A DNA stretch of 64,000 nucleotides, taken from NCBI GenBank assembly GCA_030949385.1, contig JAUZSP010000003.1, positions 62,001-126,000 on the forward strand, read 5' to 3'. The notes beneath the pieces were generated by a model. The model was not told where the DNA came from. It did no database searches and was given only the letters and a program-made list of their open reading frames with translations. This DNA is from Gammaproteobacteria bacterium (GTDB lineage Bacteria; Pseudomonadota; Gammaproteobacteria; JAUZRS01). The translations under genes and the position numbers were made by a program. Shown here piece after piece: positions 1 to 64,000 of the stretch; the stretch's first letter is position 1; each line of letters opens with the position of its first letter.

Positions 1-264
1 CAAGTGCTGGCGTTGATCCCCGACACCACCATCACCACCATCGCCCGTTGTTCTGGTCACGATGGCACCTACGCGGTGAAAAAAGAGTTTTACGATTCGG
101 CAATGAAAATTGTCAAACCGGTGGTCAATCAAATCAAGCGCGCCGAGGCAGATCACTACGGCAGCGATTGCCCAATGGCAGGCCACCACATCGAACACGC
201 GCTGAACGACGGCAGTGTCACCGAACACCCCATGAGTCTGCTACGCAAAGCGTACGACATCTGA
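1..264 (+). CDS. GlpC-like Fe-S protein, C-terminal fragment
   Basis: Only the last 87 codons lie in the window; the gene begins upstream. The readable part resembles the second CCG (cysteine-rich) domain of GlpC/heterodisulfide-reductase-type Fe-S oxidoreductases, with a CSGHDGTY segment, a later SDCPMAGHH segment and a C-terminal 'HPMSLLRKAYDI' tail. In many proteobacteria such a protein is encoded with a rubrerythrin and a DUF3501 protein, and DUF3501 follows here after 17 bp, so the two are probably co-transcribed. Electron transfer to or from a rubrerythrin-like partner is an inference from that gene order. The N-terminal 4Fe-4S motifs cannot be checked. Confidence 0.75.
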   Translation, partial: QVLALIPDTTITTIARCSGHDGTYAVKKEFYDSAMKIVKPVVNQIKRAEADHYGSDCPMAGHHIEHALNDGSVTEHPMSLLRKAYDI

Positions 265-281
265 ATTTTAGGAAAAACATT

Positions 282-863
282 ATGAGCAAACTCAGCCACA
301 GCGACCTCTACAGTCTGGAGCAGTACTCGCGGATTCGTCCCGAGTTTCGCACCACGGTGATGGAGCACAAAAAAAATCGTCACATTGAAATCGGTGAGCA
401 CGCCGGTCTCTATTTTGAAGACAACCTGACGATGAAATACCAAGTGCAGGAGATGCTGCGCATCGAACGCCTATTCGAAGCCGAGGCCATCCAAGACGAG
501 CTGGATGTCTACAACGATCTGGTTCCCGACGGCGGCAATCTAAAAGCCACCTTTATGCTCGAATATTCTCAGATTGAAGAGCGCAAAAAAGCCTTGGCCA
601 GCTTAGTTGGTGTGGAACACACCCTTTACATGCAGGTTGAAGGTTTTGATCCGGTCAAAGCGATTGCCAATGAAGATCTGGAACGCAGCACCGATGAAAA
701 AACCTCAGCGGTGCATTTTGTCCGCTTTGAATTCAGTGCCGAGATGATTTCAGCATTGAAACAAGGCGCGGCTCTTTATGCCAGTATCGAGCATGAAAAT
801 TACCCTGAGCGGGTTAAATTAATGGGCAATCAACACAGTGCTCTGCTCGCGGATTTTGCCTAA
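282..863 (+). CDS. DUF3501 family protein
   Basis: This 193-residue cytosolic protein matches the DUF3501 family: it starts 'MSKLSHSDLYSLEQYSRIRPEFR' in the usual way and contains the conserved 'RIEHLF-like' stretch MLRIERLFE, which is followed by an acidic 'EELDVYNDLVPDGGNLKATF' region. I chose the ATG at 282 because it carries an AGGAAA-like ribosome site and fits the family N-terminus; the longer reading from position 48 overlaps the preceding gene. The function is unknown, but the family accompanies rubrerythrin and GlpC-like proteins in peroxide or oxygen defence clusters. No membrane segment or signal peptide is visible. Confidence 0.8.
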   Translation: MSKLSHSDLYSLEQYSRIRPEFRTTVMEHKKNRHIEIGEHAGLYFEDNLTMKYQVQEMLRIERLFEAEAIQDELDVYNDLVPDGGNLKATFMLEYSQIEERKKALASLVGVEHTLYMQVEGFDPVKAIANEDLERSTDEKTSAVHFVRFEFSAEMISALKQGAALYASIEHENYPERVKLMGNQHSALLADFA

Positions 864-873
864 CATCAGCGAC

Positions 874-1590
874 TCAATCCAACACTCTATTGACCACCGC
901 CGAGGCCAGCATCAACCCCAACATCGCCGGTAAAAACGAAACAGTACCGTTCACCGAACGGGCACGACCACCCTCCACCGGCTGATGTTCGCTGCCCTTT
1001 TTCGGCAGCTCATCACTGAACACCACTGGATAATTCAAATCCGCTCCCAAACGCCGCAAGCGCCGACGCATCTCCCGCGCCAAAGGACAAACGTCGGTTT
1101 CTGCCAAGGTGCTTAATTTCACTTTACTGGCATCCAAACGCCCCCCCGCTCCCATTGCCGAAAAAACCGCAATGCCCTGCTGCTGACACTGCCAGACCAG
1201 ATCCGCTTTGCAATGAATGCTGTCGATGCAATCAATCACCACATTGGTTTTTGACCCTTGCAACAACTCCACAATATTCTCAGGGCGAATAAACAAATCC
1301 TGCACACTTAACTCCAATTCAGGATTAATATCTCGCAGACGTTCGGCCATCACCTCGACCTTGGAGCGCCCCAAGGTGGAACGCAACGCCAACAGTTGCC
1401 GGTTTAGATTGGACTCCGCCACCGTATCGTGATCAACCAGCGTCATCTGGCCTACGCCCGCCCGCGCAATCGCCTCAGCAGCAAACCCACCCACCCCACC
1501 CAAACCCACCACCATCACTCGTGTTTTAGCCAGCTTTACCACACCTTGATGGCCAATCAGCAACTCGGTACGTTGCATTGCTTCACTCAT
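874..1590 (-). CDS. tcdA: tRNA threonylcarbamoyladenosine dehydratase (TcdA/CsdL)
   Basis: This ThiF/MoeB/E1-like enzyme performs the ATP-dependent cyclisation of t6A37 to ct6A in tRNAs. The N-terminal nucleotide-binding motif VVGLGGVGGFAAEAIARAG, the following 'LVDHDTVAESNLNRQ' segment and the 'CIDSIHCKADLV' segment are intact, and the length (about 238 aa) is near the family norm. I start it at the ATG at 1590, preceded by GTGAGAA, rather than the GTG at 1602. It lies 12 bp downstream of the tatD stop on the same strand, so the two are probably co-transcribed. Confidence 0.92.
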   Translation of the reverse strand: MSEAMQRTELLIGHQGVVKLAKTRVMVVGLGGVGGFAAEAIARAGVGQMTLVDHDTVAESNLNRQLLALRSTLGRSKVEVMAERLRDINPELELSVQDLFIRPENIVELLQGSKTNVVIDCIDSIHCKADLVWQCQQQGIAVFSAMGAGGRLDASKVKLSTLAETDVCPLAREMRRRLRRLGADLNYPVVFSDELPKKGSEHQPVEGGRARSVNGTVSFLPAMLGLMLASAVVNRVLD

Positions 1591-1602
1591 ATTTATTCTC
1601 AC

Positions 1603-2364
1603 TTAAAATTGAAACAGCTGACGTGCGCTGTTTGTTGTCACACTCGCCACCTGCTCTTGTTCAATGCTGCGCAATTCTGCCACTGTTTGCACTACCTGAC
1701 TCAAATAAGCCGGTTCATTACGCTCTCCCCAATGAATCTGATCCGGCTGATCCGGTGCATCAGACTCCAGTAACAATGCTTCTAAAGGCAACAACTTCAC
1801 TAAGCGCCTCAGCTTCAACGCCCTCGGGTAGGTAATCGGCCCCCCAAAACCGAGCTTAAAGCCCCGCTCGATCAGCTGTTTCGCCTGCTGCTCACTGCCG
1901 GAAAAACAGTGGCACACCCCGGTCAACGTGGGGCGCTGGCGCAGCGCCCGCAACACCTGATCCACCGATTTGCGCGCATGAATCACCACCGGCAAATTAA
2001 ACTGCACCGCCAGATCCAATTGCTGATGAAAAAAGTGCAGCTGCGCCGTTTGATCCAACTCTTTAATAAAAAAATCCAGCCCACACTCACCCACCGCCAG
2101 CGGCTTCTCGTGCGCCAACCAGTGTTGCAATTGATCCAGATGCGCCTCTTTATGCTGATCAATAAACATCGGATGCAGACCGTAAGCCGCGTACAAGCCA
2201 TCAGACAAGGCCAACACATCTTTTAAAACAGGCCAACGCGCCGCCGAAACCGCAGGCAGCAGCTGCGCCACCACGCCAGCCTGAGCGGCACGCAGCAACA
2301 CCGCACGACGATCAACATCAAAACGCGGATCATCTAAATGACAGTGACTGTCGATCAGTTGCAT
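1603..2364 (-). CDS. TatD family metal-dependent hydrolase
   Basis: This 253-residue amidohydrolase-fold protein is of the TatD DNase type. Metal ligands are recognisable: the N-terminal DSHCHLDD, GECGLDFF in the middle, VVIHARKS, HCFSG and the C-terminal ESDAPDQP. The family members act as Mg2+-dependent 3'-5' exonucleases or D-aminoacyl hydrolases, mostly cytosolic; the exact substrate cannot be read from sequence. The ATG at 2364 places the HxH motif at the usual N-terminal position, and a longer reading to 2388 has no support. It shares a transcription unit with tcdA. Confidence 0.88.
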   Translation of the reverse strand: MQLIDSHCHLDDPRFDVDRRAVLLRAAQAGVVAQLLPAVSAARWPVLKDVLALSDGLYAAYGLHPMFIDQHKEAHLDQLQHWLAHEKPLAVGECGLDFFIKELDQTAQLHFFHQQLDLAVQFNLPVVIHARKSVDQVLRALRQRPTLTGVCHCFSGSEQQAKQLIERGFKLGFGGPITYPRALKLRRLVKLLPLEALLLESDAPDQPDQIHWGERNEPAYLSQVVQTVAELRSIEQEQVASVTTNSARQLFQF

Positions 2365-2439
2365 TAGCACATTTACTCTTTCACTCAAACATTCGATTGA
2401 AGTGCCGATTAATAGATTAAGTCCAACAAAGACAGCCCC

Positions 2440-4062
2440 ATGAAACGCCTTATTAATCTGACAAAAAACTACAAACTCAGCAGCAAAATTTATCTGGCTG
2501 CCGGACTTTTTTTATCCGGCATGACGATTATTTTAGTCGCTGGCGCGTACAACATCACCCAAAAAGTCAATAACATCGAAGTCGCCATTCACAGCAGCTC
2601 GCAACAGGTCAACCTAGCCAATAACGTAAAAATCGCTATTTTAAAAATGGATCTGGCACTGCAAGCTCTGATTGCTAAAAATGAACCGCAACAAATTCGC
2701 GCCTCAGCCGTGGCCTCCATTCGAGCCGGTGCGTATCTGGACGAAGCGTTAGCCAACCTACCTCACGATGCCAACAGTAAAAAACTACTAGAACAAGTTG
2801 ACTCCATTCGCTCTGAACGCTTGAAAATCATCCGTTTGGGGCGTCAAAATCGAGATACGGCAGCCCTCAGCACCATCTTTACTATTCAACCTATTTTAAC
2901 TCAGATTCAAAACCTCAGCGATGCCAGCATTCACTCCGCCAAAAAATCACTGGCCGATAAAACCCATCATTCTAAAAAGAAGCTGGAAAACACCCTAAAA
3001 ATTCTGGCAGGCTTGAATCTGTTTGGTGTCGCGCTTGGCATGTTCATTGCGTTTTTCAGTATTCGCATGATGTGCGAGCCACTGCGAAAAATTGAACAGA
3101 CCATGCACGCCATCGCCAAAGGCGACTTAACCCAAAATATTGATATCGACGAACTGGGCTCAGATGAAATTGGCATGACCCTAAAAAGCATTCGTTCCAC
3201 TGTCGAAACCCTACGCAGCACCGTCGCCGACATTCGTTTGGCCTCCCACTCGGTTAACAGCGATGCCGAACAGATGAACGGCGATGCACAACAACTCTCC
3301 CATATCAGCCAACAATTAAACCACGGCGTTGAAGAGATCAATAAAAACACCCATCAAGTCACTCTTTCCAGCAGCGCCGCTGCCGATAAAATATCCAAAG
3401 CCAATCAACGTGCCACATCCGCCAGCGAACTGGCTCATCGTTCGTTTGCATTAATAAATCAGTCGGTCAATGATTTTCAACTGTTTCAAACCGACATGCA
3501 ATCGGCCACTGCACGCAGTGAAAAACTGGTGGACATTGCCAACCGCATCAGCGGCATCACCAACACCATTAACAGCATCTCTTCACAAACCAATCTACTC
3601 GCTTTGAATGCCGCCATTGAAGCCGCCCGAGCCGGTGAACAAGGGCGTGGTTTTGCCGTGGTCGCCGAAGAAGTGAGAACGCTGGCCAGTCACACCTCCA
3701 GTGCGGTAGAAGAGATCTCCTCTCTGATTGAAGACGTGAAAGAGAGCGTCAGTCAAACCGTCGAGTCTATGAAAAATGCCTCTGAAAAAGCCGACCGTAA
3801 TATCAATCAGCTGAAAAAAGTGTCGGTGAACATAAAAACCAATAAAGACAACGCCGATCAAATATCCACCGCCTTAGCAGACATATCCCAGATTATGAGC
3901 TCGCAACTGAAAACCAGTACCTTAACCAACGGTACGGTCACCACACTGGTTGAATACAACACACAAAATAGACGGCAATCTGAAAAATTATTCTGCCTAA
4001 GCAATCAACTGGACTCTGCCACCAAAGTGTTAAATAACGCCGTGGTGCAGTTCAATGTCTAA
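2440..4062 (+). CDS. Methyl-accepting chemotaxis protein
   Basis: A 540-residue transmembrane chemoreceptor. There is a transmembrane helix at about residues 18-38, a mostly helical periplasmic region of some 150 residues without a recognisable PAS or Cache domain (four-helix-bundle-like), a second transmembrane helix near 190-210, then a HAMP linker and a long coiled-coil signalling hairpin. The highly conserved hairpin tip is intact around residues 385-415 ([20 protein letters not shown], then [19 protein letters not shown]). It should control a CheA kinase. The ligand is unknown. The next genes encode periplasmic redox proteins, so a redox-related stimulus is possible but only inferred. 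No CheR-docking pentapeptide is seen at the C-terminus. Confidence 0.93.
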
Positions 4063-4086
4063 TTTTTTCCATAACCGAGATCGACC

Positions 4087-4413
4087 ATGAAGAAATTATT
4101 ATCAGCCACACTCGCCACATTCTTGCTCAGTTCCTTAATGGGTACTACCCAAGCCAAGGAATTTGAAGTTGGGCAAAAAAACAAATCCTTTACCAAAGAT
4201 GAATTAACCATCAAAGCGGGCGACACAGTCAGCTTCCCCAACAAAGACCCCTTCTTTCATAATGTCTTTAGCCTGTCAGAAATCAAGTCATTTGACCTCG
4301 GTTCTTACAAACAAGGCGACACCAAAAAAATCGTGTTTTTTAAACCCGGAACGGTGGATGTTGAGTGTGCCATTCACCCGAAAATGTACATGAAAATCAA
4401 CGTAAAAAAATAA
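4087..4413 (+). CDS. Periplasmic cupredoxin (plastocyanin-like)
   Basis: This 108-residue protein starts with a cleavable signal peptide ending near TTQAKE. The rest is a single cupredoxin domain with type 1 copper ligands: His in DPFFHNVFS, then the cluster Cys-x3-His-x4-Met in VDVECAIHPKMYM, followed by the family's closing 'MKINVKK'. Such proteins shuttle electrons in the periplasm, and annotated relatives include methylamine-utilisation-type plastocyanins. The dihaem cytochrome c starts 12 bp downstream and a dihaem peroxidase follows, so the three probably form one periplasmic electron-transfer unit. Confidence 0.9.
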   Translation: MKKLLSATLATFLLSSLMGTTQAKEFEVGQKNKSFTKDELTIKAGDTVSFPNKDPFFHNVFSLSEIKSFDLGSYKQGDTKKIVFFKPGTVDVECAIHPKMYMKINVKK

Positions 4414-4425
4414 GTGAGGAACAGC

Positions 4426-5118
4426 ATGAACTTTTTTATAAAAAGCGCGGCTTTTGTTGCTCTGCTTTACAGCTCGACGGCTTTTTCAGCCTGCGACACA
4501 TCAAATAAGGATATAGAGTGTGGTATCAAGGTCTTTCAAGAACGCTGCGCTTTATGCCACGGCTCCTTCGGCTTAGGCGACGGCGTTTTGCCACTGAGCC
4601 TAAAACAGTACCCCAACACCAATTTATTGAAACAGAATCAACAACGCACCCAGAGTCAAGATGACATCAAACAAGTGGTGGCACTGGGCAGTTTACACCC
4701 CGACATCAGTGCGGAAATGCCCTCATGGAAGGATGAGTTAAGCCCCTTTGAAATAAACGCCGTGGCTGAATTGATTTTTCAATTGCGTACCAAAACACCC
4801 CAAACCGTCAGCCTACTGCGCGCCAGAGAGCAAGCCCACATCCCCAGCCAACAGCTCGGACAGACTCTGTTTGCCGGACGCTGCACCCTCTGTCATGGCA
4901 AAAAAGCCGACGGTAAAGGCCGCATGGCAAAAATCATCAAAAACCCACCGCCGTTTAATTTAACCCTAAGTCGAGCGCCCGACGCGTACTTAAAAAACAT
5001 CATCAGCAAAGGCGGCCAAGCGATGGGACGCTCATCGCGGATGCCACCGTGGGGCAAAGACCTCAACAGCACCGAGATAGATTCGATCATCTTGTTTTTA
5101 AAAAGCATACGCAGCTAA
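4426..5118 (+). CDS. Periplasmic dihaem cytochrome c
   Basis: This protein of 230 residues has a signal peptide (cleavage near AFSAC) and two class I cytochrome c domains. Haem-binding CxxCH motifs are ERCALCHGSFG in the first half and GRCTLCHGKKA in the second; candidate axial Met residues lie in EMPSWKDE and SRMPPWGK. I choose the ATG at 4426, with GTGAGGA just upstream, rather than the in-frame GTG at 4414 that abuts the previous stop codon. It is a likely electron donor or acceptor for the neighbouring cupredoxin and cytochrome c peroxidase. Confidence 0.9.
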   Translation: MNFFIKSAAFVALLYSSTAFSACDTSNKDIECGIKVFQERCALCHGSFGLGDGVLPLSLKQYPNTNLLKQNQQRTQSQDDIKQVVALGSLHPDISAEMPSWKDELSPFEINAVAELIFQLRTKTPQTVSLLRAREQAHIPSQQLGQTLFAGRCTLCHGKKADGKGRMAKIIKNPPPFNLTLSRAPDAYLKNIISKGGQAMGRSSRMPPWGKDLNSTEIDSIILFLKSIRS

Positions 5119-5176
5119 CCCCAAGTCACCCATTAAACCACACCACTTTCACTTCACTCAAAGCAGGTAAACACTT

Positions 5177-6217
5177 GTGAATACTGTATTTAAAACAACC
5201 GCAAACACGGCCATTTTAATGGCAGCAGCGCTGTTTTCACCCTTCAGCTTAGCCACCTCTGAGCTGATTTTTGAAGCAGGCCACCCCTCTCTACAAAAGT
5301 GGCTACTACCGGAAACAGCCCCCGCACCGGCACAAAACAGCTGGACAAAAGAACGCTCGGAGCTGGGGAAAATGCTCTTTTTTGACCCCCGCTTAAGCCG
5401 CAACGGCACCATCTCCTGCGCCACCTGCCATAACCCCATGCTGGGCTGGTCAGATGGCTTAAAAAAAGGCGTTGGCATTAACGGTTCACGCCTTGGCAGA
5501 GCATCGCCTGTGGTCACCAATACCGCGCATAATTTTATTCAGATGTGGGATGGACGCAAAAAAGACCTCGAAGATCAAGCCACTGGCCCAATGGACACCG
5601 CCGCCGAAATGCACACCGACTTTGAAGCCACACTGACATTTTTAGCCAGCAGTAAAGGCTACACCAACGCCTTCAAACAAGCCTACCCTGGTCAAGGCAT
5701 CAACCGCGACACCATTGCCAAAGCCATCGCCTCATTTGAACGCACCATTATCAGCAACGACTCGCCTTTTGATCGCTGGGTTCACGGTGATCCTCAAGCC
5801 CTCAACAGCCAACAAGTGGCGGGCTTTAAACTGTTTGTTGATCCCAAAAAAGGCAACTGCGAAGTCTGTCACTCTGCGCCCAACTTTGTCGATGATGGTT
5901 TTCATAACATCGGCTTAAAAGGCGACGACCCTGGACGTTACACCCAGCGCAAAGTGAAGATATTAAAACGTGCCTTTAAAACCCCCACCCTCAGAGACAT
6001 TGAACTCTCAGCGCCCTATTTCCACGACGGTTCAGCCAAAACCCTAGCAGAGGTCATTGATCACTACGATCGAGGCGGCATCAACAAGGAAGGCTTAGAC
6101 CCGAATATGTTCCCACTCAAACTCTCTGGCCAAGAAAAAGAGGAGCTGCTGGCGTTTATGGCCGCTCTGACCACCAAACCCAAAGCGTTTGTATTGCCCA
6201 TTTTACCGCTGCGTTAA
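5177..6217 (+). CDS. Dihaem cytochrome c peroxidase / MauG family protein
   Basis: This 346-residue periplasmic protein belongs to the bacterial CcpA/MauG family. It has a signal peptide, the N-terminal LGKMLFFDPRLS segment typical of the family, a first haem motif CATCHNPMLGWSDG, a second CEVCHSAPNFVDDG, and the C-terminal segments FKTPTLRDIELSAPYFHDGS and LAEVIDHYDRGG. It would reduce H2O2 or perform MauG-like oxidation, using electrons from small cytochromes or cupredoxins such as those encoded just upstream. The start is a GTG at 5177; I see no better ATG. The gap to the preceding gene is 58 bp. Confidence 0.92.
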   Translation: MNTVFKTTANTAILMAAALFSPFSLATSELIFEAGHPSLQKWLLPETAPAPAQNSWTKERSELGKMLFFDPRLSRNGTISCATCHNPMLGWSDGLKKGVGINGSRLGRASPVVTNTAHNFIQMWDGRKKDLEDQATGPMDTAAEMHTDFEATLTFLASSKGYTNAFKQAYPGQGINRDTIAKAIASFERTIISNDSPFDRWVHGDPQALNSQQVAGFKLFVDPKKGNCEVCHSAPNFVDDGFHNIGLKGDDPGRYTQRKVKILKRAFKTPTLRDIELSAPYFHDGSAKTLAEVIDHYDRGGINKEGLDPNMFPLKLSGQEKEELLAFMAALTTKPKAFVLPILPLR

Positions 6218-6234
6218 TTCCTTCCGTTCTATCG

Positions 6235-6265
6235 CCCCACTTCGTGGGGTGGCTCTGCTCTTTTT
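6235..6265 (+). terminator. Possible terminator after the peroxidase gene
   Basis: A CCCCAC-TTC-GTGGGG hairpin lies 18 bp after the peroxidase stop, with a T5 run about 11 bp further on. The spacing to the T run is longer than usual, so this is a weak candidate. Confidence 0.4.
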
Positions 6266-6341
6266 CCTGACCCACAAACAAACATGTTATGCTCTGGCTT
6301 CGTTATTTTAGCCATCATCGCTGGATATTTGGGAGAAAAGC

Positions 6342-7397
6342 TTGAGCAATCCAAGCCGCGTTTTATTGTGGATGCTGCTGTTTTTGGTCATCGCACTGTT
6401 AACGGTCAGCACCTTAATCGAACCACTGCAAGATGCCTTTTTTGCCAACCAAATATTCAACGGCATGATCTTAGGCGTACTCCTAATTGGCATTGTGGTT
6501 AATTTTCGCCAAGTACTGATCTTGCGTCCTGAATTTCTCTGGATCAAAGCCTTCCCCAACAACGAACAGACGCGCTCACAACCGCGCCTCTTAGCACCGA
6601 TGGTGAAAATGTTGGCCGGTCGTGGCGAAGGCTCGCGCATTTCAGCTTTGGCCATGCGCGCCATGTTGGATGGCATTCGCCTGCGGCTGGATGAATCCCG
6701 CGACTTGTCACGTTACATGAGCGGCTTGCTGGTTTTTCTCGGTCTGCTCGGCACCTTTTGGGGCTTGCTCGACACCATCTCTGGTGTGGTAGAGGTGATC
6801 AAAAGTTTGAGCCATCAAAACGACGACTTGGCCAGTAATTTCACCCAGCTCACTCAGCAACTGCAAGTACCGCTGTCGGGCATGGGCACCGCCTTTAGCT
6901 CCTCGCTGTTTGGTCTCTCCGGCGCTCTGATCATCGGCTTTTTAGATCTGCAATCCGGTCACAGCCAAAATCGGTTTTACAACGACCTAGAAGAGTGGCT
7001 CTCCGAACTGGCTCATCTGCCCAGCGGCAGCCTCAATATCGAAGGTGGCAACGGCGGCGTATCCAGCTACATCGAAGCGCTGCTGGAGCAGACCGCAGAC
7101 AACTTAAACAACCTGCAACGCAACATGGAGCGCGGCGAAGAAAATCGCCAACAAGAGCAGCAAAAACAGGTGCAACTGGCAGAAAAACTGACTCATTTAA
7201 CCGAGCAACTGGCCACTCGTTTAGGTGAAACCCAGAGCCACAACAAAAACATGAACCAACATCTGCACAACATCGACTCGGGCATCAACCGTCTGTTGAG
7301 CGAACTCACCAAAGACCGCGCTCAATTCTCTCAAGAGGTACGCGATGAGGTGCGTCTGCTGGCGCGTACTCTGGCTCGCAAAGGCCCCACCGAATAA
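6342..7397 (+). CDS. MotA/TolQ/ExbB-like proton channel protein
   Basis: This 351-residue inner-membrane protein has helices near residues 8-24 and 38-55, then two more near 125-145 and 185-205 that carry the family signature (LLVFLGLLGTFWGLLDTISGV and PLSGMGTAFSSSLFGLSGALI). The C-terminal third is cytoplasmic coiled coil rich in Gln and Glu. It starts at a TTG preceded by GGGAGAAAAG. The next gene, 9 bp downstream, encodes the matching OmpA/MotB-like partner, so the two likely form an ion-driven motor that anchors to peptidoglycan. The pair resembles stand-alone MotAB-like units, not flagellar motAB. ZorAB-type anti-phage motors share this arrangement, but no zorC or zorD is present. Confidence 0.85.
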   Translation: MSNPSRVLLWMLLFLVIALLTVSTLIEPLQDAFFANQIFNGMILGVLLIGIVVNFRQVLILRPEFLWIKAFPNNEQTRSQPRLLAPMVKMLAGRGEGSRISALAMRAMLDGIRLRLDESRDLSRYMSGLLVFLGLLGTFWGLLDTISGVVEVIKSLSHQNDDLASNFTQLTQQLQVPLSGMGTAFSSSLFGLSGALIIGFLDLQSGHSQNRFYNDLEEWLSELAHLPSGSLNIEGGNGGVSSYIEALLEQTADNLNNLQRNMERGEENRQQEQQKQVQLAEKLTHLTEQLATRLGETQSHNKNMNQHLHNIDSGINRLLSELTKDRAQFSQEVRDEVRLLARTLARKGPTE

Positions 7398-7406
7398 GGA
7401 GTCGTC

Positions 7407-8555
7407 ATGTTAGCAAGCCACCGCCGCCATCAAACGGTCAATGTCTGGCCAGGCTTTGTGGACGCCCTAGCGGCTGTGCTGCTGGTGTTTATTTTTATGC
7501 TGCTGATTTTTATCGTCGGCCAGTTTTTTCTCACCGACGTCTTAATCGGTCGAGACAAAGCCCTCGATCAGCTCAGCCGTGACATTAATAAGCTCAGCAG
7601 CGTGCTCTCGCTGGAGCGAGAAAAACGCCAACAGCAAGCACAAGAGTTAAACGACAGCCAAACCCGCCTGCAAGCCACCCTTTTGCAACGAGACATTTTG
7701 CAACAACGAGGCGCTGTTTCAGAACAGACCGTCGCTCGTCAACGCCAAGAACTGCAACTCAGCCAACGTCAATTGACCCAGAGCCAACAAGAACTGATGG
7801 TGAGAATGCACACTTTGGAGCTGGCAACTGAGCAAGAACAAAAACTCAATCAAACACTCCAGCAACAACGACAACAACTGACCAAGAGCCAAACCGCACT
7901 GCAAACGGAACAGCAGCTCAGCGCGTCAGCCCAGCAACAACTGGCGCTCTTCAGCCAACAACTCAACGCCTTAAAAACTCAGCTGGCCACACTCTCAGCA
8001 GAATTAGACCTGTCACAAGCGGAGATCAAGCAGAGAGACATCAAGCTGAGCAGCTTAGGAAAAAAACTCAATCTGGCACTGGCAGACAAAGTGCGTCAGC
8101 TGAAAAAATACCGTTCGGAATTTTTTGGCCGTTTGCGCGAAACCTTAGGCGATCAAGCCGGTTTGCGTATTGAAGGTGATCGTTTTGTTTTTCAATCGGA
8201 GCTGCTGTTCGCCAGCGGTTCTGCTGAACTGGGCAAAGCAGGCCAACAACAGCTGCTAAAACTGGCGAAAAGTCTGCGCACCGTCGCCAAAAAAATCCCC
8301 AAAGACATCCAGTGGATTTTGCGCGTCGATGGCCACACGGATCGTCGCGCCATCAAAACACCGCTCTACGCCTCCAACTGGGAGCTTTCCAGCGCGCGCG
8401 CCATTTCAATTGTGAAGTATTTGATCCAACAGGGAATTTCGCCCACCCGCTTGGCTGCCGCTGGTTTTGGTGAGTTCCAGCCACTGGATAAACGACGCAA
8501 CAGAGAGGCGTATCAGCGCAATCGACGCATTGAGATCAAATTAACTCAGCCTTAG
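7407..8555 (+). CDS. OmpA/MotB-like peptidoglycan-binding motor partner
   Basis: This 382-residue protein has one N-terminal transmembrane helix (about 16-40), whose PGFVDALAAVLLVF stretch carries the Asp expected of a MotB/ExbD proton-binding site. A long Gln-rich periplasmic coiled coil follows at about 50-235. The C-terminal OmpA domain (about 255-382) is complete, with DGHTDRRA, NWELSSARA and the closing RNREAYQRNRRIEIKL. It would anchor the upstream MotA-like protein to the cell wall. Coupled to the preceding gene by a 9-bp gap containing AAGGAG. Confidence 0.88.
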   Translation: MLASHRRHQTVNVWPGFVDALAAVLLVFIFMLLIFIVGQFFLTDVLIGRDKALDQLSRDINKLSSVLSLEREKRQQQAQELNDSQTRLQATLLQRDILQQRGAVSEQTVARQRQELQLSQRQLTQSQQELMVRMHTLELATEQEQKLNQTLQQQRQQLTKSQTALQTEQQLSASAQQQLALFSQQLNALKTQLATLSAELDLSQAEIKQRDIKLSSLGKKLNLALADKVRQLKKYRSEFFGRLRETLGDQAGLRIEGDRFVFQSELLFASGSAELGKAGQQQLLKLAKSLRTVAKKIPKDIQWILRVDGHTDRRAIKTPLYASNWELSSARAISIVKYLIQQGISPTRLAAAGFGEFQPLDKRRNREAYQRNRRIEIKLTQP

Positions 8556-8786
8556 GCCAGTTAGAGCACAGCGTGGATTTGGATAACGGACTGATGTTAC
8601 CCACCGAAAAAGTGTTCTTGCCAATCAATTGTGAGACCCCGCTGAACGTTCCACCCTGAATCGAATTCAGCACCTTTGCCTACGTTGAAAAAACCACCCC
8701 ACCTCTACGAGGCACCCCTCCACAGGAGGGGAATTGTTCGTGTATTTTTTCACTCACTGCGTAGTAGTCAGAACCAATCTTTCTAT
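8556..8786. other. Intergenic stretch left of the CRISPR region
   Basis: I see no convincing gene in these 231 bp. A short open frame after the motor gene reads 'LDNGLMLPTEKVFLPINCE' and stops; it might be a remnant but I cannot identify it. A perfect 7-bp hairpin CCCCTCC-ACA-GGAGGGG sits at 8715-8731 with a T6 run 13 bp later, and could end transcripts from the motor operon. Confidence 0.4.
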
Positions 8787-8872
8787 TTTCTAAGCTGCCT
8801 ATCCGGCAGTGAACAAGTTTTGTACCTGATCAACCACAACGCGCTTTTTCTAACTGATATTACGCGCTGAAC
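8787..8872 (-). CRISPR. Isolated CRISPR repeat-spacer-degenerate repeat unit
   Basis: 8787-8814 is a perfect copy of the 28-bp repeat of the main array. It is followed by exactly 32 bp (8815-8846), the array's standard spacer length, and then by a 26-bp sequence (8847-8872) that begins TTTCTAA and ends CTGAAC like the repeat but is mutated in between. The precise 32-bp spacing makes this a real repeat-spacer-repeat unit, not a chance match. It lies 175 bp left of the main array, at its leader-distal side, and is probably an eroded or cut-off tail of the same array. Confidence 0.8.
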
Positions 8873-8955
8873 AGGAACCTATACCCTATAGAACAAACCT
8901 TGTGTTCGCCCTGTTTGTGGAACGTGGATTTTAAATGGGAGGTTTATTTTTCACT

Positions 8956-9032
8956 CGTCATTCCCGCGAAGGCGGGAATCCATAGGCTCTTGTCATAGAT
9001 TCATGTGGATTCCCGCCTTCGCGGGAATGACG
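8956..9032. repeat. Inverted pair of dRS3-like repeats
   Basis: Two 27-bp arms, 8956-8982 and 9006-9032, are perfect inverted copies of each other with 23 bp between them. Each arm contains ATTCCC-N8-GGGAAT with inner GCGAAGGC, matching the dRS3-type repeat pattern described in Neisseria and found in similar form in other bacteria. The pair sits between the isolated CRISPR unit and the main array. Confidence 0.75.
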
Positions 9033-9047
9033 TGGGTTTAGATTGAT

Positions 9048-11702
9048 TTTCTAAGCTGCCTATCCGGCAGTGAACGTTCAGGTTCAGGTGCATAAAAAAC
9101 AATTGACTTTCTAAGCTGCCTATCCGGCAGTGAACACTGGGTGTTGCGCTCAACTGATGCAGCACAGTTTCTAAGCTGCCTATCCGGCAGTGAACAATCT
9201 CTACAAAATGGCGCACAGACCCCGCATTTTCTAAGCTGCCTATCCGGCAGTGAACAAAGCGGAAAATGAGGCTCACGCGGCTAGCTGTTTCTAAGCTGCC
9301 TATCCGGCAGTGAACGCATCAACCGTTGATTACTCTTTTGCTAGAAATTTCTAAGCTGCCTATCCGGCAGTGAACAGCAATGCTCTCCATGCAACAACCA
9401 TTTAAGTTTTCTAAGCTGCCTATCCGGCAGTGAACGCCACGCCAGACCCTTCCTGATTCGGTGTTTGTTTCTAAGCTGCCTATCCGGCAGTGAACTCTGT
9501 TCTGGTTTCGTTACCGGCTCTTGTGTCTTTCTAAGCTGCCTATCCGGCAGTGAACTTGTTGGTATAGATGATGGCGTTTTGCATAATTTTCTAAGCTGCC
9601 TATCCGGCAGTGAACACCAGAGAACGAAGTTGTACCAAATGCAGCCATTTCTAAGCTGCCTATCCGGCAGTGAACTTCCGCTGAGTGCGAATAGCGCCGC
9701 CGGTTGCATTTCTAAGCTGCCTATCCGGCAGTGAACGAGGCTAGAGAGGCTGAGTGACGGTCTAGCTTTCTAAGCTGCCTATCCGGCAGTGAACTAGATG
9801 CTCCAGACATATTTTTGGCTAGAATTTTTCTAAGCTGCCTATCCGGCAGTGAACTGTTTGCACCGACTGCTATACTCTGATGTGAATTTTCTAAGCTGCC
9901 TATCCGGCAGTGAACGACGTGGGCGGCTATGCGGCTTTAGCTTGTATTTCTAAGCTGCCTATCCGGCAGTGAACTCAATGCAACAGTGATTAACGATGCT
10001 CTTATTTCTAAGCTGCCTATCCGGCAGTGAACAACTAAGAGCTGGATATTGCGAGTCTGATATTTTCTAAGCTGCCTATCCGGCAGTGAACCAATGTCAA
10101 GAACTCCGATCGCCGCCATTTTTCTAAGCTGCCTATCCGGCAGTGAACCAAATGTCAAAGCTCGATCGCCCTATTTTCTAAGCTGCCTATCCGGCAGTGA
10201 ACCAGCATGACTATAGTCGTGTCATGCGATGTTTTCTAAGCTGCCTATCCGGCAGTGAACTGTAATCACTGCGGCTGATGATCAGCTAATGATTTCTAAG
10301 CTGCCTATCCGGCAGTGAACAAAGGGTTACGAAAAAGCGCCACCGCTACATTATTTCTAAGCTGCCTATCCGGCAGTGAACGCAGAGCTAGCAGAGCTAG
10401 CAGTGGCACGGGATTTCTAAGCTGCCTATCCGGCAGTGAACATCATCTTAATCGTGGTGGTACGTCTATTTTTTTTCTAAGCTGCCTATCCGGCAGTGAA
10501 CCGGATCAGCGTACAACTGCGCGCTGATACGCTTTTCTAAGCTGCCTATCCGGCAGTGAACTGACTGTTGAGCGTTGACAGTGACTTTGTTTCTAAGCTG
10601 CCTATCCGGCAGTGAACGCATCTAACAGACCTACAGACCATAGTGCATCTTTCTAAGCTGCCTATCCGGCAGTGAACTTGCTGGGTCAGTGGTAGCGGGT
10701 CGTGCGTCATTTCTAAGCTGCCTATCCGGCAGTGAACAGAAAAAGGCGACAAAGCTAGATCCCGTGGTTTTTCTAAGCTGCCTATCCGGCAGTGAACACA
10801 AAAAAGCCGCTAAATCAGCGGCTCCCTTGTTTCTAAGCTGCCTATCCGGCAGTGAACCTGACTTATTGTTCAAGCTGGCCAATCGGCAATTTCTAAGCTG
10901 CCTATCCGGCAGTGAACACTCTGATCCTGTCGCTGTAGATTTTTTGAAATTTCTAAGCTGCCTATCCGGCAGTGAACGCCGTTTTCGCCGCTGTCACAGT
11001 GACGTTCTCTTTCTAAGCTGCCTATCCGGCAGTGAACACGGCTGCACCAAAAGCGGCGCAAGGCGCAGCTTTCTAAGCTGCCTATCCGGCAGTGAACCTA
11101 TCCTGATTTATTTTTCAAGCCAGCTAATCTTTCTAAGCTGCCTATCCGGCAGTGAACTTGAAGAGGCTGTTGCGATAGCCGCGCTTGTTTTTTCTAAGCT
11201 GCCTATCCGGCAGTGAACACCTCCTTCCCACAATGCCCTCTCTGTGAGAATTTCTAAGCTGCCTATCCGGCAGTGAACCCCCGCCTTGTGTGCGATTTGA
11301 TTAGCAAATATTTCTAAGCTGCCTATCCGGCAGTGAACAAGTGGAGCTTCGATATGTGAAACTATCACAATTTTCTAAGCTGCCTATCCGGCAGTGAACG
11401 ATTGTAATTCTCAATTTGCGAGCCTGATTGATTTCTAAGCTGCCTATCCGGCAGTGAACCCGACCATGACACGTCACAGGCGTAGGCGTGATTTCTAAGC
11501 TGCCTATCCGGCAGTGAACATGAGGATAAAGAGCTTGGTGCAGCTCTTGATTTTCTAAGCTGCCTATCCGGCAGTGAACGTACATACTCGCACTAAGCAG
11601 CATCCGCGATCAGTTTCTAAGCTGCCTATCCGGCAGTGAACCTCATCGATATTGGAGTGGTTTCAGGTCACCTATTTCTAAGCTGCCTATCCGGCAGTGA
11701 AC
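9048..11702 (-). CRISPR. Type I-F CRISPR array, 45 repeats and 44 spacers
   Basis: A 28-bp repeat (plus strand TTTCTAAGCTGCC...GGCAGTGAAC) occurs 45 times, the first at 9048-9075 and the last at 11675-11702; I saw no mutated copy. Read on the minus strand it is GTTCACTGCCGGATAGGCAG followed by CTTAGAAA, the type I-F/Csy repeat with its CTGCC-GGATA-GGCAG stem. Transcription should therefore run leftward, with the leader at the right end and the newest spacers near 11,650. Most spacers are 32 bp. Lengths vary at 26-33 bp in spacers 11-20 (9676-10232), and at 28 bp (spacer 26) and 34 bp (spacer 43) elsewhere. No cas gene lies in the window. Open frames across the array are repeat translations, not genes. 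Confidence 0.98.
10798..10829 (-). terminator. Intrinsic terminator carried inside CRISPR spacer 30
   Basis: On the minus strand, the direction of crRNA transcription, this spacer reads AGCCGCT-GATTT-AGCGGCT followed by TTTTTGT. The stem is a perfect 7 bp (10805-10811 with 10817-10823) with a U-rich tail running into the next repeat. It has all the parts of a rho-independent terminator. It is the 15th spacer from the leader, so 14 spacers lie upstream and 29 downstream. Whether it terminates in vivo is unknown, because repeat hairpins and Csy4 binding could interfere. Confidence 0.65.
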
Positions 11703-11968
11703 AAGAGTATATCAGCAAAAAAATCAGTTACAACAAAGAGTTAGCCGTATTTAGCCAAAAAGACCAATAAAAAAACCGCTTATTGTAACTGATTGTATTT
11801 TAACAGATTTTTAAAGAGCTAAAAAATAAGGGGTAAAATAGGTTGTCGCCCCTCAGAAAAAAGAATAAAAAACCATATTATTTGAGTTCTCTGCGGTCTC
11901 TGGTCTTGGGATTTGCTCTTAACTGCGAAACATCAAACAAAAAGGGAATTAAACTAAACAAGGCGGGC
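11703..11968 (-). promoter_or_regulatory. CRISPR leader
   Basis: This AT-rich, gene-free stretch directly abuts the leader-side repeat. Reading leftward, TTGTAA (11728-11733) and TATACT (11706-11711) with a 16-bp spacer form a possible promoter whose start would fall in the first repeat; promoters further right are also possible. A perfect 12-bp inverted repeat, AATCAGTTACAA at 11722-11733 and TTGTAACTGATT at 11783-11794, frames the proximal leader and overlaps that -35. It could bind a regulator or adaptation factor. Confidence 0.7.
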
Positions 11969-12328
11969 AAAAAAAAGAGCCACCACTCAGCGTCCTTGCT
12001 GTGTGGTTTATGGCTGCTTCCCTATAAAATCCTGTTAGATGCGTACTGCATCACTGGCGGTAAAAGCCAATTCCTCAGCCTATGGCATATCCTATGCGCT
12101 CCCTGGCCTCCAACTCCTGATAGACAGACTCCGCTGTCCCATCAATCCTTGATGCTGTTTCATCCTTGGCTCATCCACTGAGCGTACTGATTTCCTAATC
12201 AGACGTTCCCTGACCTTGTCATCATCCTGATGACTCCTTGGCTATCGGCTCAAATTCAAAATCCTTAAATGACTTCCTGTCGATCACTCCTTGATAAAAT
12301 ATGTGCCTTACTTGGCGTATCCTCCTTG
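11969..12328 (-). ncRNA. csrB: CsrB/RsmZ-type small RNA that sequesters CsrA
   Basis: The minus strand carries 22 GGA motifs in about 360 nt, many in the loop of short perfect hairpins: GTCATCA-GGA-TGATGAC (12218-12234), CTGATT-AGGA-AATCAG (12187-12202), ATCAA-GGA-TTGAT (12141-12153), GCATA-GGA-TATGC (12085-12097), GACAG-CGGAGT-CTGTC (12123-12138), GAC-AGGAA-GTC (12271-12281), ATCA-AGGAG-TGAT (12283-12295) and CAGC-AAGGAC-GCTG (11988-12001). This is the hallmark of CsrB/RsmX/Y/Z RNAs, which titrate the translational regulator CsrA. The 3' end is a GC-rich stem closing in GGTGGCTC followed by T8 (11969-11976). Size and motif number are close to E. coli CsrB. The 5' end is estimated from a -10-like TATAGA at 12335-12340. 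csrA is not in the window. Confidence 0.9.
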
Positions 12329-12334
12329 GATGAA

Positions 12335-12362
12335 TCTATAGTAGTTTCTTAAACTTTTTTCT
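12335..12362 (-). promoter_or_regulatory. Putative promoter of the CsrB-like RNA
   Basis: On the minus strand a TATAGA hexamer (12335-12340) lies about 7 nt before the first GGA motifs. A weak -35-like TAGAAA is 17 bp upstream. The AGTTT-AAG-AAACT palindrome between them (about 12342-12354) could be an activator site. I do not find the TGTAAG-N6-CTTACA box used by GacA in pseudomonads. Confidence 0.35.
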
Positions 12363-12649
12363 ACCAGCAGCACGGCCAGCGCAGCAAAAACATCGCCCCC
12401 TAACGGTGAGGTATTTGTCAGAGAACAGCAAAAAACCAGCAATAAAAAACGCACTGCCATCTTATTTGTGATGCAGATCACAGTTCTAAATTGCCCTTTC
12501 AATCGCCCCAGCTTAAGCAGACTCTTGTCCATACAACTACAAAAGTCACTATTGGCACAATTATATCTTTAGCTTATTAGATAAATACGATATACTTAGT
12601 ATTCCTTTTAAGCCTACATTGTCTCCACTGCCATTGAACGAGGTTTCTA
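12363..12649. other. Divergent intergenic region before the FIST gene
   Basis: This 287-bp stretch holds the upstream region of the CsrB-like RNA (minus) and of the FIST gene (plus). The right part is AT-rich, with a candidate -10 TATACT near 12591-12596, and a GAGG ribosome site precedes the FIST start. A 74-codon minus-strand open frame crosses it but has no clear ribosome site or family match, so I do not call it a gene. Confidence 0.4.
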
Positions 12650-13849
12650 ATGCTTGACTTTTATTCCGCCAGTACCCGTATGGTCAACTCCAAACGCGCT
12701 ATCACCGAATGCATGGAAGCGGCACTGGGTGAAGAAAATCAAGACTGCGATCTGGTCATCATTCACGCCTCCATCGGTCACAACTACCAACAACTGATAG
12801 ATCAAGCCCGACAATTGGCTCCCAACGCTCGTATTCTAGGCAGCTCGTGTTGCGGTGTGATCGGCAGCGAAGGGGTGAGTGAATCCATGAAAGACGTGGC
12901 CATTATGGCCATCAAAGGCAAGTCAGAATTGGCAGTGGCGCATGTGGAGGGCATTTATGGCCACAACGCCTATGAAAAGACCGTAGAACTGGCAGAACAA
13001 CTCAAAGCCCAGAACGGCAACATCAACATGGTGCTGTTTCTCGCCCCTGGAATAGACATTGCCGATGACCTCTGCATCCAAGGACTGGAAAACGTACTCG
13101 GCGATGAGATCACTTTTTTTGGAGCCACCTCGGCAGACAACATGCGCGGCATCGCCAGTTATCAAATGGTCGATGAAACGGTCTATGAACACACCGCATG
13201 GGCGGTGGGCTTTGCCGATCCCAGCCTCAAAGTAGACACTCAGGCCACCCACGGTTTTATCGCCACCGGCGAGCCACTGACGGTGACCAAATCCAGCGGC
13301 AACCGCATCATCGAGCTGGATGGCCAACCCGCATGGCAAATCTACACAGAGCGTCTGGGCTTGAGCACCGAAGTCACCTGCGGCGACACCATCCCCATTG
13401 GCGCACTGGCCGAAGAGCTTCCGCCAGCAGAAGCGCAGGAATACGGCAATGATCACATTCTGCGTGCCGTCACCAAAAAAGAAGATGACGGCTCAATGCA
13501 CTACCCCACCCTCTGCCCAGAAGGCACCCAGCTGTGGCTGACCATCCGTGACGAAGAACGCATCTTCGATGATCTGGATCGTATGATGGAGCAGATGTTG
13601 AAGCGGATGGAAGGTGGCCAAACCGTAGCGGTCTTTCACGCCGACTGTCTCGCCCGTGGCCGAATGCTCTTCAACCGCATTATGAAAGATGAATTAGTAG
13701 CGCAGATGCAAACCCCACTGAGCAACAACGGCACCATTCCCCCTTGGCTGGGTTTGTATGGTTTTGGTGAATTTGCTCGCTTAGATGGTAAAAATGTGTA
13801 TCATAATTATTCCACAGCGATTTATGCCCTCTATCGAGAGAGCTGTTAA
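12650..13849 (+). CDS. FIST domain sensory protein
   Basis: This 399-residue soluble protein has a complete FIST N domain (about 25-220: ILGSSCCGVIGSEG, MVLFLAPGIDI, FFGATSADNM) and a FIST C domain (about 235-385, ending GLYGFGEFARLDGKNVYHNYS). FIST proteins are predicted to bind small ligands such as amino acids and usually work with a histidine kinase or chemotaxis protein. Here a hybrid kinase gene follows 45 bp later on the same strand, so a ligand-sensing pair is likely. The ligand is unknown. A GAGG ribosome site precedes the ATG. Confidence 0.92.
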   Translation: MLDFYSASTRMVNSKRAITECMEAALGEENQDCDLVIIHASIGHNYQQLIDQARQLAPNARILGSSCCGVIGSEGVSESMKDVAIMAIKGKSELAVAHVEGIYGHNAYEKTVELAEQLKAQNGNINMVLFLAPGIDIADDLCIQGLENVLGDEITFFGATSADNMRGIASYQMVDETVYEHTAWAVGFADPSLKVDTQATHGFIATGEPLTVTKSSGNRIIELDGQPAWQIYTERLGLSTEVTCGDTIPIGALAEELPPAEAQEYGNDHILRAVTKKEDDGSMHYPTLCPEGTQLWLTIRDEERIFDDLDRMMEQMLKRMEGGQTVAVFHADCLARGRMLFNRIMKDELVAQMQTPLSNNGTIPPWLGLYGFGEFARLDGKNVYHNYSTAIYALYRESC

Positions 13850-13894
13850 ACCACCGGTTTAACGCCCCCACTTTAACTCTGGCTACGCAGCTTC

Positions 13895-15722
13895 ATGAAC
13901 GATCTCACTTATGAGCAACTTCAGAAAAAATATGCGGCTCTACAGAAACGCCTCAACCGATTTTCACTGATCCAGCAAGACCTGATCACCTTGCATCAGA
14001 AACTGGATCGGGAGCTGGTGCGTTTCACCGCCATTCAACACTACAATACCCAAGCGCTGCTCAGTGACACACTCTCCGACTTTGCTGCGCGCACCGCCGA
14101 GGCGGTAGTTGATGTGTTTGAACTGGAGTTTGGTCTGCTCTGGCTGCTGTCCGATCAACAACTTGACCCCACTCCCAGCGGCATCGAAGGCCTGCAACTT
14201 CATCAATGGCAGGCTATAAAAAACTGGCTGGAAACCGAACTCAGCGACACACGCCTTGCCAGCGGCCTTATCCTTGATACAAAACAACTTCAACAACTTG
14301 AAGTTTCGGCTCAGTTAAACCAATTGATTATCTACCCTTGTCGAATACAAAATGAGTTATTGGGTTATCTGCTCACAGGCGTTACCACTCAAAATGCAGA
14401 CTTTTACGACCCCAAACAGATGGAAAACCTTGATGCCTTTAACGTCTTTGGCCAACAAGTCTCGTGTGTTACTGAAAAACCGCTACGCCAACGACCTGAT
14501 CCAAAAACAGATGGGGTTGATTCGACTCTCTGAACTCAATCACCGTACCGCCAAAGAGCAAGCCGAACACGCCAATCAAGCCAAAAGTCAATTCTTAGCC
14601 AATATGAGCCACGAAATCCGTACACCGATGAATGGCGTAATCGGCACCTTGGATCTGCTCCAAGAGACCGTCCTAGATCAAGAACAAACTCATCTGGTTG
14701 ATACCGCCACCGATTCCGCTCACTGGCTGCTGAACGTCATAGACGACACCCTCGATTTTTCCAAAATTGAGGCTGGAAAATTACGCCTAGAACAGGTCAA
14801 TTTTGATCTCAAACGGGAAATTTCAGCGGTGCTTCACCTGCTTGAATCCAAATCCAAACAAAAAGGCATCCAGCTCAAAAGCCAGTTTCACGGTGACATA
14901 GACACCCACTTACAGGGTGACCCCACTCGGCTGCGGCAAATTTTAATCAATCTGATTGGCAATGCGATTAAATTTACCGACCACGGCCACGTCACCCTCA
15001 CAGTCAGCCTGATTTGCGGCCATTCACAACACCTCACCCTGCGCTTTTCCATCACCGACAGCGGCATTGGCATCGAGCCTGAAACCCAAAAAAATCTGTT
15101 TCAAGCCTTCTCTCAAGCCGACAGCTCCACCACACGCAAATTTGGTGGCTCTGGTTTGGGTTTGGCCATCTCACAAAAACTGGTCAATTTGATGGGCGGT
15201 GAAATCAGCATCAACAGCCAACTCCATCTCGGCTCCGACTTCTACTTTCAACTGCGTTTCCCCCTTGCCGTCAAAACCAAAAAACCAAGCCCTCCCATCA
15301 AACACAGCAAAATCAAACTGCAAGGCCATGTGCTGCTGGTAGAGGACAACCCCGTCAACCAATGGATTGGCAAACGCATGTTGGAACACTTGGGTCTCAG
15401 CGTTCAGATCGCCAAACACGGCAAAGAAGCGCTTGAATTAATCAATCAACACACCTTTCACTTAATCTTTATGGACTGCCAAATGCCAGTGATGGATGGC
15501 TATGAGACCACTCGCCAAATTCGCCAACAAGAGAAAAAAGAAAATCGTCCCCCCATCACCATCGTCGCCCTAACAGCCAACGTACTGATCGAAGATCGAG
15601 AAAAATGTTTTGCTTCCGGCATGAACGACTACGTTAAAAAACCGTTCCGCAAACAGGATATACTGCAAGGCTTGCAACGCAACCTCCCACACACCCTCAC
15701 TGTTCCCGAAACCAGCCTATGA
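13895..15722 (+). pseudogene. Hybrid histidine kinase interrupted by a +1 frameshift
   Basis: Two overlapping frames together encode one kinase of about 608 residues. The first (13895-14533) has an N-terminal coiled coil and a GAF-like region, reading well to FNVFGQQVS. The second (open from 14352) resumes the protein with [17 protein letters not shown] and continues through HisKA ([13 protein letters not shown]), HATPase ([26 protein letters not shown]) and a C-terminal receiver ([25 protein letters not shown]). The junction is near 14462-14468 (TCGTGTG), where one extra base would explain the shift. Every kinase and receiver motif is intact, which favours a recent mutation or a sequencing error over long decay. 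It lies directly after the FIST gene and overlaps trmL by 4 bp. Confidence 0.85.
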
Positions 15723-16183
15723 TGCACGTCGTGCTTTACCAACCGGAAATTGCCCCCAACAGCGGCAATATCATTCGCCTCTGTGCCAATACCGGTGCTC
15801 AACTGCACCTGATTCACCCACTGGGATTTGAGTTAGATGACAAACGGCTGCGCCGCGCAGGTTTGGATTACCGCGAGTGGGCAACCCTTAAAGAATACAC
15901 TTCATTTGAGCATTTTTTAGCGCAGCAGCCACAAGCACGGCTGTTTGCATGCACCACTCACGGCCAGCAACGCCACACAGAAGCACACTTCCAAGCCGAA
16001 GACATGCTGCTGTTTGGCCCTGAAACCCGAGGCCTACCCAAAGAGATCATTCACTCTCTGCCCAAAGAACAACGCCTACGGCTGCCGATGCGCGCCAACA
16101 GCCGCAGCCTGAATCTTTCCAACGCCGTGGCCATCATGGTCTATGAACTGTGGCGACAACTCGATTTTAACGGCAGCCAATAG
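15719..16183 (+). CDS. trmL: tRNA (cytidine(34)-2'-O)-methyltransferase TrmL
   Basis: This 154-residue SPOUT-class methyltransferase is the TrmL/YibK type, which methylates the ribose of the wobble base in tRNA-Leu isoacceptors. Visible family features are [21 protein letters not shown] at the start, [11 protein letters not shown] in the middle and the knot region [20 protein letters not shown]. The length is standard. The start is an ATGATG pair: 15719 overlaps the kinase stop and 15722 fits the family N-terminus equally well. It probably shares a transcript with the kinase. Confidence 0.93.
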
Positions 16184-16196
16184 AAAAAAGTGACTG

Positions 16197-17204
16197 TTAC
16201 CAGCCTTCGGCACGAGGATCACGGCTGAGCAGATCCTGCACCGCTTGCTTTGGCGGATGCTGTTGGTAAATGACCCGATAAACCTGCTCCACAATCGGCA
16301 TATCCACCTGCCAACGCTGCGCCAGCAACCACGCTTCACGAGCGGTTTTCACCCCCTCCACTGCTTGGCCAATCTCCTCCAGCGCCTCCTCTACCGACAG
16401 ACCGCGCGCCAGAGCCAAGCCCATCTGCCGATTGCGCGACAGATCATCGGTACAGGTCAAGACCAGATCACCCATGCCCGCCAAGCCCATCAAGGTCTCC
16501 GGTTTGGCATCCAGCGCCATACCCAAACGCATCATCTCTGCCAGTCCCCGTGTCACCAGTGCCGCGCGCGTATTGGCACCAAAACCGAGGCCATCCGCAA
16601 TGCCAGCGGCAATGGCTAAGACGTTTTTCAACGCCCCGCCCAGCTCAACGCCAACCAAATCGCTGCTGCTATAGGGACGAAAATTTTCACCGTGCAGCCA
16701 ATTGACCACTTTTTTTGCCACCTCCGCTGAATCGGAAGCCACCGTGATCGCCGTTGGCAAGCCTCTCATGACCTCTTGGGCAAAGGTAGGACCGGAGATC
16801 AGCGCCAACGCTTGCACACTGCCCAACTCCTCTTTGGCAATCTGATGAATGAATTTACCGCTGCCCACCTCCAGACCTTTACAGGCACAGATCAAAACCT
16901 GAGAAGGTCGCAACAGCGGCTTAAGGGAGTGCAATAAAGTACGGAAGATGTGGCTCGGCGTGGCGACCAAAATCGCATCCACATCCGCCACACTGGTGGC
17001 CAAATCACTGGAGTAACGCAAGCTGTCAGGCAGAATTGAGTTGGGCAAATACCGACGGTTTTCAGCACAGACTGCCATCTCTTGCATCTGCACTTCATCA
17101 CGCCCCCACAGCGTCGTTCGTTGGCCGTTTCGCGCCAACAGCGCCGCCAAAGCTGTGCCCCAAGAACCGGCACCGAGCACAGCAATGTTGATTGACTGGC
17201 TCAT
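16197..17204 (-). CDS. gpsA: NAD(P)-dependent glycerol-3-phosphate dehydrogenase
   Basis: This 335-residue enzyme makes sn-glycerol 3-phosphate from dihydroxyacetone phosphate for phospholipid synthesis. The Rossmann motif VLGAGSWGTALAALLARNG is at the N-terminus, followed by CACKGLEVGS, LISGPTFAQEV and the substrate-binding LGGALKNVLAIAAG with its catalytic Lys, then LAGMGDLVLTCT and SRNRQMG. It overlaps secB by 4 bp, an ATGA coupling typical for gammaproteobacteria. Confidence 0.97.
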   Translation of the reverse strand: MSQSINIAVLGAGSWGTALAALLARNGQRTTLWGRDEVQMQEMAVCAENRRYLPNSILPDSLRYSSDLATSVADVDAILVATPSHIFRTLLHSLKPLLRPSQVLICACKGLEVGSGKFIHQIAKEELGSVQALALISGPTFAQEVMRGLPTAITVASDSAEVAKKVVNWLHGENFRPYSSSDLVGVELGGALKNVLAIAAGIADGLGFGANTRAALVTRGLAEMMRLGMALDAKPETLMGLAGMGDLVLTCTDDLSRNRQMGLALARGLSVEEALEEIGQAVEGVKTAREAWLLAQRWQVDMPIVEQVYRVIYQQHPPKQAVQDLLSRDPRAEGW

Positions 17205-17695
17205 TGAGCCGTTTGCGGTGCCGCCATACCTTGTTTCACTTTTTCCAAGTGCTGCATGTAAAGTGCGTCAAAATTGATCGGTGAAAGCAGCAGTTGCGGG
17301 AAGCCGCCTTTGGCGACCAAATCCGCCACCGCTTCACGGGCAAAGGGGAACAAAATACCAGGGCAATGGCTGCCCACAATGCCGCCCATCGCATCTTGAT
17401 CAAAGCCTTTGATGACAAAAATACCCGCCTGTTTCAGCTCGACCAAAAACGCGGTGCTTTTGTCTTCCAGAGTCGCAGTAACCGTAACGGTCAAAACAAT
17501 CTCGTAGACATTCTCAGCCACGGTTTTTGATTCGGTGTTGATCTGCAAGTTAATGTCTGGATTCCAGTTGCCGTTTTTTGAAAACAGCTCAGGGGATTGC
17601 GGGGATTCAAACGAAACGTCTTTCAGATAGACTTTTTGAATCTGAAATTCAGAAGATGCTTCCTGTTTAACGTCACTGCTGCCATTTTCTGCCAT
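17201..17695 (-). CDS. secB: Protein-export chaperone SecB
   Basis: This 164-residue chaperone keeps preproteins unfolded and passes them to SecA. It shows the usual SecB core: IQKVYLKDVSFESPQSP, WNPDINLQI, VYEIVLTVTVTA, FLVELKQAGIF and HCPGILFPFAREAVADLV. The ATG at 17695 has GGAG 10 nt upstream and gives the family N-terminus; the 21-residue extension to 17758 is not supported. It lies between grxC and gpsA in the common grxC-secB-gpsA order. Confidence 0.96.
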   Translation of the reverse strand: MAENGSSDVKQEASSEFQIQKVYLKDVSFESPQSPELFSKNGNWNPDINLQINTESKTVAENVYEIVLTVTVTATLEDKSTAFLVELKQAGIFVIKGFDQDAMGGIVGSHCPGILFPFAREAVADLVAKGGFPQLLLSPINFDALYMQHLEKVKQGMAAPQTAQ

Positions 17696-17812
17696 AAGGT
17701 GCTCCATGAGATCAATAAAATTGAATGAAAAAACTGGGGGCAGTCTACAGGGATGCACCTAACGGCTCCAGAGAGGAGCACAGAGATTCAGCTAAAATCG
17801 TAAAAAAACAGA

Positions 17813-18076
17813 CTAACTGGCAGGAAACAGCAACGAATCCAAACGACCGTCGCGCTCCAGTGCGGAAAGATCATCGTAGCCGCCCACATGGTAATCGCCG
17901 ATAAAGATCTGCGGCACCGTGCTTCTTCCGGTGCGATCTTCCACTTCAGCCCACAGATCAGGACGACCATCAACGGAGCGCACATCAAACTCAACACCTT
18001 TGGCATTGAGCAGACGTTTCGCCCAAGTACAATAAGGGCAAGCCCCCATGGCGTAAACAATAATTTCAGGAGCCAT
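17813..18076 (-). CDS. grxC: Glutaredoxin 3
   Basis: An 87-residue cytosolic glutaredoxin with the dithiol active site GACPYCTWAK, the cis-proline TVPQIFI and the GSH-binding GGYDDLSALE. It reduces protein disulfides and glutathione adducts. It is 9 bp from the rhodanese gene and belongs to the rhodanese-grxC-secB-gpsA unit headed by the ArsR regulator. Glutathione reductase (gor) is encoded at 45.5 kb. Confidence 0.96.
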   Translation of the reverse strand: MAPEIIVYAMGACPYCTWAKRLLNAKGVEFDVRSVDGRPDLWAEVEDRTGRSTVPQIFIGDYHVGGYDDLSALERDGRLDSLLFPAS

Positions 18077-18085
18077 GCTGCTACC

Positions 18086-18511
18086 CTACTTGGTCACAAC
18101 GGGCAGATTGGCTTTCTGCCAAGCATACAAACCACCCGCCAAACTGTAAACCGATTCAAATCCGGCTTTTTTCAGTTTGGCGCAGGCACCCAAAGAACGA
18201 TTGCCTGAAGCACAGTAGACAATCAAAGGTTTCTGTTTGTACTTTTCTAGCTCGCTGAGTTTTTTGTCCAGCTCAGAAAGCACAATGTGCTTACACTCCA
18301 CCAAATGACCTTGACTGTATTCAGAGCGCTCTCGGATATCCAAAAAAAGCGCATTTTCATGATTCTGTTTTAGAATTGCCTGTGTCGCAGACAGCTCATC
18401 AAAACCACGGAAACGGCGTTGATACTCACCGTAGACGATAAAAACAATCGTGATTGCAAGGGCAATAAAAAGGTAAGGATGATTACCGACAAACTCCAGA
18501 TACTGCTGCAT
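18086..18511 (-). CDS. Membrane-anchored rhodanese-like sulfurtransferase (YibN type)
   Basis: This 141-residue protein has one N-terminal transmembrane helix (about 12-27) followed by a single rhodanese domain facing the cytoplasm. The catalytic loop VYCASGNRSLGA carries the active-site Cys, and FLDIRERSEYSQGHL and GGLYAWQ mark the domain. It would transfer sulfane sulfur, but its acceptor is unknown. It lies 24 bp downstream of an ArsR regulator with persulfide-sensor-like cysteines and upstream of glutaredoxin, so a role in handling reactive sulfur is plausible. Confidence 0.9.
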   Translation of the reverse strand: MQQYLEFVGNHPYLFIALAITIVFIVYGEYQRRFRGFDELSATQAILKQNHENALFLDIRERSEYSQGHLVECKHIVLSELDKKLSELEKYKQKPLIVYCASGNRSLGACAKLKKAGFESVYSLAGGLYAWQKANLPVVTK

Positions 18512-18535
18512 TCACAAGCTCCAAATGATACTTTC

Positions 18536-18853
18536 TTACAGTATGCGAGTGCAGAACACTTCCTGCATCATGCTGATCAGACGCAGGGTACGCGCGTCAC
18601 CGACGCGGTAGTATACACGGTTGGCGTCTTTTCTCGATGCCAATATCCCCTTGTCACGTAAGATCGCCAGATGCTGAGAAATGTTGCTCTGTGAGGTACC
18701 CACATTCGCAACAATCTCCTGCACACTGACCTCATCGTCACCCAAGGTACAAAGAATTTTCAATCGCAAAGGATGAGACATCGCTTTCAAAGAACGTGAT
18801 GCACGTTCAATGTCTTCATCCTGAGTCATCAACTGCGTCGTTTTTGACAGCAT
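18536..18853 (-). CDS. ArsR family repressor, possible persulfide sensor (SqrR/BigR-like)
   Basis: A winged-helix ArsR/SmtB repressor of about 105 residues. It has SHPLRLKILCTLGDDEVSV and the recognition helix TSQSNISQHLAIL, followed by the wing SRKDANRVYYRV. Its only two cysteines lie 66 residues apart (LKILCTL and EVFCTRI), the same spacing and places as the C41 and C107 pair of SqrR/BigR, which form a tetrasulfide link on persulfide exposure. Metal-binding ELCVCD motifs of ArsR are absent. I chose the ATG at 18853 with GAGG 9 nt upstream. Control of the downstream rhodanese-grxC operon is inferred. Confidence 0.85.
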   Translation of the reverse strand: MLSKTTQLMTQDEDIERASRSLKAMSHPLRLKILCTLGDDEVSVQEIVANVGTSQSNISQHLAILRDKGILASRKDANRVYYRVGDARTLRLISMMQEVFCTRIL

Positions 18854-19052
18854 CACTTCAAGCCTCATAAGAACCAAACCATTTGTTGCTATTTAAGAAT
18901 ATTAGGAAAACATTATACAGTACTTTTTCCAAACACTTTAACTACTTTATCGGGAAATTCCATCTTTATTTACAAAAAACCAGCAAAAACAATCCCATGT
19001 TCAGCAAAAGAACCGCTAAAATCAGCAACAGTTTCCACTAGACACTCCAATA

Positions 19053-20222
19053 ATGAAGATATTTGTCGCCGCCCTGCTGCTCAGTTTCAGTCTGACCGCA
19101 CCCTTTTTGGCCTCGGCCAGTCAAGAAAGTGAACAGCGCAACACAGAATTAAAACGTCTCAGCAACCAAATAGACCGACTCAGCAGCCAGATCAACTCGC
19201 AGAAAAAAAAGCGCGGCCTACAACAACAGCAGTTAAAAAAAGCCGAACAGCTGGTCAGCAGATTAAATCGCAAAATCAGCCAGCAAAAGCAAAAAATTCG
19301 CCAACAAAGCCGTGCGTTGAAAAAACTTAAGCAGCGCCAACAACACCTCAACCAACAACTAAAACAGCAGCGCGCCACACTGGCACGGCAACTGCGCGCA
19401 GCTCATCGCATCGGTGAACAACAAACCTTGCGGCTCTTTTTTAACCAGCAAGATCCCAGCAGCATCAACCGCACCCTAACACTGGCCACCTACTTAACCC
19501 AAACGCGCACCGACAACATCAAACAGCTCAACCAACTCAGCCAAGAGCTGCAACAGCTAAAACAGACCAGCCTCTCCACCTCCCAGTTGCTGGCGCGCAC
19601 CCATGCTCAATTGCTGACCGAGAAAAAAGAGCTGAAAAACGGCCAAAAAAATCGAAAAGAGGCTCTTGTTGCCATCAATCGCACCCTCAATAGCGATAAG
19701 AAACGCCTAACACAGTTAAAACAACAGCAACGGCAACTGGAACGACTGCTGCAATCACTCAGTGAACGCCTCGCAGACATTCCACTGCCACCGATGAAAA
19801 AACGCCCCTTTGCCAAGTTGAAAGGCAAACTCCCTTGGCCAACTCGGGGTCGAATCGTAATCCGTTACGGCACCCCACGAGGTTTGGGTGATCTACGCTG
19901 GCGCGGCATGATTATCAAAGCTCCGCGTGGCCAACACGTACACAACGTCTATTATGGTCAGGTGGTGTTTGCCGATTGGCTACAGGGCTTTGGCAACATC
20001 ATTATCATTGATCATGGCAACCACTACATGAGTCTCTACGGCCACAACCAAAGCCTGTTAAAAGAGAGTGGCGATTGGGTGCAACCCAATGACGTGATTG
20101 CCACAGTGGGTGACACAGGCGGCCAAAGCCGGACTGGGGTATACTTCGAAATTCGTCGCCGTGGCACACCGCTTAATCCGCGCCCATGGCTACAAAAACA
20201 GCCCTCAACGGCACGTCGTTAA
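19053..20222 (+). CDS. envC: Murein hydrolase activator EnvC
   Basis: This 389-residue periplasmic protein has a signal peptide (to about residue 24), two long Gln/Lys/Arg-rich coiled coils (about 25-250) and a C-terminal LytM/M23-like domain (about 275-385). The zinc ligands of active M23 peptidases are missing: the HxGxD site reads RWRGMIIKAPRG and the HxH site reads GVYFEIR. That matches EnvC, a non-catalytic activator of the AmiA/AmiB amidases at the division site, recruited by FtsEX. It is followed by ctpA and yibQ, the usual gammaproteobacterial order. Confidence 0.93.
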   Translation: MKIFVAALLLSFSLTAPFLASASQESEQRNTELKRLSNQIDRLSSQINSQKKKRGLQQQQLKKAEQLVSRLNRKISQQKQKIRQQSRALKKLKQRQQHLNQQLKQQRATLARQLRAAHRIGEQQTLRLFFNQQDPSSINRTLTLATYLTQTRTDNIKQLNQLSQELQQLKQTSLSTSQLLARTHAQLLTEKKELKNGQKNRKEALVAINRTLNSDKKRLTQLKQQQRQLERLLQSLSERLADIPLPPMKKRPFAKLKGKLPWPTRGRIVIRYGTPRGLGDLRWRGMIIKAPRGQHVHNVYYGQVVFADWLQGFGNIIIIDHGNHYMSLYGHNQSLLKESGDWVQPNDVIATVGDTGGQSRTGVYFEIRRRGTPLNPRPWLQKQPSTARR

Positions 20223-20308
20223 CGATCAGGGATGAGATATGCTTAGCGTCTCAATGTTACACTCACAACCTCAATTAATGGATTCACCCCTCTGCATTTT
20301 AGGAGAAT

Positions 20309-21658
20309 TTGATGCTTGCTAAGACTCGCACATCGCTGCTCGTTATTTTGGGCATGGTGCTCGGCGCTTCCTTAACCCTCGGTCAAGGCGTCTTCGCCTT
20401 GCGGGATAATTCCGCCGAGTCGATGCCTCTAAACGAGCTGCGTAACTTGACCGACGTGCTGACCCGCATCAAGAAAAACTACGTAGAAGAGGTCAGTGAC
20501 AAAGAGCTATTAGAAAATGCCATTCGTGGCATGTTAAGCGGCTTAGACCCTCACTCTTCTTTCTTAAATGAAGAGGAGTTTAAAGAGCTCAAGGTTGGCA
20601 CCACCGGTCAATTTGGCGGCCTCGGCATTGAGGTCAGCATGGAAGACGGTTTTGTCAAAGTGGTCTCGCCCATTGATGACACCCCCGCACAAAAAGCCGG
20701 GGTGCAGAGCGGTGACTTGATCATTCGTCTTGACGATCAGCCGGTCAAAGGCCTGACCCTCAACGATGCGGTCAAAATCATGCGCGGCAAACCTGGCACC
20801 GACATCTTATTGACCATCGCCCGTGAAGGCGCTGGCAAACCGCTGAAAATCAAAGTGACGCGCGCCATCATTCGGGTCAACAGCGTCAAACGTCGCCTAT
20901 TAGATGAAGACTTTGGTTATGTGCGCATCTCCAGTTTCCAAGTCAAAACCACCACCAGCCTGTTGGAAGCAATTGAAGAGCTGATCGAAGAGAACAAAAA
21001 GCCACTCAAAGGTTTGGTGCTTGATCTGCGCAACAACCCAGGCGGTGTGCTCTCTGCCGCGGTCGGTGTCTCTGATGCCTTCTTGAAAAAAGGCCTGATC
21101 GTTTACACCGAAGGCCGTGTCAGCGATTCCGAGCTGCGTTACAACGCCACCCCAGGCGATGCCATTGACGGTGCAGCGCTGATCTTATTGATCAACGGAG
21201 GTTCTGCTTCTGCTTCAGAAATTGTTGCGGGGGCGCTGCAAGATCACAAACGCGCGGTCATTCTGGGCACCAAAAGTTTTGGCAAAGGTTCGGTGCAGAC
21301 CATTCAAGAGCTGAACGGCGGCGGCGCAGTCAAACTCACCACCGCACGTTATTACACCCCATCGGGTCGCTCCATCCAAGCCGAAGGCATTGAGCCTGAC
21401 ATCAAAGTCGCTAGATTGACTCTGGAAAAACAGAAAAAATCAGCCGACGAAATCAAACCACTAACGGAAGCCAACCTTAACGGCCATCTAACAAACGGCA
21501 ATGCCGACAAAGATGGGCAGAATAAAGAGGCAACAGATAAATCTTCTGAGAAAGATAAAACAGAGGATAAAAGCACCCACTTAGCTGAGGAAGATTACGC
21601 CCTCTACGAAGCCCTCAATATGCTTAAAGGTCTCGCTATTCTGCAAGCGAGCCACTAA
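20309..21658 (+). CDS. C-terminal processing protease, S41 family (CtpA/Prc)
   Basis: A 449-residue periplasmic serine protease. An N-terminal signal or anchor (about 1-30) is followed by an N-terminal helical part (TRIKKNYVEEV), a PDZ domain (about 100-185, GIEVSMEDGFVKVVSP) and the S41 catalytic core with the Ser in NGGSASASEIVAGALQDH and the Lys in GTKSFGKGSVQT. The tail beyond about residue 380 is Lys/Glu/Asp-rich and of low complexity. It probably degrades or trims periplasmic proteins, including peptidoglycan hydrolases. It lies between envC and yibQ; an AGGAG ribosome site precedes the ATG. Confidence 0.94.
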   Translation: MMLAKTRTSLLVILGMVLGASLTLGQGVFALRDNSAESMPLNELRNLTDVLTRIKKNYVEEVSDKELLENAIRGMLSGLDPHSSFLNEEEFKELKVGTTGQFGGLGIEVSMEDGFVKVVSPIDDTPAQKAGVQSGDLIIRLDDQPVKGLTLNDAVKIMRGKPGTDILLTIAREGAGKPLKIKVTRAIIRVNSVKRRLLDEDFGYVRISSFQVKTTTSLLEAIEELIEENKKPLKGLVLDLRNNPGGVLSAAVGVSDAFLKKGLIVYTEGRVSDSELRYNATPGDAIDGAALILLINGGSASASEIVAGALQDHKRAVILGTKSFGKGSVQTIQELNGGGAVKLTTARYYTPSGRSIQAEGIEPDIKVARLTLEKQKKSADEIKPLTEANLNGHLTNGNADKDGQNKEATDKSSEKDKTEDKSTHLAEEDYALYEALNMLKGLAILQASH

Positions 21659-21670
21659 CCCGCAGCAACA

Positions 21671-22501
21671 ATGAAAGGCTCTTTCTCGACGCTGATCATT
21701 GCCCTGTTGCTTGTTGCTTGTGCTCCTGTTGAAATTATTCAGCAGGAGCCAAACAAACCTGCCACTCAAACAGCACCTCACTTACCCTACATCAGCATTA
21801 TCATTGATGATATTGGCAATGATCTCGCCATCGGCAAACGCATTCTACAACTGCCCTACCCTATTACCCTCTCCATCTTGCCGCACACGCCTCACAGTCA
21901 AACGTTGCATCAACTCGCCTATCAACTCAATAAAGAACTGATGCTGCATCTGCCCATGCAAGCACTGCACAACAACCGCTACCTTGGCCCAGGCAGCTTG
22001 ACCCTTAATATGTCAGAGCAACAATTTCGCCGCACCTTACGCGAAAACCTACAATCGTTGCCCGATGCCATCGGGGTCAATAACCACATGGGCAGCCTGC
22101 TCACCAGCCAACAAAAACCGATGAACATCCTCATGGAAGAGCTGGCCAACTGGGGCACGCTGTTTTTTATCGACAGCCGCACCACCGCCAAAACCATCGC
22201 CTATCAAAGCGCGATTCAACACGGCCTCGCCGCCCAATCTCGGGATCTTTTTCTCGACAACCGTCAAGATGAAGACTACATCCGCCAGCAGTTCCAGTTG
22301 TTAATCAAAAAAGCCAAAGAAAACGGTTCCGCTCTGGCCATCGCCCACCCCCATACCAGCACCATTAATGTATTGGAATCTGAGCTTGAGCAACTGCATA
22401 AAGCCGGTGTAAATATCATTCCCGTTTCACAACACGTTGCTTATCAACAAAGACAACAAGAGGCTCTTAATCCCCCCCCGCACACTGATGTTCACCCATG
22501 A
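21671..22501 (+). CDS. Divergent polysaccharide deacetylase family lipoprotein (YibQ)
   Basis: This 276-residue protein has a lipoprotein-like signal with the lipobox LLVAC near residue 17. The remainder is the YibQ-type divergent polysaccharide deacetylase fold, with ISIIIDDIGND (metal-binding DD), LSILPHTPHS, LMLHLPMQA, GVNNHMGS and FFIDSRTT, then AIAHPHTS near the end. The family is linked with envC and ctpA and is thought to act in the cell wall, but its activity is not established. It starts 12 bp after ctpA. Confidence 0.9.
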   Translation: MKGSFSTLIIALLLVACAPVEIIQQEPNKPATQTAPHLPYISIIIDDIGNDLAIGKRILQLPYPITLSILPHTPHSQTLHQLAYQLNKELMLHLPMQALHNNRYLGPGSLTLNMSEQQFRRTLRENLQSLPDAIGVNNHMGSLLTSQQKPMNILMEELANWGTLFFIDSRTTAKTIAYQSAIQHGLAAQSRDLFLDNRQDEDYIRQQFQLLIKKAKENGSALAIAHPHTSTINVLESELEQLHKAGVNIIPVSQHVAYQQRQQEALNPPPHTDVHP

Positions 22502-22688
22502 CAATACCCAACTCCAACTCACATACCTGCGTTTATGAGAAGCGCGGCATTTAACCCACCCGCCAGATAAGGTACTATCCCGCCATCTTTACCTGACATT
22601 TAACCACCTTGTTCTTACTTTCCTGAGCCAAAATCTAAGATAACGCCACCCGCAACAGGAAGCTCGACAACATTGGAGAGAGACACCC
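22502..22688 (+). promoter_or_regulatory. Upstream region of the pnt operon
   Basis: This 187-bp gap holds no gene. It must contain the pnt promoter, which I cannot place firmly. A strong GGAGAGAG ribosome site precedes the pntAA start. Confidence 0.35.
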
Positions 22689-23819
22689 ATGCCAATTAAA
22701 ATTGCGGTTCTCAAAGAGACCGTTACCGATGAACGCCGCGTCGCACTCGACCCCAGCGTTGTCAGTCGCCTGAAAAAAATGGGCGCTGAAATCCTACTGG
22801 AGACCGGTGCCGGTGATCCCGCCTATTTCACCAACGACAGCTACGGCGATGCCCATCTGGTTGAAAACGCCACAGCCGCTCTAAAAGAAGCCGACATCCT
22901 ACTGCGGGTGCAACCGCCCAGCGAAGCGGAAATCGCTCAGCTAAAAAGCGGCACCCTGCTCATCAGCCACATCTACGCCCATCAAAATCAAGCCTTGGTC
23001 AAAGCCCTGCAAGCCAACAACATCACCTGCATGGCGATGGAGCTGATTCCGCGCATCAGCCGCGCCCAAGCGATGGACTCCCTCTCCTCGCAAGCCACCG
23101 TCGCCGGTTACAAAGCGGTCTTGATGGCCGCCTCGCTGGTGCCGCGTTTCTTCCCCATGTTGACCACCGCCGCGGGCACCATTCGCCCGAGCAAAGTGGT
23201 CGTCATTGGTGCTGGTGTGGCCGGTCTGCAAGCCATCGCCACCGCTCGCCGTCTCGGCGCTCAAGTGGAAGCCTACGACATTCGTCCCGCTGCCCGTGAA
23301 CAAGTGGAGTCTCTCGGAGCAAAAATGATCGACACTGGGGTCAACGCCGAAGGAGAAGGCGGTTACGCTCGTGAACTGACCGACGAAGAGAAGCAGCAGC
23401 AAGCGGACGTGTTGGCGCAGCATCTGGCCAAAGCCGACGCGGTCATCTCCACTGCCGCCATTCCTGGTCGCCCTGCACCCAAAATCATCAGCACAGCGAT
23501 GGTGGACGGCATGAAACCGGGCGCGGTGATCGTCGATCTGGCGGCCGAAACCGGCGGCAACTGCGAACTGACCGAAGCAGGAAAAACGATCCACTACAAG
23601 AGCAAAATTTTGCACGGGCCGTTAAACATCGCCAGCGAAGCGCCGTTTCATGCCTCGGAAATGTACGCCAAGAATTTGCTCAACCTGCTCACTCTGATGA
23701 TTGAAGAGGGCGAGCTGAAGATTGATTTTGACGACGATGTAATCAAAGGCTGCCTGCTCACCCATGAGGGGAAAATCACTCACCCGCCCACCGCCGCACT
23801 GATTGAAGGAGAGGCTTAA
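22689..23819 (+). CDS. pntAA: NAD(P) transhydrogenase subunit alpha part 1
   Basis: A 376-residue NAD(H)-binding domain I subunit of proton-translocating transhydrogenase. It shows KIAVLKETVTDERRVALDP at the start, a Rossmann motif VVIGAGVAGLQAIATARRLGA and the family's ISTAAIPGRPAPKII. The mobile loop and RQD-loop regions look intact. In this split form, domain I is separate from the membrane part, which is encoded by the next two genes. The enzyme couples NADPH production to the proton gradient. No gap separates it from pntAB. Confidence 0.96.
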   Translation: MPIKIAVLKETVTDERRVALDPSVVSRLKKMGAEILLETGAGDPAYFTNDSYGDAHLVENATAALKEADILLRVQPPSEAEIAQLKSGTLLISHIYAHQNQALVKALQANNITCMAMELIPRISRAQAMDSLSSQATVAGYKAVLMAASLVPRFFPMLTTAAGTIRPSKVVVIGAGVAGLQAIATARRLGAQVEAYDIRPAAREQVESLGAKMIDTGVNAEGEGGYARELTDEEKQQQADVLAQHLAKADAVISTAAIPGRPAPKIISTAMVDGMKPGAVIVDLAAETGGNCELTEAGKTIHYKSKILHGPLNIASEAPFHASEMYAKNLLNLLTLMIEEGELKIDFDDDVIKGCLLTHEGKITHPPTAALIEGEA

Positions 23820-24107
23820 ATGGAAGGTTTTATCGCACTCTACATCTTTATGCTCGCCGCCTTCACCGGCTTCGAGGTGATCTCTAAAGTCCCAGTGATT
23901 CTGCACACCCCGCTGATGTCCGGCACCAACTTCGTCCACGGCATCGTGCTGGTAGGCGCAATGGTTGCCCTCGGTCACGCCGAAGGCACGCTCGAACAGA
24001 CCATCGGTTTTATCGCCGTCTTTCTGGCCGCCGGTAACGCCGTTGGCGGTTACGTGGTCACGGAACGCATGTTAGAGATGTTCACTGGCCGCAAGGGGGG
24101 CAAATAA
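23820..24107 (+). CDS. pntAB: NAD(P) transhydrogenase subunit alpha part 2
   Basis: This 95-residue membrane subunit carries the first three or four helices of transhydrogenase domain II. The conserved segment FEVISKVPVILHTPLMSGTNFVHGIVLVG is present, followed by TIGFIAVFLAAGNAVGGYVVTERML. It starts immediately after the pntAA stop (TAAATGG) and overlaps pntB by one base, so the three subunits are translated together. Confidence 0.96.
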   Translation: MEGFIALYIFMLAAFTGFEVISKVPVILHTPLMSGTNFVHGIVLVGAMVALGHAEGTLEQTIGFIAVFLAAGNAVGGYVVTERMLEMFTGRKGGK

Positions 24108-25483
24108 TGGACGCATCACTGCTGATTCAAAGCACTTATTTGGTCGCTGCGGCACTGTTCATCATCGGCCTCAAGCGCATGAGCTCACCGCTCACCGCGC
24201 GCGGGGGCATCGTTTGGGCGGGCATCGGCATGCTGCTCGCCACACTGGTGACCTTCCTTGAACCCAACCTGAACAACATCGGTTTGATGATCACCGCCAT
24301 CGTCCTCAGCTCCGTACTCGCGTGGGTGAGTGGCAAGCGGGTCGCCATGACCGACATGCCGCAAATGATTGCCCTCTACAACGGCATGGGGGGTGGCGCA
24401 GCGGCGGCCATCGCCGCCATCGAGTTGGTCAAAGGCACCAACCTCACTCTGACGGTGGAGATTCTGGCGGTACTCGGTGCCTTTATCGGCACCATCGCCT
24501 TCTCTGGCTCCTTGATCGCGTTTGCCAAACTGCAAGGCATTATTCGCAAAGCACTGCGTTTCCCTGGTCTGTCGTGGATCAACTTGGCTCTCTTCCTCGG
24601 CACCGTTGCCGTCGGGGTGCAGATCATTATCAGCCCTGAAACGTGTATCTGTCTGCTGGCCTTGTTCTTCGGCATGGCTCTGCTCTTGGGTGCACTGGTG
24701 ACTGCGCCCATCGGTGGCGCAGATATGCCGGTGGTGATTTCACTGTTCAACGCCCTCACCGGTCTGGCCGTTGGCTTTGAAGGCTATGTGCTGGGCAACC
24801 CAGCGATGATGATCGCCGGTACCGTGGTGGGTGCTTCGGGCACCATGCTGACGATGTTAATGGCCAAAGCAATGAACCGCTCCATCAGCAACGTGCTCTT
24901 CTCCAGCTTTGGCGAAAGCGGTGATGCCGGTGACAACGAAGGCCCCAGCGGCAGCATGAAAGCGGTGGAAGCCTCCGATGCGGCCATCACCCTCACTTAC
25001 GCCGAGAAAGTCATCATCATCCCAGGTTACGGTCTGGCCGTCGCGCAAGCACAGCACAAGTTGTGGGAGCTGGCCGAACTGCTGGAAGATCGGGGTGTGT
25101 CGGTGAAATTTGCCATCCATCCCGTCGCCGGTCGGATGCCCGGTCACATGAACGTCTTGCTGGCTGAGGCGGGCGTGCCTTACGAGAAAATCGCCGATCT
25201 GGATGAAATAAACTCTGCGTTTGAGAGCACCAATGTGGCTTTGGTCATCGGTGCTAATGACGTGGTTAACCCCGCTGCGCGCAGCAATAAAAGCAGCCCG
25301 ATTTATGGGATGCCGATTTTGGATGCCGACAAAGCCGACAATGTGATCGTGATTAAACGCGGCCAGGGCACGGGCTTCTCTGGGATCGAAAACGAACTGT
25401 TCTACGCCGAAAACACCCGTCTCTGTTATGGCGATGGGCAAAAGGTGGTAGCGGAGTTGATTGCGGGTGTGAAAGCACTCTAA
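24107..25483 (+). CDS. pntB: NAD(P) transhydrogenase subunit beta
   Basis: A 458-residue protein with about nine transmembrane helices in the first 270 residues, then the NADP(H)-binding domain III (about 285-458). Membrane landmarks are QMIALYNGMGGGAAAA and GGADMPVVISLFNALTGLAVGFEGYVLGN; domain III shows IIIPGYGLAVAQAQ, HPVAGRMPGHMNVLLAEA and IGANDVVNPAARSNKSSPIYGMPIL. It completes the pnt operon, which is followed by a strong terminator. Confidence 0.97.
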   Translation: MDASLLIQSTYLVAAALFIIGLKRMSSPLTARGGIVWAGIGMLLATLVTFLEPNLNNIGLMITAIVLSSVLAWVSGKRVAMTDMPQMIALYNGMGGGAAAAIAAIELVKGTNLTLTVEILAVLGAFIGTIAFSGSLIAFAKLQGIIRKALRFPGLSWINLALFLGTVAVGVQIIISPETCICLLALFFGMALLLGALVTAPIGGADMPVVISLFNALTGLAVGFEGYVLGNPAMMIAGTVVGASGTMLTMLMAKAMNRSISNVLFSSFGESGDAGDNEGPSGSMKAVEASDAAITLTYAEKVIIIPGYGLAVAQAQHKLWELAELLEDRGVSVKFAIHPVAGRMPGHMNVLLAEAGVPYEKIADLDEINSAFESTNVALVIGANDVVNPAARSNKSSPIYGMPILDADKADNVIVIKRGQGTGFSGIENELFYAENTRLCYGDGQKVVAELIAGVKAL

Positions 25484-25508
25484 TTCAACGACTCTGCTTT
25501 TGATACGA

Positions 25509-25541
25509 CAAAAGGGTGACTCACAAAGTCGCCCTTTTTTA
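25509..25541 (+). terminator. Terminator of the pnt operon
   Basis: AAAGGGTGACT and AAGTCGCCCTTT form an 11-bp stem (one G-T pair) around CACA, followed by a T6 run. It lies 26 bp after the pntB stop and is a classic rho-independent terminator. Confidence 0.9.
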
Positions 25542-25568
25542 TGCCTAAATCATCACCTAAAATTAACA

Positions 25569-25594
25569 GGGCGGATATAAAATCCGCCCCTACG
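25569..25594. repeat. GGGC-type palindromic repeat ending CCTAC
   Basis: GGGCGGAT (25569-25576) and ATCCGCCC (25582-25589) form an 8-bp palindrome and are followed by CTAC. The same design with other, still complementary, arm sequences recurs three times at 36.3-36.5 kb. Confidence 0.7.
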
Positions 25595-25631
25595 ATTAGT
25601 GGACAACATCCATTAAAGAGAACCACACAAC

Positions 25632-25991
25632 ATGGCCACTTTACTGTTTAGACTTAATAACGTCCCGCTGGACGAAGCCGATGAAGTCCGCATCTTATTA
25701 GAAGAGCATCAGGTTGATTTCTATGAAACCACCGCCGGACGTTGGGGCATCTCGCTGGCCGCCATCTGGCTCAAAGAAGAGACTCAATTAGAGCGAGCGA
25801 AAAATTTGATTGCAAAATACCAAAGAGAACGCCAAGAAAACGCTCAGCGCGAATATCAAGAACAGAAAGCCGCAGGCACGCATGACACCTTTCTAAAACG
25901 TTTTTTACGTGAACCGATCAAAGTGCTGATCTACCTGCTGGTAGCCGCCGTGATCGCCTATTTTTCCACCACGCCTTTTTTGGATTTGTAG
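25632..25991 (+). CDS. DUF6164 family membrane protein
   Basis: A 119-residue protein starting LLFRLNNVPLDEADEVRILL and recognisable as the DUF6164 type. The N-terminal half resembles a small DUF2007-like fold, the middle is charged and helical (ERAKNLIAKYQRERQENAQ), and a single transmembrane helix lies near 97-114. The function is unknown. It forms a single-gene unit, and its stop codon overlaps a palindromic repeat region. Confidence 0.75.
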   Translation: MATLLFRLNNVPLDEADEVRILLEEHQVDFYETTAGRWGISLAAIWLKEETQLERAKNLIAKYQRERQENAQREYQEQKAAGTHDTFLKRFLREPIKVLIYLLVAAVIAYFSTTPFLDL

Positions 25992-26060
25992 GGTAGAAAA
26001 TGCTCTAGCCCTACCGATGAACCGTAGGTTGGCGTTAGGCCGCAGGCCATAACCCAACAG
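25988..26060. repeat. Composite palindromic repeats (GTAGGG and GTAGGTTGG types)
   Basis: GTAGGG (25988-25993) and CCCTAC (26009-26014) form one inverted pair. From 26023 to 26060 a second unit runs from CGTAGGTTGG to CCCAACAG, with an inner stem GTTAGGCC-GCA-GGCCATAAC. The latter resembles the widespread 'GTAGGTTGGGTTAG...CCCAACA' intergenic repeat of proteobacteria. Confidence 0.65.
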
Positions 26061-26079
26061 ATAACATTAGGACAAAAAA

Positions 26080-26238
26080 ATGCAGATCATTCCGAAAAAA
26101 GAGGAACAATCCATACAGGAACAAGCTCAATACCACACATCAACAACAGACCAACAAGAAACCCAAACCTTATCCAACCACAGCGCAAATCTAATTGATG
26201 ATTGGAAACACGAAGAAGAAAACGAAGTATGGAAATAA
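26080..26238 (+). CDS. Small acidic 52-aa hypothetical protein
   Basis: An ATG with AGGA 7 nt upstream opens a 52-residue frame rich in Glu and Gln that ends in DDWKHEEENEVWK. I do not recognise it; the charged, Trp-containing tail recalls some antitoxins but no toxin gene is adjacent. Its stop codon lies within the 8-bp target duplication of the adjoining MITE (GAAATAAC), so the insertion left the reading frame intact. It could be a real small gene or a remnant. Confidence 0.45.
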   Translation: MQIIPKKEEQSIQEQAQYHTSTTDQQETQTLSNHSANLIDDWKHEEENEVWK

Positions 26239-26402
26239 CGTAACTACTCAGCCATATAACTTATTGATTTTTAATGAAAAAATATACCTTTATTGGGTGT
26301 TTTTGACCAACAAACGGCATTTTCACCATTTTGAAAAAAATCATATTGTTTATTATCAATGAGTTACGTTATCCAACGTGGGCTGAGTAGTTACGAAATA
26401 AC
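26232..26402. mobile_element. 155-bp MITE with IS66-like ends and 8-bp target duplication
   Basis: The element runs from 26240 to 26394, begins GTAACTACTCAGCC and ends with its exact reverse complement GGCTGAGTAGTTAC (14-bp terminal inverted repeats). It is flanked by the direct repeat GAAATAAC at 26232-26239 and 26395-26402. Ends starting GTAA and an 8-bp duplication are features of the IS66 family. No transposase is encoded, so it is a non-autonomous element. Subterminal AACTTATTGAT / ATCAATGAGTTA also match imperfectly. Confidence 0.85.
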
Positions 26403-26435
26403 TTTATTGCACAAAAATTGATAAAAGAAAAATCA

Positions 26436-26894
26436 TTACCAATGATAACCAAACGATATACTGGGCAACCAGTTGTGTTCAGTCTTGGGTTGATTTTCAT
26501 CAGCCACATCAATCTGAGAATCCACCGAATACAATTCAATAGAAGTCTCCCAACCACTTTTATTAAAGCCATTTGAGTTATACAAATAGCCAATTTTATG
26601 GCCTGAAAACACCGTAGTAATCGCAAACCCAGATAACAATGAAACACTGATGGCACTGTGCTCCGATACTTTACGCATATAGCCAACATTTCCATAAACC
26701 AATGCAGAAAGAGCCACTTCTGCAAAAACTACAGACTCATCAATATTCTTATTGATGTGAAGCAAAGGTACAAACCCAGAAAAAAGACCGTAACGCAAAC
26801 CAGCACCGTACCCAAAATGATAATTGAACAGTGAATTTGCATGGCTTGCGACTGGAAAAAACAACGCACTGCATAGCACAATAATTTTCCACAT
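26436..26894 (-). CDS. Small outer-membrane beta-barrel-like protein
   Basis: This 152-residue protein has a signal peptide (cleavage near SHANS) and alternating hydrophobic/polar strands with aromatic belts: YHFGYGAGLRYGLF, SVSLLSGFAITTVF, WLPSISFGYHW. The last residue is Trp, as is usual for outer-membrane barrels. It resembles PagL/acyloxyacyl-hydrolase-like or OmpW-like small barrels, but I see no catalytic His-Ser pair I can vouch for. It stands alone between the MITE and hemH, and its function is unknown. Confidence 0.65.
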   Translation of the reverse strand: MWKIIVLCSALFFPVASHANSLFNYHFGYGAGLRYGLFSGFVPLLHINKNIDESVVFAEVALSALVYGNVGYMRKVSEHSAISVSLLSGFAITTVFSGHKIGYLYNSNGFNKSGWETSIELYSVDSQIDVADENQPKTEHNWLPSISFGYHW

Positions 26895-26932
26895 TAAACT
26901 CTTCCTTTTGTTACAACACTTAAAATTTATCC

Positions 26933-28018
26933 CTACGCCCCATCAGCCAAAGCCCGCTCCCGCACACCACCCAACTCTTCATCACTCCGAACATCCAACC
27001 AACCGGCCATATTCTCCGTTACCAACTGCGCCAAAAACTCAATGTGCTCAGGGCGATCATTCAAGGCGGGGATGTAACGCAGATCCTCACCACCGGCTTC
27101 GATAAAGAGCTCACGGTTCTCCATTGCGATCTCTTCCAAAGTCTCCAAACAGTCCGCTGAAAACCCAGGGCAGACCACATCCACGGTTTTCACCCCCTCT
27201 TTGGCCAGCTCCTGCAAACGCAAACTGGCATAGGGTTTTAGCCACTCCTCACGCCCGAAACGAGACTGAAACACCAACTGCCACTGCTCCGGCTGCAACT
27301 CCAGCTCCTGCGCCAACAGATGCCCCGTTGCCTGACAGTGGCAATAATAGGGATCACCGGCCAAGTGCATCTTTTTCGGGATGCCGTGAAAAGAGAGCAG
27401 CAATTTATCCCCCTGCCCCCGCTCCGCCCACTGCTGACGCACGGAATCCGCCAAGGCCTTGATGTACGCCGGTTGCTGAAAGTACTGATTGATAAAGCGC
27501 AGCTCTGGGATCCAGCGCTGTTTTTGCAGCACCTTGGCAACGCCATCAAACACCGAAGCGGTGGTGGTGGCTGAATATTGCGGATAAAGCGGCAAAACCA
27601 GCACTCGACGCACATTAGCCACTTGCAGCGCCTGCAGACCCGCCTTGATCGAAGGGTTGCCGTAACGCATCGCCAACTGCACCTTCACCGGGGCCTCTAA
27701 AGACGCACTGAGCTGCTTTTGCAACGCCTCTGTCTGGCGTTTTGAAATCGCCAACAGCGGTGAACCCGCCTCACTCCAGACCTTGGCATAGGCCTTAGCG
27801 GAACGATTGGGGCGAAAGCGCAGAATCACCCCGTGCAGAATCGGCAACCAAATCAGACGCGACAACTCGACCACTCTCGGATCGGCTAAAAACTCGCCCA
27901 AATACGCCTGCAAGGCTTTTTTCGTTGGCGCATCGGGTGTCCCCAAATTGACCAACAAGACCCCCAACGGCTCCGCTTGGCCGTGTTGATAATTCGTCTC
28001 ACCCTGATATGCGCTCAT
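26933..28018 (-). CDS. hemH: Ferrochelatase
   Basis: This 361-residue enzyme inserts Fe2+ into protoporphyrin IX. Family landmarks are VLLVNLGTPDAPTKKALQAYL near the start, VLPLYPQYSATTTASVFD, the metal/porphyrin-site LLSFHGIPKKMH, QSRFGREEWLKPY and DVVCPGFSADCLETLEEIAME, with the catalytic His and Glu in place. It overlaps the ampG start by 4 bp and is probably translated after it. A haem supply fits the many c-type cytochromes nearby. Confidence 0.96.
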   Translation of the reverse strand: MSAYQGETNYQHGQAEPLGVLLVNLGTPDAPTKKALQAYLGEFLADPRVVELSRLIWLPILHGVILRFRPNRSAKAYAKVWSEAGSPLLAISKRQTEALQKQLSASLEAPVKVQLAMRYGNPSIKAGLQALQVANVRRVLVLPLYPQYSATTTASVFDGVAKVLQKQRWIPELRFINQYFQQPAYIKALADSVRQQWAERGQGDKLLLSFHGIPKKMHLAGDPYYCHCQATGHLLAQELELQPEQWQLVFQSRFGREEWLKPYASLRLQELAKEGVKTVDVVCPGFSADCLETLEEIAMENRELFIEAGGEDLRYIPALNDRPEHIEFLAQLVTENMAGWLDVRSDEELGGVRERALADGA

Positions 28019-29418
28019 AATGCTTCTCGCTTTATTTTAGGCTCTGGCACCCAACGCGCCGCCAGCCAAACCAACAGCAGCGCAGGCAGACCCAGCGCCG
28101 CCGTAATTAAAAAGAAAACCTGATAATTAACCTCGTCCACCAGCACGCCCGAAAAGCCGCCCATAAATTTGGGCAACAACAACATCATCGAGCTGAAAAG
28201 TGCGTACTGCGTGGCGGAATAAGAAATGTTGGTCAAACTGGAGAGATAAGCCACAAAGGCCGCCGTCGCTAACCCCGCACTGAGGTTGTCCACCGAGACC
28301 ACCAACATCAGCATATTGATGTTGTTGCCCATGCCCGCCAACAAGGCAAACAGCAGGTTGGTGCTGGCGGTCAACAGCGCGCCCAAAAAGAGGATCGGCA
28401 TGACCCGATAACGGTTCACCAACAGCCCGCCGAGCACCGCCCCCAGCAAGGTCATAATAATGCCAAACACCTTGGTGACGTTGGCCACCTCCTGCTTGCT
28501 AAAGCCCATATCCACATAAAAAACATTCGCCATCACCCCCAAAACGATGTCCGCCATGCGGTAGCTGGCGATCAGCGCCAAAATCAGCAGCGCCTGCCAG
28601 CGGTAACGGACAATAAAATCCACAAAGGGATTGATCACCGCATTCCAAAAACGCACAACAAAACGCTGCACACAAGGCGGCAAAAAACGCCAATGAGCGA
28701 CTTTCTGCGCGTTCTCCGCTTCGCGCTGCTGCACCGCCTGATCAACGGGTTTTTCCGGCTCGGCAATCAACAAGGTGGTAAGAATGCCAACCCCCATCAA
28801 CAGCGCCATGCACCCATAAGCCATCGTCCACGGCAGCCGTTGGTAGCTGCTCTCATCGGGGTCAAAATAGGCCGCAATCCACAGCACCCCCGCTGAAGCA
28901 AAGATCATCGCAATGCGATAACCGATCATATAGGTCGAAGCCAACACCCCTTGCAAACGCTCATCGGAAGACTCAATACGATAGGCATCAATAACAATGT
29001 CTTGCGTCGCCGAGAAAAAAGCAGTTAACAGCGCCAGCCAAACCAACAACTCCAGATTCAACAGCGGATCGGTCAACGCCATTGAGAGAATCAGCAACAA
29101 CAGAATCACTTGAGTCAACAACAACCAAGCACGACGACGACCCAGCCAGCGCGTCAGTAGCGGCACAGAGAGCCGATCCACCAACGGAGACCAAAGCCAT
29201 TTAAAACCATAGGCCAACGCCACCCAACTGATAAAACCGATGCTGGAACGCGCCACACCCGCCTCGCGCAACCAGAAAGAAAACGTACCGAAGACCAGCA
29301 AAATCGGCAAACCACTGGAAAACCCCAAACAAAGCAGCGCCACAGCGCGAGGGTTTTTATAGGCACGCAGGTTCTGCAACCACGACGTTTGGCCGTTACT
29401 GGGGTTCATTGAATTCAT
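28015..29418 (-). CDS. AmpG-family MFS transporter (muropeptide permease type)
   Basis: This 467-residue major facilitator has about 12 transmembrane segments and the AmpG N-terminus: ALLCLGFSSGLPILLVFGTFSFWLREAGV, then ISWVALAYGFKWLWSPLVDRL, GRRRAWLLLTQ and ATQDIVIDAYRIE. AmpG carries GlcNAc-anhydroMurNAc peptides into the cytoplasm for cell-wall recycling. An insertion between helices 6 and 7 is longer and charged, as in some AmpG homologues. It is divergent from pyrE. Confidence 0.88.
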   Translation of the reverse strand: MNSMNPSNGQTSWLQNLRAYKNPRAVALLCLGFSSGLPILLVFGTFSFWLREAGVARSSIGFISWVALAYGFKWLWSPLVDRLSVPLLTRWLGRRRAWLLLTQVILLLLILSMALTDPLLNLELLVWLALLTAFFSATQDIVIDAYRIESSDERLQGVLASTYMIGYRIAMIFASAGVLWIAAYFDPDESSYQRLPWTMAYGCMALLMGVGILTTLLIAEPEKPVDQAVQQREAENAQKVAHWRFLPPCVQRFVVRFWNAVINPFVDFIVRYRWQALLILALIASYRMADIVLGVMANVFYVDMGFSKQEVANVTKVFGIIMTLLGAVLGGLLVNRYRVMPILFLGALLTASTNLLFALLAGMGNNINMLMLVVSVDNLSAGLATAAFVAYLSSLTNISYSATQYALFSSMMLLLPKFMGGFSGVLVDEVNYQVFFLITAALGLPALLLVWLAARWVPEPKIKREAL

Positions 29419-29492
29419 AACCTAGGCTTCGCCCTGCTCAAACAGGCGTGTATCATACCCGAGTTTTTAGCCATCGCCGAAAGGGTCAGCCC

Positions 29493-30137
29493 ATGCAAGA
29501 GTTCCAACGCCAGTTTCTCGATTTTGCCATTCAACAAGGGGTGTTAAAGTTTGGTCAGTTTCAGCTCAAATCGGGACGCACCAGCCCCTATTTTTTCAAT
29601 GCCGGACTGTTCAAAAGTGGCGCAGCGCTGGCCAAACTGGGGCGCTTTTACGCTCAAGCGATCAGCAACCACGGCTTAGAATACGATCTACTCTTTGGCC
29701 CCGCCTACAAAGGCATTCCACTGGCCACCGCCACCAGCATCGCCCTCTTTGACCATCACCAACAGGATAAAGCCTACTGTTTCAATCGCAAAGAGGCCAA
29801 AAGCCACGGTGAAGGCGGCAGCTTGGTGGGCGCACCCTTAGAAGGCAAGGTACTGATTGTGGATGATGTTATCACCGCTGGCACCGCCATTCGGGAAGCC
29901 GTCGGCATTATTCAACAGGCCGGAGCCAGCTTGGCAGGTGTGGTAATTGCGCTGGATCGACAAGAGACCGGACAAGGTGCTCAATCGGCCATTCAAGAGG
30001 TGGAGCAACAGTATAATATTCCGGTTATCAGCATCGTTAAGCTGACCGACATGATGAGTTACCTAGAAAAAAGTGACGCTTTGCAGCAACATTTGGCCGC
30101 CGTCACGGCCTATCGACAATCCTACGGCATCGAATAG
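29493..30137 (+). CDS. pyrE: Orotate phosphoribosyltransferase
   Basis: This 214-residue pyrimidine biosynthesis enzyme converts orotate and PRPP to OMP. It contains [34 protein letters not shown], the loop [16 protein letters not shown] and the PRPP site [17 protein letters not shown]. The ATG at 29493 fits the family N-terminus; an upstream 15-codon extension is not supported. It lies near argB and algC as in several gammaproteobacteria. Confidence 0.96.
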
Positions 30138-30339
30138 CCGATTTTTTAGGCATTGTTACGATGAAAAAGTGTAAAGTGAAGCTCTCATAAACGGAACTTT
30201 AACAACAATGCCAAAGTCTGGTCTGCTAAGTGCTTGATTGGAAAAACAGACTTTACTTCAATGAGTCACAATGAAGTGAACCGTTCAACCGATTTAGAGA
30301 TCCAAAGCTTATGTCAAACCCGCTCAAAAGGAGACTGGA
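30138..30339. other. Intergenic region between pyrE and the DUF4124 gene
   Basis: Two inverted repeats stand out. AAAGTCTG (about 30212-30219) pairs with CAGACTTT (30246-30253), and TTACTTCAATG pairs imperfectly with CAATGAAGTGAA to its right. They could form transcript hairpins between the two genes; there is no T run typical of a terminator. A GGAG ribosome site precedes the next gene. Confidence 0.35.
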
Positions 30340-30966
30340 ATGAAACAGACGTCCCTACTGACCTGTCTTTTTGTTTTGCTCACGGCAACGGTCGAGGCTG
30401 CCCCTGAGCGGGTCTTTAAGTGGGTCGATCAAAACGGCGTGATTCACTACGGCGACATACTGAACAATCGCGCCAATCAAGGCCGCCATGCGGTGCTCAA
30501 CTCGCAAGGGGTGATCATCAAACAGATTAATGCCATCGCCACTCCGGCTGAATTGGCCGCCGCACAAGAGGCCAAAAAACGCCACAAAAGGCAGCTCGCT
30601 CGACAAGAGCAGCAACGCCGCAGCGATCAAATTCTGCTCACCACCTTCACCACCGAACGAGACCTGCTGCTGGCACGTAATGGCCGTTTGGATTCCATAG
30701 ACAGCACCATTCAACTCAATCAGCGTCGCCTCGACAGCATTGAACGCCAATTACAAGATCTGCGCAAAATGCTCATCCGCCTCGATGTTCGCGAAAAGCA
30801 GAGCACCCAACACCTGCTCAAACAGCAAGCCCACTTAGAAAAACAACAGAGCAAACTAGAGCAAGCCTTGAGCGAAAAACAGCATGAACGCAATAATTTA
30901 GCACGCAAATTTGACCGCGATCTGCTGCGTTTTCGAGAGCTGCAAGCCAATCCTGCTGCCCCTTAA
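30340..30966 (+). CDS. DUF4124 domain periplasmic coiled-coil protein
   Basis: A 208-residue protein with a signal peptide (to about residue 20), a DUF4124 domain at the mature N-terminus (VFKWVDQNGVIHYGD, the family's hallmark) and a long charged coiled coil (about 70-200). DUF4124 proteins are common in gammaproteobacterial envelopes and have no settled function. The gene is convergent with argB. Confidence 0.82.
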   Translation: MKQTSLLTCLFVLLTATVEAAPERVFKWVDQNGVIHYGDILNNRANQGRHAVLNSQGVIIKQINAIATPAELAAAQEAKKRHKRQLARQEQQRRSDQILLTTFTTERDLLLARNGRLDSIDSTIQLNQRRLDSIERQLQDLRKMLIRLDVREKQSTQHLLKQQAHLEKQQSKLEQALSEKQHERNNLARKFDRDLLRFRELQANPAAP

Positions 30967-30982
30967 ACAATTCACAGCCGCG

Positions 30983-31888
<906 letters not shown>

Positions 31889-33265
31889 TTAAAAAGGGAG
31901 AGATAAGGTGTCATCTACGGCCAACATGACGCTACGGAAACGATCTTGAATGCGATCCAACGCCGCTTGCTGATCCGCTTCAAAACGAATCACCAACGAT
32001 GGCGTGGTATTGGAGGCGCGTACCAAACCCCAACCGTCAGCAAACTCAACCCTCAGACCGTCCAAAGTAATGATGTTAGCGTCGCTAAAATCAGCCTGCT
32101 CTGTCAGTTGCGCCATAAAACGGAAATTATCGCCTTCATTGGCAAAATGCACATTCAGCTCAGGGGTGTTCAGACTGTCGGGCAGTTGGGCAAACAGCTC
32201 CGCGCTGCTCAATTCACTCTGACTCAAAATCTCCAACAGGCGCGCCGCCGCGTAGAGGGCATCATCAAACCCGTACCAACGCTCTTTAAAAAAGATATGG
32301 CCGCTCATCTCGCCGCCCAGCAGCGCACCGGTCTCCTGAATGCGCGCTTTCATCAAGGAGTGACCGGTTTTCCACATATCCGCCACACCGCCCGCTGCCT
32401 CAATCTCGCTGGCCAAATGGCTGGAACATTTCACATCATAAACAATGCGCCCACCCGGATGACGGCTGAGCACATCGCGAGCGTAAAGCATCATCTGCCG
32501 ATCCGGCCAGATCACATGGCCATCACTGTCGATCACCCCGACACGATCACCGTCACCGTCAAAGGCCAAACCCAGATCCAGCCCCTTCTCGCCCACCGCC
32601 TCAATCAACTCTTGCAGGTTTTCCAATTTGCTCGGATCGGGGTGATGATTGGGAAAGGTACCGTCAATCTCACAATGCAACTCCTCCACCTCACAGCCCA
32701 AAGCGCGCAGTAACTTAGGAGCCAGCTCACCGGCCACGCCGTTGCCACAATCCACTGCGACCTTCAGCGGGCGGCTCAAACTCACATCACTCACAATCCG
32801 TTGCAAGTAATCACCCTCAAGATCCAGCTGTCGCTGTGACCCTTGGCCTTGATGATAATCGTCCTTTTCAATCCGGTGCAGCACACGCTGAATCATCTCG
32901 CCGTGCAGTGTTTCACCGCCCATCATCATCTTCAAGCCGTTATAATCGGGTGGATTATGGCTGCCCGTGACCACAATGCCAGTACCGGTTTTAAGCTGAT
33001 AAGTGGCGTAATAAAGCACAGGGGTGGGCTGCTGACCGATGTCGATCACCTCACAGCCCGTGCTCACCAAACCCTCAATCAACGCCGCCACCAAAGCGGG
33101 GCCAGAGAGACGACCGTCACGCGCCACCACCACCTGCGATAGATTTTTAGCCAAACACTCGCTGCCAAAGGCGCGGCCAATGGCACGCACCGCATCGGGA
33201 GTCAGGCTTTCCGTAACCACACCACGAATATCGTAAGCACGGAACATGGAGGCGGTAATGTTCAT
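31889..33265 (-). CDS. algC: Phosphomannomutase/phosphoglucomutase
   Basis: This 458-residue alpha-D-phosphohexomutase interconverts mannose or glucose 1- and 6-phosphates for LPS and exopolysaccharide precursors. It has MFRAYDIRGV at the N-terminus, the phosphoserine loop VTGSHNPPDYNGLKM, the Mg2+ loop FDGDGDRVGVID, the sugar loop GGEMSGHIFF and the phosphate-binding RASNTTPSLVIRFE. It leads the algC-argB unit. Confidence 0.95.
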   Translation of the reverse strand: MNITASMFRAYDIRGVVTESLTPDAVRAIGRAFGSECLAKNLSQVVVARDGRLSGPALVAALIEGLVSTGCEVIDIGQQPTPVLYYATYQLKTGTGIVVTGSHNPPDYNGLKMMMGGETLHGEMIQRVLHRIEKDDYHQGQGSQRQLDLEGDYLQRIVSDVSLSRPLKVAVDCGNGVAGELAPKLLRALGCEVEELHCEIDGTFPNHHPDPSKLENLQELIEAVGEKGLDLGLAFDGDGDRVGVIDSDGHVIWPDRQMMLYARDVLSRHPGGRIVYDVKCSSHLASEIEAAGGVADMWKTGHSLMKARIQETGALLGGEMSGHIFFKERWYGFDDALYAAARLLEILSQSELSSAELFAQLPDSLNTPELNVHFANEGDNFRFMAQLTEQADFSDANIITLDGLRVEFADGWGLVRASNTTPSLVIRFEADQQAALDRIQDRFRSVMLAVDDTLSLPF

Positions 33266-33474
33266 AATTCGGCATCCTGAGTTGGGATCAATTAAAGGGG
33301 TGTTTTTTAGGCTGGCGAATCATAACAAATTTTCTGAGAAAAACCTTTCTCCGGTTTTTTCTGACGCTGGTCTCTTTTTCAACCATCAACACTGGTTTTT
33401 TCTGCTAAAAGGTTCACTCTGACCATCTTAAGTTTCATTTAAGAAAAATTGCTCTCCAGAGTAGGACAATAAAA

Positions 33475-36306
33475 ATGGATTTATCCAAGCTCAAAACCAC
33501 ACTCACTGCCTTGATTTTTATCACCCTCTTGAGCAGCCTGAACAACGTCGCTCACGCATTGGCTCTGAGTCGAGCACCCTACCTGCAGATGGCCACCCCC
33601 AACAGCATCACCGTCCGCTGGCGCACCGATCAGCTCAGCCTCGGTGAAGTCTCCTATGGTCTGACGGCCAACAACCTCAATCTAACCGCCAGCGCCTCCA
33701 ACGCCTTGGCCTTGGATCACGAAGTGAGCCTCACCAACCTCAGCGCCAACAGCCGCTACTATTACAGCGTCGGCGAAAACGGTACGCCACTGGCCAGCGC
33801 CGCAGGCAGCGTGCATCATTTTGATACCCCGCCCAACAACGGCAGCAGCAAAAGCAGCCGCATCTGGGTGCTGGGGGATTCGGGCGTCAACGACGGCGGC
33901 GCACGAGCGGTGCGGGACAGCTTTTACGCCAAAGAGATCAGCGACAATCAGCAAGCCAACCTGATCTTGCTGCTGGGAGACAACGCTTACGCCAACCGCC
34001 GTTTGGGCAGCAGTGACGGCAGTGATGCCGCCTATCAAGACGCGCTGTTTTCCAAATACGAAAGCATCCTCAGCCGTGCGTCACTCTGGCCTTCCATGGG
34101 CAATCACGACGTGCGTAACGGCAACATCAGCGTCTATCGAGACATCTTTTCTCTGCCCAGCGACAGCAGCGGCACGGAGTTGTATTACTCTTTCGATTAC
34201 GCCAACGTGCATTTTATCTGCCTCGACTCAATGGAAAGCAACCGCGACACCACCGGCTTGATGTACAGCTGGTTGGAGAGCGACTTGGCCACCAGCAGCG
34301 CCGACTGGATCGTCGCCTATTGGCACCATCCGCCCTACAGCAAAGGCAGCCACAACTCCGACGACCGTAGCCGCGAGGGAAAATTGGTACAGATGCGAGA
34401 AAACTTCCTGCCTCTGCTGGAGAGCTACGGCGTTGATCTGGTGCTCAGCGGCCACAGCCACTCCTACGAACGCTCCTACTTGATTGATCAACACTACGGC
34501 GACTCCAGCACCTTTAACCGCACCACCCAACTCAAAGACGGCGGCGACGGCAAACCCCTCAGCAACGGCGCGTACCTCAAAGCCGCCGGAGCCAATCAAG
34601 GCGCGGTTTATGTGGTCAGCGGCTCCTCCAGCCAGATTGATGCCGATGCGGAAACGGCCTTTATGAACGGCGACGTTCATCCGGTGATGTACCGCAGCAA
34701 AATTGAATACGGTTCGGTGATTTTAGACGTGAACGCCAATCAGATGAACGTCCAGTTTCTCAATAAAGACCATCAAGTCAGTGACCATTTTCGCATTCAA
34801 AAAGGACTGGACAGCACCCCACCGGAACTGCTGTTCGCCCAAGTCATCAACGCCAACACCGTCCAGCTCAGCCTCTCGGAAACGCCGCTCAGCGTCAGCC
34901 TCAGCCAATTTGTGATCAGTGATGGGGTCTCTGTGAACGCGGTCAATTTTAATAACAGCAGCATCACCTTAACCACCTCTACTCTGCCCAGCAATCTGCC
35001 GCTCACCTTGACCGTGGCGGGTCTGAGCGACAGCGCCGGTAATGTCATGCTGGCCAGCAGCCAGAGTCTGATCTTTGCTCAGAGCCAAAACACCCCCCCG
35101 CCGAGCCTCAATCTGCAAGCCGAGGTCAACGCCGCCAATGAAATCAGCCTCCGCTGGCAGCCGCTTAATGATCCAAATGCCTTTCTCTATCGAATCACCC
35201 GTAATGACCAGCACCTGATCAATATTCTCGCCAGTGACCTCAGCAGCAGCTACCAAGACAGCGCCCTATTGGCCAATACTGAATACCGTTATCAATTGAT
35301 TGTTTTGGATGGCAACGGCACGGTTTTGGGCAGTGAGAATACGAGCGTCAGCACCGCTGATGCCGTCTCTACGGGGACAGGCACCGCACCTCCAAGCAGC
35401 ACGGCTCCAACCACGACAACGGTGACAACAACATCGGGCGGTGGTGGGCTGTCGTTTTATGGCGTGTTGCTGTTTGGATTGGTTCGCCTTAAAAAAAAAT
35501 CAAGCGTATTACTCTGCCTCGCCTGCCTTGCCTCTTCACCCGTCTGGAGCCACGCCGACATTCAACGCAGCCTGAACATCATCAACGAACAGATTCAACA
35601 GCAACCCAAAAACGCTCAGCTCTACCTGCAACGGGCAGAACTGCACCACCAACATCAAAATTGGTCGCTTGCCCTAAAAGACTACACAATTGTGCAGCAA
35701 CTCGATGCAAACAGCGCACAACTGCCTCTGCTGCGTGGCAACACCCATCTGCACGCGGGACACTACTCACAGGCCAAAGCGGATCTCGATCAAGCCATCC
35801 AACGGCAGCCAAAAAATGCCACCGCCTATCTTTATCGAGCACGAACCTTTCGCGCGCTCAAACAAACGGATGCAGCACTGCACGATTTTGATCAAGCACT
35901 CAAACAGCAACCCAAAAGAGCGGCGTGGCATTTGGAACGAGCGGAACTGTTAATTCAAACCGGCAAAGGTAAACAGGCTCTCAAGGGGCTTGAGCGTGCC
36001 ATGAGCGAAGTCGGTGCTTTGGTCGGATTTATTAAAAGGGGCGTTGATGTCGCCCAACGACAGAAAAAGTATAAACAGGCCATAGGTTATCTGGATAAAT
36101 TGCCAAAGGCACTTTATCAAAGCCCATTGTGGATGTTAAAACGTGGGAAATTATTACAGCAGGATCAACAAGTTGAAGCAGCGCAACAGACCTACCAAAA
36201 AGCACTGGATAGCATTAATGCTCTGCCACCGTTTCGACAACAGGTTCGGGCGGTTCAGGAGTTGAAACAGCAGATCATGAAGGCATTAACGGATATTACA
36301 CACTAA
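33475..36306 (+). CDS. Secreted purple-acid-phosphatase-like protein fused to a TPR protein
   Basis: A single 943-residue frame joins two proteins. Residues 1-30 are a signal peptide. About 30-125 is the fibronectin-like PAP N domain (APYLQMATPNSITVRW). About 128-430 is a metallophosphatase core with the full metal set: LGDSGVNDG, LLGDNAY, MGNHDVR, YWHHPPYS and LSGHSHSYER. Ig/FN3-like modules and a Thr/Ser-rich linker follow. Near 650-675 GGGGLSFYGVLLFGLVRLKKK resembles a GlyGly-CTERM sorting tail (rhombosortase substrate). Directly after it, SSVLLCLACLASSPVWSHA resembles a second signal peptide, leading into TPR repeats (about 700-935). The joint is at an A9 tract (35491-35499), and an in-frame TTG at 35479 could start the TPR protein separately. 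Phosphoesterase activity is likely; its substrate is unknown. Confidence 0.85.
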   Translation: MDLSKLKTTLTALIFITLLSSLNNVAHALALSRAPYLQMATPNSITVRWRTDQLSLGEVSYGLTANNLNLTASASNALALDHEVSLTNLSANSRYYYSVGENGTPLASAAGSVHHFDTPPNNGSSKSSRIWVLGDSGVNDGGARAVRDSFYAKEISDNQQANLILLLGDNAYANRRLGSSDGSDAAYQDALFSKYESILSRASLWPSMGNHDVRNGNISVYRDIFSLPSDSSGTELYYSFDYANVHFICLDSMESNRDTTGLMYSWLESDLATSSADWIVAYWHHPPYSKGSHNSDDRSREGKLVQMRENFLPLLESYGVDLVLSGHSHSYERSYLIDQHYGDSSTFNRTTQLKDGGDGKPLSNGAYLKAAGANQGAVYVVSGSSSQIDADAETAFMNGDVHPVMYRSKIEYGSVILDVNANQMNVQFLNKDHQVSDHFRIQKGLDSTPPELLFAQVINANTVQLSLSETPLSVSLSQFVISDGVSVNAVNFNNSSITLTTSTLPSNLPLTLTVAGLSDSAGNVMLASSQSLIFAQSQNTPPPSLNLQAEVNAANEISLRWQPLNDPNAFLYRITRNDQHLINILASDLSSSYQDSALLANTEYRYQLIVLDGNGTVLGSENTSVSTADAVSTGTGTAPPSSTAPTTTTVTTTSGGGGLSFYGVLLFGLVRLKKKSSVLLCLACLASSPVWSHADIQRSLNIINEQIQQQPKNAQLYLQRAELHHQHQNWSLALKDYTIVQQLDANSAQLPLLRGNTHLHAGHYSQAKADLDQAIQRQPKNATAYLYRARTFRALKQTDAALHDFDQALKQQPKRAAWHLERAELLIQTGKGKQALKGLERAMSEVGALVGFIKRGVDVAQRQKKYKQAIGYLDKLPKALYQSPLWMLKRGKLLQQDQQVEAAQQTYQKALDSINALPPFRQQVRAVQELKQQIMKALTDITH

Positions 36307-36314
36307 AAAAAACG

Positions 36315-36498
36315 CTAGGGGCGGAACATTTTCCGCCCTTGCTCCAGTCCCCACGCAAGAGCATGGGAGCTAGGGAAGTACGCTGTAGGGGCAGACCTGT
36401 GTGTCTGCCCTTTGTTTGAAAGGCATAGATTTACAAGCACACCTTTGGTTTAAAAACACCATTAATTTGAAAGGGCGCACACATAGGTGCGCCCCTAC
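36315..36498. repeat. Three GGGC-type palindromic repeats with covarying arms
   Basis: GGGCGGAA/TTCCGCCC (36319-36338), GGGCAGAC/GTCTGCCC (36389-36410) and GGGCGCAC/GTGCGCCC (36473-36494) are three perfect 8-bp palindromes with 4-6 nt loops. The latter two are tied to GTAGGG or CCCTAC. All share the outer GGGC/GCCC but differ in the inner four bases, with matched changes on both arms. The 198-bp gap between the two genes holds nothing else I can identify. Confidence 0.7.
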
Positions 36499-36504
36499 TG
36501 TACC

Positions 36505-38755
36505 TCAACGTCGCCGCTTCGGCGCTCCACCCTTACTCCGAGCCGGACGAGGAAAACTACGACCTGCTTCTAAACGACTGACACCCCCGCCACGATTGCC
36601 AGAACGCGCGCCACTTTTAGCCGTACGACCACTGGATCGCTGACCTTGTGGGGCTTTTTTCACCATCGGACGTTTTCTCGCGCCCTCTTGTGATGTCCCT
36701 GTGCCTGCCGGTTGCCAACTGGGAATCAGATGTTTTTTGCCATTGCCAATCAAATCGGCGCGCCCCATCGCTTTGAGCTCTTCACGCAACAGAGGCCAGT
36801 TTTCCGCATCGTGGTAGCGCAGCAAAGCTTTGTGCAGACGGCGCTGGCGCAACCCTTTGGCCACACTGAGTTTTTCCGCCCCCTGACGAGTGACTTTTTT
36901 CAGAGGATTAATGCCGGTGTGAAACATGGTGCTGGCCAAAGCCATTGGGGTGGCCAAAAACGACTGCACCTGATCAGGACGGAATTCATTCTCTTTTAAC
37001 CACAGCGCCAAATTTAGCATGTCCTCATCGGAGGTCCCTGGGTGCGCAGCAATAAAATAAGGGATCAGATACTGCTTTTTACCCGCCTCTTTGGAGTAGC
37101 GTTCAAACAGCTCTTTAAAACGATCATAAGAGCCGATGCCGGGTTTCATCATCTTCGACAGCGGCCCTTGCTCGGTGTGCTCTGGGGCAATTTTCAGATA
37201 ACCGCCCACATGATGGGTCACCAACTCTTTGACGTATTCGGGATCTTTGATCGCCAGATCGTAACGCAAGCCGGAGGCAATAAAGACCCGCTTGATGCCA
37301 CTCAGATTACGCACTTTGCGATAGAGTTTAATCAGCGGCGTGTGATCGGTATTTAAATTGTCGCAGATGCCAGGATAGACACAGGAGAGGCGGCGGCAAG
37401 AGGCTTCGATCTTTTCGCTTTTGCACTGCAAACGGTACATGTTCGCCGTCGGGCCCACCGAGATCGGAAATGTTGCCGGTAAATCCTGGGGTGTTATCAC
37501 GGATCGCTTCCACTTCACGCACCACCGACGCTTCCGAACGGCTTTGAATAATGCGCCCTTCGTGTTCGGTGATGGAGCAAAAAGTACAGCCGCCAAAACA
37601 GCCGCGCATGATATTGACCGAAAAACGAATCATCTCCCACGCAGGGTTTTTCGCCTTGCCGTAAACCGGATGCGGCACCCGCGCGTAAGGCAGCTCAAAA
37701 ACCGCATCGAACTCCTCCATCGTCAGCGGAATCGGCGGCGGATTAAGCCACACTTCCCGCTTGCCATGCTGTTGCACCATCGCGCGGGCGTTGCCAGGGT
37801 TGGTCTCCAGATGAAAAATACGCGACGCATGAGCGTAGAGCAGTTTGTCCTTGACCACTTGATCGTACGAGGGCAAACGCACCACACTGCGCGACCGATC
37901 CATTTTACGCGGGCGCTGATGAAAAGTGACCACGGTGCTGTTGGCGGCCAAACCCTCTACCTGTGCCGCTTGCGTTGGGCGCTGATCGCAGGGCGGCTCT
38001 TTGGCGTACGGGTTGGGAATGATCGCCGGTTGAGCGGGGTCATCGTCCAACAAAGAAGAGTCGATCTCACTCCACTCTTCCGGCACCGCCGCCCGCATAA
38101 AGGCCGTACCGCGCAGGTCGGTGATCTCACTGATTTTTTCCCCCGCCGCCAAACGATGCGCCAAATCCACCACCGCCCGTTCGGCGTTGCCGTAGATGAG
38201 CATATCCGCTTTGGAATCCGGCAAAATGGAACGCCGAACCTTCTCAGACCAGTAATCAAAATGAGCAATGCGGCGCAAGCTGGCCTCGATGCCACCGATT
38301 ACCACCGGCACCTTTTTATAGGCTTCCCGCGCCCGCTGCGAGTAAACCACCACCGAACGGTCAGGGCGTTTGCCACCCTCGCCATCGGCGGTGTACGCGT
38401 CATTGGAGCGAATGCGACGATCGGCGGTGTAGCGATTGACCATCGAATCCATATTACCGGCGGTGATGCCAAAAAAGAGGTTTGGCCGACCCAAAGCCTG
38501 AAAATCGTCCACCGAACGCCAATCCGGTTGAGCCAAAATACCGACCCGAAAGCCTTGCTCTTCCAACAGGCGACCGATCAACGCCATGCCAAAACTGGGG
38601 TGATCCACATACGCATCGCCCGTAACGATGATGATGTCGCAACTGTCCCAGCCCAGTTGATCCATCTCCGCCCTCGACATGGGTAAAAAGGGTGCTGTTC
38701 CAAAACGTTTTGCCCAATAGGGGCGATGGGAGAAGATGTTTTTAGCCGCGTGCAT
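36505..38755 (-). pseudogene. YgiQ family radical SAM protein, frameshifted
   Basis: Two minus-strand frames together give a UPF0313/YgiQ protein of about 750 residues. The first part (38755 to about 37452) holds [34 protein letters not shown] and the radical-SAM cysteines in [19 protein letters not shown]. It leaves frame after NISDLGGP. The second frame takes over with TANMYRLQC and runs through [10 protein letters not shown] and KYLKIAPEH-type segments to a basic, disordered tail at 36505. One extra base in GGGCCC (37451-37456) explains the shift. All family motifs survive on both sides, so this is either a very recent mutation or a sequencing error. The enzyme's reaction is unknown. Confidence 0.85.
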
Positions 38756-39005
38756 GATAAATAACCGATCAAAAGGGTCGGCTATTATAGCGACAGTTAC
38801 GCCAACGTGCTTGCCTGCCGCAGCAGAATCAGCCTTGTGGTCTGTCCCAGAAGAAGTGTTAGTGGTTTTTTATTACTCTATTTAATTGATATTAAACACT
38901 AAATCAACTTTTTTTTTGATAAAAACACGGACGTTTTTTATTAATTCGTTGAACAGTGGTATGGTGCAGCCCAATTATCAATCAAAAACAGAATGGAGTT
39001 GCAGC
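38756..39005. other. Divergent intergenic region, AT-rich
   Basis: This 250-bp gap separates the divergent YgiQ and DUF2237 genes. Its right half is AT-rich with T9 and T6 runs. I see no gene. The DUF2237 ribosome site GGAGTTGC is at its right edge. Confidence 0.4.
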
Positions 39006-39377
39006 ATGGATAAGTCGATCAACGTCTTTGGCGAGAAACTGGATCTCTGTGGTGACAACCCAAGCACCGGATATTACCGCGACGACCATTGCAACACTTG
39101 CAAAGAGGACGTTGGCTCCCACACCGTCTGCATCCAAGCCTCCCGAGCGTTTTTAGACTACTCAAAATCCAAGGGCAATGACTTATCTACCCCGATGCCC
39201 GAGTATAATTTTAGCGGTTTAAGACCGGGCGACAGTTGGTGTTTGTGCGCAGCGAGATGGCTGGAAGCCGAAAAGAGCAATATGGCACCTCGGGTTCACT
39301 TAACCCGAACGCACATCAAAGCGCTGGAGATCATCCCCATCGCTCTGCTGAAAAAATACGCAGCTGATTTGAATTAA
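39006..39377 (+). CDS. DUF2237 family protein
   Basis: A 123-residue cytosolic protein of the DUF2237 type. It has NVFGEKLDLCGDNPSTGYYRDDHC at the start, CNTCKEDVGSHTVC in the middle and GLRPGDSWCLCAARWLEA, with several conserved Cys; LTRTHIKALEIIPLALLKKYA-like text ends the protein. Its function is not known. I use the ATG at 39006, with GGAGTTGC upstream. It is convergent with bioF, 7 bp apart. Confidence 0.88.
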   Translation: MDKSINVFGEKLDLCGDNPSTGYYRDDHCNTCKEDVGSHTVCIQASRAFLDYSKSKGNDLSTPMPEYNFSGLRPGDSWCLCAARWLEAEKSNMAPRVHLTRTHIKALEIIPIALLKKYAADLN

Positions 39378-39384
39378 TCGCTCA

Positions 39385-40524
39385 TCACGGCAATAACAAT
39401 TTCAGCTTTGCCAAGCCTGCCAACAGCAGATCAACCTGCTCAAAAGTATGTTCTGCCGACAACGTCACCCGCAAACGCGCGCTGCCCTCCGGCACCGTGG
39501 GGGGACGAATCGCCGTAACCAAAAAACCCAATTTTTCCAGCTCACTGCTGATCTGCATCGCCTTCTCACTGGAGCCGATCAACAACGGCTGAATCGGCGT
39601 AGTTGAGTTCATCAATGGCAACTCCAATCGCTGCACCCCAAGACGAAAATGGGCAATCAACTCCGTCAGTTTCTCCCGTCGCCAGCCCTCTTGCTTTAGT
39701 AAACGCAAACTCACCCGCGCCGCCTCCGCCAGTGCAGGCGGTGTCGCCGTAGTATAAATATAGCTGCGCGCCTGCTGAATCAGAGTTTCAATCAACTCCT
39801 CAGAACCGGCCACAAAAGCCCCAAAACAGCCCACCGCTTTGCCCAAAGTGGCCATCAAAATCGGCACCTGCTCTTCATCCAGTCCAGCCTGCTGCAAAGA
39901 ACCTGCACCCGTCTCACCCAACACCCCAAAACCGTGCGCGTCATCCACCATCAACCACGCCCCCTGTTGCTGACAGACCTTGGCTAAGGGTTTCAAAGAA
40001 GCCTGATCGCCATCCATGCTAAACACGCCATCGGTCAGTACCAAACGCCGACCTTGTGGGCGCGCCAGCAATTTTTTCTCCAACCCCGTTACATCGTTGT
40101 GCGGATAACGCATCAGGCGCGCCCCACTGAGCAGACCGCCATCCAGCAAAGAAGCGTGATTAAGACGATCCTCAAAGGCCGCATCGCCGCGCCCCAATAA
40201 GGCCGAGATCAGCCCCAAATTAGCCATGTAACCACTGGAAAACAGCAACGCCCGCGCACGACCGGTAAACGCCGCTAACTCCTGCTCCAAGGCTTCGTGC
40301 GCCGTGGAGTGGCCACTGACCAGATGCGCCGAACCACTGCCCACGCCCCAACGCTGCACCCCATCGCTAAAGGCTTTTTTTATTTCAGGGTGATTGGCCA
40401 AACCAAGGTAATCGTTGCTACAAAAGTTGAGCAGTGAACGGCTGTCCACCAGCACGTGAGGGCTTTGTGGGGAGTCAATTAGTTTGCGACGACGGTAGAG
40501 CTGCTGCTCTTGACGCGCCGCCAA
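39385..40524 (-). CDS. bioF: 8-amino-7-oxononanoate synthase
   Basis: This PLP-dependent enzyme condenses pimeloyl-ACP/CoA with alanine in biotin synthesis. It has [50 protein letters not shown] and the PLP lysine in [16 protein letters not shown]. The start is uncertain: the frame is open back to a TGA at the bioB stop, but the only usual start codon is the TTG at 40524. In that upstream stretch '[15 protein letters not shown]' fits the family N-terminus, so translation may begin a few codons earlier by an unusual start. It lies 21 bp after bioB. Confidence 0.93.
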
Positions 40525-40545
40525 AGCGGAGGCTAAAGACCTGCT

Positions 40546-41559
40546 TCATACGGAAGCAGCGGACTCCACTTTTTCCGGTTGGGAGGTACAGCTGGTGGGG
40601 GTCAGTTCCGTCTCATCGCCATTAATACCCAGACGTTGAAACAACTGCTGATCACGCACCGCTTCGGGGTTTTCGGTGGTGAGCAATTTCTCACCGTAAA
40701 AAATCGAATTGGCACCGGCAAAATAACAGCTCGCTTGCATCTCATCGCTCATGTCACTGCGCCCCGCTGAGAGACGCACATAGGATTTGGGCATCAAAAT
40801 ACGCGCCACCGCAATGGTTCGAATAAACTCCAAGGGATCAAGGGCTGCGGTCTCCTGCAACGGCGTACCTTCCACCCGCACCAACAAATTAATCGGCACA
40901 GACTCGGGATGGCTGGGCATATTGGCCAACTGCATCAGCAGACCAGCACGATCTGCCGCGCTCTCACCCATGCCAACAATGCCGCCCGAACAGACGTTAA
41001 TGTCCTGATCCCGCACATGCTGCAAGGTATCGAGGCGATCTTGATAGGTGCGGGTGGTGATGATCTGGCCGTAAAATTCCGGCGAGGTGTCCAAATTGTG
41101 GTTGTAATAATCCAACCCCGCCTGTTTCAAACGCCCTGCCTGACGGTCGGTCAACATGCCCAAGGTGACACAGGTTTCCATGCCCTCGGCTTTGACCGCC
41201 GTGATCATCTCCGCCACCACGTCCAGATTTTTATCCGTCGGGTTACGCCACGCCGCACCCATGCAGAATCGGCTAGAACCGTTGGCCTTGGCCAAACGTG
41301 CCGCTTCCAGCACTTCGTTCAGTGGCAGCAATTTCTCCCTTCCCAGCCCAGTGTCGTAATGGGTGCTCTGTGGACAGTAGGCACAATCTTCTGGACAAGC
41401 TCCGGTTTTGATCGACAACAAAGTGCTCACTTGCACTTTATTATGATCAAAATTTCTGCGATGCAGTGTGTGAGCTTGAAAAAGAAGATCGTTAAAGGGT
41501 TGATTAAACAAGGCTTGGACTTCGGCCAAAGCCCAGTCGTTACGCAAAGAGTCGTTCAT
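40546..41559 (-). CDS. bioB: Biotin synthase
   Basis: A 337-residue radical SAM enzyme that inserts sulfur into dethiobiotin. The 4Fe-4S motif [11 protein letters not shown] is intact, as are [31 protein letters not shown], the [12 protein letters not shown]-like [12 protein letters not shown], and [14 protein letters not shown]. It overlaps the upstream small membrane protein gene by 4 bp (ATGA), and bioF follows. Confidence 0.96.
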
Positions 41560-41945
41560 GATTGAGTCTGTTCTCGGGAGGCATTGAGGTTGACGTCGTC
41601 CCAGACATCACGGTTGATTTTGCGAATGTCCATAATCGCCATAGGTAAGACGTAAGAGGCGGAAACCGCCCAAAAAACCAAATAATAGAAAATACCAGTA
41701 GGAAAAAAGGTAGCCACCACCACCAACAACGCGGCAGTGGCATAAAAACTGTGTGCGGCTTTTTGGGTGTATTCACCGACTTTTTCATTGGGATGATGAC
41801 GATTGATGGCGTACAACACAATCGAACCACCAAACCACAAAACAAAAAAAGGCAACGGAATCAGCATTGCGAGAATATTGCCATAACTGAACCATTTGGC
41901 GGCTGACTTGCAAGAGCTACCGGTAATCACATTTTCAGTGGCCAT
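41556..41945 (-). CDS. Small membrane protein of unknown function
   Basis: A 129-residue protein with about three transmembrane segments (near 22-45, 70-90 and 92-110), separated by short charged loops. It does not match a family I can name; the layout resembles DUF4870-like membrane proteins but that is weak. I chose the ATG at 41945 over a 22-residue extension that would overlap comF. Translation is coupled to bioB through an ATGA overlap. Confidence 0.65.
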
Positions 41946-41993
41946 TTCACTTACCCTTTCAAAAAACACGGCTATCCAAGCCACAATGCCTAG

Positions 41994-42758
41994 ATGATAA
42001 AGCCCACTCACCCACTGTCAACTGAAAAAGAAGCACACAAGGCCACTTTATGGCAACGTCTGCTCGATAAAATCTACCCCCAGCACTGTCTGTTGTGCCG
42101 TGCGCCAAGCCAAAACATGAGCCTCTGCTCAGGCTGTCAAAATGACCTGCCCAGCAATCACAACGCCTGTTGGCGCTGCGCACAACCACTGGAAGGTGCC
42201 GCACAACACAGCGCCTTGATCTGCGCGCACTGCTTAAAAAAGCCTCTGGCCATCGACCGCTGCATCGTCCCGTTTCGCTACCACAGTCCCATTGATTTCA
42301 TGATCAAGCAGCTCAAATTTCAGCAAAAATTGGTTTACGCCCCTCTCATTGCCGAGCTGATGTTACCTGCCCTAAAACAAGAAACCGACCTACCCCAACT
42401 GATTTTGCCCGTACCGCTGCACAGCGCCCGCCTGCAACAGCGTGGCTTTAATCAATCGCAAGAGATCGCACTGCATCTGGCCAAACGGTTAAACCTGACC
42501 TGTCGTTACGATCTGCTAACACGACGGACAAACACCCGCTCACAAACCGAGCTGACGGCCAAGCTGCGGCAAAAAAACATCAAGGGAGCCTTTCAGGTGA
42601 GAAAAACCATCCCAGCCAAACGAGTCGCCCTGATAGACGACGTTATGACCAGTGGCGCAACGGCCAACGAACTGGCCAAAACAGTGAAACAAGCGGGGGT
42701 GGAGGAGGTGCAGTTGTGGGCGTTTGCGCGCGCAGGAGCGCCCTTAAGGCAAAGCTAA
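41994..42758 (+). CDS. ComF family phosphoribosyltransferase-like protein (GntX/ComFC)
   Basis: A 254-residue protein with an N-terminal zinc-ribbon-like Cys set (HCLLCRAP, CSGCQN, CWRCAQPL, CAHCLKK) and a C-terminal phosphoribosyltransferase fold (LPVPLHSARLQQRGFNQSQEIA, and the PRPP-like VALIDDVMTSGATANELA). ComF proteins help in DNA uptake or in the use of DNA as a nutrient in several bacteria. The divergent arrangement with bioB is common. Its 3' end overlaps the convergent cytochrome gene by 15 bp. Confidence 0.9.
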   Translation: MIKPTHPLSTEKEAHKATLWQRLLDKIYPQHCLLCRAPSQNMSLCSGCQNDLPSNHNACWRCAQPLEGAAQHSALICAHCLKKPLAIDRCIVPFRYHSPIDFMIKQLKFQQKLVYAPLIAELMLPALKQETDLPQLILPVPLHSARLQQRGFNQSQEIALHLAKRLNLTCRYDLLTRRTNTRSQTELTAKLRQKNIKGAFQVRKTIPAKRVALIDDVMTSGATANELAKTVKQAGVEEVQLWAFARAGAPLRQS

Positions 42759-43934
42759 ACGCCGTTCAAATAAAATGTACACCGAAGCTTCACTCTCCCT
42801 CAAAGCCTGCTCAATCTGCTGTTTGCCTTTTTTAGCGTAACCGTTCTCCAACAGACTGCGATAAAAACGGCTGTAAAAGGCATCCGGCTCCACCACCACC
42901 TTCAGCAATAAACTAACCGCGTTAGAATCACGCGCCTGTGCATAATCAATCTTCAGCTCTTCATCGGGAGCCAAACGAGTGTCGTACTGCTCGCCGGAGA
43001 GATCCAACTCCAATTTCCAGCCGATGGGGTATTGTAAAAAAGTCGCTGCAATCTCACTGCCTTTGGCATCCAACTGCACCCCTTGCAGATAAATTTTGGG
43101 AGTCACATAAGTGGGAAAATTATGCCCTGTGCCGCTGTTTTTCAGATAAAACTGCGCTGAAATGTTGCCACCCTGCAAATTAGGCTGACGAATCTCAATG
43201 GTGATGCCGTTGCGAGTCATCTCAGCATCATGAATGCCTTTCCAAACATGACGACGATCTGGCATATGGCAGCTCTGGCAACTTTTCTGCTGCTCCGCAA
43301 AAGGGCTGGCCAACCACTCTTGATAGGTGTTCTCCAATAACTTGCCGTTAATGGCAAAACCCGTCTCTTGATCAAACTGATGACAAGCCGCACAAAAGGC
43401 CGAATCTTCAAAAGCCGCTTGTGAATTCCAGCCGCCATGAGGCAGCTGTTTTTTCTCATCAGGAGTGGGTATAGAGCCATCTTGACGCGGCGGACCAAAC
43501 CACCTGCCCTCGCGCAAATGACAACCTGCACAGATCAGCCCTTGCGTATGCAGCCCCTCATTTTTTCCTGTCCTCAAACTGACAACGAGACTCTCTGCTT
43601 GCTCTTTAAGAGGCGCATGGCAACGCAGACAGGCTTGCTGGCTCTCTCGGTCGGTGGCTGCCATCTCCATTAACTGCCCCATTAAACCTGGGCTCATCGC
43701 CTTACTGTGCAGACTGCCAGACCAATCTTTAAATTGCTGCACATGGCAACTGCCGCACGTTTGGGGCAACAAAGAACGCATTAAAGAAGATACCTTATCA
43801 GGAGCTGAGCCTTGAGCAAGCAACGGACGCTGCCAATGACGGTCTAAAAAAATTTGAATATCAGCAGAAGGTACTGCAAAGAGACTGTTTGAAAAAAGAA
43901 GGGGGAAAATAAAAAAAATTACTTTTTTAAGCAT
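42744..43934 (-). CDS. Periplasmic pentahaem cytochrome c
   Basis: A 396-residue protein with a signal peptide (about 1-21) and five CxxCH motifs: CGSCH, CLRCH, CAGCH, CAACH and CQSCH. The motifs fall in the first 230 residues, followed by a beta-rich C-terminal domain (about 245-370). This layout resembles the cytochrome c554/multihaem nitrite-reductase-like superfamily, but I cannot assign a reaction. Start choice: the ATG at 43934 gives a standard signal peptide. The His/Met-rich protein is encoded 57 bp upstream on the same strand. Confidence 0.88.
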   Translation of the reverse strand: MLKKVIFFIFPLLFSNSLFAVPSADIQIFLDRHWQRPLLAQGSAPDKVSSLMRSLLPQTCGSCHVQQFKDWSGSLHSKAMSPGLMGQLMEMAATDRESQQACLRCHAPLKEQAESLVVSLRTGKNEGLHTQGLICAGCHLREGRWFGPPRQDGSIPTPDEKKQLPHGGWNSQAAFEDSAFCAACHQFDQETGFAINGKLLENTYQEWLASPFAEQQKSCQSCHMPDRRHVWKGIHDAEMTRNGITIEIRQPNLQGGNISAQFYLKNSGTGHNFPTYVTPKIYLQGVQLDAKGSEIAATFLQYPIGWKLELDLSGEQYDTRLAPDEELKIDYAQARDSNAVSLLLKVVVEPDAFYSRFYRSLLENGYAKKGKQQIEQALRESEASVYILFERRLALP

Positions 43935-43991
43935 AAAAACCACATCCAAAAGAGCGGCCTCCTTGCCGCATCACTCTCAGCTAAAAACCGA

Positions 43992-44354
43992 TCAGGGTTT
44001 CATAGCATCGGGATTGCATGGGTTGTGCATTTTTTTCATCATATCAGGGTTGTGATGATGATCATTTTTATGCTTATGATCTTTTTTCATATCACAATTT
44101 TTATGTTCAGCATCCATTTTATGATGCTCCATCTTGCCATGCCCCATCTTGTCATGATCCATTTTTTTCATGGTATCGGCACTGTGATCGCACTTCTTTT
44201 TGGTCGCACCAAGGTTACAAGGATTTTTATGCTCCATTTTGTTCGTTGAACAAGGGTTAGCAGGACTCATGTGGTGCTCGGCACTGACTGGGGCAACCAT
44301 CAACAACCAGCTACTAAAAAACAGTCCGGTAACAACAGATAAAGAAAGTTTCAT
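43992..44354 (-). CDS. Secreted His/Met/Cys-rich metal-binding-like protein
   Basis: A 120-residue protein with a signal peptide (cleavage near VSAEH) and a mature part made almost wholly of His, Met, Lys, Asp and Cys. NPC-type motifs occur three times (ANPCST, KNPCNL, HNPCNP), with short HDKMGHGKMEHHKM-like units between them. Low-complexity His/Met proteins of this kind bind soft metals such as copper or nickel; that role is inferred. A GGAGGAAA ribosome site supports the ATG at 44354. It precedes the pentahaem cytochrome and may be co-transcribed. Confidence 0.75.
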   Translation of the reverse strand: MKLSLSVVTGLFFSSWLLMVAPVSAEHHMSPANPCSTNKMEHKNPCNLGATKKKCDHSADTMKKMDHDKMGHGKMEHHKMDAEHKNCDMKKDHKHKNDHHHNPDMMKKMHNPCNPDAMKP

Positions 44355-44373
44355 CGATTTTTCCTCCGAGCCA

Positions 44374-44391
44374 ACGGGCTCTTTTTTTAAG
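44374..44391 (+). terminator. Terminator-like hairpin in the His/Met-rich gene's leader
   Basis: On the plus strand GAGCC-AACG-GGCTC is followed by T7. It would stop rightward transcripts, but no rightward gene is nearby; on the minus strand it falls in the leader of the His/Met-rich gene as a hairpin without a U tail. Confidence 0.35.
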
Positions 44392-44524
44392 ATTAAACTG
44401 CAACAAAGGCAATGTAAGTACAACATTCCTATCAAGTAAAAGCAAGCTGACCCAGCCTGCTGTGTGCCAGCTTTAATACAAACAAATCTGAGCTTTGGTG
44501 TGACCCGACAACAGAGGTTAAGTT

Positions 44525-45439
44525 TTACTCAACGCCAAAAAAGTAATGTGCAACCAGACCAATGAAGATCAACAAACCAAACCAGTGATTGTTCAAAAAG
44601 GCGTGAATACAGAGCTGCGGCACTCTCTCGCGTACCATCCACTGTTGATAAACAAACAGACCGGCTCCCAAAACAAGCGCCAAGTAATAATACCAACTCA
44701 ACTCCAGTTGGCTGCCCACCAGCAGCAACGTCAGCAGCGTCAACAGCTGAAGGCTCGCCACCACCACCCGATCCATCTCACCAAACAAAATCGCCGTAGA
44801 CTTGACCCCAATCTTCAAATCCTCCTCCCGATCCGCCATCGCGTAGAAGGTGTCGTAAGCCAACGTCCAGAGCAGGGTGGCCAGATAGAGCAACCACGTT
44901 ACTTGGGTTAACTCCCCCGTTTGCGCCATAAACGCCATCGGAATAGCCCACGCAAAGGCCGCCCCCAACACCACTTGCGGCAGATGGGTGTACCGCTTAG
45001 CAAAGGGATAGATCGCCGTGAGTAAAACCGCACCAAACGAGAGCAGCACCGTGTTCCAATCCAGCAACAACACCAGCCCAAACGCCAACAAAGACAAGAC
45101 CCCAAACACCCACAACGCCTCTTTAGGAGAGACTCGACCGGCCACAATCGGCCTCTGTTCGGTGCGTTTTACATGGGCATCCACATTGCGATCGGCATAA
45201 TCGTTAATCGCACAGCCCGCCGAACGCATCAGCACCGTACCGCCAACAAACACCGCCAACACCAACAGATCTGGCACTCCTTCTGCTGCAATCCAGAGCG
45301 CCCACAAGGTCGGCCACAGCAACAAATAGATGCCAATGGGGCGGTGCAAACGCACCAACAGCGCGTATTGATGCAGACGATCGGCTAAAAAAGTGACCTG
45401 AAAACGGGAAAAAAAGGAGTTTCTCAACGGTGAAGTCAT
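44525..45439 (-). CDS. ubiA: 4-hydroxybenzoate polyprenyltransferase
   Basis: A 304-residue integral membrane enzyme that attaches the prenyl chain to 4-hydroxybenzoate in ubiquinone synthesis. It has about 8-9 transmembrane helices and both Asp-rich motifs: [15 protein letters not shown] and the second [22 protein letters not shown]. The [11 protein letters not shown] segment is typical. It is divergent from gor, 57 bp apart. Confidence 0.95.
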
Positions 45440-45496
45440 GCGTTTCTCAATCTAAATTGCTACAGTAGCGCCACAAATTTTACCTGAGGCAGAAAA

Positions 45497-46849
45497 ATGA
45501 AAAAACATTATGACCTGATTGCCATCGGTGGTGGTAGCGGTGGTTTATCCGTCGCCGAACGCGCCGCTCATTACGGCATGAAATGCGCCGTGGTCGAAGT
45601 CAATAACGACCTTGGCGGTACCTGCGTCAATCGCGGCTGCGTCCCGAAAAAAGTGATGTGGCACGCCGCCTCGCTGGCGCACAGCCTCGCCGATGCCGCC
45701 GATTACGGCTTTGCCGTCGAGCAAAAAGGCTTTGACTGGAACACCTTGGTGGCCAAGCGCGATGCGTATATCCAAGGCATCAACGACTGGTACATCAACT
45801 ACCTGCAAGATTCGAAGATTGAGCATATTCAGGGCTTTGCTCGGTTTGTCGATCAACACACCCTTGAAGTGGACGGCGAACAGTACAGCGCCGATCACAT
45901 CGTCATCGCTCCGGGCGGCAAACCCGACGCGCCCGAAATTCCAGGTGCCGAGCTGGGCATCACCTCCGACGGCTTTTTTGAGCTGCAAACACAGCCCAAA
46001 CGGGTCGCCATCATTGGCTCCGGTTACATCGCCGTAGAGCTGGCAGGGCTGCTGCAAGCCCTCGGCAGCGACGTGAATCTGCTGCTGCGCAAAGAACATC
46101 TGCTGGGTAATTTTGATGCCATGCTGCGCGACACCTTAATGGAAAGCATGTTGGATGACGGGGTTAACATTCTGCCCCGCTGCCAAGCCACCGAGCTAAA
46201 ACAGCAGGACAATGGCCAGATCACCTTAGTCAGCGATCACAACATGGAGTTGAAAGATTTGGATGCGGTGATCTGGGCCATCGGTCGCAGCCCTGCGCTG
46301 GAGGGGCTTAATTTAGAAGAGATCGGGGTACCACTGGATCACTGGGGCTACATCACCACCGATAAATACCAAAACACTCGCCTTGATGGCATCTACGCGC
46401 TGGGGGATGTCACCGGTCAAGCTCAGCTCACCCCCGTGGCCATCGCTGCCGCTCGTCGTTTGGCTGATCGTCTGTTTGATGGCAAAGAAAATCGTCATCT
46501 GAGTTACGACAACATCGCCAGTGTCATTTTTAGCCATCCACCCATCGGCACCGTCGGCCTCAGTGAAGAAGATGCCCGCGAAGAACACGGCAAAGCGGTC
46601 AAGGTCTACCAGACCCGTTTCACCTCTATGTATCACGCCCTCACCGAACACAAAGTACCCACTGCGATGAAGCTGATCACCGTGGGTGCCGAGGAAAAAG
46701 TCATCGGCTGCCACATCATCGGGCCGGGCGCAGACGAGATGCTACAAGGGTTTGCCGTCGCCATTCGCATGGGAGCCACCAAAGCAGATCTGGATGATAC
46801 GGTTGCCATTCACCCCACCAGCTCTGAAGAGTTGGTTACCTTGCGCTAA
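45497..46849 (+). CDS. gor: Glutathione-disulfide reductase
   Basis: A 450-residue FAD enzyme that keeps glutathione reduced with NADPH. It shows the FAD Rossmann motif [16 protein letters not shown], the redox-active [13 protein letters not shown], the NAD(P) motif [18 protein letters not shown], the [16 protein letters not shown] segment and the C-terminal interface [14 protein letters not shown] with the catalytic His. NADPH preference is expected from the family. A GAGG site precedes the ATG and a strong terminator follows. Confidence 0.95.
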
Positions 46850-46890
46850 CGCTCGCACAAAATACAACACTGGGCGTAAAACAAAACATC

Positions 46891-46928
46891 AACGGCAAGC
46901 TGATTTTATTATCACTTGCCGTTTTTTT
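46891..46928 (+). terminator. Terminator after gor
   Basis: ACGGCAAG and CTTGCCGT form a perfect 8-bp stem around a 14-nt loop, followed by T7. It lies 42 bp past the gor stop. Confidence 0.9.
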
Positions 46929-47114
46929 CTGCCTAAAAAATGTCTACTGGATCATAAAATCCACGCAAAACAGCCATTAAGACCAATTTTGTGATCCGCT
47001 TATCACTCAAAACGTGAAGGCGTTCCAATCCCTTTCATAAAAGGGCGCTATTCTAGCTAACAACAACACAGAGTTAACAAACTCTATCTAAAACAACATT
47101 TTGAGGATTCAATC

Positions 47115-47219
47115 ATGCAACAGAGCAGCGTTATTACCCTGATCATCAGCGGTTTCATTTTATTCACCATCACCGTTCGCGTTTCCATCGCCATGATGCT
47201 GGACACGGGTATCTTTTAA
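47115..47219 (+). CDS. 34-aa single-helix membrane peptide
   Basis: A small frame with a TTGAGGATT ribosome site opens at an ATG and encodes a 34-residue peptide. Nearly all of it is one hydrophobic helix (VITLIISGFILFTITVRVS), ending LDTGIF. A rho-independent terminator begins 61 bp downstream and the gor terminator lies upstream, so this is a separate transcription unit of about 250 nt. I do not recognise the family. A further 22-codon frame (47223-47291) lies just behind it but runs into the terminator. Confidence 0.6.
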   Translation: MQQSSVITLIISGFILFTITVRVSIAMMLDTGIF

Positions 47220-47279
47220 GTGATGCACATGGAAGTGATGAAAAACCGCTACGGTTTATTACTGCACCCTAAACCCACC

Positions 47280-47320
47280 ACGGCACATTGACTCTTTATC
47301 AGATCATTTGCCGTTTTTTT
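47280..47320 (+). terminator. Terminator of the small membrane peptide unit
   Basis: ACGGCA (47280-47285) and TGCCGT (47309-47314) form a 6-bp stem with a 23-nt partly self-complementary loop, followed by a T7 run. Confidence 0.75.
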
Positions 47321-47441
47321 ATCTTCAAAAAATCACCTGCGTCACTTGTCTCTCTTTTTCAGCTCTGCTTTACTCAAACAACAAAATCAGCCTTAACTCA
47401 ACACGTACTCATTACTCACAACACCAAAATACCCTTAAAAA

Positions 47442-47825
47442 ATGGCCAGCAAAAAAATAAACAGCGAATATCTGCGCAGAACCAATAAAGCCATCAAGTA
47501 CATCATTGACAATCCCATGATCACCCCCACGGCTCAATGCCGTTATGATGCCTCAATCGAGGTGGAAGAGAGCACCAAGATCTTAGACCCCTTTCTAAAG
47601 CAGACCATCCCCGCAGGCACATACGCCGTCGCTTATTACAAAGGCGACGGTGACAAAGTCAGCAATTTCTATATGGAACTGTATTCAAACTGGCTGCCCA
47701 GCAGTGGTTTTGAACCCGACGATTATCCACCCGTGGCTCATTATTTGAACGACTCCAGAAAAGCCGGTTTTGTTGAAATGGAAGTCTGCATCAAACTAAA
47801 AGAGCTGCAACACCCGCCCAAATAA
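47442..47825 (+). CDS. Remnant AraC/GyrI-type regulator lacking the DNA-binding domain
   Basis: This 127-residue protein begins with SEYLRRTNKAIKYIIDN, which looks like the first helix of an AraC-type HTH domain. It then jumps straight into the second half of a GyrI-like effector-binding domain (ITPTAQCRYDASIEVEES, PAGTYAVAYYKGDGDKV, WLPSSGFEPDDYPPVAHYL). In full-length AraC-GyrI regulators about 150 residues, holding most of the HTH and the start of the GyrI domain, lie between these parts. An in-frame internal deletion would explain this. It cannot bind DNA as a normal AraC protein. There is no clear ribosome site at the ATG. Confidence 0.65.
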   Translation: MASKKINSEYLRRTNKAIKYIIDNPMITPTAQCRYDASIEVEESTKILDPFLKQTIPAGTYAVAYYKGDGDKVSNFYMELYSNWLPSSGFEPDDYPPVAHYLNDSRKAGFVEMEVCIKLKELQHPPK

Positions 47826-47928
47826 AATAGACGCTGTCAATCGTTTTCTCATCTCCCCCTCCTTGGGCGCAATCATTGCTCTGCATCTTTTTCATTCTCT
47901 TTTATGAAATCAATGCACGGGCATCCAC

Positions 47929-49617
47929 ATGAAACACTCTCTCTTTTGGCGACTCTTTATCCCCATTCTGGCACTCTGTCTACTGAGTTTTGTGGCCATC
48001 AGCGTTTACGTCCCCCGTGCCATGCAGCAGTTTGAAGAGCAGATCGCCTTAGATCAAGCACTGCAAATAGCACAACAGTTCAAAACTATTCGCGCCTACT
48101 ACACCAAAAACGTGGTCGCTAAAGTGATCAAAAATGGCCATTTTAAAGCCTCAATTAAGCATAAAAACGAAACCAACAGCATCCCGCTGCCCGCCACCCT
48201 GATTCACGACCTCAGCGATTTATTGCAAAACAACGGCACCACCATTCGACTCTATTCCGCCTACCCCTTTCCCAATCGAACAGACCGCCTTCTGGACAAT
48301 TTCGAAGAAGACGCTTGGCAAGCACTCAGTAAAACACCCACAACGCCCTTTGTGCGCACCGAGCAGCACCAAGGAAAAACCAGCGTCCGAGTTGGCATTG
48401 CTGATGTGATGATCAACGAGACCTGCGTCAATTGCCATAACAACCGCCTCGACACCCCCAAAGACGACTGGCAACTGGGTGAGATGCGCGGCGTACTGGA
48501 GATCATTACCCCCATCGACAAACAACTGCTGATCGCCAGCGGTATCAGCAACGGTTTTATGATCGCGCTGGCGCTGTTGGGGCTGCTGCTCGGGGTGTCG
48601 CTCTATTTTATTTTCCAGCGCACCATTGGCAAACGCCTTAATCAAGTGATTACCGCACTGGATGAAATAGCTCAAGGAGAGGGCGACCTAAGCCAACGAC
48701 TGGATGAAAAAGGCAAACACGAAGTCGCACAAATTGGCCATGCGTTTAACCAAGTCATGCAGAAATTCAGCGCCATTGTCTCCGAGGTGATCGTGGTCAC
48801 GGGCGAACTCTCTCACCTGTCACAATCGTTAAGCTCCGCCAATCAAAAGTCGAGTCAGCGAGTCATTGATCAAGACCGAGAAACCGGCAGCGTCACCACC
48901 TCGGCAGGCGCATTGGAAATCTCTGCCCGTGACATCGTGCGTCATGCCGAAAAAGCCTCCGATACCACCCAACAAACCACGCGAAACACCGAACAGGGCG
49001 AGCAGATCGTACAGAACAGCATGCAATCCACTCAGCAGCTCTCCAATCACATTGGTGAAGCTGTGAACTCCCTTACCCGCCTACAAACGGACGTGGATGA
49101 AATCAGTGAAGTCTTAGATGTCATTCGCAGCATCGCCGACCAAACAAACCTGTTGGCACTCAATGCCGCCATCGAAGCAGCGCGCGCCAGCGAACAGGGA
49201 CGCGGCTTTGCGGTAGTGGCCGATGAGGTGCGTGTTTTGGCCTCTCGCACCCAAGCCTCAACACAAAAAATTCAAGGCATGACCGAGCGCCTACACACCA
49301 CCACAGAAGAGGTGGTCAGCGCCATGAAACAGAGCCAACAGCAAGCCAAAGCAACCCTACACCTCTCCAGCAAAGTGGGTGGACAACTGCGTCAAATAAC
49401 CCACTCGGTCAACTCCGTGCGCAACATGAACTTACAAATCGCCTCTGCCGCCAAACAACAGGAGCAGACCATCGGCAGCGTCAACCAAAATCTAACCGGC
49501 ATCAGCGCCACCTCGCGCGCCGCCGCTCAAGCAGGGGAGCACAGCAGCAATCAGGTGCAACAGGTAGAACAACTGGCCAGTCGCCTACTGAGTTTGACCC
49601 AGCAGTTTAAAGTTTAG
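47929..49617 (+). CDS. Haem-binding chemoreceptor (DUF3365/Tll0287-like sensor)
   Basis: A 562-residue methyl-accepting chemotaxis protein. TM1 is at about 8-28. The periplasmic sensor (about 30-200) matches the Tll0287/DUF3365 type and contains a c-type haem motif ETCVNCHNN near residue 166. TM2 lies near 205-225, followed by HAMP ([23 protein letters not shown]) and the signalling hairpin with an intact tip ([38 protein letters not shown]). It probably senses redox state or a gas through the haem and steers taxis. It is a single gene. Confidence 0.9.
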
Positions 49618-49680
49618 CGTCGTAGGAAAAAATGGCTCATCATTAAAAAACACAGCCAACTTTCGCGAGCTTGTGCAATA

Positions 49681-50232
49681 TCAACGGTAAAAATGAACCC
49701 CAAGCGAAGGTGTAATGCTCTTCACAACAGCATCTTGCTCTAATCCAGAGTGACGAAAGGCCAATTCCAAGGCAATGCCCACACCTTTTACCTCGAACTC
49801 CCAGCCTGCACCTAGGTAGACATGATAACCCTCCAGATCAGCAGCAGAGCCGTTGTGATTCAAACGAGCGTAGCCCACACCCAGACGAGAAAATAGATTA
49901 TCGGCAATATCACGATGATAATATTTCCCCTCCAGACCAAAGGTAATCAATTTCACCTCATTACCCAGCCTTGCATCCTGAGCACCCTTCACTTTAGCCG
50001 AACCCAGCAAAGGGTTAAGCGCCAGACCCAAAGAATAACGGCGCGGCTCTTCCCACCAAAGGTTGATCGTATTGCTCAAACCTTGATACGTGCTTTCACT
50101 GCCATCCTTAAGCGTAATCTGATGGGAAGCAAAATGCTCACGCGCCCGAAACTTAAACTCCCCCGCTGCGGCCTGCCCAATCAACAAAAAAACAAACAAA
50201 CCGGCAATGCGGCTAAGTGTTGATTTTTGCAT
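49681..50232 (-). CDS. Outer-membrane beta-barrel protein
   Basis: A 183-residue protein with a signal peptide (cleavage near AAAGE) and beta strands of alternating polarity (LWWEEPRRYSLGLALN, LGVGYARLNHNG, YHVYLGAGWEFEV, GIALELAFRHSG), ending LGVHFYR. It resembles small OmpA/OmpW-like barrels with unknown cargo. I use the ATG at 50232, which gives a standard signal peptide. It stands alone. Confidence 0.7.
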   Translation of the reverse strand: MQKSTLSRIAGLFVFLLIGQAAAGEFKFRAREHFASHQITLKDGSESTYQGLSNTINLWWEEPRRYSLGLALNPLLGSAKVKGAQDARLGNEVKLITFGLEGKYYHRDIADNLFSRLGVGYARLNHNGSAADLEGYHVYLGAGWEFEVKGVGIALELAFRHSGLEQDAVVKSITPSLGVHFYR

Positions 50233-50498
50233 AATTTTTTCCTTTAACTTCAGACAAATCTTACCCCTAAGAACAGACACAATACACCTTTGCCCTAGCA
50301 CAAGCGTTGTAAAACAGTGAGCCAACCTCGGTTCACGGTTTCAAATCCATGCCACAGAAACGAAAATTTTCTGCCCTAGCAGCTCGTGTGGTCAGTCTTT
50401 TATCAGCCCACTTAGGTTATTAACTTTATTAGCAGATACAAATTAACGCTGAGCAGAAAGGACAGGCTGCGCGGCATCACCAACAACATGAGGCAAAC

Positions 50499-50909
50499 AT
50501 GCAACACAACAAAGGACTGGTACGGCGTTTTTACGAAGAGATGTGGAACCACTGGGATTTTCAACTCACCAATGAGCTGCTGAATGATGAGTTTATTTTA
50601 CACGGCTCCACTGGGCTCTATAAAACCGGACGACAAGGCTTCATTGACTACGCCGACACCGTACACCGTGTTTTTCCCGACTTTCACAGCGCCATTGACG
50701 ATCTGATTGCCGAAGAGAACAAAGTGGTTGCCCGCCTCTCTTTCAGTGGCACTCAGCAGAAAGAACTGTTTGGCAAAGCCGCCGATGGCCGCCGTGTCTA
50801 TTACGACGGCTTGGCCATTTTCACCTTTGAAAAAGAAAAAATCAGCGAGTTATGGTTGATCAGTGACCTGTATAACTTAATGATGCAGGTCAAATCCAAG
50901 TATGGCTGA
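50499..50909 (+). CDS. SnoaL-like / ester cyclase family protein
   Basis: A 136-residue soluble protein with the NTF2/SnoaL-like fold: GLVRRFYEEMWNHWDFQLTNELL at the start, FILHGSTG, HRVFPDFHSAIDDLIAEENKVVARLSFSGTQQ and a closing ELWLISDLYNLMMQ. Relatives include ester cyclases and steroid-isomerase-like proteins; the substrate is unknown. A GAGG ribosome site precedes the ATG. Confidence 0.82.
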   Translation: MQHNKGLVRRFYEEMWNHWDFQLTNELLNDEFILHGSTGLYKTGRQGFIDYADTVHRVFPDFHSAIDDLIAEENKVVARLSFSGTQQKELFGKAADGRRVYYDGLAIFTFEKEKISELWLISDLYNLMMQVKSKYG

Positions 50910-50914
50910 AATGC

Positions 50915-51511
50915 CTACACAATCACTTTGAGCGCTGCAACCAACTGCCCCAACGCCTGACCACGATGACTCAGGCCATTTTTCACCTCAGGGTCTAATA
51001 ACGCCGAAGCCATACCGTGCGTTGGCACAAAGAAAAGGGTGTCGTAACCAAAACCGTTATCACCCTCTTCCTGATGCAAAATTTGCCCTTCCCACGCCCC
51101 TTCTGCAATGATCGGCGAAGGATCGTCGGCGTGTTTCAAATAGACAATCACCGCCCGAAAACGCGCCGTGCGCTGCTCATCAGGCACCTCTTTCAAAGCA
51201 TCTAACAACTTGGCGTTGTTGTCATGATCGCTGGCACCGACACCGGCGTAACGAGCCGAATAGATCCCCGGCGCACCATTCAGTGCATCCACCTCAATGC
51301 CCGAATCATCGGCAATCGCAGGCAGCCCCGTGTGGGCAGCGGCATTACGCGCCTTAATAATCGCGTTTTCCACAAAGGTCAAACCGGTCTCATCCGCTTC
51401 CGGCACGGCAAAATCCGACTGCGGACGAATCCCAAAACCCAAACCACTCAACATGGCGGATAACTCACGAACTTTTCCAGGGTTGCCCGTTGCTAATACA
51501 ATACTTTTCAC
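50915..51511 (-). CDS. rdgB: XTP/dITP pyrophosphatase (RdgB/HAM1)
   Basis: A 198-residue enzyme that removes inosine and xanthosine triphosphates from the nucleotide pool. It has IVLATGNPGKVRELSAML, ADDSGIEVDALNGAPGIYSARYAG, GFGYDTLFFVP and LSHRGQAL. I start it at a GTG at 51511 preceded by GGAG, because this gives the family N-terminus; the frame extends to 51625 without support. Confidence 0.94.
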   Translation of the reverse strand: MKSIVLATGNPGKVRELSAMLSGLGFGIRPQSDFAVPEADETGLTFVENAIIKARNAAAHTGLPAIADDSGIEVDALNGAPGIYSARYAGVGASDHDNNAKLLDALKEVPDEQRTARFRAVIVYLKHADDPSPIIAEGAWEGQILHQEEGDNGFGYDTLFFVPTHGMASALLDPEVKNGLSHRGQALGQLVAALKVIV

Positions 51512-51682
51512 TGTTTCTGCTCCAATACGTCGTTCTGTTTCTGCATCAACCCTTTGAAATGCCCCGCAGAAAAAAGCCAAATTATACACGGCTGGACAAT
51601 GCCACGTCGCCTGAGTGAAACTCATTCATCTATACTTATGAGATTGTTCGCCACCGCCTCTTGCACATTCTGGAGTTACCTT

Positions 51683-52549
51683 ATGTTAAAAAGCATGACC
51701 GCCTACGCCCGCCAACAGCAGCAAGCCACTTGGGGCAGCTTGATCTGGGAGCTGCGATCTGTGAATCACCGTTATCTGGAAATCACGCTCCGTCTGCCCG
51801 AAGAGCTTCGAGAATTGGAACCACAGCTGCGTGAACAGGTTGGCAAACGCCTCAAGCGAGGCAAAGTGGAATGCAATCTGCGCTTTAAAGCCAATGAAGA
51901 ACTCAGCGACACCCTGCAAGTAAATGAGGCTGCTGCCAAAGCACTGCTGCACGCCTGCCATCAACTGGAAGGTCAGATGATGAACGCCGCTCGCCTCAAC
52001 CCGCTGGAGATATTGAACTGGCCTGGGATAATCAAACCACAAGCAACCGACTTAAGAGCCGTTAAAAATGCCACTCTGGATCTGCTCAGCGTCAGCCTTG
52101 ATGATCTGATCGCCACCCGTGAGAGAGAAGGTGAACGCATTGACGCCATGCTGCAAAGTCGTCACCGCCTAATCGCCGAACTGAGCCAACGCATCGCCAT
52201 GCAACGACCTGCGATTCAAGAAAAAATGCGTAACAAACTGCGCTCGCGCTTTAATGAATTAAACCTTGAACCGGATAACGGGCGCTTAGAACAAGAGCTG
52301 GTCTACTTGGCGCAGAAACAGGACATCGACGAAGAGCTGGATCGCCTCAACGCCCATCTAAAAGAAGTCGATGAAGTCTTGCAACGTCAGGAACCTGTAG
52401 GCCGTCGCCTCGACTTTCTAATGCAGGAGCTCAATCGTGAAGCCAATACTCTGGGAGCCAAAGCCAGCGATGTAGACACCAGTGGCGCATCCGTGGAGCT
52501 GAAAGTATTGATCGAACAGATGCGGGAACAGATCCAAAACGTCGAATAG
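51683..52549 (+). CDS. YicC family endoribonuclease
   Basis: A 288-residue protein with the YicC N-terminal domain (MLKSMTAYARQQQQ, WGSLIWELRSVNHRYLEI, RLPEELRELEPQLREQVGKRL) and the C-terminal DUF1732 domain (DNGRLEQELVYLAQKQDIDEELDRL, GRRLDFLMQELNREANTLGAK). YicC proteins are stress-linked endoribonucleases. The ATG at 51683 with TGGAG upstream fits the family start. rdgB is divergent. Confidence 0.93.
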   Translation: MLKSMTAYARQQQQATWGSLIWELRSVNHRYLEITLRLPEELRELEPQLREQVGKRLKRGKVECNLRFKANEELSDTLQVNEAAAKALLHACHQLEGQMMNAARLNPLEILNWPGIIKPQATDLRAVKNATLDLLSVSLDDLIATREREGERIDAMLQSRHRLIAELSQRIAMQRPAIQEKMRNKLRSRFNELNLEPDNGRLEQELVYLAQKQDIDEELDRLNAHLKEVDEVLQRQEPVGRRLDFLMQELNREANTLGAKASDVDTSGASVELKVLIEQMREQIQNVE

Positions 52550-52629
52550 CCTCTTCAACCTCCAAAAGCAGCCACAAATAGATCTAAAATCTTTTTTCAA
52601 TCTATTTTAGAAAATAAGTAAAAAAGAAC

Positions 52630-52658
52630 TTGCTAATATTAGTTATTACTAATATACT
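52630..52658 (+). promoter_or_regulatory. Sigma-70-like promoter for the small secreted protein
   Basis: TTGCTA and TATACT with a 17-bp spacer form a good vegetative promoter 88 bp before the start codon. The spacer and flanks contain CTAATATTAG and a second CTAATAT, a possible operator. Confidence 0.65.
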
Positions 52659-52668
52659 CCATTTCATC

Positions 52669-52710
52669 GTTTAGGCAGGCACCGCCAACACCCTAAACAA
52701 ACTCTTTTTT
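52669..52710 (+). promoter_or_regulatory. Attenuator-like hairpin in the leader of the small secreted protein gene
   Basis: GTTTAGG (52669-52675) and CCTAAAC (52692-52698) form a 7-bp stem, followed after AAACTC by T6 (52705-52710). It lies about 40 bp before the start codon, inside the 5' UTR expected from the promoter at 52630. It could act as a partial terminator or stabilise the 5' end. Confidence 0.45.
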
Positions 52711-52746
52711 ACTTTTTAGATTATTAAACTTTTGGAAATTAACCTA

Positions 52747-53166
52747 ATGAAAACATTGAAAATTATCGCTGCTGCTGCTCTGTTGACCGCCTCTGCTGCT
52801 TCTCACGCTTGGTTCGGTCCTTTTGCTGACAACAGCAACTACAACAACAGTAATGGTAACGGTTCTACACAAACTGCTGGTAACGGCACCGGTTCTTTCG
52901 GTTTCAGCATGAACGCGTCTGCTAAAGCAGACGCCGATACCAAAGGCAACATGGACAGCACCGGTAACAGCACCGACACCAACGGTAACGACGCTGGAAA
53001 TGGCACCGGAAACGGTTCTGCTAACGGTTCCGGTTCTTTCGGTTTCAACATGAACGCGTCTGCTAAAGGCAACAGCGACGTGGCCGCCAAAACCGACACA
53101 GCTTCTACCGTAGCCGCTGTTGAGCCTGCTGCTGCTCCCGTAGTTGCTGCTCCTGCGGCTAAGTAA
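52747..53166 (+). CDS. Small secreted Asn/Gly/Ser/Thr-rich protein with an internal duplication
   Basis: A 139-residue protein with a signal peptide (cleavage near SHAWF). The mature part has WFGPF, then two copies of GSFGF-(S/N)-MNASAK embedded in low-complexity N/G/S/T sequence, ending in an Ala/Val/Pro-rich tail. Codon choice (GCT, GGT, AAC) suggests strong expression. The strong promoter and terminator agree. The composition recalls sulfur-globule envelope proteins or other structural shell proteins of sulfur oxidisers, but the similarity is only compositional. I cannot assign a family. Confidence 0.75.
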   Translation: MKTLKIIAAAALLTASAASHAWFGPFADNSNYNNSNGNGSTQTAGNGTGSFGFSMNASAKADADTKGNMDSTGNSTDTNGNDAGNGTGNGSANGSGSFGFNMNASAKGNSDVAAKTDTASTVAAVEPAAAPVVAAPAAK

Positions 53167-53190
53167 GACCCAGAAACCTACGTTTCTAGA

Positions 53191-53227
53191 AACCCCCGCT
53201 TGAGCTGTGCTCAGCGGGGGTTTTTTT
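53191..53227 (+). terminator. Strong terminator of the small secreted protein gene
   Basis: AACCCCCGCTTGAGC and GCTCAGCGGGGGTT pair over 14 positions with one mismatch around a short loop and lead into T7. It begins 25 bp after the stop. Confidence 0.95.
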
Positions 53228-53394
53228 GTGCCCAATGAACTGTCTTCCACCACAGAAACACTTTACCTTACAAGCCTCAAGCATAAAACAATCGTTCTAT
53301 TTCAAGCACAAAATGACGGGTAAGAGAAATGTGCGAACGCCACCAGCATCATGCCCTAAGTCATTGCCCCTTTTTTAAGTCAGGTTTATCTTCA

Positions 53395-54537
53395 ATGAGT
53401 CAACCAGCAGCACTGAAAATTCTGATTATCGACGACAGTCCCGAAGATCGTTGGGTCTATCAACGCTACCTCAAACAGCATCCACAACACCGTTACCACA
53501 TCATTGAAACCGGCCTAGGACATGAGGGAGTTCACTTAGCCGAAAGCGAACAACCCGATTGCATTTTACTCGATTATCACTTACCCGATCTCAACGGTCT
53601 TGAAATCTTAGCCCAACTTTCACGGAAAAAAATCTCTTCTGCTGTGATTATGCTCACCGGTCAATCGCAGCAAGATCGAGATATTCTTGCCCTTAAAGCC
53701 GGTGCTTCAGACTACTTAGCCAAAGAAAAACTCAACAGCCAAATTCTCCATCGCGTTATTCGCTACGCCATTGAACGCAAAGGTACCGAACGCAAACTAC
53801 AGCGTCTCAATGACGAAAAAAACCACCTACTCGGCATGGTTGCTCATGATCTACGCAACCCTCTGACCTCCATTCGCGGTTTCAGTGAACTGATTCTTGA
53901 GGAGCAAACCACCAGTCGAGAAGAGATGTGTGAACTGCTCACCATCATTCACAACCTCAGCGAAGAGATGTTATTGACTCTGCACAACCTACTCGATGTT
54001 TCCAGAATCGACAGCGGTAAATTTGACGTCAAGCTTGAAAAAAACAACCTCTCAGAACTGCTGCATTATCGCATTCGATTGAGCAGCATCACCGCCAAAC
54101 GCAAAAACATCCAACTCATCGACCAAACACCCGATCACCTTTACGCCCTCTTTGACCCAGAGCGACTCAATCAGGTGGTGGATAATTTTCTCAATAACGC
54201 CATCAAATATTCACCCACTGACTCACAGATAACAATCAACGCCAAAGAAACCAAGATGGGAGTTGAAGTTTCAGTAACAGACCAAGGCCCAGGCATTCCA
54301 AAAGCGGAACTGGATCACATTTTTGCAACTTTCCACACTTTAGGTAGCAGCACTCCGATGAATGGTGAAACCAGTTCTGGATTAGGACTTGCCATCGCAA
54401 AAAAAATCATTGATGCTCATCAAGGTGAAATTGGGGTTAGAAATTCCGAGCAAGGTGGCAGTGAATTTTACTTTAAAATCCCAATAAACAGCCTGTTTGA
54501 ACAACAGGCCAAAACAAGACTCAGCCATAAAAGTTAA
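53395..54537 (+). CDS. Receiver-histidine kinase fusion
   Basis: A 380-residue cytosolic signalling protein. An N-terminal receiver domain (LIIDDSPEDRWVY, phospho-Asp in CILLDYHLPDLNG, MLTGQ, and LAKEKL with the Lys) is joined by a helix to a HisKA domain (LLGMVAHDLRNPLTSIRGF) and a HATPase (NQVVDNFLNNAIKYS, DQGPGIP, SSGLGLAIAKKII). It looks like a kinase that itself responds to another phosphodonor. An upstream in-frame ATG at 53329 with AAGAG is possible but the family start is near 53395. It opens a one-strand signalling cluster of five genes. Confidence 0.9.
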   Translation: MSQPAALKILIIDDSPEDRWVYQRYLKQHPQHRYHIIETGLGHEGVHLAESEQPDCILLDYHLPDLNGLEILAQLSRKKISSAVIMLTGQSQQDRDILALKAGASDYLAKEKLNSQILHRVIRYAIERKGTERKLQRLNDEKNHLLGMVAHDLRNPLTSIRGFSELILEEQTTSREEMCELLTIIHNLSEEMLLTLHNLLDVSRIDSGKFDVKLEKNNLSELLHYRIRLSSITAKRKNIQLIDQTPDHLYALFDPERLNQVVDNFLNNAIKYSPTDSQITINAKETKMGVEVSVTDQGPGIPKAELDHIFATFHTLGSSTPMNGETSSGLGLAIAKKIIDAHQGEIGVRNSEQGGSEFYFKIPINSLFEQQAKTRLSHKS

Positions 54538-54600
54538 GGGAGGAACCATGTTGATAAAAAAGCAATATTCTCTCTACCTTTTACACAGACCAGTCCAGCA

Positions 54601-56271
54601 GTGAAGACCTTGGAGGTCAAAATTTGGATTCCACCAACAATCGTTATCCTACTGTTGTTAACTATTACCTATCTGTTTATTAATAGCCAACCAACCAACC
54701 CAAAAATACACCTACACATACTCCAAAGCCTGCATATCCTAGAACATTTAGAACCCAACCTAAATCGTGATCTCTTATTGGCAAGAGAGGGGCTATTGAA
54801 CAACTATGACCGTCTAGGCCATACCATTAAAAACATGTTAAACCAACTAAAAATCATCAAACAGCTCAGCACTCAAGTACCAAAAAAACTGGAACACAAT
54901 ATAACACCCACCATCAAACACCTTGAAAAGACCCTAAAGAAATCAATCCATATCATCTTAGACTTTCAAGTCATAGCCCAGCTCAAACAGAAACTCACCC
55001 TCAACCTATTGAATAAATTAAAAAAAATAAGCGTAAACCCAAACAGATCTAATGATAATATAAAAATAATCAACCTCCTAAACAACCTTTTTGGATTTTT
55101 ATTAACCCATAAAAAAAGTGATTTAGACAGTGCCCATGAACAGTTACAGCTACTCAGAGAAAACAACAATCAAAACAACCAGAAAATAATAAAACAGAGT
55201 GATAACTTATTACAACAAATTAAAAACATCAACAATCACATAAATAAAATTGATTCTTTAGCTATATCAGCCAGCTTGGATATTCTAGAAAACACCTACA
55301 TTTACGACAACAACAACATCAATAGTGCCGCTTACACCTATAGAAGCCTACTTTATCTGACCAGCCTAGGCTTGCTTGCCTACTTACTGTTACTGTTGCT
55401 GCAACTGCGCTACGGATCAATAAAAATAAAGGAGATCAACAAATCCTTAGCCCTAGAGATCAATGAGAGAAAAAGTGCAGAAAAATCGCAACGAATCTAT
55501 ATGGATCAGTTAAAACAGAGCAATAAAGAGCTGGATGATTTCACCTATATCGCCTCTCACGACCTGAAAGATCCACTGCGAGGAATCAATAACTACGCCA
55601 CCTTCTTAATCGAAGATTGTCATGAAAAACTGAATCATGAAAACCGAAAAAATTTAGAGTCAATCAAACGCCTATCACAAAGAATGAGTCAACTTATCGA
55701 AGATTTACGTGACTGTTCACGAGTTGATTATATGGAATTGGCTTTTGGGGTTCATGACCTTTACAGCCCTTTAAATGAAGTTTTAGAAGCTTTGGAATAT
55801 AATATTGATGAAAACAACATCAGCATTCAAGTACCACAGCGTTTACCCATTATTCATTGTGATCGCATTCGAATAAAAGAGATCTTTCACAATCTGGTTA
55901 CCAATGCAATAAAATACAACGATAAATCACTAAAGTGGATTGAAATTGGCTGCAAATTTTATTCAGAAAAACAACACAAACGCTACCAACAACGCCAATG
56001 CGTTGAAGGCACGGTATTTTATGTCAAAGACAATGGCATCGGTATTCAAAAGAATCATTGGAACAGCGTCTACCAGATCTTCAAGCGCCTACATGGCCGA
56101 GAACAATACGGTGGTGGCACTGGGGTGGGCTTAACCATTGTTAAAAAACTGGTACAACGTCACCAAGGAAAAATTTGGATCGAATCAACCCTCAACGAGG
56201 GCACAACCTTCTATTTCACCTTAGATAAGATGGAACCCGAAGCTAAAAAAAAGGCCTTATTAGAAGGCTAA
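54601..56271 (+). CDS. Membrane sensor histidine kinase
   Basis: A 556-residue kinase with TM helices near residues 9-28 and 255-275. The periplasmic part between them is Asn/Lys/Leu-rich and AT-rich, so it is probably a fast-evolving or transferred helical sensor. The kinase core is intact: DDFTYIASHDLKDPLRGINNY with the His, NLVTNAIKYND, DNGIGIQKN and GTGVGLTIVKKLVQ. The start is a GTG at 54601, which has no strong ribosome site. The cluster continues with a CheY-like receiver. Confidence 0.88.
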   Translation: MKTLEVKIWIPPTIVILLLLTITYLFINSQPTNPKIHLHILQSLHILEHLEPNLNRDLLLAREGLLNNYDRLGHTIKNMLNQLKIIKQLSTQVPKKLEHNITPTIKHLEKTLKKSIHIILDFQVIAQLKQKLTLNLLNKLKKISVNPNRSNDNIKIINLLNNLFGFLLTHKKSDLDSAHEQLQLLRENNNQNNQKIIKQSDNLLQQIKNINNHINKIDSLAISASLDILENTYIYDNNNINSAAYTYRSLLYLTSLGLLAYLLLLLLQLRYGSIKIKEINKSLALEINERKSAEKSQRIYMDQLKQSNKELDDFTYIASHDLKDPLRGINNYATFLIEDCHEKLNHENRKNLESIKRLSQRMSQLIEDLRDCSRVDYMELAFGVHDLYSPLNEVLEALEYNIDENNISIQVPQRLPIIHCDRIRIKEIFHNLVTNAIKYNDKSLKWIEIGCKFYSEKQHKRYQQRQCVEGTVFYVKDNGIGIQKNHWNSVYQIFKRLHGREQYGGGTGVGLTIVKKLVQRHQGKIWIESTLNEGTTFYFTLDKMEPEAKKKALLEG

Positions 56272-56351
56272 CAACAATGTCACCTTATAAAAAATGGCTT
56301 ATAGACCATGGGGACATAAAAACCACTTAAAACACAGGGATAGGAAAAACC

Positions 56352-56744
56352 ATGAGTGAAAAAGTCAAAGTACTGCTCGTCGATGATGAGTCACACATCC
56401 GAATTTTCATGCGTAAGGTATTACAATCAATGAATTGCGATGTCATCGCTGAGGCCGCCGACGGCAATGAAGCCATCAGCATGTACCGTCGTTACAAACC
56501 CAACATCACCTTGATGGACATCAATATGCGCATTATGAACGGTGCCAAAGCCCTAAAAATAATTGTGCAAGAAGACCCCTCTGCCTTGGTCATTATGCTG
56601 ACCTCACTGCACTCAATGGAAAAAGTCAATGAATGCCTCTCTTCTGGGGCATCCAATTATTTGCGCAAAGACCTGCCCATTAAAGAGATAAAACAGCAAA
56701 TCATTCATACCTGGCACTCCCACAACAACAAAATAAAGCACTAA
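56352..56744 (+). CDS. CheY-like response regulator
   Basis: A 130-residue single-domain receiver. It has LLVDDESHIR, the phospho-Asp 56 in ITLMDINMRIMNGAKAL, VIMLTSLHS with the conserved Thr and NYLRKDLP with the Lys. No output domain is attached, so it must act by protein contact, perhaps with the GspE-like protein or the kinase next to it. The ATG has a good AGG site. Confidence 0.92.
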   Translation: MSEKVKVLLVDDESHIRIFMRKVLQSMNCDVIAEAADGNEAISMYRRYKPNITLMDINMRIMNGAKALKIIVQEDPSALVIMLTSLHSMEKVNECLSSGASNYLRKDLPIKEIKQQIIHTWHSHNNKIKH

Positions 56745-56749
56745 CCAAC

Positions 56750-56923
56750 ATGAGCAAAAAATACAATCTTCAAGACGTTCGGCGTGACATTGCCCAAGAC
56801 CAAGCCATCGCTGAACAGCCTGACAAAACAGGTACCACGGTTGAATTAGACCACGATCAAATTCAAAAGCTGGTAGCGCTTAATAAAAAACAGAACGCTG
56901 TAAAAAAACATGGACATTCGTAA
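56750..56923 (+). CDS. 57-aa small protein in the signalling cluster
   Basis: A 57-residue frame (start MSKKYNLQDVRRDIAQ, end NKKQNAVKKHGHS) begins 5 bp after the receiver stop. It has no family I recognise. It is charged and helical, with a middle part TVELDHDQIQKLVALN, and could be an adaptor peptide. Its stop overlaps a second ATG (56910) that leads toward the next gene, which suggests coupled translation. Confidence 0.6.
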   Translation: MSKKYNLQDVRRDIAQDQAIAEQPDKTGTTVELDHDQIQKLVALNKKQNAVKKHGHS

Positions 56924-56943
56924 TCCCAACTTCATCAGAAGCA

Positions 56944-58635
56944 TTGCCAAGAAAAAAAATCCTCTCTATAGAGAACATCAATCGTTTAAGAAAGCGCTAT
57001 GGCGAGGGTGATCACCGAATTTTAAACATCAATGATTACCATGTTCTGCAACACATCATCAATAAACGTCTGATCTCAGCAGATGATGCCGGTACCTTAT
57101 GGGCCGATGGGTTTAACACCACCTGGATGAACCCGCTTGAAACTCTATTTCAAGAAAAAACATTATCCCGCCTGCCTGAAAAATTTTGTCGTAAACACAA
57201 CCTCATTCTTGTCTATCAATTTGGTGGCCGCATCACCGCTGCAATGGCCAACCCCTTTGATAAAAAAGTCATCCAGCAAGCCGAAAAAATCACCCAGTGT
57301 AGAATCAGCCCAATTTGTGCCTTTTTAGAAGACGTACAAGATGCGATCACCTTACATTTTAGTAATTTTGAAACACTGCATGAACTCAATGAACAGAGTA
57401 AGTTGGAGTTATCACACGAATCACAACTCAACGAGCTAACTCAAAAAGAGTGGTTCAAAATTATTGAACATCAAGAGACTCAAGCCCTACTCAAAACCCT
57501 GCTGCTACTGGCCGTACGCGAAAACTCCAGCGACATTCATCTTGAGCCCTTTACCGATGAAGTTAAGGTGCGTTTCCGCATTGATGGGGTGCTGCACCAA
57601 CGGGTCAACCCCTCTAGCATTGTCTATCGTTTATTATCAGCACGCATCAAACACCTGTGCAAAATGAACCCATTAGAAACAGACAAACCTCAAGATGGCA
57701 GCATGACTCTGCCGTTGTATCGAAACTTTATGGAATTTCGCGTCTCTTGTCTGCCCATGGTGCATGGTGAAAAAATTGTCATTCGTATTTTAACTCGTAG
57801 ATGCGGTGCCGATCTGGTTAACCTTAAAGACCAACAACTCTCAAAACCGATCTACAAAGCACTCAAAGAAGCCATTCAAGCTCCCAATGGGTTGATTTTA
57901 TTGGCTGGCCCTTCCAGCTGTGATAAAAAAGACACTCTATTTTCAGCGCTGCAAACCCTCAACTTAAACACCCTAAATGTCTGTAGCATTGAAGACCCTG
58001 TGCAATACCGACTGCCGAACATCAATCAACTGCAAGTCAACAACGCCACCGGCATTAATTACAGCAGCGCCTTGCATCATATTTTACAACAAGACCCTGA
58101 TATTGTTTTAATTGAACAAATCAAAGACGTCGAAACAGCGCGCCTCGCCACCCAAGCCGCCCTAGCAGACCACCTGATTTTAGCCACCATTCCTGCTGGG
58201 GATGCCATCAGTGCGCTCAAACACTTGATAGAAATGGGGGTTGAACCTTTTATGGTCAGCTCATCGGTCAATATCGTCATCGCCCAACGTCAAGTGCGCC
58301 GACTGTGCAAACAGTGCAAAACAACCTACAATCCAACCATAAATGAGGTCAGTAAATACTTTATTCCAGACAACAAACCAATCATTTTTTATCAAGGCAG
58401 CGGTTGCAACAGCTGCAATCAAACCGGCTACAAAGGCCGCATCGCCCTGCATGAGATGTTGCTGGTTACCAAAGAGATTCGTGATTTAGTCACCCGCAAT
58501 GAATCCATCGAAACCATTTATCAAGCCGCGATGCAAAACAATTATCAGCCGATACGGTACGATGGTTTAAAAAAAGTATTGCGAGGTTTAACCAGTATTG
58601 AAGAGCTGGAGCGCGTCACCTCCAGCTTGGATTAA
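56944..58635 (+). CDS. GspE/PilB-like ATPase homologue with degenerate nucleotide-binding motifs
   Basis: A 563-residue protein with the type II/IV secretion ATPase layout: an N-terminal N1E-like domain, a linker (about 170-195), the ASP box NSSDIHLEPF, then the ATPase region and the four-Cys zinc site (CKQCK and GCNSCNQTGYKGR). The key motifs are broken. Walker A reads LAGPSSCDKKDT in place of GPTGSGKTT, Walker B reads QDPDIVLIEQIKD in place of the VGEIRD-type end, and the His box reads LILATIPAGDA in place of LSTLHTN. It is therefore probably not an active ATPase and may be a regulatory or scaffold protein. No gspF or pilC is adjacent. The TTG start is weak; an ATG at 56910 in another frame would join through an A8 run at 56952-56959. 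Confidence 0.8.
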   Translation: MPRKKILSIENINRLRKRYGEGDHRILNINDYHVLQHIINKRLISADDAGTLWADGFNTTWMNPLETLFQEKTLSRLPEKFCRKHNLILVYQFGGRITAAMANPFDKKVIQQAEKITQCRISPICAFLEDVQDAITLHFSNFETLHELNEQSKLELSHESQLNELTQKEWFKIIEHQETQALLKTLLLLAVRENSSDIHLEPFTDEVKVRFRIDGVLHQRVNPSSIVYRLLSARIKHLCKMNPLETDKPQDGSMTLPLYRNFMEFRVSCLPMVHGEKIVIRILTRRCGADLVNLKDQQLSKPIYKALKEAIQAPNGLILLAGPSSCDKKDTLFSALQTLNLNTLNVCSIEDPVQYRLPNINQLQVNNATGINYSSALHHILQQDPDIVLIEQIKDVETARLATQAALADHLILATIPAGDAISALKHLIEMGVEPFMVSSSVNIVIAQRQVRRLCKQCKTTYNPTINEVSKYFIPDNKPIIFYQGSGCNSCNQTGYKGRIALHEMLLVTKEIRDLVTRNESIETIYQAAMQNNYQPIRYDGLKKVLRGLTSIEELERVTSSLD

Positions 58636-58657
58636 CCAAACAAAGACACAAACGCCT

Positions 58658-58915
58658 TTACAATAAAGGATCACCTTTCGGCAATTTTTTCGCCATCCAA
58701 CTGGCCAGCTTGTGTTTCATCTTCGGTTGATTTTCTTGGCCTTTGGCCAAAGGCTGAATCAATTTATCGTGTACCAGCAAGCGATACACATATTCAATTT
58801 TTAACGCCGCCGAATCCGTCGCTTCAAACTCAGCCACACCCCGTGTTTCAGCGTATTCCATGCCTTGTTTCAGAGCCTCTTTTAGCAATTCAGCTTCATG
58901 TTTTAATTTTTTCAT
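58658..58915 (-). CDS. DUF5062 family protein
   Basis: An 85-residue cytosolic protein with the DUF5062 pattern: KLKHEAELLKEALKQGMEYAE, GVAEFEATDSAALKIEYVYRLL, KMKHKLASWMAKKLP. It is small, helical and of unknown function. It overlaps the upstream phytase-like gene by 4 bp (ATGA), so translation is coupled. Confidence 0.82.
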   Translation of the reverse strand: MKKLKHEAELLKEALKQGMEYAETRGVAEFEATDSAALKIEYVYRLLVHDKLIQPLAKGQENQPKMKHKLASWMAKKLPKGDPLL

Positions 58916-59928
58916 TGCAACACCTCAAAATAGACCAGCAAGCTCTGTAAGAACGGGTGATTATTGTCATCACTGACCATAAAGAACCGCTTTTCTTTAT
59001 GCCGAGTCAACCCTTCAAAATTATCCATATACCAACCGTCACCGCCATTAAAACGCGCCACGGTTTTTACCTTCAGTGGCTGCATTGTATCCGGCTCAGC
59101 TAATGTATCGACCCAACGCAAATTGATAATAAACGGCACCAAAGGGTTCACATAGGCCCGTTCCAGCACCAACACCTCACCGCTAGGCAGAGCCTCCATA
59201 GCCACCACCGCATTACCCGCTTCCTTGGCCATCGGATAAAGCCAACGCTGATCTTGCAAATTAAACCACGTCACCTGAGCCTTATTATTGGAAAATTTCA
59301 TCGCCCGTTCCGGAGAGGTCAGCACGCCCCATTGAGGATGAACCGTCAACGCCTCCAAAGCATCGTTACTGGTTTTGTAATTTTCCGCCCCCGCCAAAAC
59401 ATCGGGCAGCTCTCGATCACCTTCCAAAACACCCTCGGTATCGTACTGATAAATGCGCGGATAACCTTCAAACGAGACCAGTAATTCCGTATCGCCCTTG
59501 CGACCGTTATCGGCATTCAGTAAGGTCAGACCTTCCGCATCCTTAGACTTGCCACTCAAAGAGCGTCCTTTGACACCCAGCAGCGCGTATTTAGCCACCA
59601 GCATCACGTCACTCAAACGTCCTTGTTTGAAAACCGGTCGCAGATGAAACAGCTTGCCAAAATCCGAAATGGCATAGAGCAGCTGCTCATCCTCATCCCA
59701 AGCCAGATCCGATAACCCCACCAGACCTTCTGACTCCAACAAAGCCACGCTGCCCAGCAGTTGCACCGACATAAAAGGCTGATTCACATCATGATCTTCA
59801 GTGAGGATGCTGGTCTTAGCCACGGATTTTTCCTGCTGTGGTGAATCGGCCAATGGCATCTGCGCACAACCCAACACCATCAGACTTAAGGGCAGTAGCC
59901 CCAAAAATTTGCGATACGTTTTAAACAT
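58912..59928 (-). CDS. Esterase-like phytase-family lipoprotein
   Basis: A 338-residue protein with a lipoprotein signal (lipobox LMVLGC near residue 21). The mature part fits the 'esterase-like activity of phytase' family, a beta-propeller: LSDLAWDEDEQLLYAISDFGKLFHL, GKSKDAEGLTLLN, SNDALEALTVHPQWG, VLERAYVNPL, YMDNFEGLT and FFMVSDDNNHPF. The substrate is not known; phytate is only suggested by the family name. It is coupled to the DUF5062 gene. Confidence 0.82.
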   Translation of the reverse strand: MFKTYRKFLGLLPLSLMVLGCAQMPLADSPQQEKSVAKTSILTEDHDVNQPFMSVQLLGSVALLESEGLVGLSDLAWDEDEQLLYAISDFGKLFHLRPVFKQGRLSDVMLVAKYALLGVKGRSLSGKSKDAEGLTLLNADNGRKGDTELLVSFEGYPRIYQYDTEGVLEGDRELPDVLAGAENYKTSNDALEALTVHPQWGVLTSPERAMKFSNNKAQVTWFNLQDQRWLYPMAKEAGNAVVAMEALPSGEVLVLERAYVNPLVPFIINLRWVDTLAEPDTMQPLKVKTVARFNGGDGWYMDNFEGLTRHKEKRFFMVSDDNNHPFLQSLLVYFEVLQ

Positions 59929-60101
59929 CTCACCTCCTGTGTCAGTCTCTGTTGACGATCAAATTTGAACCTTATTATGGCCACCCTTGACTAAAAAATA
60001 AAAGCCTATTTTTTTAACCCGATCACCTTCTAAGGCCACTTTTTAGACTATGATCTGAGATACATTAAATTCAGATCTCAACGCACCTACATGGAGTAAC
60101 C
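59929..60101. other. Divergent intergenic region
   Basis: This 173-bp AT-rich gap lies between the divergent phytase-like and 60.1-kb secreted-protein genes. ATCTGAGAT (about 60053-60061) is followed by a related CAGATCTCA 20 bp on, a possible operator. Confidence 0.35.
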
Positions 60102-62282
60102 ATGCGCACCTTTGCTTTTGCCACAGCCCTTATCACACTCTCTTTTTCCATTTCTCCAGTTTACGCCCAACGCATCCTGTTTGATGCCAGCCACGGCCAG
60201 ACTGCAGGCAATGCCGACTGGATCATTGATGCCGACGGCTCGATGCAGAGTTGGAAAAATTTTCGCTGTAAACAAGGCGGTCTGCACCACTCAGCGCAGC
60301 GTTACCCCACACCGCCGCAAAGTCAGATCAAAGCCGACACCCCCGAAACCTTCTGGAGCGGCGGCATCTCCGCTTGGGGCATGGCACTGGCCAAAGACAA
60401 CCTGAACCCCAAACGGCAGCGCAACTGGCAGATCGAACAGTACCCGTGGAACGCTCAGCCTTTCAGTTACAACAACGCCAACAACCCACAAGACCTGATG
60501 CACTACGACGTTTTGGTTTTGGATGAACCCAATGTGGCCTACAGCAGCGACGAAATCAGCGCCATTCGCCAATTTGTCTTTGAAGGCGGCGGCCTGTTTC
60601 TGATTGCCGATCACGAAACCTCGGATCGCAACTGCTCCGGCGGGAAAAACGCCAAACAAGACAGCCCCGCCATTCTCAACGCCCTTCTGGGCAACACGAT
60701 CAACACCCAGCCCCGTCCGCCCTATTACAACGCCAATGACAAAAACAACGATTACGGTCCCTTTGGAATTTGGTTCTACGAAAATGGCAATGACGACTCC
60801 AAAGACCGCGCCAACCGCGATTTTGACTGGTTTGACGAAGTCAGTAACAACAACATCAATCAAGACCCCAAAGACCCGCTGATTCATGGCCCCTTTGGTG
60901 ATGGCAGCAAAGGTCTCGGTCTGTTTGGCTCCACCCAGATCGGCCTCTCAACCGATAAACAGCAAGGCAACAGCAAAGCGCAAGGGCATATTTGGCGCAA
61001 CGGCCAAAATCAACAACCCAACCTTATCGGTGTTTCACAGCGCGTCACTCTGGCCAGCAGCCAATACGGTCAAGGGCGCGTGATTGCGTTGGGCGACTCC
61101 TCACCCAGTGACGACAGCACCGGCCAAGGCCGCCTCTATCCGGGTTGGGATCAAATCCCCAGCGCCGCCAATCACACCCTGATTTTAAACGCCACCGACT
61201 GGCTGGCACGCCGCAATAACATCACCCCACCCCACCCTCTGAGTGCCGGTCCTGCGGTCAGCATGAGTGCCTGTGTCGCCACCATCAATTGGCAAACAGC
61301 GCATAAAAGCGCATCCAATATGAGCTGGGGAGAAGAGAATAATCTGGATCGCAACACAACGGTACCGGGTCTGCGCAGCAATCACCTCATCACACTGGGT
61401 GGCCTCAGCCCCGAACAGAAATACAGCTACCGTCTTGAACTGACAGACAAACGCAGCGTAGAAGGTCATTTTAAGACCGTCGCCAGCCAAGCCCTCGCCT
61501 TCCAAAAAGAGCCCAGCGTCAGCGTCACTCGCAGCCACGGCGTGCAGATCCAATGGCAAGCCAACCAATCGGCCTTAGTGAGCCTCGATTACGGCCAAAA
61601 AAGTACCGACGAACACCACCTTGCGCTTGGTTCACAACAGCAAAAACAGAGCATCGAACTGGCCAATCTCACGCCTGCCACACCGTATCAACTGGTGCTC
61701 AAACTGGCCAACGCCTGCGGTGAAACCCTGCTGAGTAAACAGCTCAACTTCACCACCGCAGCCATTACCCCTCCCCCCATTGCCCCTAAACCAAACAAAC
61801 CTGCGACACAGGATCAGATGATCAACATCTCCGGCTGGCGTTTGATCAACAATAAATCACGCACCCAGCTCACCTTTCCCGCCAACACAACACTGAAAGC
61901 CGGTGAATACCTGGTCATTGGGCGCAACAACAGCCAAGCAGAGTTTGAAAAAGTCTGGGGGAAACTGCCCAGCAAGGCCAACTACCTCAACAGCAAAAAC
62001 ACCTTGGTGATCAACAAAAGCCCACGCCGTTACACTTTGGTTAATCTCAAAGGTGAGTTACTGGCAGCGTCTACGGTGGTCAAGGAAGGGTTATCGGTCT
62101 CCAGTGGTGCGTGCAGTACAAACGGACAGCCACACGTCTGGAATGTAACAAAACTCAATAAAGCCACGCCCGGCAAAGGCGCACAGCAGTGTGGCCAAGG
62201 TCTGAGAATCAGTGAAGTCAGCGACGCCAAAGGCTATCGTAATGAATTTGTTGAGCTCTATTTCGATGCACCACTAAAATAG
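60102..62282 (+). CDS. Large secreted multidomain protein (GATase1-like, FN3, lamin-tail-like)
   Basis: A 726-residue protein with a signal peptide (cleavage near VYAQR). The first 370 residues look like a DUF4350/GATase1-like hydrolase fold: ILFDASHGQTAGNADWI, HYDVLVLDEPN, EISAIRQFVFEGGGLFLIADHETSDRN and GRVIALGDSSPSDD. Two fibronectin-III-like modules follow (about 385-560). The C-terminal part (about 580-726) resembles a lamin tail domain (NISGWRLINNKSRTQLTFPANTTLKAGEYLVIG). It is probably exported and may bind or act on a polymer. The substrate and catalytic residues are unknown. A terminator follows. Confidence 0.75.
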   Translation: MRTFAFATALITLSFSISPVYAQRILFDASHGQTAGNADWIIDADGSMQSWKNFRCKQGGLHHSAQRYPTPPQSQIKADTPETFWSGGISAWGMALAKDNLNPKRQRNWQIEQYPWNAQPFSYNNANNPQDLMHYDVLVLDEPNVAYSSDEISAIRQFVFEGGGLFLIADHETSDRNCSGGKNAKQDSPAILNALLGNTINTQPRPPYYNANDKNNDYGPFGIWFYENGNDDSKDRANRDFDWFDEVSNNNINQDPKDPLIHGPFGDGSKGLGLFGSTQIGLSTDKQQGNSKAQGHIWRNGQNQQPNLIGVSQRVTLASSQYGQGRVIALGDSSPSDDSTGQGRLYPGWDQIPSAANHTLILNATDWLARRNNITPPHPLSAGPAVSMSACVATINWQTAHKSASNMSWGEENNLDRNTTVPGLRSNHLITLGGLSPEQKYSYRLELTDKRSVEGHFKTVASQALAFQKEPSVSVTRSHGVQIQWQANQSALVSLDYGQKSTDEHHLALGSQQQKQSIELANLTPATPYQLVLKLANACGETLLSKQLNFTTAAITPPPIAPKPNKPATQDQMINISGWRLINNKSRTQLTFPANTTLKAGEYLVIGRNNSQAEFEKVWGKLPSKANYLNSKNTLVINKSPRRYTLVNLKGELLAASTVVKEGLSVSSGACSTNGQPHVWNVTKLNKATPGKGAQQCGQGLRISEVSDAKGYRNEFVELYFDAPLK

Positions 62283-62297
62283 ACAAGCAAGGCCAGC

Positions 62298-62333
62298 CAC
62301 CTCCCGCTACTTTTGTGGAGGTGCTGTTTTTTT
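62298..62333 (+). terminator. Terminator after the large secreted protein gene
   Basis: CACCTCC and GGAGGTG form a 7-bp stem with a 12-nt loop, followed by CTG and T7. It ends on the stop codon of the convergent gene. Confidence 0.85.
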
Positions 62334-63063
62334 AAAAGGCATACCCAAACTTCAAAATCTCTGCATCAATAATAACCTGCCCGTCGTCATCAAATGGATC
62401 AAGAACCGACGCAAACTGATCATTTTTTCCCACTAGATAACGCCCCATGCTCAAACTGGCACCCCAATAATAATTGCTGCTGGAAAAAATGCGATAACCA
62501 ATTCCCACCCCAACTCCCAGCTTCACCTCAGACCCCCGCTCTCTGATAAATTCAGGCGGCAATTGATTCGGCCCAAGGGCAGCATAATCAATGTTATCAC
62601 TGCGAATGCCATCCAAATAGGCCAAACGAGTAAAGCCGCTCAGATAAAAGCCCTTCATGCTGTCACCTAAAAAACGACGATAATGCAGATCTACTGTTGC
62701 TAAATTAAACAAATCGCTGTTCGAGCCTTCATTCGAAGAGAGAAAAATCGGAAAGGCTAATTCCACCTTGTCTGCTGGCTGGAAAAGTGAAAAGCCCCCA
62801 CTCAAAACAACCGAGCCCGGTTCGGCAACCAAAAAACGCGCAACATTAAATTCGATGCCATAGGTTTTATCGGCAAAGGGAGAACGGTTCTGCTCACGTC
62901 TAAGATCCGCTTGTTTCTGCAAGGCTTGAGCAATTTTTTTATCAATATCCGACTGCTCACTCGCACCATCCACGGTGACCACAATCGGCGGCACAACCTC
63001 CGCCGCCGACACCCACGAGCTCAACAACAGACCCAATAACAACAACTCAATCATTCTCAACAT
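62332..63063 (-). CDS. Putative outer-membrane or periplasmic protein of unknown family
   Basis: A 243-residue protein with a signal peptide (cleavage near VSAAE), a charged coiled stretch (SDIDKKIAQALQKQADLRREQNR) and beta-rich sequence that looks like a barrel (VLSGGFSLFQPADKVELAFP, YLSGFTRLAYLDG, VKLGVGVGIGYRIF, YYWGASLSMGRYLVG) ending in a Phe. It may be an OmpA-like barrel with a periplasmic extension. I use the ATG at 63063, with GGAG upstream. Confidence 0.65.
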   Translation of the reverse strand: MLRMIELLLLGLLLSSWVSAAEVVPPIVVTVDGASEQSDIDKKIAQALQKQADLRREQNRSPFADKTYGIEFNVARFLVAEPGSVVLSGGFSLFQPADKVELAFPIFLSSNEGSNSDLFNLATVDLHYRRFLGDSMKGFYLSGFTRLAYLDGIRSDNIDYAALGPNQLPPEFIRERGSEVKLGVGVGIGYRIFSSSNYYWGASLSMGRYLVGKNDQFASVLDPFDDDGQVIIDAEILKFGYAF

Positions 63064-63102
63064 ACTCCGCTCCATACCCAAAACAGTCAAATTCGTAGCC
63101 TA

Positions 63103-63354
63103 CTACAGCCTCCGAATCAAACCAATCACTTCTCTTAATTCCAGCACATCAGTCAGCTCAACCGACATTAACCAGCGTTGCAGATCGGGATCAGACTGTT
63201 CTAATAGGCAGACAAATTGCTGTTGCAGAGTGTCGCTCAAATCATCGTAGTGCTGCTCTAAAAATTCACCCAAAATAAAATCCAACTCCAACAAACCCCG
63301 CCGACACTGCCAGCGCAAACGGGCTTTCTCTTCAGCAGGACGTAAACGAGACAA
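63103..63354 (-). CDS. sdhE: FAD assembly factor SdhE
   Basis: An 83-residue protein that helps attach FAD to the succinate dehydrogenase flavoprotein. It carries the family motif RWQCRRGLLELD (RGxxE type), with the C-terminal VCLLEQSDPDLQRWLM. It follows directly after the sdhB stop (no gap), matching the usual sdh gene order. Confidence 0.92.
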   Translation of the reverse strand: MSRLRPAEEKARLRWQCRRGLLELDFILGEFLEQHYDDLSDTLQQQFVCLLEQSDPDLQRWLMSVELTDVLELREVIGLIRRL

Positions 63355-64000
63355 CTAACTCTGATCCTTAAGCATCAAGGATTTAATCTGGCCGATGGCT
63401 TTGGTGGGGTTAAGGTTTTTCGGGCAGGCTTCCACACAATTCATAATCGTATGGCAACGAAACAGCTTATAAGCATCGTCCAAGTATTCCAGCCGAGCTT
63501 GTTTAGCGCCGTCACGGCTGTCAGCCAGAAAACGACAGGCGGTTAACAGCGCCTGCGGACCGAGAAATTTATCTGGATTCCACCAAAAAGAGGGGCAGGC
63601 CGTAGAACAGCAACCGCACATAATGCACTCATACAGCCCCTCTAATTTTTCATTTTCTGCTGGGCTTTGTAAAATTTCCTTTTCAGGCAACGGCTCAGAT
63701 GGTTTTAACCACGGATCGACTCGTTCGTATTGACGATAAAACTGGCTCATATCCACCACCAAATCCCGAATCACCGGTCGCCCAGGCAACGGACGCACCT
63801 CTATAGGCTCCTTTAAATCCGCCACTCGGGTAATGCAAGCCAACGTATTGCTGCCGTTGACATTAACCCCGTCAGAACCGCAAACCCCCTCCCCACAGGA
63901 GTGACGAAAAGCCAACGACTCATCCTGCTCTTGGATCAACAACAGAGCATCACGCAGCATCATGCCCCGTTGCACTGGCAGCTCAAACTCTTGCATCGAG
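63355..64000 (-). CDS. sdhB: Succinate dehydrogenase iron-sulfur subunit, partial
   Basis: The visible 213+ residues cover most of the protein; the first roughly 15-20 residues lie beyond the window edge. The Met near 63996 is internal to the family N-terminus. The [2Fe-2S] set SCGEGVCGSDGVNVNGSNTLAC, the [4Fe-4S] motif ECIMCGCCSTACPS and the last cluster CHTIMNCVEACPKNLNP are intact. It feeds electrons from the flavoprotein to quinone in complex II. Confidence 0.95.
   Translation of the reverse strand, partial: SMQEFELPVQRGMMLRDALLLIQEQDESLAFRHSCGEGVCGSDGVNVNGSNTLACITRVADLKEPIEVRPLPGRPVIRDLVVDMSQFYRQYERVDPWLKPSEPLPEKEILQSPAENEKLEGLYECIMCGCCSTACPSFWWNPDKFLGPQALLTACRFLADSRDGAKQARLEYLDDAYKLFRCHTIMNCVEACPKNLNPTKAIGQIKSLMLKDQS

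Follow-up and report, generated by a model that had tools for sequence, protein, structure and literature searches.

The minus strand of the window, the whole 64-kb stretch of DNA analyzed here, very probably encodes a stand-alone CsrA-sequestering small RNA (sRNA) of the CsrB/RsmZ functional class at approximately 12331-11969. Direct support comes from the density of GGA motifs and the manner of their presentation, an intrinsic terminator, a 5′ part and promoter that are conserved in a congener, the lack of a coding sequence, and the presence of CsrA together with a GacA/UvrY-type response regulator. A preliminary description of this DNA had proposed a CsrA-sequestering RNA at the same place, and that proposal is supported by the genes for CsrA and the regulator, by the congener's retention of the 5′ part and promoter, by an architecture like that of Escherichia coli CsrB and CsrC when scored with the same code, and by a full-length alignment to the Rfam model RF00018.

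Motif density and hairpin presentation

Between 12328 and 11969, the minus strand contains 22 GGA motifs, including 15 AGGA and 10 ANGGA. The count is exactly that given in the preliminary description and lies beyond all of 2000 dinucleotide shuffles, none of which reaches 22 (mean 11.2, sd 2.25). The density over these 360 nt is also the maximum for both strands of the 64-kb window.

Many of these motifs sit in the loops of small hairpins. Nine GGA are enclosed by at least four uninterrupted Watson-Crick pairs, in keeping with the earlier estimate of at least eight perfect or near-perfect hairpins, and six by at least five pairs. When the GGA motifs are held fixed and the remaining bases permuted (n = 500), the corresponding null values are 2.37 and 0.57, and no shuffle attains either observed number. 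The strongest hairpin, at 12218-12234 on the minus strand, presents its GGA on a 7-bp stem (gtcatca-GGA-tgatgac). Permitting unlimited G-U pairs weakens the contrast to 13 GGA-loop hairpins versus 8.9, with 40 of 500 shuffles reaching the observed value.

Folding of the RNA gives a more moderate result. The preliminary description had asked whether the GGA motifs are buried in stems; their mean unpaired probability across the ensemble is 0.60 versus 0.46 for shuffled sequences, with 0 of 40 shuffles matching it, while the minimum-energy fold does bury a few GGA in pairs. The stability of the whole-RNA fold relative to shuffles is modest (z = -1.9), as expected for a string of small hairpins.

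The locus ends, as previously described, in a stem followed by a T8 tail. The terminator stem (12020-11977, minus strand) folds at -19.8 kcal/mol and carries an AAGGA in its own loop, and the T8 tract occupies 11976-11969. With the T8 as the 3′ end and a -10 element placing the 5′ end near 12331, the putative sRNA gene (11969-12331, minus strand) is approximately 363 nt long. The earlier statement that the locus encodes no protein agrees with a search of its minus strand for open reading frames of at least 80 amino acids, which found none.

Comparison with known CsrA-binding RNAs

At Rfam gathering scores, CRISPR repeats are the sole match in the window, and CsrB is not called. When 801 bases are searched permissively against all families, RF00018 aligns over positions 1-356 of its 356 with the terminator in register, scoring 20.9 bits (E = 0.0012) against a gathering threshold of 71 bits. 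Comparison with Rfam models, recommended in the preliminary description, thus yields the full-length alignment and, at the same time, a score under the cut-off. A standard Rfam scan therefore misses this RNA, and by the Rfam rule it is not an RF00018 member; the claim made here rests on architecture, statistics, and context. The match went unreported when 52 kb were searched under stricter filters, and a search of the organism's own genome with RF00018 likewise did not report the locus at 11969-12331.

As a yardstick, csrB and csrC from the E. coli MG1655 record were scored with the same script. E. coli CsrB resembles the window RNA in motif number (22 GGA each) and length (369 versus 363 nt), contains seven perfect GGA-loop hairpins compared with nine, and is likewise a stand-alone intergenic gene with an intrinsic terminator. 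The two differ in their neighbors, which are yqcC and syd in E. coli and a FIST gene and a CRISPR array in the window, and in the GacA box, which occurs with one mismatch before E. coli csrB and was not found before the window RNA. E. coli CsrC is similar in its seven GGA-loop hairpins and in GGA accessibility (0.61 versus 0.60 for the window RNA), but it is shorter (246 nt) and has 14 GGA; the region upstream of csrC, like that of the window RNA, is without a good N6 GacA box. The RsmY, RsmZ, and RsmX RNAs of Pseudomonas, approximately 100-180 nt in length and with fewer GGA than the window RNA, exemplify the mode of action that would be expected of it.

Conservation in a congener

Two genomes of the order were examined, the second being a congener from the same genus. 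The congener contig ends approximately 140 nt into the RNA, and the comparison consequently covers two sequences and the 5′ part of the RNA. Over these 140 nt the RNA is 88% identical, and the promoter region from -40 to -1 is 87.5% identical, whereas intergenic DNA further upstream falls to 56%. The RNA starts at the same position, beside the FIST gene, in both genomes. Within the compared part, nine GGA in the window face ten in the congener: seven of the nine are in register, one is lost, one is shifted by a single base, and new GGA is added. At the shifted motif the loop changes from AAGGAG to AATGGA while the ATCA/TGAT stem is kept, and the strongest hairpin recurs in the congener with an altered loop. 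The one indel between the two sequences is 1 nt in length, which argues against coding.

A BLAST search of 369 genomes of the class with the RNA recovered the congener only and none of the 367 others. Such a lack of homologues is usual for CsrA-sequestering RNAs, the sequences of which are not conserved (PMC8523701).

The divergent neighbor, a plus-strand gene at 12650-13849 encoding a FIST-domain protein (Pfam FIST and FIST_C), provides context only. It is 95% identical in the congener, and in each of the two genomes it adjoins the RNA. Beside FIST genes elsewhere (Thiohalocapsa, Mariprofundus, Thiothrix, and others), nothing matched the AGGA density of the stretch in the window, and hence the linkage of FIST gene and RNA is seen only in this genus.

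Two further observations concern the surrounding DNA. After the FIST gene, a frame without a Pfam match (13895-14533) overlaps a hybrid histidine kinase frame (14352-15722), and the two (13895-15722) may be one kinase gene split by a frameshift or sequencing error. On the minus strand at 21134-21338, a match to Rickettsia sRNA47 that stays below threshold (45.9 bits) lies antisense to an S41-peptidase-like gene (20309-21658) and probably reflects conserved coding sequence.

Promoter and upstream elements

A -10-like element, TACTATAGA, lies at 12335-12343 on the minus strand and is conserved in the congener. It is accompanied by no good -35, and a simple promoter scan returned no sigma-70 site for the RNA. 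A conserved -10 lacking a good -35 would fit an activator-dependent promoter. Further upstream, the block TCTGACAAATACCT (12409-12422, minus strand) is identical in the congener within an otherwise diverged region and is a possible activator site. A search upstream of the RNA for the GacA box TGTAAG-N6-CTTACA found none with fewer than five mismatches. A perfect CRP-like palindrome, TGTGATCTGCATCACA, with 0 mismatches, occupies 12467-12482; the congener has a one-mismatch CRP-like palindrome nearer the promoter. The palindrome could act on the sRNA gene, on the FIST gene, or on both. Both CsrB and CsrC have been reported to be under Crp control in Yersinia pseudotuberculosis (PMC3523269).

Csr/Gac components and a second CsrB-like locus

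The genome encodes one copy of CsrA (90.5 bits), with the canonical N-terminal sequence, and csrA adjoins the aspartokinase gene lysC. A response regulator that combines a receiver with a LuxR-type domain reaches 249 bits against the UvrY model, compared with 117 bits for the next best; its score falls below the NCBIfam cut-off of 280 bits for that model. The gene for this GacA/UvrY-type regulator lies directly before uvrC, the usual place of uvrY/gacA. With csrA next to lysC and the regulator gene next to uvrC, the arrangement resembles the Gac/Rsm layout.

A second locus, on C7 and flanked by a phosphoesterase-like gene on one side and tRNA-Ser/ffs/dnaX on the other (L002, approximately 1840-1470, minus strand), is probably a CsrB-like RNA of the same genome. 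It has its own terminator and gives the genome's best RF00018 score (24.3 bits, E = 9.8e-5). Its 16 GGA are equaled in 220 of 2000 shuffles and its five hairpins in 31 of 500, and given these marginal statistics its status as a paralogue is probable rather than certain. Two such RNAs per genome, as with CsrB and CsrC, are common. In the congener (G001), a contig ends at the terminator of the second locus, and a search of that assembly for the 5′ side found nothing. Both CsrB-like loci thus coincide with contig breaks in the congener, lying within the locus or at its margin (L004 end, L047 minus-strand start), perhaps through assembly trouble.

The adjacent CRISPR array and other readings of the locus

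A type I-F-like CRISPR array of 46 identical repeats (8787-11702) has the same strand direction as the RNA and begins approximately 265 nt downstream of its end. This arrangement raises the question of whether the RNA instead serves the array, either as a leader or accessory transcript or by extending the pre-crRNA at its 5′ end. Regulatory connections of this general kind have precedent: type I-F systems are under Csr/Rsm control in Serratia and Pectobacterium (PMC8450108), and in Marinomonas CRISPR-Cas is governed by a pathway of the BarA/UvrY type (PMC8523701). However, a strong terminator separates the RNA from the array, the array's repeat is absent from the entire congener assembly, in which the RNA is retained, and Csy3 and Csy4 both went undetected in the genome, which is 98% complete. 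The array thus looks orphaned or served by undetected cas genes. We also know of no role for GGA-loop hairpins in crRNA biogenesis, which counts against a leader function. Given the undetected Csy3 and Csy4, the missing repeat in the congener, and the intervening terminator, the adjacency looks incidental, and we regard a leader or pre-crRNA role as highly improbable. A functional link between the decoy RNA and the array, whose leader it adjoins, for example through readthrough or Csr control of crRNA supply, is just as improbable; if true, immunity and a carbon-storage switch would be physically coupled.

Slighter still is the chance that the locus is a functionless stretch, purine-rich by accident or compositional bias. 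Purine-rich DNA does yield GGA-rich runs, and the Rfam score is below the cut-off; yet the motif density exceeds dinucleotide shuffles and the hairpins exceed GGA-fixed shuffles, RNA and promoter are conserved above the upstream DNA, and a terminator stands at the correct end. CsrA sites often occur in leaders, but the reading of the locus as the 5′ UTR of a downstream gene, or as a leader that binds CsrA in cis, is every bit as implausible as a functionless stretch, with a terminator immediately after the locus, no evident same-strand coding gene before the CRISPR array, and 22 sites far exceeding the few usual in a leader.

Proposed function and significance

As a CsrA-sequestering sRNA, the window RNA would bind several CsrA dimers simultaneously through its GGA motifs, many of them in hairpin loops. 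Once transcribed, it would lower the amount of free CsrA by sequestration, and CsrA-controlled mRNAs would in turn be released from control or lose activation. Production of the RNA may itself be controlled by the GacA-type regulator, by a CRP-type protein, or by both.

RNAs of this kind are well known, and this one is missed by automatic annotation. Its recognition shows the RNA branch of the Csr/Gac system in an order (two genomes) for which Rfam at its cut-offs calls no RNA of this kind. Gathering thresholds miss CsrB-type RNAs that fall outside well-studied families, and GGA-hairpin statistics combined with a terminator and synteny can recover them. The RNA offers a point of entry to global regulation in a gammaproteobacterial lineage that has received little attention.
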